From Periconia sp. R9002 (Eukaryota > Ascomycota > Dothideomycetes > Pleosporales > Periconiaceae): a stretch of 64,000 bases of DNA. Of this stretch, positions 1-64,000 are shown one piece after another; positions within the stretch are counted from its first letter, which is position 1, and every line of letters begins with the position of its first letter. Position numbers and translations under genes: made by a program. The notes under the pieces were generated by a model. The model made no database searches and had not been told where the DNA came from. It saw only the letters and a list, made by a program, of their open reading frames with translations. Location: assembly GCA_023627715.1 (NCBI GenBank), contig JAMAHW010000092.1, positions 62,001 to 126,000 on the forward strand, in the 5' to 3' direction.

Positions 1-1409
1 TGGTGGGGCTTACTGGAACTCGAGAGGCCTCCGCAGCCGATAATTGATCGTTCTTCTCATGAATGAACTCCAAATACTTATCTATACGGGAAGTTCTGAT
101 CCCGTTAGCATGTGAAACCTGGAACATTATGCCATTGTCATACCTGATACCTCTCAGAGCTGCCTGCGCTTTGACCAAATCGCGATGCTCAGAAGAACTC
201 CGCACAGTATTGCGCACAACATAAACAAACATATCTAGAACTTCTTTAGAAGCCCCTTGAGCATTCGCATAAGCCTCCATATTGTCGATGGCAACGCCGA
301 GGATTTTATCCGAAGCTTTGAGCGCAGCGAAGCTCTTCTTCTCCTCATCAGAGGCAATCTGCGCTGCTCCCTTCAGACCCACAAAGCCATCCCCATCCTC
401 AAAGGCCCTCCAAACGAGGAGCCCAAAAGAATACACATCGGTAAGTTTCATCCCCGATTTCGTCAGAGGCTGACGGCCAGAAACTTCTGGAGCGTTGAAT
501 GGCCAAGTCCACGTCTCCAGCTCGCGGAACTCATTGGACGTCATGTCCATGATCGTGCCTCCAAAGTCGGCTAACTTGGCGGTATACTTGAATTCGTTCG
601 TGGTATCGTTGTTCTGGAAAATGAGCACGTTTTCGTGCTTCATGTCGCCGTGGACAATACCGCAGGCATGTAGTGCTGAGAGACCCCGTCCGACATCGTA
701 ACATAGCTTTTGCTTGAGCGAGAAGGAAAGTGTGTCTTGAGAGGACTGCAAGGTCTTGAAAGTTCCTGGACGCATAAAGGTATCGTGTGAATGCTCTTCA
801 TCTTATTCAGGCGCAAAGGGTTCACTCACCTAGCGACGCATACTCCATCAGAAGCACCGGGTAAGTCGATTCCGAAATGGGCGACAAACCCCACTGTATA
901 CCCAGCAAGCGAACGATATTAGGGTGATAGCGAACAGGTTCATGAAGGAGGACGCGTAGCTCGAAGAGTATGTCTTTCCAGTCACTGTGCACCCTATGGC
1001 TACTGCCCGACGATCTGCTACATCTAAGTCCAAATGCGCCAAAAAGCTTGTATCGCAAACACTAGCACCTTGAAGTATCCTCGGAAACATCTACGTCCGG
1101 AATGATCTCCTTCAAAGCAACATCGAGAGGTGGTTCTTTGGGATCCCGCATCCATCGTGCGTGCCTGACCATGAACGTTTTGCCCTGACCTAAAATCTTC
1201 CCGCTCTCTACGCTCGAGGAGTCGTCAAGCACGATGGGTGAGAGGGATCGGAGCTTCCTTTCTAGATTGGAGACATGGCATACGAACGACGAGAAGGATC
1301 CACGGGATACGGGTGGTTTTGTGGAGTGGGTTCTTTGCGTCGTCGTGTGTTCGCGAATGGTGCCGTAGTTGGAGGTGGGGAATGATTTTGCCCATTCGAA
1401 TTCGTCCAT
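1..1409 (-). CDS. Protein kinase (TKL-like), partial at the window edge
   Basis: The coding sequence runs leftward off the window; no stop codon is reached before base 1. Translation shows kinase landmarks in order: a glycine-rich loop (LGQGKTF), the beta-3 lysine (VALKEI), a catalytic loop with HGDMKHEN, a DFG motif (ADFGG), an APE-type motif (NAPEV) and the helix-F DVYSFG motif. All key catalytic residues appear present, so it is probably an active Ser/Thr or TKL-type kinase. Two introns are seen: about 1069-1030, and 829-766 (GTGAGT donor, CCAG acceptor) after MEYASLG. The ATG at 1409 is the conservative start. An alternative start at ATG 1560 works through a 76-nt intron (1490-1415) that keeps frame. 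The gene is divergent from the HeLo gene at 1654. The kinase call is firm; substrate and role are unknown. Confidence 0.8.
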
Positions 1410-1653
1410 GTTGGCTGGGTTTCATACGACGGCGATAGTCTCTTTCAGAATATGCGACGATGATCAAGTTGTGAACCACGTCGTCGTTACCTCCAGCTGC
1501 CAAGAGTGGGGAGCCTCGAATACGAGGAGCACTCTCGTAACTGCGGAAACTAACCTCCATCTGGCCAGCTATGCCGTCGCCTAAAAACAGCACATCACCC
1601 CAGTTAACCACCCCTCCACTACATTAACAAACACATATTACGCACCTAAAGAC

Positions 1654-3426
1654 ATGTCTGGATTAGAACTCCCGGGACTCCTCGTAGGGGTAGTCCCCGT
1701 CGCATACAAAGTCGCCGTTGAGGCATGGAAAGCTCTAGACGACACACTCAGTTTCCCCAATGACGTGGAAGACCTAAGCATTCGACTCGAGACGGCGAAA
1801 GCGCACTTAGGTATTTGGGCAAGAGAAGCAGGTCTTACGCAAGGCGAGCTCGTCGAAGCTTTTCGTCCCCTGGAAGAGTTGATAGTGAGGACGCTGAAAC
1901 GAATCAGCGATCTCGTATTGGAAATCGAGCGTCAAGGCAGCAAGTACGGCCTTGGTAGGGAAGACGGAGACAAAGAACAGACGCGCAATCCGAATGCTAT
2001 GATTATGCAGATGCGTAGAAGTCTGCATAGTATTGTTACCGGATCGAATGCAAGGGCGAAACTTGCATCGAAAGTGGAAGCGGAAGCGCAAAATGTGCAC
2101 AGTCTAGAAGTTGCAGTTAAGGATGTTCAAGGTTCGAGAAGAGTGCGTTGGGCAATCCGCGATAGGCAGAAATTTCAAGAGTTTGTCCAGATGCTTGAGA
2201 AGCATGTGAGTGGGCTGCAGGGCCTCGCACTTGGATACGAAAAGACGCGTATGCATCAAGAAACAACTCGCTTCGTGCTGGACATCATTAGGAGTACAAA
2301 TGAGGAAGATGCTCTTTCACAGCTATCGCATAGTCGCACTGATAGCGAGTCCGAGGAGACTTCGGATATGGACTTGATGGTTTCGCTGGCTCAGTGGAAA
2401 GCGATCAGTCTAGCTCGAGCCCAAACACTTCCAAAGAATGTGGCAGATATACAAGATTGGACATTATCAGGGAGTAGCCCAGAAGACCGGTCGAGGGCAA
2501 GATTTCTCAAAAGAGGCCAAATCAATCCGGACGCTGCCTATCTCTTCGAAAAGAAAGAATACGATCCTAACATCTCAGACGACCTGAAAGATCTCTTGCG
2601 AGAGCGAATTCGCCAGCTGGTTACTCTTCTCGGCGGAGCTCAAGCTCCGCGGCATTTACATACACTGAAGGCGCTTGGTCATATAGACGATCCAGACTAT
2701 CACTGCTGGTGGATTGTCTTTCGCTTCCCGTTAAGTCCTCTTGATAACCCTACTCCGGGAACGGAACCACTGTCTCTTCGCGCAATATACTCATTGCCGC
2801 AGAAGCCTGCGTTGGAGATGCGCTACAAACTTGCTAAACGTCTAGTTGATGCGTTTGCGCAGTTATACGGAAGCGACTGGATGCACAAAGGCATCACCAG
2901 CAAGAACATCATTTTCACGCAGACCTTAGCCTCAGAAACATTGAAAAGCTTCAAGTTCATAGAGACGGCTCTCATCCAAGGATTTAACTATTCACGCCAG
3001 CTCACACAGGCTCAGACAATCGACCGTGGGAAGATCCATAATGACCTGGAAGCCGCCATTTACCGACATCCAGCCTACCAAGGTGACGCTGCTACGGGGT
3101 ACAAGATCCAATACGACATCTACTCCTTAGGTCTGGTCTTATTTGAGATTGCCATTTGGGGACCTCTGCTAGACATTGTGGATGCTAAGTTTCGGCCTGG
3201 CAAAGAACCTAGTGTTTTGCTGTCGTCAGACATGCGGAGTTTTCACGAAGTGGAAGCCCGGGAGCTGCTACGGAGAGTGGACTTGCGCGTTGAGAACGAG
3301 TTGGCATATCGGGTAGGCACAAGGTATAAAGATGTGGTACAGTGGTGCCTACATCTCCAGACACCAGTAAGTGCTGTGGAGTTCTACAACACAGCGGCGA
3401 TACCTCTCGAAGAACTGTGTAATTAG
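1654..3426 (+). CDS. HeLo domain protein with C-terminal pseudokinase domain
   Basis: This is an uninterrupted 590-residue frame. Residues about 1-210 match the fungal HeLo (prion-inhibition and propagation) pattern: a hydrophobic start, then an LETAKAHLGIWAREAGL-like helix and a long helical region. HeLo domains are known from HET-S-type proteins, where they disrupt membranes during programmed cell death. Residues about 290-580 have a kinase fold outline, with an MHKGITSKNI segment where HRDxxxxN should be and a YDIYSLGLVLFE helix-F motif. The HRD aspartate and the DFG motif are missing, so this half is probably a pseudokinase. The gene has no introns, unlike its neighbours. I see no C-terminal amyloid-like repeat. 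Its placement head-to-head with a kinase gene suggests a regulatory pair, which is inference. Confidence 0.82.
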   Translation: MSGLELPGLLVGVVPVAYKVAVEAWKALDDTLSFPNDVEDLSIRLETAKAHLGIWAREAGLTQGELVEAFRPLEELIVRTLKRISDLVLEIERQGSKYGLGREDGDKEQTRNPNAMIMQMRRSLHSIVTGSNARAKLASKVEAEAQNVHSLEVAVKDVQGSRRVRWAIRDRQKFQEFVQMLEKHVSGLQGLALGYEKTRMHQETTRFVLDIIRSTNEEDALSQLSHSRTDSESEETSDMDLMVSLAQWKAISLARAQTLPKNVADIQDWTLSGSSPEDRSRARFLKRGQINPDAAYLFEKKEYDPNISDDLKDLLRERIRQLVTLLGGAQAPRHLHTLKALGHIDDPDYHCWWIVFRFPLSPLDNPTPGTEPLSLRAIYSLPQKPALEMRYKLAKRLVDAFAQLYGSDWMHKGITSKNIIFTQTLASETLKSFKFIETALIQGFNYSRQLTQAQTIDRGKIHNDLEAAIYRHPAYQGDAATGYKIQYDIYSLGLVLFEIAIWGPLLDIVDAKFRPGKEPSVLLSSDMRSFHEVEARELLRRVDLRVENELAYRVGTRYKDVVQWCLHLQTPVSAVEFYNTAAIPLEELCN

Positions 3427-3569
3427 ATTAGTCACAGGCTTTTTGAAAACAAATGCATGCACAGAGATGAACCAAAAAAAGAAAGGAGACTGAATCTGGA
3501 ATCCGTCAATTAATCATCCTCACGTAGTGGTGTTATCTGGGAAACACAGAGTACCCGACATATCTTCCT

Positions 3570-3845
3570 CTATGCCCGCTTGAAAACCGGTTCCTCCTCC
3601 ATCTCCGAGCCACCATTATCAGCCCCGTGAGGGAAGAAGACGTTGAATGGGCGGCCCTCTGCTTGAGTATCGGCCACGGCGGGGCCACCAGTACGGTCTA
3701 TATCGTATTTGGCGCGGGTCTCTGGGTTGGAGAGGATCGCGTAGGCCTCACAGGCCTTCTTGAATGCGGCGGCGATCTCGGCGGATGTGGCGTCAGGATT
3801 GAGGCCGAGGCTTGCGTAGTGGTCGGTGGCGGGCTTGCTCGCCAT
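3570..3845 (-). CDS. Small J-domain-like protein lacking the HPD motif
   Basis: The frame encodes 91 residues, starting at ATG 3845. Residues 8-47 read like helix I/II and helix III of a DnaJ domain: DHYASLGLNPDATSAEIAAAF, then ACEAYAILSNPETRAKYD. The part that normally carries the end of helix II and the HPD loop, needed to stimulate Hsp70 ATPase, is absent: AAFKK runs straight into ACEAY. No intron that could supply the missing part is visible. The acidic tail ends in EMEEEPVFKRA. The protein could be a J-like protein with an Hsp70-independent role or a truncated relic. A TA-rich stretch at 4045-4056, about 200 bp upstream, could serve as a TATA element. Confidence 0.6.
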   Translation of the reverse strand: MASKPATDHYASLGLNPDATSAEIAAAFKKACEAYAILSNPETRAKYDIDRTGGPAVADTQAEGRPFNVFFPHGADNGGSEMEEEPVFKRA

Positions 3846-4244
3846 GTTGGATGGGTTTGTTGAGGGGGATAATTTGGAAGACGGGTATTTGTAGATCGTC
3901 GAGATGTGTGTGTGGTGAGTAAGCTGGCACGTGCCGGGAAGACGTTTGGTGATGTCTTGAGGATTTGTGACGATTTTTCGTGAAAGTGTGGGAAGTGTGA
4001 AGGTGTGGTGGAGAGGAGATGGGATTGCGTGAGTGCGGAGAGGGATATATATATACTGGTAGCTATGCGCTCAGGTTGAGGTGAAGAGGGCTGGAAAGTC
4101 GAGGTGACGACGACAAAAGGGACTCGCAGGACCTTTTTGACTCGGTGAAGTAAGATTCTTGGGATTCGGTGGTGAAGTAGGAATTTGGCCCTAGGCAGCA
4201 GCAAAACAACAAGGTCGTCGTGCTCCGCAATGAACTGACGTCTC

Positions 4245-5385
4245 CTACGAGTTTTTCTTAGTCATGTGCATGCCGCTTGCGCCGTGCTCCCTTCCCCACT
4301 TCTTCACCTTCGAATCCATATCCCAGCGGATCCATACCATGACGACCATTGTCAACCACCCGAGAATTGTATCCACCAAGCCTCTCCAGAAGCCACCTCT
4401 GATAGCTCCACCCATCACGCTAGACATGACGAGCCGGATAATCAGGCTGGTAGGTATCAGCTCCTGTCCTCCTTCAAGACCCTTGACTGCCCTGCGTGCG
4501 CACTCTTCTGGGTCAAGAATCTGATCACCTTCTTCGAGAGACTTCGTCAGATCTGATTTTACGGCATCTTCGTCTGCGCATGACTGTGTGTGCATGGTAG
4601 CGGGGAACACAGTGTGCACACGTACGCGAGGAAGTTGGGGATGCGCTGCAGCGTACAGATTCATTTCCTGGGACAATGAATCGGAAAGAGATCTAATGGC
4701 GGCCTTGCTCGGTGCGTAAGGTGTGAACCCCGCAAATGAGTAGAAGGAGACGAAGGAGCCAGTGAAGATTATATGCCGAGCAGGAAGCGGTGTTATGGAT
4801 GATGTTGAGGAGTCGCCTGAGACCTTAAGCCAAGAATTGAGCACTGCATGCGCCATGTAGACGCACGAGAGGTAATTGCTATCCATCATGGCCTGGAACT
4901 GTTCGATGGGTGTATCAATGAACAGTGTGGGATAGGCGCTCCCGCTGCTGCACCACACCACATCCGGGGGCTGACCGTGATTCCAGTTGATGGCCTCAGC
5001 AATTACGCGAGCACACTCTGGCGCCGTAGTGACATCTGCCGTAATAGAGTGGAAGCGCTGTCTCTCAACCGAGAGTGCGCTCTCCTGAATGGTGGTCAGA
5101 CGTCAGAAACGGTTTTAAAAAACATTGAACATTGAACGCAGCAATAGAGGATGTACCGTGATGATGGATAGCGCTGATGACAAGCTTTCTTGCCCTCGGG
5201 CGACGATGACAACATTTGCACCCTTGGTAGCCAGTTGCTTTGCTACAGCGAGTCCGAGACCTTTTGATCCACCAGTGATCAAAACTGTCTGAACTCTCAT
5301 ATCAGCATTCCCGCCTCATGCACTACAAACAGCAACCTACCCGTCCATCGACCTCGAACTCATTCTTCGAAAAGAAAGCCCCCAT
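4245..5385 (-). CDS. TSC10: 3-ketodihydrosphingosine reductase (TSC10), ER membrane
   Basis: This is a short-chain dehydrogenase that reduces 3-ketosphinganine to sphinganine with NADPH, the second step of sphingolipid synthesis on the cytosolic face of the ER. Three exons: ATG at 5385 ([15 protein letters not shown]), intron 5340-5289, then the Rossmann motif TGGSKGLG, intron 5156-5085, then the rest. The catalytic region shows the FTGS serine strand and YAPSK (YxxxK). Near the C-terminus a hydrophobic stretch ([14 protein letters not shown]) fits the family's membrane anchor. The joined N-terminus VDGR-TVLITGG matches the family well, which fixes the first intron. Housekeeping gene; no sign of transfer. 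Confidence 0.88.
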
Positions 5386-5715
5386 GCTGCGCGTAGTTAT
5401 TTCCCGAAAAAATGATCGGCTTTTTGTAACTCGCTGTGTTGTCAGGATGCCGTGATGGTGGGTGGTGTCAAGGAAGCGGTTGGCGGAGTGAGAGAGGGAA
5501 CCAGGGGCATAGGCGGTTTAGCCTCACGTCGGTAAATTTCTAGCTTCCCGAGATGGTTGATCCGGTCTCTCTATTGGTTTCTTACAGCTGTGGGGAGACG
5601 AAAAAAGTAAGAGCATCCTAACCAGTTCCGTTCACTTACCTTGAGCTGGAGGCCTTAACCTCTATCACTTCACCTAAATTAGCCCCCATGCTGTAGACGT
5701 AGCGTTTTGATCAAA

Positions 5716-5859
5716 ATGACAGAATCTTCTGTATCTATAAGCCTCGCGCAGACTATCGGCCTCGCTGGAACAGCTTCTACAGCAGTACATACACATCTTA
5801 CTCAACAGCTAAAGAAACACTTAGAGCGCCCATGCAGCCTGTTTGCTTCCACAATATAA
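5716..5859 (+). pseudogene. Short frame resembling the N-terminus of a small fungal membrane protein
   Basis: An ATG at 5716 opens 47 codons ending at TAA 5857-5859. The beginning (SLAQTIGLAGTASTAV) has the look of the first transmembrane helix of DUF1772/anthrone-oxygenase-like proteins, but the rest of such a domain does not follow in any frame. It may be a truncated relic or a chance frame. The family suggestion rests on a short stretch only. Confidence 0.2.
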
Positions 5860-5915
5860 GTTCTATTACCATACAGGAAATTACTTTTCCCCTCGAATCC
5901 CCGTACTAGGTAACT

Positions 5916-6005
5916 ATACACTCTCCATCCCTACCTGTGTCGATACCCAGGGTAGCAATACTCTGTGAGGATCAATTTCAATTTCAATTTCATACACTCT
6001 CCATC
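5916..6005 (-). mobile_element. Micro-element copy A with 14-bp direct repeats
   Basis: A 62-bp unit (5930-5991) is bracketed by exact 14-bp direct repeats ATACACTCTCCATC at 5916-5929 and 5992-6005. On the + strand the unit begins near CCTACCTGTGTCGATACC, contains the near-palindrome TACCCAGGGTA at 5945-5955, and ends in three CAATTT-type repeats. The same unit recurs at 30.5, 57.0 and 62.2 kb with different flanking repeats, so the flanks look like target-site duplications. In the orientation used here the tail is the 3' end and lies on the right. Strand is given relative to the copies at 30.5 and 62.2 kb. It has no coding capacity. Confidence 0.75.
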
Positions 6006-6908
6006 GACTGAATCTCGAGGCGAATCGGACTGCCAGCCCATACCATTGGGCGTCTGAAAAGCGTGAACGGGGATGGTCAAACATTTTGTCTCCGTGGAAA
6101 TTTCTCAAAAAGTTAGTAGAGAAGAAAATTGACCCCGAGGCTGTAAACCTTCCGTCTAAACAAAAGAGCTCATCTTTTTGAGGGAACATCGTGTGTACTG
6201 AAGGTGCCTTTATTATGTATCCAGGTCAATGCTTCTGAAATACAACATTAAGTAGCAGATGACTTGAAGAGCACTTAGATGAGACTGTACTTGCCATCAT
6301 CAACCTCTCACTGACTAGATGCTGTAGGTTATATTTATACAATCATTACCAGAACAGACGTTTCAGTATGGATGTGCGGCTCTCTACCACCCCTTCGGTT
6401 CAATTACGGCTCAATTACGACTTAGGGGACACTGACGGTATGAAGCAGTGCAAATGAAAATATCATTCATATTCAGCTAAAGTTAAGAGAGAGTATTTAG
6501 ATCGTCCAAGGAAGAGATTAGGAGTTCAATTGCCTATTTCAAATATGAACACATTGTGAGCTGAGCTCTTGAAGAGTGTGGTAAAGGTGTCTAGACGTAT
6601 AAATTCCCATCTAAATATCCTGCTCAATCTTCACCAGTCAATCAATTTCCTCATTCACATCGTCTATTGTTGATTGGTCCGTTCTATTCTATCCTTATTT
6701 TTTCCCAATTTCTACAGAGGAGACAAAGGCCACCACGCATGGCCTCCTGGGCATTCAACGCAGTCCAAAAGTATTTTTGAAAGTAGGTGATGCGAAATAC
6801 CAGTATAAGTACAGGGTTCATGAGAACGGAATCCATTTGGGAGTGCCAAATGTTGTTGGGGGATGGAGAACTGTTTCTAAATTCCACTTAACGCTCAACT
6901 GTATAGAT

Positions 6909-8813
6909 TCAATCAATTCTGATTTGCTCCTTTTTCCAAGTCAGCAGGGCGACTGGCACCTGCGCACCGGCAAACCCGATTAAAATGCGCATTTGCAAGT
7001 TGAAACCTTTGACGAACAAACTTTGTACAGCGCCCTGAACACTCTCTGAAAGATGTTTGACGGCGTCCGGACGCCTGAATATGGCCATTGTTTCTTCAAG
7101 GGGTAGTATCCCTGACAGCCTCTCGCGCAGCCAAGCATTCGCGACAGCTGTAACAATGGCGAAGGCGGTGGCGCCACCGAGGAAGCGAAATTGAATGATT
7201 AGAGCCGTGCCAACGGCTGAGAAACGTAGAAAAAGGTGTCAGTAGATGAAAAGCAACGTCTAGGGGGTGAAGTTCCGGGCAAGAACGTACATAGGTCCCG
7301 TTTCTCCGTCGCATAAGGCATCATGAGAGTTGTGACGGCAATGGCAGCGCCGACACCAAGCCCAATCATGACTTCGATACCATACATGGCTGTATATGTA
7401 GGATCATCGACGGGTCCGAAAGATAGAAGAATAACCCCCACGAGTTGTAGCACGGCCGCTAAAATACCGAGATGTACGGGCGCCACCCTGCGTTTCTTGA
7501 CGACCATGGCTACTATCATAGCACCCAGCTCCATGCAAAGGGTATATGGAAGCAAATAGACTCCAGATCTCAACGCAGTCAGACCTGCAGCAGCCTGTGA
7601 GCGGATCGGGATCGTCATCATCATGGTTGTTGAGACCGCACCACTCAGGAACGCGTTGGCAATGAGACTCATGGCAACGCGATTATTGAAGCAACGCCAA
7701 GGGAAAACGGGCTCGTGGTACTGCTTTGGGGCGTTGGTGACATAGTATTGCGAGCAGACAAAGGCAATCCAGAGGGGCACAGAAAGAACCAGCGGGATCA
7801 AGACAAGGCGCGATTTCCAGGGATGCAGATTGGCAGCTTGCTCGAAGCCTGTTATATGCATGGTCATGGCAGCCAGCAGAAGGATTCCACCTAGGTAATC
7901 AATACGATGGGCACGGCTAACTTGACTGTGTAGCACCTGTAAACGGCCGTGGTTTGGGAAGCCAGAAGGCATGAAGATGCCGATTAGAAGCATACAGACA
8001 ACCCCCGCGGGCACACTGGATGTATTAGATTTGATTCAAAAGTGCGATATGGATGAATCTCATAAGATGCAAAGAAATTTAAACTCACTTAAGTAGAAAA
8101 ACCCAAATCCACGAAGAACGATCGTTAATGACCCCACCAACTATAGGTCCAATTGACATACTACATCCGTAGAGCACAGTCAAACTCGCATAGTAAGGCG
8201 AGTATTTCGTTGGCGGGACCATTTCGAAAATGACAACCATCACGATTGCATAAACGCCACACCCGCCTATACCCTGAAAGGCGCGGCATATAATCCTACA
8301 AAACATGAGACCAAGCACGATCCCAGAAACGTTCTCACACATACAATTGAACCATGGTATTAGCGGCTGCGCAGCCACCTGAGAATACCATGAAGATGAA
8401 GACAGAGATGAGGAGTACCGTCTTACGACCATACAAATCGCTCAGCTTGGCCATAATAAGCATGAAGCTTGTGTATGTTAGTAAATACGCGGTTATCACC
8501 CAACTGCTTTGGCTAAAACTCTTAAGGTCTTCTGTGATGGACACTAATGATGTGCTGACGATGGAAATCTCGAGGTTCACGATAAAGGTTCCTATGTAGA
8601 GCCTGGGAGATATTTAGTGAACTTTTTGCCCAAGATGGAGTAAACTGATGAGAATACGCGAGTGTAGTGTAGCGTAGTTACCCACCCAAGCGTCAACATG
8701 TGCAGATTCCATCCCTTTAGATACTTTGGCGAGTCTGTGGTATCGCCTTCCGTGTCCGAGTCTACCTGGGGATGGACCTCTGAATTTTTCTCGCTGTCTT
8801 GAGACTCCATCAT
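6909..8813 (-). CDS. MFS transporter, DHA2-type drug:H+ antiporter-like
   Basis: This is a multipass plasma-membrane transporter. Exon 1 encodes a hydrophilic acidic N-terminus (MMESQDSEKNSEV) ending at HMLTLG. After a GTGGGT-donor intron follows TM1 (LYIGTFIVNLEISIV) and the MFS motif A variant KLSDLYGRK. Later parts show RAFQGIGGCGVY and GPIVGGVINDRSSWIWVF, the pattern of the DHA2 family. There are introns near 8345-8300, 8085-8015 and 7290-7225. The last exon ends in WKKEQIRID, stop at 6909-6911. Many fungal DHA2 proteins export toxins or drugs, but no biosynthetic genes adjoin this one, so the substrate is unknown. The N-terminus precedes TM1 directly and no signal peptide is expected. 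Confidence 0.82.
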
Positions 8814-9493
8814 GAGCGACTGTACGGGCCGAAAGATGGTAAGAACGTTTTGGCATATTGAGCTTTCTTTTCACAGGCGGTAGGCAATATGTTGAACCTC
8901 CTACCCGTGACTGTGCCTCACACTACGACATTGATGTTTGTTGTGTGACCAGGTGTGCATCTGTGCGTTTCTGCATGGCAGTTAGGCAAATGACGACGCA
9001 CCTGCATCCTGGGGAACACCACCATAATCACAGCCGAGGTAAGTTTTGAATCAATACTCCGGCACACCCGGAAGATAATTTGGCATGATGCCCGACAGTG
9101 AGCACACATGGAAAAGTGAGCCTGGTAGTCGAGACTCTTGCCTTTTTACTTGGCGTACGTCATGAGGCGTTTTGAGCGTGCGTTATCAATACGAGAGGTT
9201 ACATTTCAATCTATCCACTGGCCGTTCAGTCGCGAGCCGGCTTGGGTCAACTCAGTCGTCATCCGGCATTCTTTCCCACCAATGGATTCTTTGTGGGTGC
9301 AAGTCAGGCCTGATTTTCGCAACGAACGTGGATCCCTTTGCGTGGAGTAACTAGGAGGGCGGGAGCTCCCGTAGCTTACTTAGCTCCCGTCGGATTTTTA
9401 CAGCCAATACATGCTTAGATCCTCACTTCTTTGCTCATTTGGTAAGACATATGTGAAATTATACTAATGAATTAATTATTCGATAGAAACTAG
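8814..9493. other. Intergenic region between convergent or tandem minus-strand genes
   Basis: This holds the MFS promoter (right of 8813) and the 3' end of the rhodopsin-type gene. A small direct repeat TAGCTCCCGT appears twice at about 9370-9392. No supported gene. Confidence 0.55.
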
Positions 9494-10588
9494 CTAGGAT
9501 GAACTTTGCACTTCTTCGCTAACACGAGATTTTGGATGGTCGTTTGCTTCATGTACGGGGACTCGGGCAGAATGGTTGCTTCTTGTGATATCAGATATGG
9601 TTGGCAGACGAAGCTGGGTCTCCAGACTGCGCTTGCCCTGCAGTCGGAAATGTCCTGTTTGTATCATTCCAGACTCCATACTCAGGAGGAGATTTCGTAT
9701 GTATGGGATACAGACGGTAATGATACTGAGGCCCTGTACAAGTATCGAGGCCAGAAGCCATTTCCAACAGTGAAAAGTCCAGTCATCAACATGATTTTCC
9801 AGCATTCGAACTTCGTAGAGGTAGAAAGCAAAAGCCCCCATTACTCTGACTCGTGTTAGCCGTTAGCCATGGCTGAATAGATTGTTGAGTACATACGCAA
9901 GACGAGCTGCAAAACCACTAACAACGATGGACTTGCGTCTCCGCTCCATCGTCAATGGGGATACGATTACCATAGGGAGAGTGATCAAGGCTAATTCTAC
10001 CCCGAGATTGACCCCCGCAAAACCTTGCCAAAAAGACGACTGATCGAGACATCTATCACCCAGGATTTTCCAGATATTGGGCGGGCGGCATGCAAAGATG
10101 GCTATGAAGAAGGACGGGATAGACGCCGCGCCGACGAGTATTGCTACAGCGAGGATTAAGACCTGATGTAACGTGTATGGGGTGACTTCTCGAAGAAATA
10201 TCAGGACTGATGACTGCGCAAAGGTTGAGACCAGCACAAGCAGGATATTTGCGGCATGGATGCGTTTCTGCAACAAATCAATTTGTTCTGGTGATAGGGT
10301 ATGTTGATGTCGTCCAATTCCTTGTGGTACGGCAAGAGATAGCGCGACAGTGAACCCAATACTGAAGCCCTGAAATAAGCATCATTAGTATGTATCTGTT
10401 TTCGATTTTCTATTTCTTACCGTTGCGAGCAACAGCACGATGTCCTCTACGATGCGCTTTCCAAGGACTACTGTAGAAAGAGCAATCTTGATCGCGACCG
10501 CAATGATAACTGAAACAATAATGACCCAAGCAACGACGCTCACTACCGGACCTAAATTGTCTTCCGTGATGGGCTCCCGCTTTTCCAT
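9494..10588 (-). CDS. Fungal rhodopsin-domain-type integral membrane protein
   Basis: Three exons encode a multi-helix membrane protein. Exon 1 (ATG 10588) gives an acidic head and TM1-2 (VVSVVAWVIIVSVIIAVAIK). Exon 2 begins after an intron near 10410 and carries RIHAANILLVLVSTFAQSSVL, followed by several TM helices and a cysteine-bearing loop (ACRPPNIWKILGDRCLD). Exon 3 follows an intron starting at a GTATGT donor near 9890 and rejoins in frame as AARLA-VMGAFAFYLYEVR. The cytoplasmic tail ends in KSRVSEEVQSSS. The order resembles the fungal rhodopsin-like domain found in PTH11-related proteins, but no CFEM domain is present. Ligand and function are unknown. Confidence 0.7.
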
Positions 10589-11349
10589 TTTGGTGTATAG
10601 AACATAGAACCAGATTTGTGGAAGGGATGTGGAGAAGCGAGTGGGTCATCATAAAGATCATGGAAACCGTTGACGACAGTAAATGCAGCAAACCTCACTA
10701 GCTGGGCTGGCAGGATCGGGCTGGCGGTCAGTCAGAACCTCCATAGCGGCATACGAGGATAAGCAATAGAAGGGCCAATGAAAACAACCTGCGCAGATTG
10801 TCTCGGGGACCAAGTGAAATTGCGCCTCAGAATGGTAGGCTACCAATTGCACCATTCGCCATGGCTTGACTAAGCCGTTATACTTTAAACACATACTAGA
10901 ACAGTGATGAGAGGTATGGACAATTGGTGGTTCTCGATACGGGTTTCGCCTGTGCCTGCTCATGGACTTTCCAGCCCCTTGCAATACCCTGCACAGCTTA
11001 GGAACAAGCATCACCATCGGCGATCTGGTTTGCTGATTCCGATGTGGCCCGTCCTGGCTGATGCACCATCCATCCACGGCGAGTAAACACAAAAATGGGT
11101 GTGGTGCACGCACAGTGTTTGCACTCAAGGATGAGACCGGAAACCGATGTGCATTTGCATGCGTCATGCATCATACCTCTTACTTCGTCCTGCGCCAAGA
11201 AATCAAATGCCCCTTGAAAGCCGCTGATGCTACGCTCTTTATTGAATGGTCGAGATCGCGCACCTTCATATGATACTTCGACGCGGGGTCGCAAATCGTA
11301 GGATTCGCGTCTCCCATGTTTTCCGATTGACTTCGATACCGCTTCGGCT
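10589..11349. other. Shared 5' region of the rhodopsin-type and permease genes
   Basis: The two flanking genes diverge from here. A 169-codon minus-strand frame at 10658-11167 is present but has no recognisable motif, no hydrophobic pattern and odd cysteine/histidine-rich composition, so I do not call it. Nothing else is supported. Confidence 0.5.
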
Positions 11350-13706
11350 ATGAAGCCTCGAACTCACCTTACGAGCAAATCCACGGAGGAAGGAAGTACA
11401 ACTGTAGGGACATTTGACGAAATCCAGGGCACCACTTACTTGGAGAGGGACTCACATGGGCTTGCACGTCTTGGAAAAGCCCAAGTGCTGAAGGTATGTT
11501 ATCAAGTTCCATCATAGAAGGGCAGCCTTGAGCACTTGGCCAGGCGCGAGAATGAGTTGACGCTGGACTGACTCCATGATAGCGACGGTTCGGATTTCTG
11601 TCTGTCTTTGGATTCAGTTGCTGTATTCTTGCTACATGGGAAACAGCTTTGACGTACGTTATCAACATCTGCCCCCAGCAAAGATCGATGACATACTAAC
11701 GCTCAAGATTAGTCTCTTCACAGAAGCCTTTGACAAGTAAGTAGCTAGAAGCAACACAATGTTCTAAAATACGACCAGAAATCCTGATAGATGCCTTTCT
11801 AGTGGAGGCCCGGCTGGCATGGCTTGGGGATTTCCTATTGCGTGGATGAGTTCGTTGTCGGTTTATCTCTGCTTAGCGGAGATGGCATCCATGTAAGATT
11901 TTGAGCATACTCTAGACCCCCCAAAAATGCTAATTACATATAACCAGCGCGCCAATATCGGGTGGGCAATACTTCTGGGTTGCTATACTGGCGCCTAGGA
12001 GATACAAGCGCTTTTGTGGCTATATCACAGGTCTATCATCACTTGTTCTTTGTCTCGTCTCGATTTACTAATCTTTCGTGGTAGGCTGGTTGACCTCAAT
12101 TGCGTGGATTGCGACTCTGGCTGTAGGGTCGATCTTCACCGGAACGATGGTTCAGGGGTTGATTATTCTAAACTATCCAAATTATGAGCCAAAGAATTAT
12201 CACGGGACGTTTCTGGCGTGGGCTGTAATTGCTGTCAGTATCTTTGTCAATACCGTTATTGCGGGTCTTTTGCCTGTCCTTGAAGGCCTCATTCTTCTGA
12301 CCCACATTCTTGGATTCTTTGCAATCATGATCCCCATGGTTTATTTGTTAGTATACCCCATTCGATCGGAATTTACATTATTTCAAGAATTGACTAACTT
12401 GTCTCGCTAAATCAGGTCACCGAAACACCATTCCGCACAGGACGTGTTCTTTCGTCCGTTGAATGAAGGGCACTGGCCGACTCAAGGACTTTCCTTGTGT
12501 GTAGGCTTTGTCGGAAACATAGCCACATTTGTTGGTTAGTCTCCTATTACTTTGCCTGATGAAGTTGAATTAACTGACCATGACACCTGCAATGTAGGGG
12601 CTGATGCGGCTGTTCACGTAAGTAAGCATCTGAACGGGATCCTGTGACTTAAACTGACACCATGTTCATTTTTAGATGTCCGAAGAGATAGAAAATGCTG
12701 CCTTAAACGTACCTCGGGCGATGTTCACAACGATAGTGCTGAACGGAGGTCTTGGTTATGCCATGATCTTGGCCGTACTTTTCTGCCTGGGAGACATTGG
12801 TGCTGTCGTTGTATGTTTTCTGTATCGGTATCCTTCTTCCGGCCGCTCACTATTTCTACAGGATTCTAAGACCAAATTTCCCTTTATTCAAGTGTTTTAT
12901 CATGCGACGGGTCTCGCGGGAGCCAATATCATGGCTACAATTGTGATTGTTATGATTTGGTGCGCAGTCATTGGTTTCGCCGCAACGGCAAGTCGAATGA
13001 CCTGGTCATTCGCACGAGACCATGGATTGCCATTCCATCGGATAATCCGGAGGGTAAGTCTCGAAGCTTGGTCTAGCGCACGTCTAATGTGGACTAAGGG
13101 AACTAACGTACAAACTTTAAATTGAAGGTTGACCCTCGAACACGCGTCCCGATCATAGCAGTCACACTGGTAAATCTCATCCCTTGTCTGCTGAGCCTGA
13201 TCTACATAGGATCCTCAGTGGCATATAACGATGTCATATCCATGTCTGTCTCCGGTCTCTACGCATCCTATCTTCTACCTTGCAGCTTCTTGCTATGGCG
13301 GCGCATCACAGGACAGATCAAGCCGTACCGTTCTCGAGACAGCTATGAGATGCAAGTTGGCACTGCTTCAGCCCCTCCACAATCCGGTACATTTTTGATG
13401 GAAGAGGGTGAGGAGTTAGAGGATATTTTGGTGGAGCCTGATTTGGAATGGGGCCCTTGGAGTATACCTGGATGGCTGGGGATAGCCAATAATATCTATG
13501 CATGCGTTTTCTGCGCCTGGGTGCTATTCTGGAGCTTTTGGCCGCCTGAACTACCGGTAACGGCAGAGACTATGAATTATAGCAGTCTGGTCACAGGAAC
13601 TATCATCGGGGTTGCGATCCTCCGGTATTTCTTGGGGGCCAAATTAGATTATAGGGGACCGTTGGTGGACTATGCGGTTAAAGGTATTGCGATGCGCAAT
13701 CGTTAG
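11350..13706 (+). CDS. Amino-acid/GABA/choline-type permease (APC superfamily)
   Basis: A plasma-membrane H+-coupled permease with about nine introns. Splice reading: exon 1 11350-11493 (ends VLK), exon 2 11583-11653 (RRFGFLSVFGFSCCILATWE), exon 3 11713-11736, exon 4 from 11803 (GGPAGMAWGFPIAW), then ISGGQYFWVAILAP and ITGWLTSIAWIATLA. Further on, MVYL joins SPKHH through a GTTAGT donor, followed by VGADAAVHMSEEIENAA, the signature region of fungal GABA/choline-type APC carriers. The last exon begins VDPRTRVPIIAV and ends at 13706 in KGIAMRNR. All junctions keep frame and give a continuous family pattern of about 500 residues. Substrate cannot be fixed from sequence. It is divergent from the membrane protein to the left. 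Confidence 0.85.
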
Positions 13707-14056
13707 GGATAGAAAAACGAAATCGGTCGAAGGCTAGGGCATTCTTAACAGGATTGATTGCACATCACTGGGAGCCGCTCTCTGGTTCCTCTGGCAATAA
13801 TCACTGCCTCACGAGATCGTGAACATTGCGAACAAACAATGGGTATTTGTGATTTGCGCTAATACGAAGATGACCAAGGAAAAGTATAAATTGATCATCG
13901 CAGAGTATTTTTACCCTGGATATGACACAGGAAGAAGAAAACGACAACGTCCTCGGCCAGGACGGACACGCAGACAACTGTTTGCGAGGACGCCAAAACA
14001 ATCACTATTATTTCAACCAGGAAGAACTGCGGCAGCTTCCCTTGAAGCTCGCCAGC
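13707..14056. other. Short convergent intergenic region
   Basis: The permease (plus) and the GFA protein (minus) converge here. No motif or gene is supported. Confidence 0.5.
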
Positions 14057-14698
14057 TCACAATTTCGATTTTGGGGAGGTGAGGGGGATCTGCAAGTGTA
14101 CCTTAGTCTCCGGCGGAACGGGAGGGATGTCAGAACGCTTGGGGCGTCCCTTGGCCGCCCAATCCTGAAGGCGAGCTGTGAAGGGTTCGTTGAAGACTTT
14201 GTATCGCAAGGTCCCATCGTAAGCTGGAAGATTCCACCAAACCGCTTTGTCATCTAGGAATATGTGCTCCTTAATCGGTGGCATCTGGCCCACGAGGTGC
14301 TCGTCGTCCACAAGACCAAGCGTGATGTTTGTGCCATCAGGTCGACAATGATATTTCATGAAAAGAGGCGTGCCACAATGTGGACACCACCCACGTACTG
14401 CAACATCGCTGTAGTAGGTGAGCTGGATGCCTTCAGTCAAATCCCCCAGAAGATTTTTTGTGCCTTGGGAGTCTGAGAATTTCCATTGAATGTAATCGTT
14501 GTGAAACAGACCGAAAGTCAAGAAGGGGTTGGATGAAGCCTTGCGACACTCCAGACAGTGGCAGATGGTCACTGCTTCAGGCATCATCTTGCTCTCCAGT
14601 TGTATCCTTCCGCATAGGCACGAGCCACGTAAGATTGTTGGTGAAGGAAGTCCAGAGGGTAAGGTAGCGGGAAAAGAAGGCTTAGGAGTTGGTTCCAT
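14057..14698 (-). CDS. GFA / CENP-V domain zinc protein
   Basis: A single-exon frame of 213 residues with ATG at 14698. Zinc ligands of the glutathione-dependent formaldehyde-activating (GFA/CENP-V/Mss4-like) fold are visible: GSCLCGRIQ near residue 27, CHCLECRKASS near residue 47 and CPHCGTPL near residue 104. Length and motif spacing are normal for fungal members. The founding activity, addition of glutathione to formaldehyde, is not general for the family, and most fungal paralogues have no proven substrate. Nothing in the neighbourhood narrows the role. Confidence 0.85.
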   Translation of the reverse strand: MEPTPKPSFPATLPSGLPSPTILRGSCLCGRIQLESKMMPEAVTICHCLECRKASSNPFLTFGLFHNDYIQWKFSDSQGTKNLLGDLTEGIQLTYYSDVAVRGWCPHCGTPLFMKYHCRPDGTNITLGLVDDEHLVGQMPPIKEHIFLDDKAVWWNLPAYDGTLRYKVFNEPFTARLQDWAAKGRPKRSDIPPVPPETKVHLQIPLTSPKSKL

Positions 14699-15255
14699 TG
14701 TTGCGGGTCTGCTCGGACGACTGGTGACAAAAATGGCTATGAAAATTGCTCGTGCTGAAGTCTCTATGATCCAAATATATATTACCTCGGCTTTTAACGT
14801 TTGCTACATGCAGTATTGCATTTTGTAGGGGTTTCGCTTACATGGGGTCATGCCCAATCTTCGTACTCAGTGTTATCGCTTTCTGCGGATAGCGTTGGCA
14901 GCAGAGTCACAATTCAATTGTTGTAAAAGAAGGCAATGCTCAACAGTCGGGCCAAAATGCATCGCATCGTCATTCCTGCCTTTGCTCGTATGCATGGCAT
15001 ATGTAGGACGACGGAGCGAGCATCATCGAGTGTTGGTATTCGCCAGTGTGGCGTCGCAAGCTGCGGGTTACCCGAGGTGACGCAGACGCATGCCCAGAAT
15101 GCCGGTTATATAGTTTAACCCTCGCTTTGCCTTTCCTTGACTCCCCCCAAGCTTTCTGTATCACGTTGTCTACGCGCGTACTGCTTTTACCTTTTTACGA
15201 GCTACCTACCAGCAATATCTTTCGGAAGTAAGGCAAAAGAGGCATCCATCCTGCA
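14699..15255. other. Divergent promoter region
   Basis: The GFA gene (minus) and the alpha/beta hydrolase (plus) diverge from this 557-bp region. Nothing beyond pyrimidine-rich stretches near 15120-15230 upstream of the hydrolase start is evident. Confidence 0.45.
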
Positions 15256-16397
15256 ATGGCCACCAATATTACTTCACCCATCACGTCGCTGATCCCCTTC
15301 ATTTCGGCGGAGCAGGCGGCCGGTATGGCTTACCCACCCAATGCGCTTCCGGGCGGTCGTGACGTCCCCACCTTCTATGGAAGCATGCGCGTTTACGAAT
15401 GGGGGCCATTAGACGGCGAAAAGGTCGTATTTGTACATGGCGACGCTACGCCTAGCTTGGTGTTTTCTAAGATAGCCCAAGTATTGGTCGACGCTGGTTT
15501 CCGTGTCATGCTTTTTGGTAGGCAATTCTGACATTCTCTGGGCGGCTTGAAATATACGATAAAGTGCGCAGGCATTTATCGGGTGTAAGCTGACAGACCT
15601 TCTTTTTTTCGCTAGATCTCTGGGGTCGAGGTTACAGCGCTACTCCGCTCAATGTTCGACATGACATTCGCTTGTTTGCGACTCAAATTCTACTGGCTCT
15701 AATGTCATCTCCGATCTCGTGGCTAGGCGATGTTACTTTCTCTCTCATCGGTTATTCACTAGGTGGCCCCATATCTTTGGCTTTCGCAGGTGCTTTCCCT
15801 TCATCGATTCGCTCTATAGTGCTCTTTGGGCCTGCAGGCCTCTTACGGACGCTTCCAGCTGGCTACGATGATCCCATATTACTTCATCCCGAAACAGCAC
15901 CTTCACGCGAAGCTCTCCGAGACAAAGTACAAGAGGTTCTGGGGGTCAATTCGTCCGGACCAGCCTTGAACATCTCAGAGCGTTCGCATCCCGTGTCATT
16001 GGTCTTCCCTCCAGCTGTGAACCAGACTTTCGACATAGCAGCCTTACTTCAATGGCAATTCGATCACAACGAAGGACATGTACACGCGTTCCAACAATCC
16101 ACGGAGTACGGCCCGCTGCAACACCAGGAAGACGTGTGGGCAAAGGTCTGTGATATTCTCGCCGGAAAGTCGCACCCTGAGAGTCCCTTGTATAAATCTA
16201 CGCTTCTGGTCTACTTTGGTGATGAAGATAATATCGTTGTCGGCAATGAGACCACTGAGGATATTCTGAAGTTGCTACCTGCCGATCATTTAAAAGTAGA
16301 ATATGTTCCCGGGGGTCACTCTTTCCCGTACCCCAACAGTGATACAATAGCTCAGGGTATCCTTTCTTTCTGGGGCTCCCAGGCTCCCAAGCTCTAA
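15256..16397 (+). CDS. Alpha/beta hydrolase
   Basis: Two exons are joined across an intron at about 15520-15615: ...RVMLF and DLWGRGYSATPLNV, the usual D-x-x-GxGxS stretch of the fold. The nucleophile elbow is GYSLGG. An acid residue candidate lies in LLVYFGDEDNIV, and the catalytic histidine in VPGGHSFPYP near the C-terminus. The oxyanion region reads VFVHGDATP, where most relatives have HGxxG or HGFP. Length is about 350 residues, normal for soluble esterases or epoxide-hydrolase-like enzymes. No signal peptide is seen. Specific substrate unknown. Confidence 0.82.
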
Positions 16398-17015
16398 TAA
16401 CCCATTCAGTTGTGAAACTAAAGTGAGAGGGAAAGAGCAACACGATTTTGGTTATGGCGATGGCAGAGCAACCGTGGTTGCCAAATGTATCCTAGATCCA
16501 GTATTCTGTACATATTGATACGTTCCCAATTGAGCTTTTTATATTGTCTTCCATAATGTATATTTCTTTGATGGGGAAGTTGAAACTGTATATTCCATGC
16601 TTTTTGTTCATTTTTCGGTTCTGATCAAGCGCGAATCACAATATGATGAGAACGCAAAGGAGGTTTGCACGCTTACCAGCAAAAACGTGCGACAGTAGAA
16701 AACAGCTGAATGATAGGCTTGCGGTGATTAGCCGCGTCTATAGCTTCTGTAGGATGTAATACACAAATCTTGAGGAAATACTTGTGTTCCAAATAATAAT
16801 TGAGAGGTATCATGGTGAATGACTGCCCGGTGATAATACGATCTCCGCCTCTTGGTTATATGAATGCCTCTCATGATGAAGGTAAACTAGATGCAAGAGC
16901 ACCTATCGGAACAATCAACTCATAGCTGATCTATCTAATCTACATATCTCGAACCCTTTGCAAGGAATCCAATAGACATCATGCGTTCGCATTGAACCCT
17001 ACAAAGTGACCGAGA
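16398..17015. other. Convergent intergenic region
   Basis: 3' ends of the hydrolase (plus) and the M13 peptidase (minus). The DNA is somewhat AT-rich; no gene or repeat is seen. Confidence 0.5.
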
Positions 17016-19469
17016 CTACCACAATTCGCAGACGGGGGTCTTGTTACATTTCCATGCATCAATGAAAGCTTTCGAGTTCTGGACAGCTCCCGACACACGC
17101 GCAAAGGGAGGAGAGTGCACATCAGTAGCAATGTTTTCGGCCATTCCCTCTGGGGTTGCCTTGCTGCACCAGGTCTGAGCGAAGTTGATGAAGAAGAGCT
17201 GCTGTTTCGTGAAGATTTCGAGGCCTGGTAGCAGCTGTGAAGGTTCTTTTTTCTCATGCTGAACCCAAGCTTCGTAGGCGGTAGCCAATCCTCCACCGTC
17301 GGCGATGTTTTCCGAGATGGTCTTGGTGCCATTTATGAAGAGAGGTTTCCCGTCAGGTCCAGACAGAGGGTCGCCAAATTCATCGACAGCACGGAGCTTG
17401 GAGTACTGTTCCATCATGCAGGCAGTCCTGTTGTTGAAATTTGCAATGCTCTTCTCGTCCCAGGACTCTTTGTATTGGCGCTTTTCGTTCCAGAGTCGCC
17501 CGTTCGTATCCAAGGAATGAGTCATCTCATGTCCCACTAGCATGCCTATCGAACTGAATGAGAGATAACTAGGCACTTTCGAGTAGTATACAGGGGCTTG
17601 TATGATGCCGGATGTGATCATAGCATGGTTCAATTCGGACCCATAACGGGAATTCGACACGTACGCGTGTACACCATATTCGGCCCAGACAGACCTGTCC
17701 ACTGGATGCGCAAGAAGATGCCAAGTCCGATCAGAATCCCACTGTCTTATGCTGAGTGCGTTGTTGTAAAGATTATCGGTAATATTCACACCACTGTAGT
17801 AACTCGCAAGGCTAGTGGCGTTGGTTGCATTGGGCGTCTAGGTATTTGTGGTCAGTACTCCGTCAATTTCGAAACCCATCACATTCTTACTGTTTCAGGA
17901 TACCCGATCTTCACAAGCATATCAGAGATTTTCTCTTGAATAACTTTTTTGGTGTCATCCGAGAGCCAGTCTATGCTTGGGACACGCTGCACATATGTGC
18001 TTTTTAGCTCTTTTGCTAAAGTATCGACGAATTCGCGCTTTTCTTCACTGTAAGCCTTATCGAGGAAGAATTTGCTAGCTATCCACGAGAGACTCGTATC
18101 CACGTATGGGTAACAGAAATCCTTCCACCTTTCGTCCTCCTTGCCCTGCATTGAGTCAGTACCAGTAGCCATGAAGATAAACCGAGCAGGTGTTACTGAC
18201 ATTGTATCCGTCAGTATAAGGATAATAGCTTTGATAAGCCACAACCATCGCCGCTGCTTGAACAACAGACCGCGGGGTTTTGGAAATAAGGGCAGATACG
18301 TTGGAATAGACCTCTGGATACTGGAAAAGCATTCTGTCCAGTTCGCAGTCTCGAGGTGCTAGTTCTCTGAATACTTTGTCAAAACCCAGATACGGGGCAA
18401 CTCTGGTAGCGTTCTGAATGGTAGTTGTATAGTATATAAACTAGAAAAGTCAGACATGTAACTCTTTATAAGAAACAAAGCATGACTCACCTCAGGAGAA
18501 AGTGATCCGGGGACAGATGAATAAGCAGTTGCAAACTGCAAGACTTCACGTGACAATATGTTCACACTTGGCTTCCACTCCTTGGGTACCACCAATGACA
18601 GAATATGTCTTATTTCTCTTTCGGGGATTTCAACGAGTTTTGTGATATAGAATGGCGAGGGCAAAGCAAGATCTGATTTATTGCTATTCCAAGTAAATTT
18701 TGGTATCATGACATCCTACAAACATCATTAATATGCCAATGACGTGGTATTGACTACTCACAGGATTTTGGGGATCAGGGACGACACCCAGCTCACCGAA
18801 AGGCATGACACCTCTCTTGCTGAGAAAGGCGATAGTTTTCGCGAGACCCTCTTTGTCATGTTCCGTCATGGTTTTATTCAACGTGTAGTTCCCGGTCTCA
18901 GCAGGAAAGAAGTTGACAATATCCAACATCATACGTCGGAGTTCATAGAACGAGGAGTTGTCCGGTTGCTTCTGGTTCATACAAGACTTGTAGTTTTTGA
19001 TCATCATGTTGAAGATAGCCTTTTCATCAGACGACTGACAGGAGTCGAATTAGCATAATAGATGCTAAATTGGAACATCGCACTCACGTTGTTGTTCCCA
19101 GGGTACGGGCTGTCCAAAATGTGTTTCAGAATATACTGATTTGTGACGCCAATCTGTCCCAGCGTACTGTTTGCTTCTTCTTCGGGATGCTGAATATGCC
19201 ATCCTCCACACGCATCTTTTGAGCGAATGGCAGTCAGAAATCGGGTAGTGTGCGGGGACTATTGTGATATAGCACATACACTGATGAAAGTTGTTACACG
19301 GGTCCATGCTTGCTCGATCCGGATGCAGACTGATAAGCATCTGAGATGCTGATTTGATGCATTCTGGAGTCAGGCAAACATCTTTCTGGCTTGATGGCTG
19401 TTCGGAAGTTGGCGAGCCGAACACAAGCGTCGCGAAGGAACATTGAATGAAAAAGTTACGGAGCCTCAT
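17016..19469 (-). CDS. M13 (neprilysin-like) zinc metallopeptidase, secreted
   Basis: A multi-exon gene beginning at ATG 19469 with a probable signal peptide (RLRNFFIQCSFATLVFG). The mature part keeps the M13 layout: conserved cysteines (CLTPECI, DPCNNF, ACGGWH split by an intron), then the C-terminal catalytic domain with GHEMTHS (HExxH), SENIADGGG (ExxxD) and the terminal CELW. Introns are recognisable near 19270, 19080-19035, 18770-18715, 18490-18430, 18210-18150 (GTCAGT donor) and 17890-17840. The family's substrate-binding NAYY element is replaced here by a VSNSRYG segment, which could shift specificity. Predicted to cleave peptides outside the cell or in the secretory route. Confidence 0.82.
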
Positions 19470-21251
19470 GGTATGGTGTGTTCTCAAATTAGAGGTGAAG
19501 TTGAAATTGGATAGTGATGGATGATGGAGTTGAGAGTGCCTGGAGGATACTTCTTCCTATTTAACTGTGCGATAACTGTGCCCTCAGGTTGCTTTCAGGC
19601 AAATGTCGATGCTGTTGCCTTGTTTTTAGCTTGTACATGCCGACTCACTCGTGGGTTTCTTCAATTCGTATGGCGAAAGTAGACATGAAGTAGGGACCGA
19701 AAACTGATAATCGAAAGTTAAGCCTTTTTCTTGGCTTATATTTTTACCCTTTCCAGGCGTCTATGAAGCTTATGTTTTCCCAACAGGGCGCTTCCGCCGC
19801 GATGATGTCATCTTATACCTAAATAAAAACTCGCGTACCTGCATGGGCCACATTGCAGAGACGTGGTACATTGATCATTATTTTGCACTTAAAATGGTGC
19901 ATTTCCGCTTGCTGGGGCCGAACTGGCAGCTTAGCGTAGGCAGAAGGTTGGCCTAAACACCAAACAAGGCAGGGCTCCGAGGAGGCAAGAGGTTCGCCAA
20001 TATGCAAAACAGGATTTATTGCTCCGTGCTACATTAATTCTTGTATGAGGAGATAAGACGTCCAGATGTAGATAGAAGAATACAGCCAGGCATGCATGAG
20101 ATGTGTAGGAAAGGGGTAGTTGGAGAAAAGGAGCACGAAGATGGAAAGACAGTTGCACATAGTTAGCAAGAGAGGCAATGGAGATGCATTATATTGTTAT
20201 TGTGGTCACAACGTCATTGACTGTAAATACATTGAAGATTTAGTATGTTTCAAACCCAGTGAGATGACTTCGGAAGCCTACCTTCCCTGAGATGGACACC
20301 CCCGCACCCTCGTTCTCCTGAGGGTGACTTAGACTCAATGTCCGGGCGTTCAGTGATTCAAAGGAAGCTTTAGTTTTAGGTGTTGATGCTCCGGTAGGGG
20401 TATGGGATATGGTCTAACATCAGGGGTACTCCTACACAGAAGAAATGAAGTCTTCGAAGTGAACTTCAGCTTCTGTAATCATCTCATCCCTTTCACAGCA
20501 CTTCCGAGGTATCATCATCCTTTCTCAGCATGTATACGCCACCCCACTTAACTTTCTCCCTTTAATCTCGACCGACACTACGGGTATACGTGCGTTCAAT
20601 GGACAAGCGGAAAGTGCACTGCTAGAATTGTGAGGAGCTGGACTATTCGTATAGTCCGCTCCCCTTCGGTAACAAGCGGAGCCATTCTGTCTGCGTTGGA
20701 GTGATGTACTCGTATATGCGTACAACAGCTAAGATAACCTGCAGTACTTCAGCCGCTAGGTTCATACTGCAGTGGGCGATCTACTGATGACTCCGTGAAC
20801 GCGAGGGCTGAAAATCATAAAGATAGACAGCGATAGCACAAACTCAAGAAAAAACAGGACACTAAGTCTATGGAAGATCTCTGAACGGGCGTAGTACGAT
20901 GATATACCTGGACATGATAATTTTTTCGTTTGCAAGTCATATAAAATACAATGTAAGAAGTGGTATGGTCAACGGGGTAGTAGCAAGAATATAATTTCAA
21001 TATTCTTTATATATGATCGTGAAATCTAACAGTGCCCTTGAAAGCAGCTCCCTAGCGGCATTAAAAATGTCAGCCACTTTACTAAATGCACAAATAGAAA
21101 GAATGTAAAATTCCAGAAGAATTCAAGGAATAGGGCGGAATATGAACCCTGCAACTTGATTGATACTTATGAGATATCTAAAAGTTACACCAGTAATTTC
21201 AACACCGAACCCTCCGGTATCAAAGGAAGCCTATAGTAGACAATTATTTTT
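19470..21251. other. Gene-poor region
   Basis: About 1.8 kb without a supported gene. The peptidase promoter is at the left end. Only short frames without motifs occur, and 20.8-21.2 kb is AT-rich. Confidence 0.5.
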
Positions 21252-21629
21252 CTATTGGAAATTCCTTAAACAACGAATCCCGATGTTGCTGAACCAATAT
21301 ACTGCAACCCCCCTGGTGATTTCGAGGGTATCTAGGATGTCAACGATTGACCATAACATGCTCACGGGAATATCCGAATCTTCATCGTATAGGTTCTCCC
21401 AGATAGCTCGCTGGACTTCTCGCCGAGAGCGGTGATAATATGGGACGAGGCTGTTAATATCTGCAAGGTCGTACGAGAGCAGGCCTCGGGCCTTGAATTC
21501 AGTATTGTACCTCTTTGCGTGCTCTAGTTGGCGGCGTGCGGATATCACTGCTGCCGATTCACCGGCACGCTTCTGAGCGCTAGGAAGGATGATGGCCCGA
21601 AGGCCTCAAGACGATTAAATTTGCTCATG
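21252..21629 (-). pseudogene. Broken coding fragment of unknown family
   Basis: On the minus strand a frame without ATG encodes a protein-like stretch (ILPSAQKRAGESAAVISARR, then YDLADINSLVPYYHRSRREV and ENLYDEDSDIPVSMLW) ending at 21252. Just upstream, ATG 21629 opens MSKFNRLEAFG in a different frame, and a one-base shift would join the two. Composition is coding-like while the surroundings are AT-rich and empty, so I read it as the remnant of a gene with a frameshift. I do not recognise the family. Confidence 0.35.
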
Positions 21630-22532
21630 TTCGTGAATCGAGTCTGTATCACGGCATTTTTTCTTTAGTGGGTTAAGGACTTTGACACTCCGCAATGTCT
21701 AAATGATCTGTGTCTCCTTAATCAAAAAATCTAACGAAGGAATAGCTTCGCCACCTGAGTCAGATCGACAGCAAAATGGGGACGCTGGCTCAGCCCATCT
21801 TCAGGAATCTCTCTGGACGAATCAGTAAAGACTTCTGCACCGCGGATTGACGGAGCTTGTCTCTCAGTGGTCTTGGTCCTTGGACGCTGTCAAAAGCCTA
21901 AAACATCTCGCTTTTGGTAAACCAAAACAAATCCAGAGGAAAAACAAGTCTGCCACAAGTATTTTATCCAGTTCAACAGAATGTATCAAAGATCTGATAT
22001 CAAGTTTAAGTCTTATCTAAGCCGCAAGTTGAGAAATGAGGTCGACGGTTCAGCATGATGTGGTGGTACCACTCCCCATGCCCGCATTCCCCCATGTATT
22101 TATACATAAATATTACTCAAAACACGAAAGGAGTTCTCTGTACACATCTTGATAAATCCACAGGCTTAATTGCAACATATCAGAATTAGTCCTTTCCACA
22201 GTGGGGGTTTGAATTGTTTGGGATCTCCATAAGAAATACATCAATATGTACACATCAAACCATTTTCCGTTTTAATCCAATCAAAACCACCCATTTCCGT
22301 CTTTCATACGGCGAGTGATATATCTATCAAAGGTAGATCAATACTCCAACGTTTCCACATGTGCAGAGTTCCAGCCATTAGATCACGTGACGTCGTAATA
22401 TCATTGATCACATGCAACATCCCGAGGTCCATCCCGAGGCCATCATCCTCTCCCCCAAGCACCCCTCAGCTGCGTGATACTCAGATACCCAGCACCCAGC
22501 GGAGGAGGCTCGGAAGAAGAGGATGCGCACCG
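21630..22532. other. AT-rich intergenic region
   Basis: No supported gene. This lies between the relic and the 3' end of the transcription-factor gene. Confidence 0.5.
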
Positions 22533-25500
22533 TCAAGAAGGCCCAGCTCCGCCAGTACCGTTCCTTGTGCTCGCGATGTTCGCTGTGTTCGCTGTGTTTG
22601 CAGCGTTCCCCCCACTCGCGCCAACAACGCTCCCTCCCTCACCCTCATCCCCACTCTCCTCCCGCTCCGTCTCAGTCAAATCATCGCTCATGATATGCAA
22701 GATCTGCGAGAACGTGCGAGCCTTCCATCTCGCGATGCCATCCATGAGGTCAGCGCAGTGCAGCAGGGTGCGGCGCGCAGCGAGGTACCCGCCCTCGAGC
22801 GCGATGCCGGTGATGGAAAAGGGCCCGCCATTACGGATGAAGTTGAGAGCAGGCGTGTCGCCTGCAGGCGGCGCCGTGCTGGCAGACCCGTCCAGGTACC
22901 CGACCTGGCCAATATACGACCAGTCGAGCAGTTCGAGCAGCTCAAGCGGCTGGTCGACGTTGTTGACGAGCGGCGACGGAGGCAGCGTGAAGATATACAG
23001 CCCCAGCACCAGCGCCGCTTGGAACAGCGCCATCACGCTGTGCGGGTTCACTATGTCGGACACCTTACGGTCGAAGAGGAGCTTGTAGATGTGCGCTGCG
23101 TGCAGGACGGCGCGGCGCGCCGACGGGGTTTGCGACCATGCCGAGATGTCTTCGAGCGCTGTGACGGCGGGGCCGGGCCCTGCGCGTCCAGCCGCCAGCT
23201 CAAAGTGCGACATGTTGGCACCGAGCATCATGCACGAGGCGTGCCAGAGGACGGCCGAATTGAGGTCCGCAGTGCGCAGAGCGTCGATGGACGAGGAGGA
23301 GAGGTTGGCGAGGAGTGGGAGGAGTTCGCGCGAGCGCGCGTCTTCTGCGTAAACGCGCCATGGCTCAAGGTGTTTCTGCGCACCGTTGATGTTGGCGAGG
23401 CGGTCGTTGGACTCGTAGATGCGCAAGAGGAAAAGCGTGAGGAGGCTGCGGAGGGTGCTGGAGTCGAGTTTCAGACCGGCCGTCGGAAGGTATGAGGGCG
23501 AGATGCGGTTTGAGTGCATACGCGCGCCGCGTTGGACCAGGTGGAACCATTTGGTTGCGCTGTTGGCGTGGTAGAGGGCGTATTCGGAGGGTGGGAGGAT
23601 TTGCACGGATTCGGGCCGAATCATGGGCGATGTTGCGAGGAAGGCGGCGTACCAGCAATCTGCTTCTAGGAGACCGAAAATGATTCTGTTGGATGGTTAG
23701 ATGACGTGAGGAATGGATGGAAGAAATTGGGGGTTACGGGCCTTTTCGCACAATCTATCCTACACCATGCCTTCCACCTCGCATCGATGTCAAGGATTTC
23801 TTCGAGGTACGACTCGGGTGGTGCGCTTTCGTTGGCGGAAAAGAGTCCGTGACTCTGGGCAGTCTGCGATGGACTGTTAGTTGAAGTGTAGTGGATGCAG
23901 AGATGGGTCGACATACCGTTATGAGATCGCTGTATAGCTTCTCCGCGAGCACGATCCGACTTTTTCTCTGCGTTATATCAGTAAAGAGTCTCGTCTTCAT
24001 CAGTGTCTCATCTTACGCCGGTCATGGAAGCCAGGTTGAGCGCCAGCAGTCCCGTAGCGAGGATGCGAAGCTGCTTCTCTGGCGCGTCGTTGTCTTTGGA
24101 GAGCGTCTGTACTTCTGCAGACACCATCTGGAGAACAGCCTGGCGTGGTCAGCAAGTGTGGTTCAGTTTCTCAAACGCACACCAAGGCAATGGCAACCTA
24201 CCGGAAAGGTCCGTGAAACAAACTTTGATGCCCCGGCCGTGCCCAAGATACACATTCCGATAAGACACATGCAAAGCAGCAACGGCTTGGGCGCATTCTT
24301 CGCCGAAAAAGTAGGGATATGGATGATGGGTAGTGTCGGGTGGAAGTAGTAGAGATACATCTCGAGCGCAATGTCGAGAATCTCTGCAGGCGGGAATTGA
24401 ATGCTCTCACCCCCTGGGCTAGGCGCGGCATCTCCAGCAGACGACGCAGTATCCGCACACGACTCGGAGCGAATGCTGCCCGCTTGCGGCGCACCATTAA
24501 TGGCGCCTTGCAAGACATCTCTGCACTCTTCGTCGAGACCCCAGCGGGAATTCCTTCGCTCCCGCTCACTCAGCGGCGTTTCCGTGGCGCCTGTCGAGAC
24601 TTCAAATAGAATGTTTGTGCTTTCACAGGCGACGAGGCTGGACCATAGTACGGGCATTAAGCGGGCGACTTTACGATTTTTGGTCGGCCAGCAGTTTTCT
24701 ACCCTCGCGAAACGTTCCTTGGGGATCCGGCTCGCGATGGACGCACTACTCCCGGATGGACTCATGCGGTTATCCACATTCATCCGGAACGCCTCGTGCT
24801 CGAAGCGGCTGTCGATAGCCATCTGGTACGAGCCGTTGGTGGAGAGCTCGCTATCCATGGGGAAAAGCCAGGTCTGCAGCGCATCGGCGGGAGTCCTGTT
24901 GGGCATGGGATGGTTGCTCTGCACTAGCTCAAACGCCCACTGGTCCAGACTCGAGACGTGGCCGTGCGGAGAAAACGAAAGCATGTCGATGGCCGGATCG
25001 ATGGGCGGCGGCATGGCGTCCTGCGTGTTGCGGGCCATGAGCCGTTCATTCTCGAGTTGGAGGTTGATGGGCGACGGGGACCGCCACGGTACGTCCGGAG
25101 GGGTCCCAAGGTGCTGCGCAGCGTTGATAAGGGCTTCCAGACGGCTGTCGTTGGGCGTGTGCTGCGCCGTAGGTGGATGTCGAACGTGGTGATGAGTAGG
25201 GGAGAGATGCGGGTTCTGGAAATTGTCGCCGCCAGCTGGAGATATGTGCTGCAGTTCTTTCCTGCGCTTGGACAGTGGAGAGAGATTGGGGTCGTGATGA
25301 ATGGGATGGTTGGAAGGACTCCGGCTGGTGAGGGATCCGGGCTCGTTCAAAGGGAGTTGTTTGTCGAGACCGGGTGCTTGATTCTGATCCTGGCCCTGCT
25401 GGTTCTGCCTGTTGTTGCTGAGCCGGTTCAGGGCGTTTTGGGCATGTCCTTTGCAGTGCCGAAACAGTACGTCGCTGTGTGCTGGTTGGCGGGCTGGCTC

Positions 25501-25740
25501 GCTGGGGGAAAACGACAACAATATTATCATTGGGAGCGAACTTACCTGCGCGAAAAATGCTTTTTGCACGTCGGACACTCATACGGGCGTTCGCGAGTAT
25601 CTGTGGCAAAGAGATCAATACGTGGGTGATGAGTGCAGTGGAACAAGTGAAGCAGCTAGCGTACGTGATCGCTCGTGACGTTTTACATGTTCGAGCTTTG
25701 TGAACTTGCGATCGCAAAGACTGCATTGCTTCAAGGCCAT
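22533..25740 (-). CDS. C2H2 zinc-finger transcription factor with fungal-specific TF domain
   Basis: ATG 25740 opens exon 1 (to 25665) with finger 1: CSLCDRKFTKLEHVKRHERSH completed across the intron. Exon 2 (25600-25546) and exon 3 (from 25474) encode finger 2, CPTCKKHFSRSDVLFRHCKGH by parts. Both fingers are C-x2-C-x12-H-x4-H. A long Pro/His/Gln-rich linker follows, then a fungal_trans-like region starting near ILDIALEMYLYYFHPTLPI, with further introns near 24200-24140, 24015-23960, 23920-23870 and 23740-23690. The tail is Ala/Asn/Thr-rich. The tandem-finger plus fungal_trans layout is typical of carbon/nitrogen-source or pathway regulators. The nearest metabolic genes are the carrier at 27.4 kb and the catabolic block beyond 32.7 kb, so it is a candidate local regulator (inference). 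Confidence 0.85.
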
Positions 25741-27362
25741 CAGGGGTGCTGGAACCGCGCAGAGCTGCGGCAATGCCTCTCTCTCGCTCTCTGGATGTGG
25801 GACAGGACAGGATGTCGAGATTCGAGGGGCAGTCTTGTACACAGCGGAGTGAAGTGCCGGCCGGGAGGGGTTGACAGTGACAGTGAGTGACAGTGGCGCC
25901 CTGTGGGTGACTGACTTAGTGGATGGAGGTCGGAGTCGGAGTTAGTTAACTTAGCCTTTTCCAAGGGACGTCGCTATTCGTGCTAAGACTGCCAGGCGAA
26001 CATAGATGCGGGGAACCTGCATCCCCCATGACTCGCCTCTGAGCCATCGATCCACCGCCAATATAAGCCTGGGAACGTGCCCATCGCTCCAATTCATCCT
26101 TCATCTACCCTCTATTTTCACCATGCAGGCTGACCGAAGCAGATTGCTGCACAAGGACATCACCCCCAACAGCTCTACCGGACAGAAGGCGAGCGCCATC
26201 ATCCCCTGAAAACCCTCTCCATCCATCGTCGAACCCATGTGGACTCCTTCATCGGACCGACGCGGATCAAGGCGCACCCATGCAGCCTTGTCTCTTCTGG
26301 AAAAGCACCATCCCATCTGGCAGCAGCAGCCTCTCGCGCCGTCAGTGTCAAACTGCCAGTGTCAATGTCAGTGTCAGCTATAAACGCGCAGACTATAGCA
26401 CCGGTTCTTATTCGACGAAAGCTTGTCCGACCTCGTCTAATAATCCCCAATTCAATTCATGCGGGGCAGACTTATCCCCTCCCCCGGCCTGCTTCCTCTA
26501 ATAAGTACATGTGCACCCATGCGCGTGCCCGCCTTCGAGAAGCCCGTCGAGCATCCAAAAGCATCGCATCGAGCCCGGTTGAAAGCAGGAAAATTCCCAA
26601 TCAATCAACCATCTCATCAAAAAATGTCCCGAGGTCAATATCGCCTGCTGATCCGTGCTCACCTGAATTTCCTGAATTCAGTAATGCACACAACGGTCAT
26701 ATAAGCAGGGTTCTTAACTTCTATTGCATCTCGCTTTTGCAGATCATTGGATTGGTCCTTTACATTATCCACCGTTGCAGTTGTGATCCCCCGGGTTTGT
26801 TGGCTGTTCAGCAGGAATTGGTCACAAGAAGAGTAGCAACAGTACGCCACTCGTACCATTTCAATTTCCAGGGAAAACCAAGCACTCAGACGAGCATCAA
26901 ATCATCCGAAAGTTCCATCGCCTTCGTTTCAAGTGTACAATTATTTCAACTTTATACATTTGATCACGTGAACCCAGAGTTGCCTTCAATGTTGAATTAC
27001 CTATTCAGACGTTGTGTGCACGATCCCAGCCAAGACTCCTTCTCTTTTTCCCTGTTTCTCTTTTCTCTGGGAACTGTTTGAAGAATTCCCACCATGATAA
27101 AAAAACGTAAAGTCCAAAAATGAGCTATACAAACGTGACCGGTGAGTTACCAAAATAACCACAACAAAATATATGTAATGATAATACAATAGGCGTTAGT
27201 AGTTACCTAAGCAGACAGCTACTATTGTGATGTCCGTGTCTTCTCGTTATACATTACTTTGAATCGATACTCGTAGTGATTTAATGTTCCATAGCCACAA
27301 CAATAACCTTTTCTACAGAATGCTTCGACTCATCCAATAATGTATGTACCACAAAACCCCAT
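25741..27362. other. Long intergenic region upstream of the transcription factor
   Basis: Contains short TGACAGTG-type repeats near 25875-25895 and CAGTGTCA-type repeats near 26340-26375. A 280-codon plus frame (26239-27081) has no recognisable domain and begins at a non-ATG codon; I do not call it. Confidence 0.45.
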
Positions 27363-28484
27363 CTACACCACCTTCCCCAACCCCTCCAAAACAGCCGAAT
27401 ACACCACCAAAAGCACACCCCCACCCGGTCCAAACCTCAAAATCTTCGCCAAATACCCTTTATATAACGCCCTGACGCCCTCCTCCCTCGCAACAACCCC
27501 CAAACTCGGCCACACCCACTCATACTTCGCCTTCACGCCCTCGACCCTCGCAACACTCTGCACACGACTCTTCACCACATCCAATGGCGTATTCAACGTC
27601 GTACCCACCACGCCCCCAACAAACCCCGCAACCAGATCCCTCCCCATCTTCTCCACTTTACCATCACCACCACCCCCTTTCCTCCTCGCCAGCCACTCCC
27701 TTACGTGGAAAATACACCCAAAGTATCCCGCATTCCATACAATGTGCCGCCACAACGTAGCCTCGAATCCGTTGTAGAGTGCGAAGATCCCCTCGTCGCG
27801 TACGACTTTGGTAAAGCAGTCGGTTAGGCCGCGGTACCGTGTAGACGATGTTTTGTCCTGGAGGCGGATCTTGAGCAGTTCGAAGGGGACTACGACGAGG
27901 GATTCGATGGCGCCGGCCGTGGCACCGGTTAGGACTGCCAAAGGTTGGGTGAGGGTTGGAGAGTGGAAGAGGCGTTGGTATAAGGGAGCAAATGTGTCGT
28001 TCGAAGAAAATTTGATTGCTCTGTTGTCGTTTGCGCCGTCAGTTCGTCGGTTCTCTTCTTCTCATCTCATTTCATAGATTAAACTCCAACCGCTCTCCTC
28101 CCCTTTCTACGTACCGTTTTGGGACCTCCATCAACACAGGTGCCGCAATACCCCGATATAATCTCCCCACACCTTCGTGCCTCACAATCTTGCGGAAGCA
28201 ATCTAGCACGCCGGTATATCCTTCCCCAGCTCCTTTTCCATAGTTCGTGCCGTGTTGCAGCTGGATGCGCGTTTTTACGACGTCGAGGGGGTAGAAAAGG
28301 AGGATCTATGGGAGGGGGTGGGTGGTTAGGGTGAGGTTTTTGGGGACAAGGGATGGATGGGGGGTTGGAGAGGGTTACTTGCTTCGGAAACGCCCGCGAT
28401 TGCACCGGCGAGGAATTGGTATTGGAAGGGGAGGGTAGCAGGGGTGGCTGCACTGATAGGTATTTTGGGGTTGTTGGTGGACAT
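27363..28484 (-). CDS. Mitochondrial carrier, 2-oxodicarboxylate (ODC) type
   Basis: A three-exon gene starting at ATG 28484. The protein has three carrier repeats with Px[DE]xx[KR] motifs: YPLDVVKTR, VPFELLKIR and TPLDVVKSR. The start of exon 1 (QFLAGAIAGVSE) joining ILLFYPLDVVKTR matches the ODC group, which exchanges 2-oxoadipate and 2-oxoglutarate across the inner mitochondrial membrane. Intron 1 (28382-28306) has a GC donor (GCAAGT) and an AG acceptor; using a GT instead breaks the frame. Intron 2 follows VPKR with GTACGT. Length about 310 residues, normal. It may move an oxo-dicarboxylate made by the catabolic genes to the right, which is inference. Confidence 0.85.
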
Positions 28485-29151
28485 TGAAACGTTTAGTTTA
28501 GTATTTTCTCAATTGGTCGTGATGTATGAGAGATTTTCTTTCACTTTTGACTTAATAACCACCAATTACTGTGTTGAATAAAAGGACAATATCTTTATTA
28601 GAGTAAGAGATTTGATCTGTTCTTGTGTCGGTAAAGAAAGGCGGTATAGATCTTCAACTAGTCGACGTAAAAAAGGAAAAGTTCCAATCGAGACAGGCAA
28701 AGAAGACAAATGGTGATCAGAGTATCCCAGTGTGCATAAAACACACACCGCACCGCACAGTACGCAAGCAAGCATGCTACACTCCCCACCCGTTCCATAC
28801 TTCCATCCCTTCCAATCGCATACTCCATTCTGCTCCACACCCTCTCTTTCCCTCTATAGAGAGGGAAATATTCGTCGAGTACATATGCGCCGTCGATCAC
28901 CTTTCCTTCTAGGACACGACCCTTCCCTGTTTATCCTAAAATGCAAACCCGTGAAGAGCCTTGGGGAAAGTGGCGCCGCAAACAGGATGGATGTGGAAGC
29001 GCGCAATGTGGGGAAGTCCTCTGGGATTGAATTCGGGAAGGAGTGTATGTGGGGCTAGCGCGTGCACGTGCAAACTTCTCTTCATACATGTAAGAATGGC
29101 CATGGTTGCCGAATCGTGAGGAACTGCAAAACGTTAAAAATTGCACATATT
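28485..29151. other. Intergenic region
   Basis: Promoter of the carrier on the left and 3' region of the kinase-like gene on the right. No supported gene. Confidence 0.5.
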
Positions 29152-30033
29152 CTATACATATAGATCCTCGTTGGAGATTAATACCCAGGCGAATTCGTTA
29201 TGATACGGCTCCAGTATTTCCTGGAGCCAGAGACCCCAGTCATCCTTCCAATTTCCGCTGTATTGCATTGCGGTAGAGTACTCCCAATAGGTTGGATACC
29301 AACCACTTAACTCCCAGTCAATGATGACTATATCTAGATCTCCTGGGGACCACTGAAGTTGCCCATTGTCATTCTGCGTTGTCGGGGGATTCCGGAACAT
29401 AACGTTCTTCTGTTGCAAATCCGCATGCGTGAAGACTGGCGGGTGGTCCCGAAATACTTCACTAAAAACTTGCGACCAATATTGAATTCGGTATTTAGAG
29501 AGGCGTTCCTGGGAGTACCTAGCGATCAAAGCCTCGTTGAATTCTGACTCTGTATCGAACGGTCCCCTGTTCTCACCCAACCAGCCATCTGGTACTTCAC
29601 GACGGCCCAGGCTACAATAACCACCAGGTGATTCCAGCTTACGCATTTCTTCGATAATATGCCGCATCTTGACTGCTACTGCCTTTTTCTCCGTCGGGCC
29701 AAGCTTCGGCCAAGCAGACTCTAGGGTGGGGCCTCTAATCCGCTTCAAAACGATGTAGGTGTGTGTCTCATTATTGGGTCCTGGCTTCTGGTATAATGCG
29801 TATAGGAGGGGTACAGGGACGTTAGATGAGTGTTGAAGGTAAAGCGTAGTGTGCGCCTCTCGCAAGTCGACATTTTTACCATACTTTGCAACAAAATGAT
29901 CGCCAACTCCGACGATTTTTTTGCCACTGTGTGCTTCGAATACTTCTGTCGCGGATTCAATCTCTTCCGTCGTGGGCAACGGAGCAGGAAGGCTTGCCTT
30001 GTCAATAAAATATGGTAATTCAAAGGAATCCAT
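29152..30033 (-). CDS. Aminoglycoside-phosphotransferase-family (APH) kinase-like protein
   Basis: An intronless frame of 293 residues from ATG 30033. It has the APH/choline-kinase fold signature: the catalytic loop FTHADLQQKNVMF (HxDxxxxN) near residue 200, and IIDWELSGWYP (DxE, metal-binding aspartate) near residue 245. The beta-3 region reads GDHFVAKYG. Such genes are abundant in filamentous fungi, and most have no known substrate; antibiotic resistance should not be assumed. Length is on the short side but complete. Confidence 0.8.
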   Translation of the reverse strand: MDSFELPYFIDKASLPAPLPTTEEIESATEVFEAHSGKKIVGVGDHFVAKYGKNVDLREAHTTLYLQHSSNVPVPLLYALYQKPGPNNETHTYIVLKRIRGPTLESAWPKLGPTEKKAVAVKMRHIIEEMRKLESPGGYCSLGRREVPDGWLGENRGPFDTESEFNEALIARYSQERLSKYRIQYWSQVFSEVFRDHPPVFTHADLQQKNVMFRNPPTTQNDNGQLQWSPGDLDIVIIDWELSGWYPTYWEYSTAMQYSGNWKDDWGLWLQEILEPYHNEFAWVLISNEDLYV

Positions 30034-31162
30034 TATAGAATTTATGAAATTTAGGAGTGTAGTCGTTGTAGTTGATAGTTTTCTTGTTGTGGTATTTTCA
30101 AAGTTCAAGTATGAATTTCGAATTTTGAATTGATCCTCCAAAGTCAAGTATATATACCATTGGCAGAATGCCAAGACTGGCTATTGCATCGACAATAAGC
30201 ACATTGTTCATTTGCTCCTTCCAAGTGCGATTTCCAGATTGTCTGGACCATTCTGAAGACTCTCAAGTGTGTTGATGAGAACAAAGGGGCCCCCACCCGT
30301 TCCTTTGTGATAACTCCAGGCCCATCGACGATCCCGATGACAACAAACCCCCAATGGCATCTCCGCCGTGCAAGTGCTATTAGTATATATCTACGCTACA
30401 ATGCTAAGATTGAATAACAAAGCGTTGCCCTCTTCTTTGTCACACTGGTCAACGATGATCAATAATCTTGCTGGCCGCATTCAGAACTGTATCCGGCGAG
30501 ATGAACGAATTTTGAATTGATGCTCAAAGAGTATTGCTACCCTGGGTATCGACACAAGTAGGGGACACTCGGCGAGATGAATAGTCGCAGAATTTCTTAA
30601 TGACAAATGCATCATGTCCAAGAGAAGTGCCGCTATGTATTCACGTCGCTAAATCTCATTGCAGACTCAGGACTGTAACTCTATACATCAATATGAATAC
30701 TATCGAATCTTCGCAGTCGAATGCGATGTCGTGGGGAAGGAGGGCCAAGAGACACTAGGAACAAAGAGAAAGTTTCCGAGTCTGTACAACACTGCATCAA
30801 AGCAAACACCATATTCTCACAAAATGCATGTAGGACATTCCATTCCCGGCTTGCCTGTTTTCAGGATAGCTTTTAATTTTTTTTCCTTGGTGCCAGAACT
30901 ATGAGAGCTGCTGATTGCGAGTTTGTTCAGATGTCTGTTGTTTGCTTGATTGTGCGTTTGGGTGATCGAATTCATGTTTGATCAATCGATGGGTTTCACT
31001 ATGTTTGCCCTCTGAGTAGGGCATAGATAAATCCTCCGCCCATTCGCTTTCTTTATTCCTCCACACCCGATTCCTTCACCACTGCACATAGGATTTACTT
31101 CTTCACACCCACATACTTTTTGATTCGTCTCTCAAGCTAAACAGATCACTGAACTTTACACA
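30034..31162. other. Intergenic region with micro-element copy B
   Basis: Besides the insertion at 30494-30581 no gene is supported. The two flanking genes diverge. Confidence 0.5.
30494..30581 (+). mobile_element. Micro-element copy B with 12-bp direct repeats
   Basis: The unit 30506-30569 contains AGTATTGCTACCCTGGGTAT and GACACAAGTAGG and is bracketed by exact 12-bp repeats CGGCGAGATGAA at 30494-30505 and 30570-30581. Extending the comparison three bases to the left gives 13 of 15 matches, both differences being transitions. The AT-rich tail (GAATTTTGAATTG) is at the left, so in the retroposon sense this copy is oriented opposite to copy A. Confidence 0.72.
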
Positions 31163-31600
31163 ATGTCTTACTTCGTATACATGAGAGAGTACCTCGGTCT
31201 GAACCGAGAACACCACACAATTTTCGTCGAGACCGAGCAAAACGGCGATGGATACATATTCTGTGTCCAAGGATCTACGCAGCAAGGAATGTTTTACGAT
31301 CATGAGCCGGCTCCAAGCTTGGAAAAGACAGGCACGGGCCTGAGCGAGATGAAGATCGGTACCGTCACAATTCCCAACTACGATAGGATTCGATCTACAG
31401 TGGAAAAGGTGCCGCCACCAGCTAAGCAGTTTGAGTTGACCACACGTCTCAATCCCGCGCAGCCCCTTCGCACCTGCCAAGAGTGGGTCAAGGAGGCCAT
31501 ACAGGCACTAAAGGATGAGGGCATCTTGGACGACGACGAAGGTGTCCCAGAGGAGGTCAAAGGTGTCCCGGAGGAGGTCGAAGGTGTCCCGGAAACTTAA
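31163..31600 (+). CDS. Small fungal protein of unknown function with acidic C-terminal repeats
   Basis: An intronless frame of 145 residues. The body (HHTIFVETEQNGDGYIFCVQ near residue 17, later LRTCQEWVKEAIQALKDEGIL near residue 102) looks like a compact globular domain that I recognise only as a recurrent fungal hypothetical family. A His, a Cys (FCVQG) and a second Cys (TCQEW) are spaced somewhat as in small hydrolase or peptidase-like folds, but I cannot assign a function. The C-terminus carries two and a half copies of a seven-residue unit (GVPEEVK / GVPEEVE / GVPET), encoded by 21-bp tandem repeats. Confidence 0.62.
   Translation: MSYFVYMREYLGLNREHHTIFVETEQNGDGYIFCVQGSTQQGMFYDHEPAPSLEKTGTGLSEMKIGTVTIPNYDRIRSTVEKVPPPAKQFELTTRLNPAQPLRTCQEWVKEAIQALKDEGILDDDEGVPEEVKGVPEEVEGVPET
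31537..31597 (+). repeat. 21-bp in-frame tandem repeat
   Basis: Nearly identical 21-bp units starting GGTGTCCC encode GVPEEVK and GVPEEVE; a third copy is cut short by the stop codon. Such repeats change copy number easily. Confidence 0.75.
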
Positions 31601-32738
31601 TATACCCGTTCAAGCACCAGGTAGTTCACCTATGAAATTTCCATTCTCTGCTCAACTCACCGCTGACCAGTCCTAACAGGGGAAGCGCGAATGGAGTAGA
31701 ATTCGGCAATTCAAGGGGACTGTACTGTGTGTGGCATATCAAGGATTCGGGGGAATGTGGTTTGAAGGGGTAGGAGAAGGAGATATCATCAGTTTTGTTA
31801 TGACTTCGACCAGAAAGCGAATGTATCTTCACATCTGAGTTCTTTTTGTATGTGTCGAATAAACTGTGTCGCATGCGCTTCCTCAGCCAGGACGTTTCTG
31901 GGACGTTTTGTTAGGTGGGGAAATCGCGAACAGTCAAATTGCTATTTGATTAAATTAATACATGCATATGTTCTTCATGTGACTTCTGTTTACCAGTGTG
32001 CTTGTAGTGTATATCCCAGCGTCCTTATAATTTTTTTTAGCCTTGTCTTATCATGTGAACGGTTTCGACTAGACTATAAGAAAAACAAAATTAGTGCAAA
32101 AATTTGATTATTTGAAAAACAGTTAAAAATTCTTTGATGAAGCCCATGTTTCACTACGTTATACCGTCTAATCTCGTTTTTCCTTTCACGTAGACAGAAT
32201 ATAATAGGTAAATCCTGCAAACTCGCAAAATGTTAGCTAGTATTCACTAGCTGTAATTCAAGAATTATATACAATAAGGGATAATTTAGTAAGGAAATAA
32301 CCAATAGTACTGGGTGGATAGTGGTACGTTGGTACGTATCTTGGATCAATCTTTTTCTCTTCTAGATAAAGGGGAAATGGGCTACCGAAAGTTTTTTTTG
32401 ACTTCGCAAACGATTGGTGTAAGCACTCAGGGTATCAAACCAGGTAGGAATCTCAGGTAACTGAAATGGGCTATATACATCATATGTATATGTATGTGGA
32501 TTCAATGTTGATTGCATAAATAGTCCGTGATCTACATGGTTTATTCTGACTTACATGTCAAGTGGTATGTAAAGTGCGATCGCAACCTACGTCATAATCA
32601 AAACGACATATATATATATATATACTGAAATTACGTCCGTATTCAATTCTAGGATATCATCTCTACATATTTCTACATACCCACATCCAGAACTCCGTCC
32701 CAGAAAATGCATCGAGAACACACATATTCCATTCTCAC
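31601..32738. other. AT-rich convergent intergenic region
   Basis: More than 1 kb without a gene. Contains a TA dinucleotide microsatellite at about 32608-32625 and several A/T runs. Confidence 0.55.
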
Positions 32739-34521
32739 CTACGAAACCGTCTTCTTCTCCCTGAACTCCCTCACCTCGTCTTCCCCATAACCCAGTAGCT
32801 CCTTCAGCACTTCATCCGTGTGCTCCCCGAGCATCGGGGGCGGAGAGCGGATCTTGGGTTGAGCGCGGGAGTATTTCACAGGGTGATTGACGAGTTTAAT
32901 AGGGCCGCAGACGGGGTGGTCTACCTTCTCGATCATGTTGCGGGCAAGCACTACATCGTCAGCATCCTACAACCCAAAAAAGAAGGTTGTGAAGGGGATA
33001 CCTACCATGTTCGTGATTAATAGTTCCCTGAATATCGTTTACCGCGGCGTAAGGCATGCCGCTGCCTTCAAATATGCGGAGCCATTCTGCCGTTGTTTTG
33101 GTCTTGAGTTCGTCTTCAATAAGGCGGTCGAGGGTGTCGCGGTTCTTGACGCGCAGCGCGTTGGTGACGAAGCGGGCGTCGGTTTTCCAGGAGGGCTGGT
33201 TGAGCTTGTCGCAGAGGATGCCGTAGAGTTTGTCGTTGCAGCCGCCGACGGCGATGTTGGTGTCTTTTGTCGCGTAGGCGCGGTAGGGGACCACGGAAGC
33301 TTCATGGGTTAGTTAGCTTCATCCCCCTTTTTTGATAATGAGGTCGATGCGTGATCACTTCATCACTACGATCCACATCCCACACACCAAAAATTCAGGA
33401 AAAAGGAGAAAACTCACCATGAGCAGTCCCCCATCTCCCCGAATCCTTCTTCCCACTCACCAACGCCGAACTCGCGATATTCGCCAGCCCTGCAACCTGG
33501 CAATCGCTCAAACTCGCATCAACCCACTGCCCCTTCCCCGTGACACCCCTCGCATGCAGTGCCGCCATAACCCCAATCGTCGTGTACAACCCTGTCGACA
33601 GATCTGTCACCGCCACACCAACCTTGACCGGCGGTCCATCCCTCTCGCCCGTGATATGCATGAGTCCCATCTCCGCTTCCACCATGACGTCGTAGCCCGC
33701 TCGGTCGCGGTAAGGACCTGTTTGTCCGTACCCGGTCACGGATGCGTAGATGAGGGCAGGATTGATGGCTGAGAGCGTCGCGTAGTCGAGCGAGTACTTC
33801 GCCAGTGTCCCAGGGAGGTAGTTCTCCACCAGAATATCGCTTTTTCGGACGAGGGAGTGGAGGATGGATATCCCTGTAGGATTGTTGAATGAAAGACCGA
33901 TGGATTTTTTGTTGCGGTTTACCTGTGTTTAATCCCCGTGTCAGCAGTAAGGTTTGGTAGGGAAAACGTAGGAGGGAAGAACGAACGGAGAGGTAATACG
34001 CGCTTTCGCCTGGAAAAGTTCGTTCCACGCCGTCCTGATACGGTGCGTCTGGAGGGCCCCAGGACCGCGTGTCGTCGCCTTTGGTCGGGTGCTCGACTTT
34101 AATCACCTCGGCACTGTGTCCAGCATCGAATTAGCATCTCTACTCAGTGTTTTCCATCCTCAGACGTTAGCCTGGAACGAAGAGAGGAACAAACGTACCC
34201 TAAATCCGCGAGAATCTGTGTGCAGTACGGCTAGAATACACATTAGTATTGATGACTCCATTCACCCCATACCTCACATCTCCCCCCAATATATCACCCA
34301 GAAAGAAAACAAAAACATACCCCAGCCAACACCCTCGTCAAATCCAACACCCTCACCCCCGCCAGCGGTAACTTCTCAACATCTTCTTTACTCGCCTTCA
34401 AGCTCGCACCTGGTCCTCCCTCATCCGTCGCTGTAGCATTCCCCCGTCGCCAAATCGACACCGGTGACCTACTAGAATGCCGAAATGTGCCGGACGCTAA
34501 ACGAAGCGCGTGTCGCTGCAT
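32739..34521 (-). CDS. Class III CoA-transferase (CaiB/BaiF; SUGCT-like), mitochondrial
   Basis: ATG 34521 opens a probable mitochondrial leader (MQRHALRLASGTFRHSSR). Then come GVRVLDLTRVLAGP-type and ADLG segments (intron near 34310-34200), VIKVEHPTKGDDTRSWGPP, VNRNKKSIGL-type sequence after a second intron, and GYGQTGPYRDRAGYDVMVEA, which contains the catalytic aspartate of family III transferases. Further introns lie near 33410-33300 and 33010-32950. The closest known animal relative is succinate:hydroxymethylglutarate CoA-transferase (SUGCT), which activates glutarate. In this gene block it could attach or exchange CoA on a dicarboxylic acid. Length about 460 residues, normal. Confidence 0.83.
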
Positions 34522-35260
34522 TGTACTTCTCTGTCTGAATTGTGAATTCCTTCTCTTCCTCTGTGTGTGTGGTTTAGGTTTGACCTTCTTTTTCTCCTGA
34601 TGGTTTCCAGCCTTAAACCCTCTTTCCCACGTCAACAACGTAAAAGAAACCCACGGAAAAAAAAGACAATCGTGCAGCTAACCTACTCCACCCACGTCCC
34701 ACGTCTCACTCACACACTCTCTCAAAAGAAAAAACCCCCTTACACCACCTTTCTATCACAATAAATTCGTATACCCCACCTCGCCGTCGTCGCGCGTACA
34801 CTTACTTCCCTCCCTCAAAGTTAACCCACACAAACAGCAGTGTTCAATGTTTCAAACAACAAGAATCAATACCACAAAATTCCTTCTCTTTCTTTCTCTT
34901 TACTTGCACTCCTCTTCCAATCCCAATTGTTTATTTGTGTAAATGCAAGTAAGTAAGGCGTTGCGAACCGAGGTCGGTCGTATGCGCGTTTACCTTCGCA
35001 CGCACGCACGCACGCGACGTTGCATCAAATGCCCCACATTGCGGAGGCCTTGCCGCCGCCCGCCGCCGCCGCATTATCTCGCGTGGGAGGGAGGGAACCA
35101 CGCGGGCTGCGGGATCGGGAATCGGGAATTGCGAAGTGCGCGAGGTGTGTGTATGCAGAACGTGGTTTTTACGCAAAGTCATGGGACTTTTTTGTTGGAT
35201 GGGATGGGAGGGGGGTGCGGAATGTGGGGATAGGTAAGGGCGAGGGAGGGAGCTGTTGCT

Positions 35261-35296
<36 letters not shown>

Positions 35297-35737
35297 GGGG
35301 GTTTGTTTGCGTTGGTTTTGGAATGAGATGTTTCTCTGTTAGACATAGAATGTTGGTTTGTATATAAGTTGGAAAAAAAAAATTGTAAGTCCACCTATTT
35401 TGTCATTTTTGCAGGGTGAGATGTGTTTGTATGTATGTACTTGCATTTATGGTGGTGTACAAAGAGAGTTAGGCGTTTGTATACACCCATGTATGTATAT
35501 ATTTGTAGCATTGATTGCATGATGAGATTTGAAGACAACCCACTCGCGAGCGCAATTTGACAAACAAAATAGAGAAAATATTATTCAACTACCAAACAGC
35601 AAAAAAAGACCCATCAATAACGCTAGCTTTACTTTAGAATCAATATGTCAATACCCAAGCCCTACATGCGCGTATACATTCCACACAACACCAAGAGAGA
35701 AAAAATCAATGCCAAACACGCACGCAACGCAGCATAA
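34522..35737. other. Intergenic region with TG microsatellite
   Basis: Contains a (TG)n tract at about 35262-35293, ACGC repeats near 34998-35015 and low-complexity runs. No supported gene. Confidence 0.55.
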
Positions 35738-37772
35738 CTAACTCTGTACCTCCGCCGGGCCCAACCCATCAACAACGCCCTGCACCAGTTCCGGTATCTG
35801 CCTCACCTCACTCCCCACAACATCCGCCTTCGCACCCAAAACCATGTTCCCCTTTGGCAAACCGTCAACGCCTCCCTCCTCTGCACTTCCACTCTCATTC
35901 CCATTCACAACGTCCGCTCCGTTCGTCGTCGGATCGACGCCATTCGATGTGCCGTTCACACTGGGTCCGGTGACTCCGTTGGTGCCGTTGGTCTGAGGAG
36001 CAGGAGCAGGAGCGTCGAGATATTCCTTCAACTCCTCATAGTGCACGCCGGCGCCGTCGTCGCTTGCGTTGGCACCGTGCGAGAAACCGCCGATGTAGTA
36101 TGGGGCTAGACGTTTCTTTTCCGCGGCTTTGTCCTGCGCGAGGCGGGCCAGGAGTTCTTTTGCTTTTGGGTTGGCGGAGAAGCGGTCCTGAGGTGAGTGT
36201 TAGAGATGGGAAGTAAAGAGTAGAAAGCGGGGGATTGGTGGAGATGGGACGTACAGGGAGAGCATCCCATACACTGTAGTCGGTGCCATGCGTAGAGATT
36301 GTACCGCAGTCTTTGCGGGCGTATTCGGTCCAGAGGAAGAGGCGGCTTGATTCGATCATGATGGTGAGTTGGTCTGCCGGGAAAGATGGAGTCAGTAAAA
36401 ATATATGAGGTGTTTTGAATAGAACGGGATATAGTACCTTCGAGGATGCGCTCCGGCTGACTCTCATGAATCCTCATCCCATGCTGATACCCCTCGTGAA
36501 ACCCACCGTGCGGCGTGTGCCCGCCCTCAAACGACCCTCCACCCGGCTGGAAATCATCACTCCTCCCAAGTCCCTTCCCGTACAAACACGCCAGAAACTC
36601 CGACGCGGAGTTGCGGTGGAAGTACGGTAGTCGGAAAGTGTTGGTCGCAACGTCCCACCTGGGGCCGAACCAGAGGAAGTCTGCGAGCGGCGTGTTTGGG
36701 TCGCGCGACTTGGCTGTGAGGACGCAGAAGATGGACGGATCTGTGTGGTCGATGGAGGTGCTGTTCTGCGACGAGAACTTGGTGAGGTCGTACTTGTAAG
36801 GCACGACATTGCCGTGCCAGGCGACGAGGTCGAAGGGGCTGTGGTCCTGTTGAATCGCCTCGAGCTTGCCGTTCATCTTGTTGACGATTTGCCAGTCGAC
36901 GTGGAGCTCGTCGTCGATGGCTGCGACTGGGTACAAGAAGTCACGTGGGTTGGCCAATCCGTGACCGCCCAAGGGACCCAGGTCCGGGAGCTCCCACATG
37001 GATCCCCATACTTCGGTGATGTAGCCGCGTGCTTGTTTGGTGCCTGGTGCGAGATTGATGCAGAACCGGATGCCGCGCTGGATCACGCAGATTTCACCCG
37101 GTTGGAGGAAGATTTTGCCCATTTCGGTTTTGATGTCCAGAGTCCCGAGTTGACCAGCGATGAGGAAGTCGCCGTCTGTGTTGCAGTAGGCGCGCTTGTC
37201 CATGCTCGAGTTGATCATGTAGACGTAGAGGGCGATCCCCTCACGAATGTTGGGGTCACCGCTGCCGGCCAGAGTGTGCAGACCATCGACAAAATCGATT
37301 TTCTCGTCTTCCTTGGGGAGCGGGAAGGGATGCCATTCTGCTTGTTCAGGGAGAATTGCGACTTTCGGGTTGATAGAAAGAAAACAGTTTTCAATGTTGG
37401 ACTTGTGTTCCACCGGTCTATATCCCTCTGATATTGTTAGTTGCGGGAAAATGCTTAGCTACATTGGAAGAACCCACTGTGTGCAGCCGCTGGTCTACAC
37501 CGGTACATGTATGTGCTGAAGTTGGAGTGCCGAGGTGCAGCAAAGGCAGAGTAAGTGATGCCCTCGGTATACAGACCAAACCGCACTTCCTGAGGGTTGT
37601 TTTGTGCCACTGGCAGCGTGCCGGGGATCAACTCGGACATGTGTCTGTTCCCCCATCCTGCCTGGTAGTCATACGGATCGTTGGCCCGCGTAGCCTTCAA
37701 CCGCTGGAGATCGGTGTAGTGAAACACCTTTTGAGGGTCAGTCACAAGCTTGCGCTCTTTGAATTCTGGCAT
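35738..37772 (-). CDS. Homogentisate 1,2-dioxygenase-family enzyme with long C-terminal tail
   Basis: Four exons starting at ATG 37772 (MPEFKERKLVTDPQKVF). Exon 1 ends AAAH and joins KGYRPVEHKSN through a GTGGGT donor near 37480; other introns are near 36435-36372 and 36256-36189. The core has YQAGWGNRHMSELIPG, GLYTEGITYSAFAAPRHSN and the Fe(II) site: HRNSASEF (His and Glu ligands) and the second His in GGHTPHGGF. Family members open the ring of homogentisate to maleylacetoacetate. This one has about 610 residues against the usual 445; the extra 110-140 at the C-terminus are Pro/Ala and Asn-Gly-Thr rich and look disordered. The PGGGS loop is followed by FEGGHTPHGG rather than the usual LHN/LHS...HGP. 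No fumarylacetoacetase or maleylacetoacetate isomerase gene is nearby. Confidence 0.85.
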
Positions 37773-38221
37773 CTTGTACAAATGTAAAGATAGAGTATGG
37801 GTTGCCCGGTGATATTTGCATCCGTCAATGACTTATATTAACCATCCACATCATCGGAGGGCTGATTAGCGGCGTAGGCGGCATAGGCAACGGATCTGCC
37901 GTAGCTTACTGGTGTGGCGGTCGTCCGATGTGGGGCGGCCGAGTTGCTGTCACAGAAACCTGGGGCCATTTGCTGCTGACGTTGCTTGATGCTGAGGAGG
38001 CGTGGTCAAATCCCGAGTTTTATCAAGTGAAACCTGGTCGCTGGGTGGCGAGGAGGGGGAGGCAGGTGATGGTAAATAACCCCAACATGCACCATCATAG
38101 CGCGAACACCTGCGTTCTGGAGTATACGGGCGGAGAAAAAGCCCCGTCTTCTGAATCCGATGCTTAGATTAATCATGCAATACACAATATGCGGCCAAAA
38201 AATAAAAATAGTTCAATTCAT
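37773..38221. other. Intergenic region with a short open frame
   Basis: Holds the dioxygenase promoter and the doubtful small frame at 37928-38167. A short imperfect repeat GGCGTAGGCGGCATAGGC lies near 37873. Confidence 0.45.
37928..38167 (+). CDS. Possible small protein or 3' exon, unknown function
   Basis: ATG 37928 opens 79 codons (MWGGRVAVTETWGHLLLTLL near the start, ending in GEKAPSSESDA). The frame is also open upstream to about 37830, encoding glycine-rich sequence (SGVGGIGNGSAVAYW), so it might be the last exon of a gene whose first part I cannot find. Composition is protein-like, but no domain is recognised and it sits between two real minus-strand genes. Confidence 0.3.
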   Translation: MWGGRVAVTETWGHLLLTLLDAEEAWSNPEFYQVKPGRWVARRGRQVMVNNPNMHHHSANTCVLEYTGGEKAPSSESDA

Positions 38222-39652
38222 CTACGACGACCTGGCGAGAACTTCGTCTACCATCAGACCACATGACCCCAAGTAGTTCTTCGCATCACACAATGAGCTA
38301 AGCTGCTCGTCTGAGATTTTGCTCGTAATTTCGTCTCGCTTCTGGAGAGCTTCAAGCAAGCTTGTATCGTTCTCGATACTCTCTTTGCATGCTTCGTACA
38401 CAACATCGTGAGCCTTTTGTCGCCCTATGTGGGGAGCCAGCCCCATCATGACAGCTTCGGCTACGATGAGACCTCTAGTCGAGTAGAGATTGTCTAGCAT
38501 CGCTTTCGAGTTCACCACAAGTCCGGAAAGCGCAAAGTCAGCCTGGTATAGAGCTCCCACGGCGATGACAAAGCTTTCTGGGACTGCCACCCACTCCAAA
38601 TGCCACGGCCCTGATGCGCGTTCAAAGTCTGAGACCATGCCATCAAGAACAAGACCAGCGTTTGAGCGCAGGATCTTCGACGCTGCCAGTATCACCTCAC
38701 TAGAGATGGGATTACGTTTTTGCGGCATGGTGGAGGAAGCTCCACGATGCGGCACAAAAGGCTCCGAAACTTCGGAAAGCTCGTTCGACGACATGATGAT
38801 GATATCAAGCGCGATCTTGCCGAGACTACCACCGACGAGAGCCAGGAAGTTGGTGATCTCTGCTACACCATCGCGCGCAACATGCCAGGTGATGGGAGGG
38901 TCAGATAACCCTAGGTCTTTGGCCATCTCTTTGCGCACCCGGATTCCATCGTCGCCAGAACCCAGAGAAGCAAGAGAACCTGCCGCACCACCAAACTGCA
39001 CCATCAGGGTACGAGATTTGAGTTGCTCAAGGCGTTCGAGGTGGCGTTGGAAGCCAGACAGCCAGATGGCACACTTGTGACCAAAGGTGATGGGTAGTGC
39101 ATGTTGCAGATGGGTGCGACCAGCCATTGGGGTATCGCGGTGCTTTTGCGACAGGTTTTCTAGATTCTTGATCACTGAGCGAAGGGTTTTCTCGACAATC
39201 TCCAATCCCTCCTTCATCTGCAATATGCTCGCTAGATCCATGATATCTTGAGTGGTGGCTCCCCAATGCACATAACGACCGGCATCCTCTCCCACGAGCG
39301 CCGAAAGTTGGCGGACCAGCGGGAAAATGGGATAGCCCACGATTTCTGTTTCCTGGCGCAGTCTTTCGTAGTCCAGCTCCGCACCTTTGGATTTCGAGGT
39401 GACTAGTTCGCCGATGTGGGAGGGGATAACGTTGCACTTTGACTGCGCGCGTGCGAGGGCTGTTTCTGCGTCTACGCAGCGATTGAGGTATGCTTTATCA
39501 TCGAAGACCTTGCGGATCTCTTCTGTGCCAAAAAGGGTTCTGAAGATGGCTGAATCAATGGCGCTCACGCTGCCTAGATTTCGTCGCTGTGGTCTCGGGA
39601 AAGCGACGAGCCGGGGGACGATCCGAGTGGGAGCGCGACGAAAACAAATCAT
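38222..39652 (-). CDS. 3-carboxy-cis,cis-muconate cycloisomerase-like (PcaB) enzyme, fumarase superfamily
   Basis: An intronless frame of 476 residues from ATG 39652. The N-terminus (MICFRRAPTRIVPRLVAFPR) is basic and could be a mitochondrial leader. The superfamily signature SSTMPQKRNP is intact, with VHWGATTQDIMD and GRTHLQHALPITFG as the other two conserved regions that form the tetrameric active site. The order and wording (GATTQDI, RTHLQHALP) point to the PcaB/adenylosuccinate-lyase branch rather than fumarase or argininosuccinate lyase. Bacterial PcaB lactonises 3-carboxymuconate in protocatechuate breakdown; fungi normally use an unrelated beta-propeller enzyme for this step. The actual substrate here is unproven. 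Confidence 0.83.
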   Translation of the reverse strand: MICFRRAPTRIVPRLVAFPRPQRRNLGSVSAIDSAIFRTLFGTEEIRKVFDDKAYLNRCVDAETALARAQSKCNVIPSHIGELVTSKSKGAELDYERLRQETEIVGYPIFPLVRQLSALVGEDAGRYVHWGATTQDIMDLASILQMKEGLEIVEKTLRSVIKNLENLSQKHRDTPMAGRTHLQHALPITFGHKCAIWLSGFQRHLERLEQLKSRTLMVQFGGAAGSLASLGSGDDGIRVRKEMAKDLGLSDPPITWHVARDGVAEITNFLALVGGSLGKIALDIIIMSSNELSEVSEPFVPHRGASSTMPQKRNPISSEVILAASKILRSNAGLVLDGMVSDFERASGPWHLEWVAVPESFVIAVGALYQADFALSGLVVNSKAMLDNLYSTRGLIVAEAVMMGLAPHIGRQKAHDVVYEACKESIENDTSLLEALQKRDEITSKISDEQLSSLCDAKNYLGSCGLMVDEVLARSS

Positions 39653-40036
39653 TGTATGGTATAATATACACTGTCCCAATTGGGTCGACTGACGAAGCAG
39701 AAAAGACAAATGTGCTCACGGTAGCAAAAGCAAACGCCAAAATGCCAAAAAGTTCCCCAACGCTAGAACGCTCGCAAGATGAACATGGATGTGGATGAGC
39801 GGAGGATGGCCAAAGGGAAGACAGAAGACAGAAGAGGAAAGGCTGCGGAGTGTGGGGAAGTCGGGAGATGGGACCGGACAAGGTTAGGATGCATTCAAAT
39901 CACGTGATGCGTATGACTAGCGCGTCCATCTCGTGTCATGCCACTCCACCTTCACCACATTCGCGTCCACTTTGCACCACATCCCCCACTTCCACCACGC
40001 ACTTTTATGTTTCATACATGTATTGACTTGTCTTCA
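39653..40036. other. Tandem intergenic region
   Basis: Separates the 3' end of the thiolase gene from the start of the PcaB-like gene. No gene or clear motif seen. Confidence 0.45.
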
Positions 40037-41376
40037 TCACGGCTCGCGGACGAAGAGCGACGCCACACCTTGTCCTGTGGAGGCACACATACTCACAATA
40101 CCCAGCTCCTTATCCTGCCTCCGCAGCTCCGCAAAGAGTGTCGCTGTCTGCCGCGCCCCTGTAGCACCCGTTGGGTGGCCGAGGGCGATTGCTCCACCAT
40201 TGGGATTGACCTTCTCTTCATCCAGACCCAGAGAGCGTATACATGCCAACGTCTGGCTGGCAAATGCTTCGTTTAACTCAATAATGTCAATATCCTTCAA
40301 CTCTGTGCCCGTGTATTTGAGCAATGCTGGAATCGCAAAGATGGGCCCGATCCCCATTTCGTCGGGTGCACATCCGCTAACCTGCGTCCCAACAAAGCGT
40401 CCGAGAGGGTTCAACCCGCGCTCTTCTGCCCAGGACCGTCTCGCAAGAATAGTGGACGATGCGCCATCCGATATTTGCGATCTAACCAGAGAATTCAGAG
40501 TCAGCAATCAAGTTGGATGCGAGATTGAAGGAACAAAACTCACGAATTTCCAGCTGTGCTTCTGCCATCTTCACCAAAAACGGGCTTCAGTGTTGACACC
40601 TTCTCCAACGTCAAACCGTGCCGAATGCCATCATCCTTTGTTACTTCGTAACCCTCGAGCTGACCCGATGCCTCATTCATGCGTGGCACTGTGACTGATA
40701 CCATTTCCCAGTCAAAACGGCCTTCTTTCTGCGCGTGACTTGCTCGTGCGTGACTGCGGACTGCATACTCGTCTTGTGATTTGCGGTCCACATTGTATCT
40801 CTTCGCTACATTCTCAGACGTGATGCCCATGGGCATGAGGCAGTCGCGAGCGTCTTTTATCGTTGAACCCATCAAAGTCGGGGACACATCGGTTGGAACT
40901 CCACGGGAGCCGTAGTTTCGCGACATGCTCTCTACACCACCAGCAAGACCCACGTCTATCTGGCCCACCATGATTGAGTGCGAAATGTGCGTGATGGCTT
41001 GCAGACTGCTGGAGCATTGCCGATTGACAGTATGGAATGTGGTGGAATTAGGAAATCCAGCATGGTTCAAGGCCATGCGTCCCGTCTTTGCGAAGCCCAG
41101 CTCAGCCAATACATTCCCAATCATGGCGTCATTGACATCTTTGGTTTCGATTTGCGCTCTCTGTACGGCAGCTTGCATCACCTAGAATTTGTTAAGGCCA
41201 ACTTTTTGTGATTCATGGGCAACAATGCTCACCGGCATCAAGATATCCTCCGGATGGGCGTCTTTGTAGGCCCCTTTGAAGCTACGATTAATGGGCGACC
41301 GTACTGCGGAGAGCAGAACCACATCATTCGGCGACTTTTGCAGCACGTTGCGAGCGACTCTGTTGAAGGCCGCCAT
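40037..41376 (-). CDS. 3-ketoacyl-CoA thiolase (candidate 3-oxoadipyl-CoA thiolase)
   Basis: Three exons: ATG 41376 (MAAFNRVARNVLQKSPNDVV), intron about 41232-41183 (GTGAGC donor) joining HPEDILMP to VMQAAVQRAQ, and an intron about 40543-40484 before QISDGASS. Catalytic residues are present: acyl-accepting Cys in NRQCSSSLQA, His in GHPTGATGARQ and the proton-donor Cys in SMCASTGQGVA. The usual C-x-G-x-G triad end is altered (CASTGQG), and there is no PTS1 or clear PTS2, so location is open. The basic start could be a mitochondrial leader. With the reductase and CoA-transferase next door it fits cleavage of 3-oxoadipyl-CoA to succinyl-CoA and acetyl-CoA, although a beta-oxidation role is possible. 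Confidence 0.85.
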
Positions 41377-41683
41377 CTTCACTAATGCGACTCCAGTGTT
41401 GTGGTCCAGACATGATTTTGGTGGTTGGAGCTCTGCAGCTCGACATTGCCAGGATGTGGAACTGCCGCCTCAGGGAACGCGAGCTGGTCGCGGGGCTGGC
41501 CGTTGCCATGTGGTAGCATGTGGGGCGTCATCGGAACATGCACGCAACCCCTCCATGCCGAATCGCAACCGAACCGCCGTGCATTTCTGAAAGAGGCAAA
41601 CCACGATAGATCTTGTAACTGTTTACAGGACGAGAGAAAAGAAAATAGCTGTTTTCAAGTACATCATTGTGAAGCACTTCGAA
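41377..41683. promoter_or_regulatory. Divergent promoter between thiolase and reductase genes
   Basis: A 307-bp region separates two divergent start codons of pathway genes, so it probably drives both. Two sites fit the CreA carbon-repression consensus SYGGRG: GCGGGG at 41490-41495 and GTGGGG at 41520-41525. CGG/CCG triplets cluster at about 41560-41577, a possible zinc-cluster activator site. Motif matches of this length are common by chance. Confidence 0.45.
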
Positions 41684-43148
41684 ATGTCTCTACCAACCTC
41701 GTACCAGAACGGGAGCATCGACTCGTCCGTCAAGGGCGTGTATCGCGCCTCTCCGGTGAAGCTTATGATATACGGCCGAGGTGTGCTAGATATTCCAACC
41801 AAGAGATTCCACGACTATAGCTCATTGAATGTGAACAGGTACAAGCAATCAGTTATCCGACGTTATTACTGAGCTGGGAGGAACGAAAGCTTTCATCATA
41901 ACAGGGCGCTCACTTTACGAGAAGACCCCCGTTATCAAGAATATTGAGAAGAGCTTGGGATCCAAACACGGTGGTACATTCAGCAAGATCGGTCAGCATG
42001 CGTGAGTAGGCACATGTCAGCTGGTGGGATGTGACACTGACGAAGAGTCAGACCAATTGGGGACATCAGAGAAGCAACTTCCATCATGGCCAAATCCGGA
42101 TGCGACGTGCTTATTTCAATAGGAGGAGGTTCCCCTATTGACTCCGCCAAAGCTATAGCATACAACATCCACCAAGAAACTGGCAAATGGATTCCAAGCA
42201 TAGCTGTACCCACCACGTTGAGTGTGGCTGAGACGACGCAGAATGCTGGGTTCACAACTGAAGAGAAGCATAAGATTGCCGTCAGCGACCCAGAACTGGT
42301 TCCCAAAGGTGAGTATTTTTGTATCTATTGCTAGACACGACTAACAGAGGCCGTCTAGCGGTGGTGTACGACGGGGACATTGCGTTGCACACTCCGTTGC
42401 ATTTATGGACAAGCACAGGAGTGAGTTCACTCAACACGCATTTCTCATAAAATGCATTCTAATCATTGAAGATTCGGTCATTGGACCATGCCGTTGAGCT
42501 CATGTACCACCCCCTGGCTGCAGAAGTCCCCACCAAGAGGATGTGTCTCGAAGCCATTAAAGACCTCTTCACCTATCTTCCCCAAGCAAAAGAGCGACCT
42601 GATGACGCAGACGTGCGCGTGAAACTCTTCGTTGCCTGCTACTCATCACTCTTCCCCTTCCTGTACACAGGAGGCGTGGGACTTAGCCACAGCATCGGCC
42701 ATTCCATCGGCGCCACTTACGGAATTCCACACGGTATCACCAGCTGCCTTAGTCTCGCCCCGACGGTTCATTTCAAGGCGTCTGACCCAGAGGAGTCGAA
42801 GCAAATCGCGAGGATTATTCCATACATTGGAAAACAGAGCACTGGCAGTGACGAGAAGGATGCGCATGTTGTCGGCGATGCTATTGCGGATCTGGTCGAG
42901 CGACTGGGACACAAAACATCCTTGACTAAAGTAATAGATTATGCTCATTGCAATTTCGATATATTCAGCTAACAATATTTTTAGTACAACGTACCGACTG
43001 GCGACGCAGAAGAGGAAGCCATTGCATCCCGAGCATTGCACAGCAAGGAGCACAAGGATTTTGCCAATCGTAAGTTTTCCGGATGCCAATGTTGGAGTTC
43101 CGAACTAAATGTTTGACAGTGAAGAAGATTGTGCACGGTCTGTACTAG
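41684..43148 (+). CDS. Iron-type alcohol dehydrogenase, maleylacetate-reductase-like
   Basis: ATG 41684 begins MSLPTSYQNGSIDSS. Exon 1 ends at YGRG with a GTGTGC donor; the next exon reads TSNQLSDVITELGGTKAFII after an AACAG acceptor. Further introns follow at about 42001-42050, 42309-42358, 42421-42470, 42930-42984 and 43072-43120. The NAD-binding motif is GGGSPIDSAKAIA. Metal ligands fit HAVELMYHP and GLSHSIGHSIG...IPHG. Where classical members have PTTSGSE, this protein has PTTLSVAETTQ, as in the fungal maleylacetate-reductase group. The expected reaction is NAD(P)H-dependent reduction of maleylacetate to 3-oxoadipate. The gene is divergent from the thiolase and followed in the same direction by the CoA-transferase. 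Confidence 0.83.
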
Positions 43149-43853
43149 TTTTGTGTTGGAACTCAGTGTATATCCGTGAGGTCGCCTGTTGCGCATATAG
43201 AATAACCACAATAAAAGAACCCCCGTGACTGAAATCAGCATCACCATTGTTCCCCTTGAGATGTACACCGGAAAAATCACCGCTCGGATATAGCCTTCAC
43301 AATACAATCAGAAGTTCGAAGGGATACATATCCGCATCTCCGACTCGTCAGCGTGCGCTAAGGCTCGCGCAAAACCTTTATCCGGCGGGTAAGGATTTAT
43401 CCACTGTGTGTGACCGCCTGTTTGCGGAGATGGCGGGCATGGGTAAATCCCGAAAATAGCTGGGTTCCGGCACACGGCAAGTCGACTCGGATGCGCTCAA
43501 ACACGTCTTAGCGGCAAGCTGTTGCGCAGCCCGCAGCTCTCAAAACGACGTGTGGGGAACGTAATATCTCCACATCCATCTGCATCCCAGGCGTGTTTGT
43601 CAACTTTCTCTTTTTCACGCCACGATACCTGCCCGTTCATCCGTGCCATTGGGAGCTGTGAGGTTGTGTGCAAGCTTGATTTTGAAGTGCTACAGCTTGC
43701 GATAGCTATTTTATTCGCAGTAGAAGTGTTTCTCGAACTGTTTTCTTGGTCTGAGTAGAAAGATTCTACGTGCTTTTGGAGACGCAGCTTTCACGAATTT
43801 CCTTAACTGCAATACCCCCAAAACTGTCCGGTATCCCTCTCCCACCCACAAAA
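43149..43853. other. Upstream region of the CoA-transferase gene
   Basis: A 705-bp gap between reductase and CoA-transferase. No gene is supported; pyrimidine-rich tract near 43575-43640 and 43830-43850 just before the start. Confidence 0.45.
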
Positions 43854-45578
43854 ATGATGCAACGAACCTTCCTCTTCGCTGCCCGCCGCAGCGCGCCAAC
43901 AGTCCGCTTCTTCTCCAATACCGCCACCCGCTGCGCAATCAACAAGATCTACCCCTCGGCGCAAGAGGCCATCAAGGACATGAAATCCAACACCACGGTT
44001 CTCGTCGGTGGATTCGGCTTCTCAGGCGTCCCTAACACACTCATAAATGCGGTGCGCGACCGCTCCGACTTGTCAAATTTCACCGTCGTCAGCAACAATG
44101 CGGGTATGCCGGGCGTTGGGCTCGGGCAGTGGCTCGACACGAAGCAGATTGGCAAAATGATTGCAAGCTACATTGGAGACAACAAGGTTTTCGAGGGCAT
44201 GTATCTGAAGGGGCAGTTGGACCTGGAATTGACTCCACAGGGAACGATTGCGGAGAAGTGTGCGGCTGGTGCTGCGGGCGTGCCGGCCTTTTATACTCCT
44301 GCTGCGTATGGAACGATTGGTATGCCCTCTCCCCTGATATTCCTACATTTGTTGGGGGTTACTGGAATTTGACTGACCCACCAAACCTCCAGTTCAAACC
44401 GGCGAACTCCCCGTGCGCTACAATGCCGACGGCACCATCGCCAAAATGGCCCCTCCCAAAGAAACCCGCGAGTTCAATGGCAAATCTTACGTCATGGAAG
44501 AAGCCATCTTCGGCGACTACGCCTTTGTCAAAGTCGCGCGCGCCGACCGTCTGGGCAACTGCACATTCCGCAAAGCTCAGAACAACTTCAACGAGGCGAT
44601 GGGGAAGAACGCAAAGATGACGATTGTGGAGGCGGACGAGATTGTAGAGGATGGGGAGATTGCGCCCGAGGATATTCACCTGCAGGGTATTTACGTGAAG
44701 AGGGTTATTAAAAGCACCGAGGAGAAGAAAATTGAGCGGTTGGTGCATTTCAAGGAGCCTGAGGAGCAGAAGAAGGCGATATTGGAGGGTATGAATCTTC
44801 CCCTACCACACCCCAATCATCTCCCATATACTAATCCAGTACCTCCCAGGTTCCACCGAAGCCGCTCAAAAGCGCGAACGCATCATCAAGCGCGCTGCGC
44901 AGGAACTGAAGGATGGCATGTACGTCAACCTCGGCATCGGCATGCCTTTGGCGGCCCCGGCCTTCCTCCCCAAGGGCGTCGAAATCATCCTCGAGTCTGA
45001 GAACGGAATCCTTGGTATGGGAGGTTACCCACGTCCCGGCGAGGAAGATCCAGATCTGATCAACGCGGGCAAGGAGACGGTGACGTTGATCAAAGGCGCC
45101 GCGACGTTCGGAAGCCACGAGAGCTTCGGCATGATCAGGAGTGGGCGGATCGACGTGGCTATGTTGGGAGCTATGCAAGTCAACGAGTTCGGTGGTATGT
45201 ACCAGTTCCCTCTCCCCTGCGAACCACCAAACCTAACCTATTACAGACCTCGCAAACTTCATGCTCCCCGGCAAAGTAAAAGGCATCGGCGGCGCCATGG
45301 ACCTCGTCGCCAACCCCTCGCAGACCAAAGTCGTCATCACCATGGAGCACGTCGATAAAAAGGGCAACCCTAAGATCATGAAGCAGTGCACGTTCCCCCT
45401 CACCGGCCAGAAATGCGTCAGCACCATCATCACGGATCTGGCTGTGTTTGATGTACATCCGCAAGAGGGCCTCACGTTGAAGGAGGTCGCGAAGGGTGTG
45501 ACTGTAGAAGAGGTAAGGAGTAAGACGGGCGCGGAGTTTAAGGAGGCTGAGGGGGGTGTGAAGGAGATGGATATTTAA
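43854..45578 (+). CDS. Succinyl-CoA:3-oxoacid CoA-transferase, mitochondrial
   Basis: ATG 43854 starts a clear mitochondrial leader (MMQRTFLFAARRSAPTVRFF). The alpha part holds VGGFGFSGVPNTLI, GQLDLELTPQGT and AAGAAGVPAFYTP. The beta part, fused as in eukaryotic enzymes, holds LGIGMPLAAPAFLP and the catalytic glutamate in ESENGILGMGGYP. Three introns (about 44320-44392, 44791-44850, 45195-45245) keep frame. Length is about 520 residues, typical of SCOT. Enzymes of this family act on acetoacetate or on 3-oxoadipate; neighbours favour 3-oxoadipate, as in the yeast OCT1 clusters, but sequence alone does not decide. Confidence 0.88.
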
Positions 45579-46220
45579 GGATTGTTTGTGAATAGTTTGG
45601 ATTTGCGATATGTTTCTTTTTTCTTTTCACTTTTTTTCGTGTAGTTTGTTAATTCATAGCGAAGCATTCGAGGCGCGGTTTTCGGGTCAAATATAAAAAA
45701 GAATACAACACAATCGGCATAAGCACAAACACAACCTTACAACCTGTAAACCAAACCACTCCAACACCTTTATTCTCGCCTTTACCATTCCTAAGTTCCT
45801 ATACAACATCACTGACCTACCCACCTCTAGGTCATTGCCCCACATCCCATTCCCCACTTTCACGTCCCCAACAATTTCACCTCCAACGCCAGCACCAGCA
45901 TCCAAGCTCGATCAGAATGAAAAATAGCATTCCTTTACGTTCTCAAATCTGAATTGTGTTAAAGAATAACTTATTCAGCGAACTAAGTGTAGATACGTAG
46001 GTATGGCGGAAGAATAGATGCATATAACGAAACAATCTACTACTCGCTGCGCGGGCGGGGTTAACTAACTCCCCTCATTATCACTCTCAATCACAAACCA
46101 CATCATTGATATCCACAAACCCACACCCAACCCACCTACATATCCCATCCAACCTAAATCCCCCTCCATCCCTCATAAACCTCACTTCCCTTCATAACCA
46201 AAAAAGAACCCCCAAACACA
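45579..46220. other. Intergenic region
   Basis: 3' region of the CoA-transferase, then a C-rich run (46100-46210) immediately before the next start codon. No gene supported. Confidence 0.5.
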
Positions 46221-47323
46221 ATGCAGCCACCCCCCACCCCCCTCCGCATAGCCATCATAGGCAGCACAGGCTTCACAGGCTCCTACCTCACCAAAGAACT
46301 CCTCTCGCGCGGCCACACCGTCATCGGCCTCGCGCGCAACCCGTCTAAGCTCGGCTCGCACGAGCGGTACGTACCGAGGGAGGTCGATGTTGAAGGAATG
46401 GGGTTTGTGGCGTTGAGGGATGTGTTGGAGGAGGAGAGGGTTGGGGTGCTGGTTTCGGCGTATAGTCCGGGTGGGAGAGGAGGGAGTGGGGAGGCGGTGT
46501 ATGGTATGTGTGATTTTTTTTTAGTTTGTTTTGTTTTGTGGTTTTGGGGGTGTTTAAGGGGGGGTTTTGTGGTGTGGTGTAGTTTCGTCGTCGTTCCCTA
46601 CAACCAACGACATTGAAAGAAAAAACAAGATGGCTAACAATCTTGAACTCAGTAACCTTCCTCGAAACCGCCCGCAAAATCCTCCTCGCCGCAAAACACA
46701 CCCCCAACCTGTCCTACCTCCTCTTCATCGGCGGCGCAGGCTCCCTCTCCGTGCCCTCCTCCCCCTACCACGAATCCTGCATCGACGACCCAGCCTTCCT
46801 CCTCGCCTACCGCCGCGCAATCGGCACATCGTCGTCCTACATCCGCTACATGGAAACCCGCCTCGGCATGCCGCTCCCGCCACTGCACGCCTACAAAGAC
46901 GCACGAGCCGCACAGGACGCTGGTACCGCCACCTCCACTCACCTCGACACCATCGCGGCCTTCGAGAAGGGCAGTCCAGACGATAAGTCTGTTTTTTTTA
47001 TCAAGGCGGCGCGCGCGGTGTGGTCGTTTTATGAGGGGAGGGAAGAGAAGGGGTTGGAGTGGAGTTTTTTGTCGCCCGCGGCGTTGTATATGCCTGGGGC
47101 TAAGACGGGGCGGTATGAGACAGGGGTTGATGAGGTGGTGTTGAGGGGGGAGAGGAAAGAGGGGGAGAGTGTGTATGAGGGGAGGTTGGTTGGGGTTGCT
47201 GCTGGGGATTTGGCGGATGCGGTTGCGGAGGAGGTTGTGGGGAGGAGGTTTAGGGGGAGGCATTGGACGGTTTGGGGGGAGGTTGGGGGGGAGGGGGTGG
47301 AGGAGGTGTTTTTGAGGCTGTAG
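46221..47323 (+). CDS. NAD(P)-binding NmrA/atypical-SDR-like protein
   Basis: Two exons: ATG 46221, intron about 46505-46653 (GTATGT donor, CTCAG acceptor) joining GEAVY to VTFLETARKIL. The N-terminal dinucleotide motif is GSTGFTGSYLTKELLSRGH, followed by GLARNPSKL, the pattern of the NAD(P)H-binding PF13460/NmrA-like group. A mid segment reads LLFIGGAGSL. No YxxxK is evident, usual for atypical SDRs. It may reduce a pathway intermediate or act as a redox sensor. The C-terminal third is encoded by strikingly G-rich sequence on the coding strand. Confidence 0.75.
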
Positions 47324-47646
47324 GGCTTGAGGGTAGAGTGGGGGTTTAGGTACGTGGGATGAGAGTGTGTAGGCTTTAGGCTACGCGTTTAGATTTTGGG
47401 GCGCGGAATCGTGATGGAAGGATTGGTTAGCGTACGTAGTTGATATACATAGGAAAATATTTTTTAGTGGGAATACATTTGATGACGCAAGAGGAGACTT
47501 TGCACTTCTAATATCTAAGCCTGCGGTGAACACACTTTCCTCTATACAGGGCTAAGCAACAAACAACCGCACAAACACTAAAAACTACCCTCTCATCTCC
47601 TCCACCTACACCCAACCCCCCTCTGTAAAAACCGCACTCCCCCTCC
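47324..47646. other. Convergent intergenic region
   Basis: 3' ends of the NmrA-like and SDR genes. Nothing supported. Confidence 0.45.
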
Positions 47647-48823
47647 TCACCGATCCGCATCCCAACTCACGCCCCCACTCGCCAAAAACTCCTGCCCAAT
47701 CTTCAACACCCTACTATTCTCCTCGCCCAGCCACTTGGGCTCGAGCTCCTGAATCGCATCCTCAATCTCATATGCCTCGCCGCCGGCAATCCACAGAATC
47801 TTGCCCGCGAAGGGGGTCCTCGCGCCCGGGTGCCTCGCACCGGTGGGAGACCGCTCGGCGGTCGCGCAGAGCAGGAAACTGCGGGCTACGTCTTCGGGTT
47901 CGTTTTCGGGCAGCTTGAGGGCGGCCCAGCCGTCTTGGATGCCTTTTACCATTTGGGTTTCTGGTGGGGTGAGGGGTCAGTAGAGATTCTCAAAGCCGTC
48001 TACGCCAAAACCGAAGAATAAAAAAAAAGGGGGGGGGGAGGTAAAGCGTAGCGGGACGTAAAACTCAACCAGTACCTCTCTCGAGAGAGAAAAGAGAAGG
48101 AAAAAACAAAACATACTCGTCATCCAAGGACAAACAACATTAACCCTAACCCCCTCCCTAACAACATCGCCATGCAACCCCCTCATCAACCCCAAAACCC
48201 CATGCTTACTCGCCGAATACACCGCCAACCCGCCACTCTCCTTGAACCCCGCGATACTACTCACCAACACCAAATCCCCACCCTCGTCCCCGTTCTTCCT
48301 CAGATAATGCAACCCCACGCGCGTCGTGAAGATCACGCCTTTGAGATTCACGTCGATCTCCCTCATGGAGGGTTCGATGTTGATGTCGGCGTCGGGGAGG
48401 AAAATGTCCTTGTGGTTTGCGACGCCGGCGTTGGCGACGACGACGTCGATGCGTGAGTAGGTGGTGTAGGCGGAGGAGAAGAGGGAGAGGACGGAGGCGT
48501 AGGAGGTTGTGTCGCAGTGGTGGTAGGTTATGTTTTGGGTGAGGGTTGGTGGCAGGGAGGAAGGGAGGGGTGGGTTGTGGATGTCGCCGTAGACGACTTT
48601 GGCGCCAGCTTCTATTTGATATTAATTTTTGTTGTTTTCTTTTTGTATTGATATGTTTGAAAATATGTCTTGGATGCAGATTGGATTTTTTGGAGGTTGA
48701 TAGAGACGTACCAGCGAATTGCAACACAGCAGCCCGTCCAATCCCCGTCGCACCCCCTGTTAAAACAACGACTTTGTCTTTCAACGTCCCCAGCAACTCC
48801 TCATTGAATTTCACGTGGACCAT
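47647..48823 (-). CDS. Short-chain dehydrogenase/reductase
   Basis: ATG 48823 (MVHVKFNEELLGTLKDKVVV). Exon 1 gives the cofactor motif TGGATGIGRAAVLQFA, then an intron (about 48710-48615). Exon 2 includes VVYGDI, VVANAGV, the catalytic serine region VLVSSIAG and YSASK (YxxxK). An intron near 48120-47965 (after CPWMT) leads to the C-terminal exon with NEPEDVARSFLLCAT. The fold is a classical SDR, about 300 residues; the acidic residue at the end of beta-2 (YGDI) suggests NAD rather than NADP. The C-terminus is longer than in many SDRs. Substrate unknown; its position in the catabolic block suggests a dehydrogenation or reduction of a pathway compound. Confidence 0.8.
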
Positions 48824-49365
48824 CTTTTCAGCAGATTCAAAATAATTGTTGTGTTCATACAGTCAAGTCCTCGTCCACCCATTTAGTAGTTAGAGGGGAT
48901 ATAACTTCCCCGCACCCCACATCGCCTAGACGGACATTGATGGAGCTAACTTAGCCCTAAATTTGTCACAAGCGCTTGTGTACAGTCCCTTGCCGCGGGG
49001 TCGATGCGAAGGGGGATGGGGAAGGGGTTTTGTGGCTAAGGGATACTGGATTTAGCTAGGTGACAAGAGGAGGGTATGGGGGCTAGGATCGGCACTTTGG
49101 AACGGGGAGAGGGGTTTCGGTCGTGGGGTCGGTGAAGAAGGTGTGCAAGTGTGGCTTTGGGGAATGCTTAGAATTGTTGTTTTTGCGAAAGAATGTGTAC
49201 GGGATATTTTTCATGTGTTGTTTTTGGTACCTGTGCGTAAGTAAAGTGATGATTCGGCCATGTATATATTGAGGTGTACTTGGTTATCTAACTTAATATT
49301 TTCTTTCCTTCGTTGTGTGTAGTATCTCCCACGCGAAAATCCATCAACTCCACACTAACCACTCC
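48824..49365. other. Intergenic region
   Basis: Upstream DNA of the SDR and 3' region of the carboxylesterase. A G-rich stretch lies at 49000-49130. No gene supported. Confidence 0.45.
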
Positions 49366-51335
49366 CTACCTCCCCTGCAAAAAGTTCGAAAACACATCCA
49401 TAACCGTATCAAACCCAACCTCCTCCCCAAACTTCAACACCCTCTCACTCCTCCCCACCTTCTCCGGCTCACCACCCTCCACAAACTCAACCCCCTTACC
49501 CTCCTTCGCAGGGCCATACACCCTAGCATTAAACTTCCCCTCCTCCACCGGCTTCCACGGCTCCTCGCCATTCACAAACCACACAAAATCCTCGCCATAC
49601 CCTCTCGCAATCTTCCTCTGCGCCTCCTCGAGTTCACTATTGTAATTCTGGAACAAGAGTGCCACGTCGAAGATATGTCCGGCTTCGCCCTGGAAGCGTC
49701 CTTCCCAGGGGATGCCTTCGTTGAGGTGGTACAGGTAGACTTTGCTAGAGGCGGACTTGGGCCAGCCCTGTGCGACGGCCCGCGCGCTGGCGTAGAAGCC
49801 GATCTCAGAGGCGAAGCGTAGGACCGAGAGGAGCGCTTCGTTGTCTGGTGTCGTGGGCGTGATGTTGTAGGAGGAGAGGAGCGATGCAAGGGTTGAAGGG
49901 TGTGCTGAGAGTGTGGAGGTTGCGGAGGTGATGAAGCGGCTAGCGATGTTGGAAGGGTCGATAGCCATGTAGGCAAAGATGTTGCCCTAGTTAGACATTT
50001 ATTAGTGCTTGCGCATAGGGATCGTTACATATATTGTTTACATCGAGGGACGGAAAGGGAGGAGGGAAAACATACATCTAAATTCGAGTCTCCGAGCATG
50101 AAATCAGACAGCCACTTGCGACCAGGTAGCTGGGCGCTCGCACTCTCATCCTGCGACGTAAAGGTAGCAAAGCTAGGATTACTATGCATGGTCTCGCCAT
50201 CCGCAGTGGGGACCAACATCGTCCCTGGAGCCAACTTCTGCCACAAGTCGTCGACGGGAAGTGAAACCAAAACCTTGACACGCTCCTCGGGTGACTTATC
50301 TTTAAGTCCCAATGCCTCGACCACTTTCTGGTACGTAGCCTCAACTAGAAAGTCAGGTAGCGGTTTGAAGAGGAAGAGGGAAGCGCCGGTGCTGAGGCAG
50401 CGCTTCATGAGCGGTTCTTGGGATGTAAGGAACATTGCCACTGACACTGTATCCTTAATTAGCATTGCTCTAGGTGTGTTGTTGAGGAGTGTGTGAAAAC
50501 GAACAGCCTCCCGCGCTCTCGCCCACAGCCGTGATTTCCTCGGCGGCACCACCGAACCCGCCAATGTACTTTTTAATCCACTGCATAGCGGTCCGTTGGT
50601 CGTGAAAGCCGTTGTTGGCTTTGTACCCTGCATCGCGCATTTCTTTGGACGTGAGAAATCCAGGGACACCTAAACGATAACTAATCACAAGCCGTCAGTT
50701 CAAAATCCTCGCAACTGACAAACGCATAATCTTCCCTTTACGAAACGGATATTCTTAAAACATACTTGACTGTGACCCCAATAACAGGCTTCCCCATCTC
50801 CACCGACAACCGCACCAACGCAGCAGGGTCGTAGTGAGGATACCAGCTAGAACCGACTATAAATCCACCGCCATGCACGAAAACGTAGACGGGTAATTTG
50901 GCGTCGGGTTTTAGAGCGTTGCCATCTTTGTCGAGGGGCACCGTGATGTTGAGGTTCAGGCATTCCATGTCAGAATGCGTGGGGACGTCTGGGAGGGGCA
51001 GGCTTTTCTGGATGAATCCAAATTCATTGTTGACTGCGCCGACGGGGGAGACGGGTGGGGGACTATTTGTTTTGGGGTGTGTTAGTTGATGACGTTTCAA
51101 ATGCTGTTACCTGTGGATGGGGAGTGTGGTTGGGGTGACGGAATAAAAGAAAGCTTCTTTACCCAAATTTTGAGGCATCGATACTTGATGAGGAGGATTT
51201 GTAGTCTGTAATCAATTGAGGCGCAGCGAATCGGTCTTTGAGAGAAGCGTATTTGAGGCCGAGGAATTGGAGGGCGCCGTCCACGGGTTTCGCTTTCACC
51301 GCGCCGAGGTCTGGATGATTGAAAGTAACAGTCAT
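49366..51335 (-). CDS. Type B carboxylesterase/lipase
   Basis: A multi-exon gene from ATG 51335 (MTVTFNHPDLGAVKAKPVDG). Motifs in order: DMECLNLNIT (the usual SEDCLxLN variant), VFVHGGGFIVGS (oxyanion hole), YRLGVPGFLTS after an intron, and the nucleophile GESAGG. GESAGG is followed by an intron and joins LSVAMFL. The C-terminal exon carries GEAGHIFDVALLFQNYN with the likely catalytic histidine. Introns: about 51160-51075, 50760-50690, 50510-50450 and 50075-49995. Length about 520 residues. No secretion signal, so probably intracellular. It could release an acid from an ester feeding the neighbouring pathway (inference). Confidence 0.82.
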
Positions 51336-52146
51336 AACTACGAATTTGCCTATGATCAATCGGTATTCACTTGTGCATTTTTCTGTTTATATGACGGAAT
51401 TGCTGTTCTTGAGGGTTATTGAACCGGTTGGAGAGGAGATGGCATGTGCTGTGATCAATGTCGACTATGGACTCAGCCCCGCTATTTGTACACTCAACTA
51501 AGGGGCGGGGCAGGGCACTTCCCCGAGTTTTTCGGTGTTTCGCCTTATCACCGAAGGAAAGGTATTTTCATCAATGTTAAAGAGCTCAAGTGCTATGAAA
51601 GCTTGTTAAAGGTACATGCAAGTTGAGAGTTGTGCTTCATCGTTCCGCTTCTGTATCCGGTTGCGGAAATATCCCGCAGGACCATTGGAAGAAGGATTGG
51701 TGGAACGAAAAAGGTATCTGACAGCCCTATCACATGCGGAATTATCACTTTGCGGAATAGACTGTAATCTACATATGTTCAGCAGTAAAGGTATTTATCT
51801 AGTTGGATGCTTGGATCTGCACGTCATCTGGTCCGTTAAAAGAGAACAGGAGTGGTGATGTCTTTGATTATCCTGGAATTTACTCTTTGAATGTCAATTA
51901 CTTATACCCCACAGCGATTCTTAGATATTTGCCTGAGGGGCACCTACGCTATTCTCTATGTGGGGTAAAACGTAAACACCTTCTCCAACCCCTCTCAGTA
52001 TTTAGTGTAAGCTACCCCCGTCTGCCGAGGCCGGCAATGATGCAATCTTACATCTTATTTACCATTTCCCCGGAGCTTTTGCTGCAAAAGTTCTTCGCAA
52101 TTCATTGTTCTTACTGGTTGGGTTTCCAATTGAATCAATATCCATC
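51336..52146. other. Divergent intergenic region
   Basis: The carboxylesterase and the metallo-hydrolase start in opposite directions from this 811-bp region. No gene is supported. Confidence 0.5.
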
Positions 52147-53388
52147 ATGTCCGTTAGCCCACCACTGCCAACAACAGACGCCTATGTCGAACTCACTCTA
52201 CTTGATGGAGGAAGTTTCATCGGAGAAACAGGCAAGATGCACGCAGACGTTGCGAATACGAAATTCCGCATGTATAACTGGGCTTTTTATATCCGCCACC
52301 ATGGAAGGCACGTTCTGTGGGATTTGGGTTTAGATGATGTGCGTTATTCACAGCGAGCATGGAAATTCTCGCCAGTGTTTATCCTTTATATCACGTGATT
52401 CATGGATTGATCAATTGATTTTTTGCATCGTAGGATCACTCATGTTATACTCCCTGGGTTAAGGAGCACATGCTCCAGAACATAAACCATGTCGGTCCCC
52501 GAAAAAGTCTCACCGCGCAACTTCGCGAGCGCGGTATAGCCCCCGAAGACATTGACACCATTCTCTTCAGGTGCGTGCCTATACACCAACCTCCAGCAAA
52601 AACATAAATCAGTCAAAAATCCCTCGCGAACTTCAACCCCAATGAGAATAAATGTAAAACCACAGCCATGCCCATTGGGACCACGCCCGCCCCATTTCCC
52701 GGACCTTCCCCAACGCAACAGCTTTCTTCGGCCCAGGTACAAAAGCTCACTGCGCACCCGGCCACCTATCCTCTCCCGCCTCACAGTGGGACGGCCGGTT
52801 CTTCGACCCTGTTTCCGCGACCGAAAATTGCGAAGAACTTCCCGTTTCTTCTCACGACGAAAACCGTTGGATACCTTTCGGCCCTTTCGAAAAAGCGCTA
52901 GATTTCTTCGGCGACGCCAGTTTCTGGGTCATTCAAGCGCCGGGACATATGCCGGGGAACCTTTGCGCGGCGGCGAGGTTGGAGGGTGGCGAGTGGGTGC
53001 TTTTGGGGAGTGATTGTTGTCATTCAAGGTAAGTAGGTATGATTTTTCGTTTCGTGCATTCTGGGTACCAAGTATCTCTCTTACATGGCGCCTACCATTG
53101 TAGCTATTGACGAAGAATTTTTACAGGGAGTTACTAGATGGCACACGGCAGATCGCGCGGTTCGATGTCCCCGGTGTAGGATGTATGTCGCTGCATAGTG
53201 ATGTTGAGGCCGCGATGGATACGATTGAGAAGATCAGAGTACTGGAGAGGAGGTATGGAGTTCACGTGGCGCTTGCGCACGATGCAGCGTGGATGAAGGA
53301 GGGGAAGGATACGGTGTTGATGGGGTTGTTAAGTGACGAGATGAGGAAGACCGTAGGAGAGCAGATTGGAAAGGGCGAGGTTGTATAA
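52147..53388 (+). CDS. Metallo-beta-lactamase-fold hydrolase (lactonase-like)
   Basis: ATG 52147 begins MSVSPPLPTTDAYVELTLLDGG. An intron at about 52339-52432 joins LGLDD to DHSCYTPWVK. A second intron (about 52572-52669) joins DTILFS to SHAHWDH; the HxHxDH zinc motif is complete only after splicing. Downstream are APGHMPGNL (third metal His) and LLGSDCCHS (bridging Asp). A third intron lies near 53031-53126. The C-terminus has VALAHDAAWM with the last metal His. The overall layout resembles the quorum-quenching-type lactonases and related fungal hydrolases. In this gene block it may open a lactone formed by the PcaB-like enzyme, which is inference. Confidence 0.8.
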
Positions 53389-55194
53389 AGAGCTATATTT
53401 GTAGGTTGTTGGCGAGATAATATTTTCCGTACGAAATATAGAGGAGTGAAAGAAAGAAGATAAATCTTCCTTTTGCACACATACTACTAAATTGCAACAT
53501 TTGAAGGACGCTTGAATATGTCCGTGAAACTACCTTTCACAGTTAAATAAGACGCGTGGTTTATCAGTAGAAGCGAGGTGATCTCTACAAACGAGATGGA
53601 GATGGTGAGTTTCAAAAAAGGGACATTCGTGTACCTAGTTGTCTCGCTGGTGGCCTAGACGATGAGTTGATCCCTTTTTCCCAATTGGCGCCCTAGCGAT
53701 TACGTGGTTTGCCCAGATTAAAACATGATCAGTATTTTAGGCGGTGTGTACTATTGGACTTGGATCTGACTGACTTTTTTCCCGTAACCTTAGTAAGCTT
53801 CTGGGCCCAGGGAAGAATCGTAATTGGATTTGTGTTGCGTACGCTGATATGGCCTGTGCTACATCGTAGATCCTCCGCTCGAGCGTAGGGCAGATCTCTA
53901 GAGATCTTGAAATGTTCAGCTAACCGTTGTTCGGAGAGATAATCTAAGCACTAGTTCCGCGCATTGGTAGGATTAGTGTGGCTGCAAACGATTGGTATTG
54001 TCCGTTGGGCATTCAACATTGGTCAACTCACATACTGTGGCGTCCCCCAACCTCAAGGGCCAGGCTCTCGGGAGTAGGTCAGAATCGGAAATCAAGGCAG
54101 CAAACACAATTGGCGAAAACCAAGAGACTTAGTTTTATTATACTTGAAGACTTGTATTATTACTGAAGCACCACATGCACAAAAACTATTTATTGTAAAG
54201 AATTCTATGCTCTTAAGATATTCGCATCTTTGGTCTTTGCCCAACAGCCATGTATGCGGTAGCCCTCGCATTTACGAAAATAAGAGAGCAAAGAGAAATA
54301 GAGCATAAAACTTGTGAAGCTAGATGGAGTGAGATCTAAAGGCTTAATAGTCGTATGAATTTTAGTTTTAGATATTTTCTGTGTCAGGAATACCTATTTG
54401 TCTATAATAGACAGGTCTATCAATAAAAATCATCCCCGTGTCCAACATTCTCGAGACAAAGTATGTTACATCTGTTTCCCTTTCCGTAATCCATACAATT
54501 GAGGAGGCACATCGGAATGGAGCATCGTTATTTTTTAAACCATCGTTCTCGACGTGAAGCATTACCAACAGAATCTGGTTCTTTTCTGTGTTTGATTTTT
54601 CCGGTCAGGGCAGAGGCCATGCAGGGGTGCACAGGCTCTGACATCAGATATGAGACGAACCAATCAATAGCAGGCTTCAGCCAGTCAAGCTGACTGGCGC
54701 CCACGGTGCAGTTCGATTGTCCGTCCTACGGAGTTGCGCTGCCCGCACATTGGGTGCGCCATGGCCAGATGTCGATTAATAGCGCGGGATAATCAAGTGG
54801 TCAAGCCAACACGGCGCCCACATCATGCAGTATCCAAACGTCTGCTGTTAAAAGAACAGTCTTTTCTCTTAGCTGTCGCCGTTCGAGCTCACCTCTGAGG
54901 CTGTGACGTTCCTTAGCACTGCCGTTACATTCTCCCGCTGAGGCTGATTCTTTTGCGCCAACTACCTCAACACTTCTTCTGCACGGCTGGCGCCTCTGCT
55001 GCTACATTGTTATTTCACGAGAAACTGACTACAAATCTTGCGTGCAAGTCCTCTTCTCTCTTATATGAAGTTCTCAGCTGAACGCTCAGTCTAGTCGGTC
55101 CATCAACTCGCATTCCATTTTCAAGCACCGATCAACACGCCAAGAGTTGACTGCAAAGGCTACCCACGAACAGAACAACACTGAGACCACGACG
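53389..55194. other. Gene-poor region
   Basis: About 1.8 kb, moderately AT-rich with no convincing gene. The last 250 bp are the upstream region of the HET gene. Confidence 0.5.
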
Positions 55195-56853
55195 ATGAGA
55201 CTAATAAATGTTTGGACGTGGAAGTTGGAGGAGTTTGACAATACGGCTTCCACCCCGCCCTACGCCATTTTGTCTCACACTTGGGGTCAACCAGAGAAGG
55301 GAGAAGGAGAGGTCACGTTTGAAGACATGAAAAACGAGCTCTGGAAAACGGACCCGAAAAAGCGATACGGAGCCAATAAGATAAAAATGACCTGCAAGCT
55401 TACTGACGATGAATTCAAACTCTCATATGCTTGGGTAGACTCGTGTTGTATAGATAAGTCAAGCAGCGCGGAGCTCACCGAGGCCATCAATTCCATGTTC
55501 AAGTGGTATCAGAAAGCTGCTGTCTGTATAGCGTACCTAGCGGACTGGGCTAATGAAGATACCTCTTTTAGCCATTGTCGTTGGTTTACTAGAGGTTGGA
55601 CCTTGCAGGAACTTATCGCACCGTCTCAGGTACTCTTTTTCGACATGGGTTGGAATTTCAGAGGAGGGAAAAGAGAGATCAGTGAAGCGCTTCACAGCGT
55701 GACTAAAATCGACGAAGACGTCTTAAGGGGTATCACGTCGGTCTACGATATCCCAGTCGCTGTTAGAATGTCATGGGCCGCATTTAGGGAAACGAAACGA
55801 GAAGAGGATATAGCATATTCTCTACTGGGCCTATTTGACACGCACATGCCAATGCTTTATGGGGAAGGACAGAAAGCATTTTTGAGATTACAAGAGCAGA
55901 TCATTCAAGACAATGCGGACATGTCGATATTTGCGTGGAAAGCGCTTCCAGAAAACGGGCAATATTATACTGGAATATTTGCACCGTCCCCGAAAGAATT
56001 CGCCGATGCGTTTAAGATGCCACGGATACCGCAAATTGATTTATCTTCCGAATCCGAGTTTTTCGTATCAAACCGTGGCGTACAGTTCACGGCACCAATA
56101 TTAGGGTCTGGAAATAACGATGTCCAGGACTTTGTCTTACCCGTATTTCGTACTAACCGCGCCTTTGCCTCGGTCGATCTTGGAGAGACTTATGCAGGGT
56201 ACGGAATAATCCTTTGTTGCATAGGCCGACAAACCTACGTCCGCGTCCATGCAAACTCGTTCCAGACGGTTTCATTCGATTTAAGAAATGTGCGGTCCAC
56301 AAAATTTCGGGTGCTCAAAACTCTCTCGGTGGCCCACACAGGGGCTCTCGAGACGCGAACTCTGCACATAAAAACCACAAAAGCGTTTCAAGATTCGGAC
56401 ATTCACATTGTTACAGGACCGCAAACAGAGCTGAAACATACTGCGTTTACCCGTAGAGTCTTCGCAGACAGGCCCGAGTACGTTGAAGCAAGCTTGCGGC
56501 TTGAGTCGAGATCGTCAGCGAGCGCATCATCTCTTGTGTTGTTATTCCAATACAGGAGCCTCTCATCCAAGACGTTTTTTCACGGTTACTGGAAGTTCCG
56601 CATACTTAGAGCCGAAGACTATGATCACCAAAGACACCATGCGATGACTGGGTTTCCGGCCCTTGACTCTGCTTTCGAGATGGCCATGGAAAGCTCGGGG
56701 AAGTATCTGGTACAGCGCGAGAACTTTGAGTTGTCCACCATTGATGACCAACTATATCCTGGTATTTTGTTAATTGAGCTAGAGAAAAGCTGTGGCGAGG
56801 AAAGAGAAGGATCCTTCGCGGTAACGTTAAATGTTCGATCAGACATATTTTGA
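55195..56853 (+). CDS. HET-domain (heterokaryon incompatibility) protein
   Basis: An intronless frame of 552 residues from ATG 55195. The three HET blocks are clear: YAILSHTWG near residue 24, YAWVDSCCIDKSSSAELTEA to KAAVCIAYLAD near residues 78-120, and RWFTRGWTLQELIAP near residue 130. REEDIAYSLLGLFDTHMPMLYGEG follows, as in most HET-E/HET-6-like proteins. Residues 280-552 are a beta-rich C-terminus with no NACHT, ankyrin or WD repeats visible. HET proteins trigger cell death when incompatible hyphae fuse, but most copies have no proven role. A micro-element copy lies 113 bp after the stop. Confidence 0.88.
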   Translation: MRLINVWTWKLEEFDNTASTPPYAILSHTWGQPEKGEGEVTFEDMKNELWKTDPKKRYGANKIKMTCKLTDDEFKLSYAWVDSCCIDKSSSAELTEAINSMFKWYQKAAVCIAYLADWANEDTSFSHCRWFTRGWTLQELIAPSQVLFFDMGWNFRGGKREISEALHSVTKIDEDVLRGITSVYDIPVAVRMSWAAFRETKREEDIAYSLLGLFDTHMPMLYGEGQKAFLRLQEQIIQDNADMSIFAWKALPENGQYYTGIFAPSPKEFADAFKMPRIPQIDLSSESEFFVSNRGVQFTAPILGSGNNDVQDFVLPVFRTNRAFASVDLGETYAGYGIILCCIGRQTYVRVHANSFQTVSFDLRNVRSTKFRVLKTLSVAHTGALETRTLHIKTTKAFQDSDIHIVTGPQTELKHTAFTRRVFADRPEYVEASLRLESRSSASASSLVLLFQYRSLSSKTFFHGYWKFRILRAEDYDHQRHHAMTGFPALDSAFEMAMESSGKYLVQRENFELSTIDDQLYPGILLIELEKSCGEEREGSFAVTLNVRSDIF

Positions 56854-57506
56854 AGATATAGAAATTGTGAAAGTCAGAACAATATTAGGCCTCAATGATT
56901 GACACGATCCAAATGAAATAAGAACACAAATAAAATCTGGAACCATCAAATTTGTGAACAGCGCATATGAGGTCCAACTAGCCTGCCTGTGTCGCTACCT
57001 AGGTAACAATACTCTGCGATGATTCATGAGATCCAACTAGATGGTTGGAACGACTTGAGATAATCGTTGGCACGAAACAAAGGGTTGTTGAGATGAGCGT
57101 AATCTCATTGAAATGCCTTAGGATTAAATAAAGCAGCGTTGACCGGCAACCAATATCCGTTCATGGCAGCCTTGTCGGATTCGAAGATAGGAAATAGCTC
57201 AGTGAGTGACCCCGACAGTTTATAGTCAATACAGGGTTCGTCTGTTCGTAAGGAAAGTAAGTGGCAGTTAAACATAAGGCCACGAGCGATGCTATCGTGA
57301 GAACTTTAGAGGCGGTGGGGAAGGTAGTTGTGGCTCATCGAATGGTTTCTTGGCTTGGAGAAACCGTCGGCGATCGGCATCGGCTGACTCTGAAGGGTCG
57401 GTAAACTTGAATTATGAAAGTGATAAATAGATGGCCCATAGTGAGAGGTATTTCTCGTATTATGCAGGAGAGAGTTTTGATCATGATGGTTGTTAAATTC
57501 ACTGAG
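56854..57506. other. Intergenic region with micro-element copy C
   Basis: Apart from the insertion at 56967-57040, nothing is supported. Confidence 0.5.
56967..57040 (-). mobile_element. Micro-element copy C with 15-bp direct repeats, tail missing
   Basis: A shorter unit (56982-57025, 44 bp) holds CCTGCCTGTGTCG and TACCTAGGTA, related to the head and central near-palindrome of the other copies. It is bracketed by 15-bp repeats ATGAGGTCCAACTAG (56967-56981) and ATGAGATCCAACTAG (57026-57040), one G/A difference. The CAATTT tail is reduced to ATTC. This is the most diverged copy. Confidence 0.62.
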
Positions 57507-59203
57507 CTACACGCCATTCTGGTTTGGCGTCTCCTCGGGAATCGGCGACGGTCGGGCTACAGCCTCAGGTTTGCGGATCGATGACAGGCTTAGGGCGCTC
57601 CAAGATGTTTTCGCTCGCGATGATGTAGGTCTAGCGGAACCAGTTGAGCTGGAGGGTACTTCGGGGTCTCTCGTGCCATTGGTAGTACGGAAGAAAGGCA
57701 GTAGGCCGAACATTCTTTTGTTGTTGTCTCTGCGGAACATTCGGGGCACGAAAGTTTTATACATCTTTCGTTGAAAAGGCTTTGTAGTGCCGAAGACTAT
57801 GAAGGCAAGCATGCTGGGTGAGACTCCTGTGAGGTAGCCTCGAACTGAAGACAGAGCGCGTTTCCTGGAAAGATCGGGCTCTGACCGGAGAGCGCTTTCC
57901 ACTACATGGCCCCTTGCTGAGATTCGCGGTGTGACACTGTAGTATTCGAAGACGCTGAGATATAGTTAGATTGTGTAATTTGTAACACCCTCGAGGGAAA
58001 ACGAAAACTAGCATATTTTGCCTGGTGTGTGGCCATAGACATACCAGAGTAATATAAAAGTAAGGAAGAGCCGAATGAGAAGCCAGCTGTCGTATGACCC
58101 ATTAGAATTCTTCTTCCTGTCGTTTGTAGCCCTGAATGGGGCGCCACTCCTTCTGAACATAGAGGATCTGGAGGCTGAGATGCCGTCGGTGCCAAAAGAG
58201 ATACTGCCCCATGTTCTTAGCTGCCAGCGATTTTGCGTGTACTTGCAAAGTATCATCACAAGTAAAATACACGCCCCTGCCAAACTAAGTAGAACTACGA
58301 TGATTTGAGTTAACAAATGCGCATTTATGATTGATGTTCACATGTATCACGAGAGCACATACCCTGTAGATTGGCAATCATCAAATAGGTCAAGAAGTGA
58401 AGTTGAACCGGTTTCGCTTGTAGCAGACCAATCATGATCAAAGCAAGGAAGATTGGTAATGTTCTTCCTGTAATTGATATAACGCGCAAAATATGTGTCT
58501 CCTTGGCCCACCAGCCATATAGAGATGACGCGACAAAGAGAACGCTGATAGACAGGTCAGTAACAAAGTCACCACATCAGTTTGTGGTGGCAAAGGAAAC
58601 ACGTACAAGAAGAACACTAATGTGGATTCTACCGTGAACGCGAAAATGCCTGGTATAACTCAATTGTTAGTGCCACCATAATATTGAGAATATTGTGCAC
58701 AAAACAGCAGTGCTGCTACGAGACAGCGTTCTGGGCATAGGCGCTACAATCTGCTGGACCAAGCGCGTCAGATTGCGTGGGGCGGCAGACACGAGTATCT
58801 GCGACACGGGTTGACAAGATGAGACGTACGGATATACGACAACACCAACTTGAAGCCGAAAATTCCCTTCTGATATTGGACCTCTGCATTTTCGGAGTGC
58901 TCTTTGCCATAGAGATATTGCTGTATCATGATGTCCCTCCAGAAGGCATAGTCATAAAACTGTTGGATGATGCTCGAGCAGGTACCGATGGCGGTGAAAT
59001 ATGCAATAAATGCAGTATCTTCACGAGAAGTTAGCAAGTATCAGACACCATCGTCATGATTGCCTCAACATACAGCTTTTGGTTTCGTTGTGCGTCCAGA
59101 GCAGCCATAACAATATACAGTTCGCGACGAGGCAGAGAATCGAGTAGAAGAGGCATCCGACAGCGTCGCCCAGAACGCTATCAGGTAATTGAAATACCGT
59201 CAT
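57507..59203 (-). CDS. Seven-TM-like fungal membrane protein (receptor-like)
   Basis: A gene with several introns from ATG 59203 (MTVFQLPDSVLGDAVG). TM segments: GCLFYSILCLVANCILLWLL, TAFIAYFTAIGTCSSII, a segment near FTVESTLVFFL, SVLFVASSLYGWW, TLPIFLALIMIGLLQ, SLAGACILLVMILC and LFLTFILLW. The last exon reads FIVFGTTKPFQRKMYKTFVP and a Ser/Arg-rich tail ending PEETPNQNGV. The arrangement and the FGTTKPF ending recall a common fungal family of putative G-protein-coupled receptors. Introns are inferred near 59100-59040, 58830-58650, 58600-58560, 58370-58290 and 58045-57950. I cannot assign a ligand. Confidence 0.6.
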
Positions 59204-61862
59204 CTCTCAAAATCATGAGAAAACTGTCATAACATGGCGCTGAGAGGAGCGGCGGCCCTGGATTGACGGGCAGGTTTGGATGTTGATGTCGCACAATTTG
59301 AGGTGAGTGATGGACGAGTGTGCGGACGATCTTGGGGTGATTAGTCGGGCGAAAGTAATCCCCACTAGATGGAGACTCCAGGGATGATAACGACATAGGT
59401 ACCCCCACGTGCTCATTGGCCCATACCTGGGCCGCCCGGCAACCACTCTTAATTCTCACGCTATCCCAGCCTACGGGACATGACAGCGGGTCCCTGCATG
59501 AAAGAGGAAGGCCTGGCTAGGTAGAGATCTGGTGTGCACGAATCGAGTTGCTGTCTCAGCGTTGCCTAGATCAGCGCAGAGATACGGCAGTCCCAACAGC
59601 AATAACATGAGCACGGCAAGAAATATTGCATCGAAGGAGCGGTGCTAACCTGGGATGGTTCTACATCCGTCATGACACAGTTGAGTGTTGCAAAGCACTT
59701 TTCCTGTGTCATGCATATCTGAGTCCGTTGTTACAATAGGTACATGTCACCCGCTTTAGTTTCTTATTCAATTCTCTAAACTATATTGATTAGCAAGGGT
59801 CCCTTTCCGGGATTGGGACAAATCGATACTATGATCTAGCAATTCACGGGCAGATGTCGCGCCCTCACGGACCATGCAACAACATGTCGATGCAAAGTGC
59901 GGGGTTCCAAATTGCGGCTCCAGTAAACACTGAGCCCCGGTGAGGATGCAACGGATGGTATTGTAACAGCCGTTGAACTAGCAGAGTGATATCCCATTCG
60001 GACCGAGTTAGTTGAGTTTCTTGGCGGATCCTCACTCTCAATAAAGCAGGAGAACGGAGTACTGACCGCCGGAGACGCCAGATATACGAGAACGGTCAAG
60101 TACGTTAAGCCACCGCTGCACTAGTACTTTTTCCATCACCCCTGGAATCGATTCTCGCTCGCCAATGTCTCGTATGAGCCAATTTTCAGTGAATCCGGGG
60201 TGCGTAGTCGCATGTCAGAGGGCTGAATCATGTTCAACCAGGATATACCGGAAAGGGTGCTTGTTTGGGCTGGGAGGTGGGAAAAGTTTCCACCTACCTA
60301 TCGGGCCGAATTTTGGAACCTGAAAAATACGGCAGTCGTTTGGAGTATCATGGCAGAATCGTCTGTCATCTAGATAATAGAGGTATTGCTTCAGAGCGCG
60401 AATCCTGCCCGTTGAGTACGGATCACCACCCCTCAAATCGAATGTTGACTGATTTAAGGGAAAAACTCCCCGCCGTTTACCACCTAAGTTCTCATTAATC
60501 TTACTGTTTCTGGCAAACAATCAACAGTGATTACTTCAGTGAAACTTAGCGCCCTATACAGTTTTCTTCCCTGCGCGTACCGCTGTCAAGTTTCCGAACA
60601 AAATGCATAGCATCAGTCCATTGGAGCACATTACAGGAAGATAAGACAGAGTAGTCACGTTGTATTGCGATAGGGTTTTCAAATACTATCAGCGCTCCCT
60701 TGTTGCTAAAAAGCATAATCCCATTGCTGGAGGCCGTCCCATCCTAATTCTTCGATATTTACTATCTTAACTTCCACTTTCCACATTGTGTTGGTATCTT
60801 TTCCAAAGTTTAACCAGAGCAGCGGCATAGCTATATTATCATGCACTATACACCGCGTACCAGACTCATCCCAATAACCTTCTTTTGCATTCATCGTAGT
60901 TGCGCCTCAAGAATAACCTATCACCTATGTCCCTATCTTGCTCAACGCGACAGCCGTATTTAAGACTTCTTTCTAATTTAGAAAATAGAAAATATCAAAA
61001 AACATTGCTATAAGTATAACATCAAGGCTACCACTCAACTAGTATAACCATTCAGAATTTTGTCGTAGCGAGCTACTAGTAGGGTAGCTTCTAGCCTCCG
61101 CTTAAATAAATTCTACTAGTAGTGAAACAGCGTTATAAAAGAAATTTAGACCCAAGTTATATATCTCTCAAGATACGTCTAGGGTATATAGGTAAGTTAG
61201 CTTTACGCCCTTAATACCCGCCACCCTCCTAATTTCCTATCCTATACTATGATGCAAATTAGCTAAGATCCAATTTTACCTACTATAGATATTATAACTT
61301 ACCCACAACCCATATCCAGTACGATCTCACCCTTTTAAGCCCTCTTCTGCACAACCTCTTCCTACTACCCTATTAAGCTAAATATTCCAGGTAGAGCAAA
61401 CCACTAAAGCCCATAACATAGATAAGCATTAAGCGTCTATATCTTCTCTCTTAAATTATACAGCGCATATATAAGATCTTTCTCTTCCAATCCAGTAGCC
61501 TCGATAAAAAAGTCACAGGTTTATGTAAGCTTACGACTAATAGAAGGCGTGTACTATGCTACATCTGTGCTGACTGTCTAGGGAAAGCAATGATCGAAAA
61601 TACGAGTGAGGGGAGAGGCGCGGCGGAGATGCGATCCGTCTATGCGTTTTGGCCCATAGGGTGGCAGAGGTGAGGGTCGGAGTTTGGTCACTCGACGTGT
61701 TACTGTCGATGACCGGTGCGATGGGTTTTTGGTGTTGGACATCGTTGTGTTTCAACGGAAGTGAGGCGAAGTTTCAGTGTGATGGGAGTGAAGAGTGAGC
61801 TCATCAATGCACTTTATATATGATCCAGCCGTAGAACTTGAAATGAGTAAGATTTGAGGAGT

Positions 61863-61917
61863 GGGTAAACGCCTGCCTGATTTCGTGCATTCGCCCGTCC
61901 TGCAGGCCGCACGCTGC
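61863..61917. repeat. 55-bp structured repeat, copy 1
   Basis: Begins GGGTAAACGCCTGCCTG and ends near GCACGCTGC. About 80 percent identical (44 of 55 positions by eye) to the copy at 61993-62047. Seven of the eleven differences are transitions. Confidence 0.7.
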
Positions 61918-61992
61918 TCTATTTTTAGTTATCTTTGACCAATAGCGGCTTATAAATTCTACGGTGGTAGAACTGTGTAACACTTGATGACT

Positions 61993-62047
61993 GGGTAAAC
62001 ACCTGCCTGTTTTCGTACGTTTACCAGTACTGCAGGCAGTACGCCGC
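61993..62047. repeat. 55-bp structured repeat, copy 2, with inverted arms
   Basis: Begins GGGTAAACACCTGCCTG. Contains inverted pair GGTAAAC (61994-62000) / GTTTACC (62019-62025) and GTACTGC-AG-GCAGTAC (62027-62042), so the strand could fold into two adjacent hairpins. The second copy preserves more of this symmetry than the first. Confidence 0.7.
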
Positions 62048-62178
62048 CCTTGCTTCTTTCAGAAATGCATGTAGTATCACTCTGAATCTAAAAATTTACT
62101 CACCTCTTATACCTGTCACAAAATTATGATTCTCCAGAGCGATTCAGTGAAATAAAAGGAAACCAAGTCCTCGAGCTA

Positions 62179-62265
62179 GGTAAAACTATCCATGAAATTG
62201 AATTTGATCCTCACAGAGTATCGCTACCCTGGGTATCGACACAGGTGGAGGGTAAAACTATCCAT
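62179..62265 (+). mobile_element. Micro-element copy D with 15-bp direct repeats
   Basis: A 57-bp unit (62194-62250) with GAAATTGAATTTGATCC at the left (tail end) and TACCCTGGGTA in the middle, ending GACACAGGTGGAG. It is bracketed by exact 15-bp repeats GGTAAAACTATCCAT at 62179-62193 and 62251-62265. It lies 25 bp from the 3' end of the broken kinase gene. Confidence 0.75.
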
Positions 62266-62289
62266 AGTTGACCATCTTGCGTTCTAGTC

Positions 62290-63120
62290 TCAATGTCTTG
62301 TACGCAGATCCCTTAGTACCTCTGCAGCACTCTTGTATCGTAAATCCCAGCAGCCTCTAATCACGTCTCCGCCCTGCAGATTAGATACATCCGGAAATTT
62401 GCCCTCTTTGAATAGTTTGTCCACTTCGTCCCAATAGGCAGTCATCTCTTCAGATAAAGGACTAGGTGGTGGGCCGTTTCTGAAAGGCCAGTATCCAGTC
62501 ATAATCACATAGAGAATGGATCCTAAGCTGAAGATATCGGTGGCTGGTTCGGACACCCAGTCGTCACCGATCCTTGGGTCAAAGAAAGGTGTATCAGGCA
62601 TGTGCCCTCCGTCCAGTCCCAGCACTTCGCACGTTGAACTGCCAAAATCGCAAAGTCACAGATCGACCGATTGCTCATCTGATTTATGCACGAGGAAGTT
62701 TTCGGGGCGCATATCTGAGTGGATCACACCGTGCTCATGTATATGTGTAATCGCTTCAGCTGCCTGCTCGGCCAATCTCCAACGTAAAGAAGCATCTATT
62801 GTCTTATTCTGCGAGTCGATGAAACTCTGCAAATTCCCATGATTTGCTTCGCTGAGCAAGATGCCGTTGCCTGAAATCCCATGATATCTATTCATGAAGC
62901 TTAGCCAATTTTTCTTCCGTAAGTTATGAATGGTGCGAACGAACGGAACAATTCTCGGATGAGGACCCAGTCTCTCAAGGATTTGCGCCTCGATGTCGAA
63001 TTCGAACTTGAAACCGTCTTCGCGGTCCCCTTTCCAAAGCTTAGTAGGCGACTTTAGGACGCGCCCGGGGCTCACACGAAAAAATTGTGAAGTTCGTCCG
63101 AGACAAGGTAGTTCTTCCAT
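62290..63120 (-). pseudogene. Protein kinase gene with one in-frame stop codon
   Basis: ATG 63120 opens 154 codons: VSPGRVLKSPTKLWKG, then ILERLGPHPRIVPF and the catalytic loop VIHSDMRPENFLV. A TGA stop (62658-62656) follows directly after SVDL. The same frame stays open for 121 more codons, beginning LCDFGSS (DFG motif) and including PATDIFSLGSILYVIMTGYW. So a complete kinase of about 275 residues is interrupted by a single stop. The residue expected there is often Arg or Lys, and CGA to TGA is a C-to-T change that RIP could have made. No intron with GT-AG ends can remove it without losing the DFG. Either a recent pseudogene, a sequencing error, or stop-codon readthrough (TGA-CTT context). 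Confidence 0.75.
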
Positions 63121-64000
63121 ATTACTTGTGCGGGGTGCAATTGTATGACAGAATGGGGGTCGAACTCATTGTTATATACGAGCATGAGGCCCGTGCGCAG
63201 CCCCTTGCTTTTTGTGGCACAGTCAATCACGAGTCTCACAATGCATAGTTAAAGCGAGCAGGTGGGTAGCTCCAAAGATTTTTCTTTATTGATAACATGA
63301 TAAACGAATGACCTGTTGTTGAATTTTCCGTAAGTTCGTCCAGAATCTTAGGCTTAGAGTCTGTGGCTATCTCAGTCAGATGTTATATTATGCAGGTATA
63401 GTTGAAATCTTCCAAGGTTGGGTTGAGGAGCGCTCCAACTTTACTTCAACTCACATTGATAGAAGCTATCTCTCCAGCATTAACGTTGATAGCCCTCGTT
63501 GAAGCGGAAGCCCAAGACCTATTTGCCCAGCACAACATCAGGACGTACCACGAGTCCCAAGCAAAGGGAATCAAAACACTTTCCATACACACACAAACAG
63601 GCGGCCTCAATATCTTCAGGTAGGACAAGCACACACATTAAAACAGCGCGTTCGCCCTTCACGTTCACCACAATAGCGCATGCAAGAGAATCCATCGTAG
63701 CGTGTACGTCGCGAAGTTTGTCAAAAAGTAGATTGCATTGCTTATCCAAAGAATGCATTCTGGCCGTTGAACATGGATCATCACTGCAAAAATTATCCGA
63801 CTTAGTTCAAGAGCCAAAAAGAAAAAACATACAACAGCAGGTATTCGCTAGTGGTCACCCACCTAACTACTAATCCGCCGGTACCATGCTTAAGTACAGC
63901 TGAGCGGACGGGAAGCTCTGTTTTCATGGTCCTATGGTCGTATGTGATGGATATCTTCGTGACCAGGATTCATATACACAAGCGTTCGCCCCCTTTTCGT
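63121..64000. other. Right edge: possible fragment on the minus strand
   Basis: The minus-strand frame at 63519-63758 from ATG 63758 encodes MHSLDKQCNLLFDKLRDV, then AIVVNVKGERAVLMCVL, which looks like a real protein segment, and the same frame remains open upstream. I do not recognise the family and see no full gene, so it may be an exon or a relic. The overlapping plus-strand frames are weaker. The remainder shows nothing. Confidence 0.3.

Follow-up and report, generated by a model that had tools for sequence, protein, structure and literature searches.

What kind of mobile sequence leaves insertions of only 44 to 64 bases, each framed by a direct repeat found at that locus alone? The question is raised by a stretch of 64,000 nucleotides from Periconia sp. 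R9002, termed the window here, which the sequence-only reading had described as host to a micro-element far below the length of a SINE. To place these units, a 42.9-Mb assembly of one strain (267 contigs) was surveyed and, besides the window, about 296 kb of partly overlapping loci was sampled, picked by family match and not randomly.

Copies in the window and across the genome

Each of the four units lies where the sequence-only reading had placed it, with locus-specific direct repeats of 12–15 bp, three of them exact and one with a single mismatch (table 1). All four are real copies, and the list was incomplete: an nhmmer match revealed a fifth, which is older, longer and diverged. The CAATTT-type tail with a variable number of units is likewise real; the 'conserved head' CCTACCTGTGTCGATACC turns out to be an internal piece of a longer sequence and not the beginning of the family, and the four units enter the family sequence at different points. 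With up to three mismatches, the 18-mer CAATACTCTGTGAGGATC from the right half of the unit has five matches in the window against 0.04 expected, and the fifth of them falls in the additional copy at 13884-13986. The 15-mer CCTGTGTCGATACCC from the left half, at the same mismatch limit, is a weaker control: it has five matches where 1.4 are expected, a count that 2 of 100 shuffles also attain, and the match at 32430 is not a family copy.

Table 1. Positions and properties of the window copies, the shared-region interruptions at C52 and the longer copies.
Feature	Location	Strand	Length	Remarks
Copy 1, left target-site duplication (TSD)	5916-5929	.		ATACACTCTCCATC; exact partner at 5992-6005
Retrocopy 1, 5′-truncated (probable)	5930-5991	+	62 bp	three tail units
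Copy 1, right TSD	5992-6005	.		exact match to left TSD
Copy 2, first TSD repeat	30494-30505	.		CGGCGAGATGAA; exact
Retrocopy 2, 5′-truncated (probable)	30506-30569	-	64 bp	
Copy 2, second TSD repeat	30570-30581	.		exact
Copy 3, first TSD repeat	56967-56981	.		one mismatch to partner
Retrocopy 3, 5′-truncated (probable)	56982-57025	+	44 bp	lacks a tail repeat; the most diverged copy among the four
Copy 3, second TSD repeat	57026-57040	.		one mismatch to partner
Copy 4, first TSD repeat	62179-62193	.		GGTAAAACTATCCAT; exact
Retrocopy 4, 5′-truncated (probable)	62194-62250	-	57 bp	
Copy 4, second TSD repeat	62251-62265	.		exact
Fifth copy	13884-13986	-		no clear duplication
5S rRNA gene	63826-63945	-		Rfam RF00001, 85.8 bits
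Three C52 interruptions of the shared region	L081: 5862-5916, 6005-6056, 6114-6167		52-55 bp each	
Long copy L090	L090		1104 bp	flanked by exact 17-bp repeats (17/17); X on opposite strand, 165 residues
Long copy C30	L092, L093			exact 15-bp repeat (15/15); X over 154 aligned codons, three TAG
Long copy L091	L091		1021 bp	10-bp repeat (10/10), weaker; X on opposite strand, 175 residues
Long copy L082	L082		about 610 bp	flanked by exact 15-bp repeats; start of a frame on opposite strand

Genome-wide, a 28-bp core is matched 318 times at up to three mismatches, and its reversed control pattern 0 times; the window contains at least three of these matches against about 0.5 expected at the genome-wide density. 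Searching 71 loci and the window with nhmmer gave 81 matches, leaving 73 copies once duplicates were removed. Their flanking repeats were scored at +1 for a match and -3 for a mismatch with a cut-off of at least 9, the control being left and right flanks paired randomly. This combination of genome search and boundary test, which the sequence-only reading had named as its check, bears out insertion: 38 of the 73 examined copies have a repeat at or above the cut-off, against 1.9% of mispaired flanks (24 of 43 for the window and loci L001-L038). The other 35 copies have no repeat scoring at least 9, which counts against retrocopying; they may be older.

The duplications are 9–20 bp long, 33 of the 38 falling between 12 and 16 bp, and mostly open with AT immediately behind the ...TTTC tail (first base A in 25/38, second base T in 26/38, preceding base T in 25/38). 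A nested pair at L056 adds to this picture: a younger copy sits inside the tail of an older copy of opposite orientation, and excising it together with one 14-bp repeat rebuilds the older copy with its tail, after which ATACGATGAACGTGC behind the tail matches ATATGATGAACGTGC at the left as the older copy's own repeat. The repeat counts, the duplication statistics, this nested pair and the duplications around long copies described below give good support to the target-site duplication and LINE-type retroposition that had been proposed from the window.

Short, non-coding and numerous units could also come from a MITE or other DNA transposon, but duplication length varies here, and the copies agree at one end and differ at the other. 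Terminal inverted repeats, of which the sequence-only reading had seen none, are not visible on inspection (rather than a dedicated scan) of the four window copies and others either; a DNA transposon is extremely improbable. Among other contents of the window, a HET protein has an unnamed protein as its best match (86% identity), followed by one from Bisporella sp. (44%), with further matches in a Fusarium (41%), Phialocephala (45%) and Cadophora (45%); judged by these matches, the host has the look of a leotiomycete.

A longer element behind the short units

The left edge of the family varies among copies, the longer ones reaching about 130 bp, 330 bp or 1.0–1.1 kb in the upstream direction; the 3′ end with its CAATTT-type tail is constant, and the 5′ ends are scattered. 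In 43 copies (L001-L038 and the window), start points spread across positions 1–68 of a 131-base query, a spread bounded by the query's own start. Upstream of the supposed head, GGCCGAGGACGTTACCAAGTG... is common to many copies; a pattern from this part has 116 genome matches (73 forward, 43 reverse; control 0), and a pattern further upstream has six, among them the copy C52 considered below. In long copies the sequence goes on as far as a hairpin (GCAGCCCAGCG...CGCTGGGCTGC) that lies some 330 bp away from the tail. Besides C52, nine long copies were tested for duplications, and a duplication close to the boundary of homology is present in seven of them (L082, L083, L077, L084, L086, L087 and L075); L080 has none, and at L088 the repeat match lies off the element's edge.

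Because longer copies reach 1.0–1.1 kb, the short units appear to be severely 5′-truncated LINE-type retrocopies. As read from their sequences, the inserts of about 60 bases are true copy-and-paste insertions, the broken-off ends of a longer element, and the notion of a micro-element far below SINE length does not hold. The sequence-only reading had itself listed, among the outcomes that would refute it, a unit proving to be part of a longer known transposon; the unit does belong to a longer element, although the searches linked it to none already known. Several copies of only 44–77 bp do have duplications of their own, as an independent micro-retroposon of about 60 bp should, but at about 60 bp the copies share no 5′ end, and many continue upstream. 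These longer copies refute an independent unit, which we consider highly improbable.

A free-standing SINE of about 100–130 bp that contains an internal polymerase III promoter, and whose longer copies would be read-through or chimeric, would account for other features. Many copies begin around the same region, CTTATCACGTGCGC, and matches drop from 116 for the head pattern to 6 just upstream, a rough comparison in that the pattern lengths differ; by eye, TGGCCGAGG and GTGTCGATACC look like the A and B boxes of such a promoter. However, start points are scattered, and the 5′ part is common to elements of 1.0–1.1 kb flanked by duplications. ARAGORN found no tRNA at six loci, and Rfam gave one unrelated sub-threshold match at five loci and, in the window, nothing but the 5S gene. 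A SINE is thus unlikely, if still worth keeping in mind. An origin from tRNA, 5S or 7SL was rejected, having no support from ARAGORN at the six loci or from Rfam at the five loci and the window.

We place high confidence in the reading that the units are 5′-truncated retrocopies, which would be produced when the 3′ end of a longer RNA is copied by target-primed reverse transcription. The template RNA would run antisense to a frame termed X, described below, and end at the CAATTT-type tail. A LINE reverse transcriptase working in trans would start synthesis at the tail through short AT pairing, slipping on the tail, and would frequently halt after 60–130 bases.

No description of this retroposon family was found among open-licence papers, but several known systems resemble it. 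LINE-made processed retrocopies are marked by target-site duplication, 5′ truncation and poly(A). Duplication and truncation are shared by the family, as far as the excerpted account of such copies goes (PMC3747384); unlike them, it has hundreds of copies and a CAATTT-type tail with no poly(A), and the lack of poly(A) weighs against the retrocopy reading; its descent from a spliced source is unsupported at one of the intron junctions discussed below (junction 2). With Mg-SINE (PMC2104539) and the tRNA- and 5S-related AfuSINEs (PMC5063351), as excerpts of both papers present them, the family has in common that it is short, dispersed, flanked by duplications, equipped with tail repeats and presumably LINE-dependent; it differs in that no tRNA or 5S relation was detected, in its 1.0–1.1-kb parent with frame X and in the commonness of extreme 5′ truncation. 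In the excerpted report on Magnaporthe, MINE elements are retrocopies of the 1.1-kb WEIRD RNA made by the machinery of the MGL LINE, with 10–20-bp direct repeats and template switching, and WEIRD is reported to lack coding capacity and to occur invariably in fusion with the 3′ end of a LINE (PMC2104539). Compared by description, the Periconia family likewise consists of fungal retrocopies with direct repeats and a candidate template switch (the L082 join, below); unlike WEIRD as that excerpt describes it, the family has its own tail, an opposite-strand frame and an intron-bearing relative, and no LINE fusion was seen (PMC2104539).

Frame X and the search for a partner LINE

Frame X is present in three copies of 1.0–1.1 kb, where it lies on the other strand from the presumed retroposed RNA; in one of these copies it contains three stops (table 1). 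The 5′-side starts of L090 and C30 lie about two bases or less apart, and X is preceded by a hairpin and, judged by eye, a TATA-like box. X proteins are 26–48% identical in six pairs of at least 118 codons, and the alignment of X1, the version obtained from C52, with the X of L090 scores 123 against 51 for the best of 200 shuffles. By these alignments, X is a protein family; it may be a helper of its own element or a passenger. Pfam returned 0 families for three X proteins, and homologue searches of word-limited sensitivity returned none for X1 at E <= 0.001 and none for the X of L090 at 0.01; the protein database used for the latter gave fungal matches for a window gene. Further X copies contain many TAG and TAA stops, a pattern that resembles repeat-induced point mutation. 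At L093 (C30), a second X-type element lies tail to tail with the first, in opposite orientation.

The sequence-only reading had also suggested looking for a LINE whose 3′ end shares the tail. RVT_1 has 73 matches in the genome, 65 of them with stops, and six of these loci were opened (L069-L074) and scanned for the family tail, core or head. None held a fitting LINE or one sharing the tail, L071 included, which again counts against the retrocopy reading. L069 (C175) holds a LINE with a 1271-codon open frame and an RVT_1 match; its relative L070 (C14) has several split frames and a 3′ end of (AC)n. This LINE, whose endonuclease and RNase H look is judged by eye only, is apparently not the partner of the family.

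The intron-bearing copy C52

C52 (L081:4639-6167) contains 12 GT-AG intron-like pieces that are absent from its relatives and lie in the RNA orientation, antisense to X. Three of them interrupt the region shared with other copies (table 1); each starts with GT, ends with AG and has a CTAAC- or TTAAC-like branch site 13–15 bases before its end. Among the aligned relatives, no insert of at least 30 bases occurs at junction 1 (9/9 spanning rows), junction 2 (11/11) or junction 3 (11/11), and in a genome search the first insert is skipped at C113, C106, C2 and C69. Every row that spans junction 1 or junction 3 joins cleanly there; at junction 2, 9 of the 11 rows, including the nearest relative L082, retain 5–15 bases that splicing would excise, these bases being absent only from L083 and L084. 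By the background rate, with sliding slack allowed, the chance of two such clean inserts, those at junctions 1 and 3, is about 1e-6; the nine further upstream pieces were chosen by eye for splice signals and are less independent. With the introns removed, C52 holds the open X1 of 173 codons on the opposite strand, and unspliced frames of the stretch reach at most 118 residues. In a genome search that skipped very common words, the 12 introns match C52 only, and they match neither one another nor anything elsewhere in the approximately 360 kb examined.

C52 might be the intron-bearing source gene of the family, the other copies being retrocopies of its spliced RNA. It is the only intron-bearing copy seen, with no target-site duplication found; without its introns it is 97.8% identical to the intronless L082 over 315 bp; junctions 1 and 3 are clean; and the copy C130 aligns to C52 exons 1–4 without introns 1–3, weakly around the second. 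However, splicing should also have removed the bases retained at junction 2, and because these persist in 9 of 11 rows, L082 included, intron gain is likelier than a spliced source. Moreover, X1 is interrupted at C52 and free of stops only without the introns, and intronless copies with an identity of just 26–48% have kept a conserved X, a pattern that points to X living in the intronless copies and to a recent gain at C52. X conservation and junction 2 together favour insertion of introns into C52, which on this comparison is more likely an intron-gaining copy than the source of the others; a source gene seems rather improbable.

L082 also has a composite structure. Positions 3638-3965 are 97.8% identical to C52, and most of the upstream part has no BLAST match to it; such a join of a C52-like part and a divergent 5′ part is the pattern expected from a template switch.

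More tentatively, we suggest as a possibility that the family's transposed RNA runs antisense to its own X and that a single copy, C52, recently gained about a dozen unlike spliceosomal introns of the same orientation. Gain of many introns is also the subject of work on Introners; unlike Introners as excerpts of two papers describe them, the 12 introns of C52 have no match beyond that locus in the genome search, do not match each other and are not dispersed (PMC9860276, PMC4457414).

The tiny and puzzling insertions in the window would thus represent ordinary LINE-type truncation at its most extreme, and the long copies point to a fungal retroposon whose protein gene lies on the other strand from its RNA. 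C52 and the near-identical, intronless L082 form a rare pair for studying recent multi-intron gain in one place. If the gain is true, it would silence X at C52, and a spliced RNA from C52 would continue to match elements that lack introns. In addition, the introns might disrupt DNA homology, shielding C52 from repeat-directed mutation.
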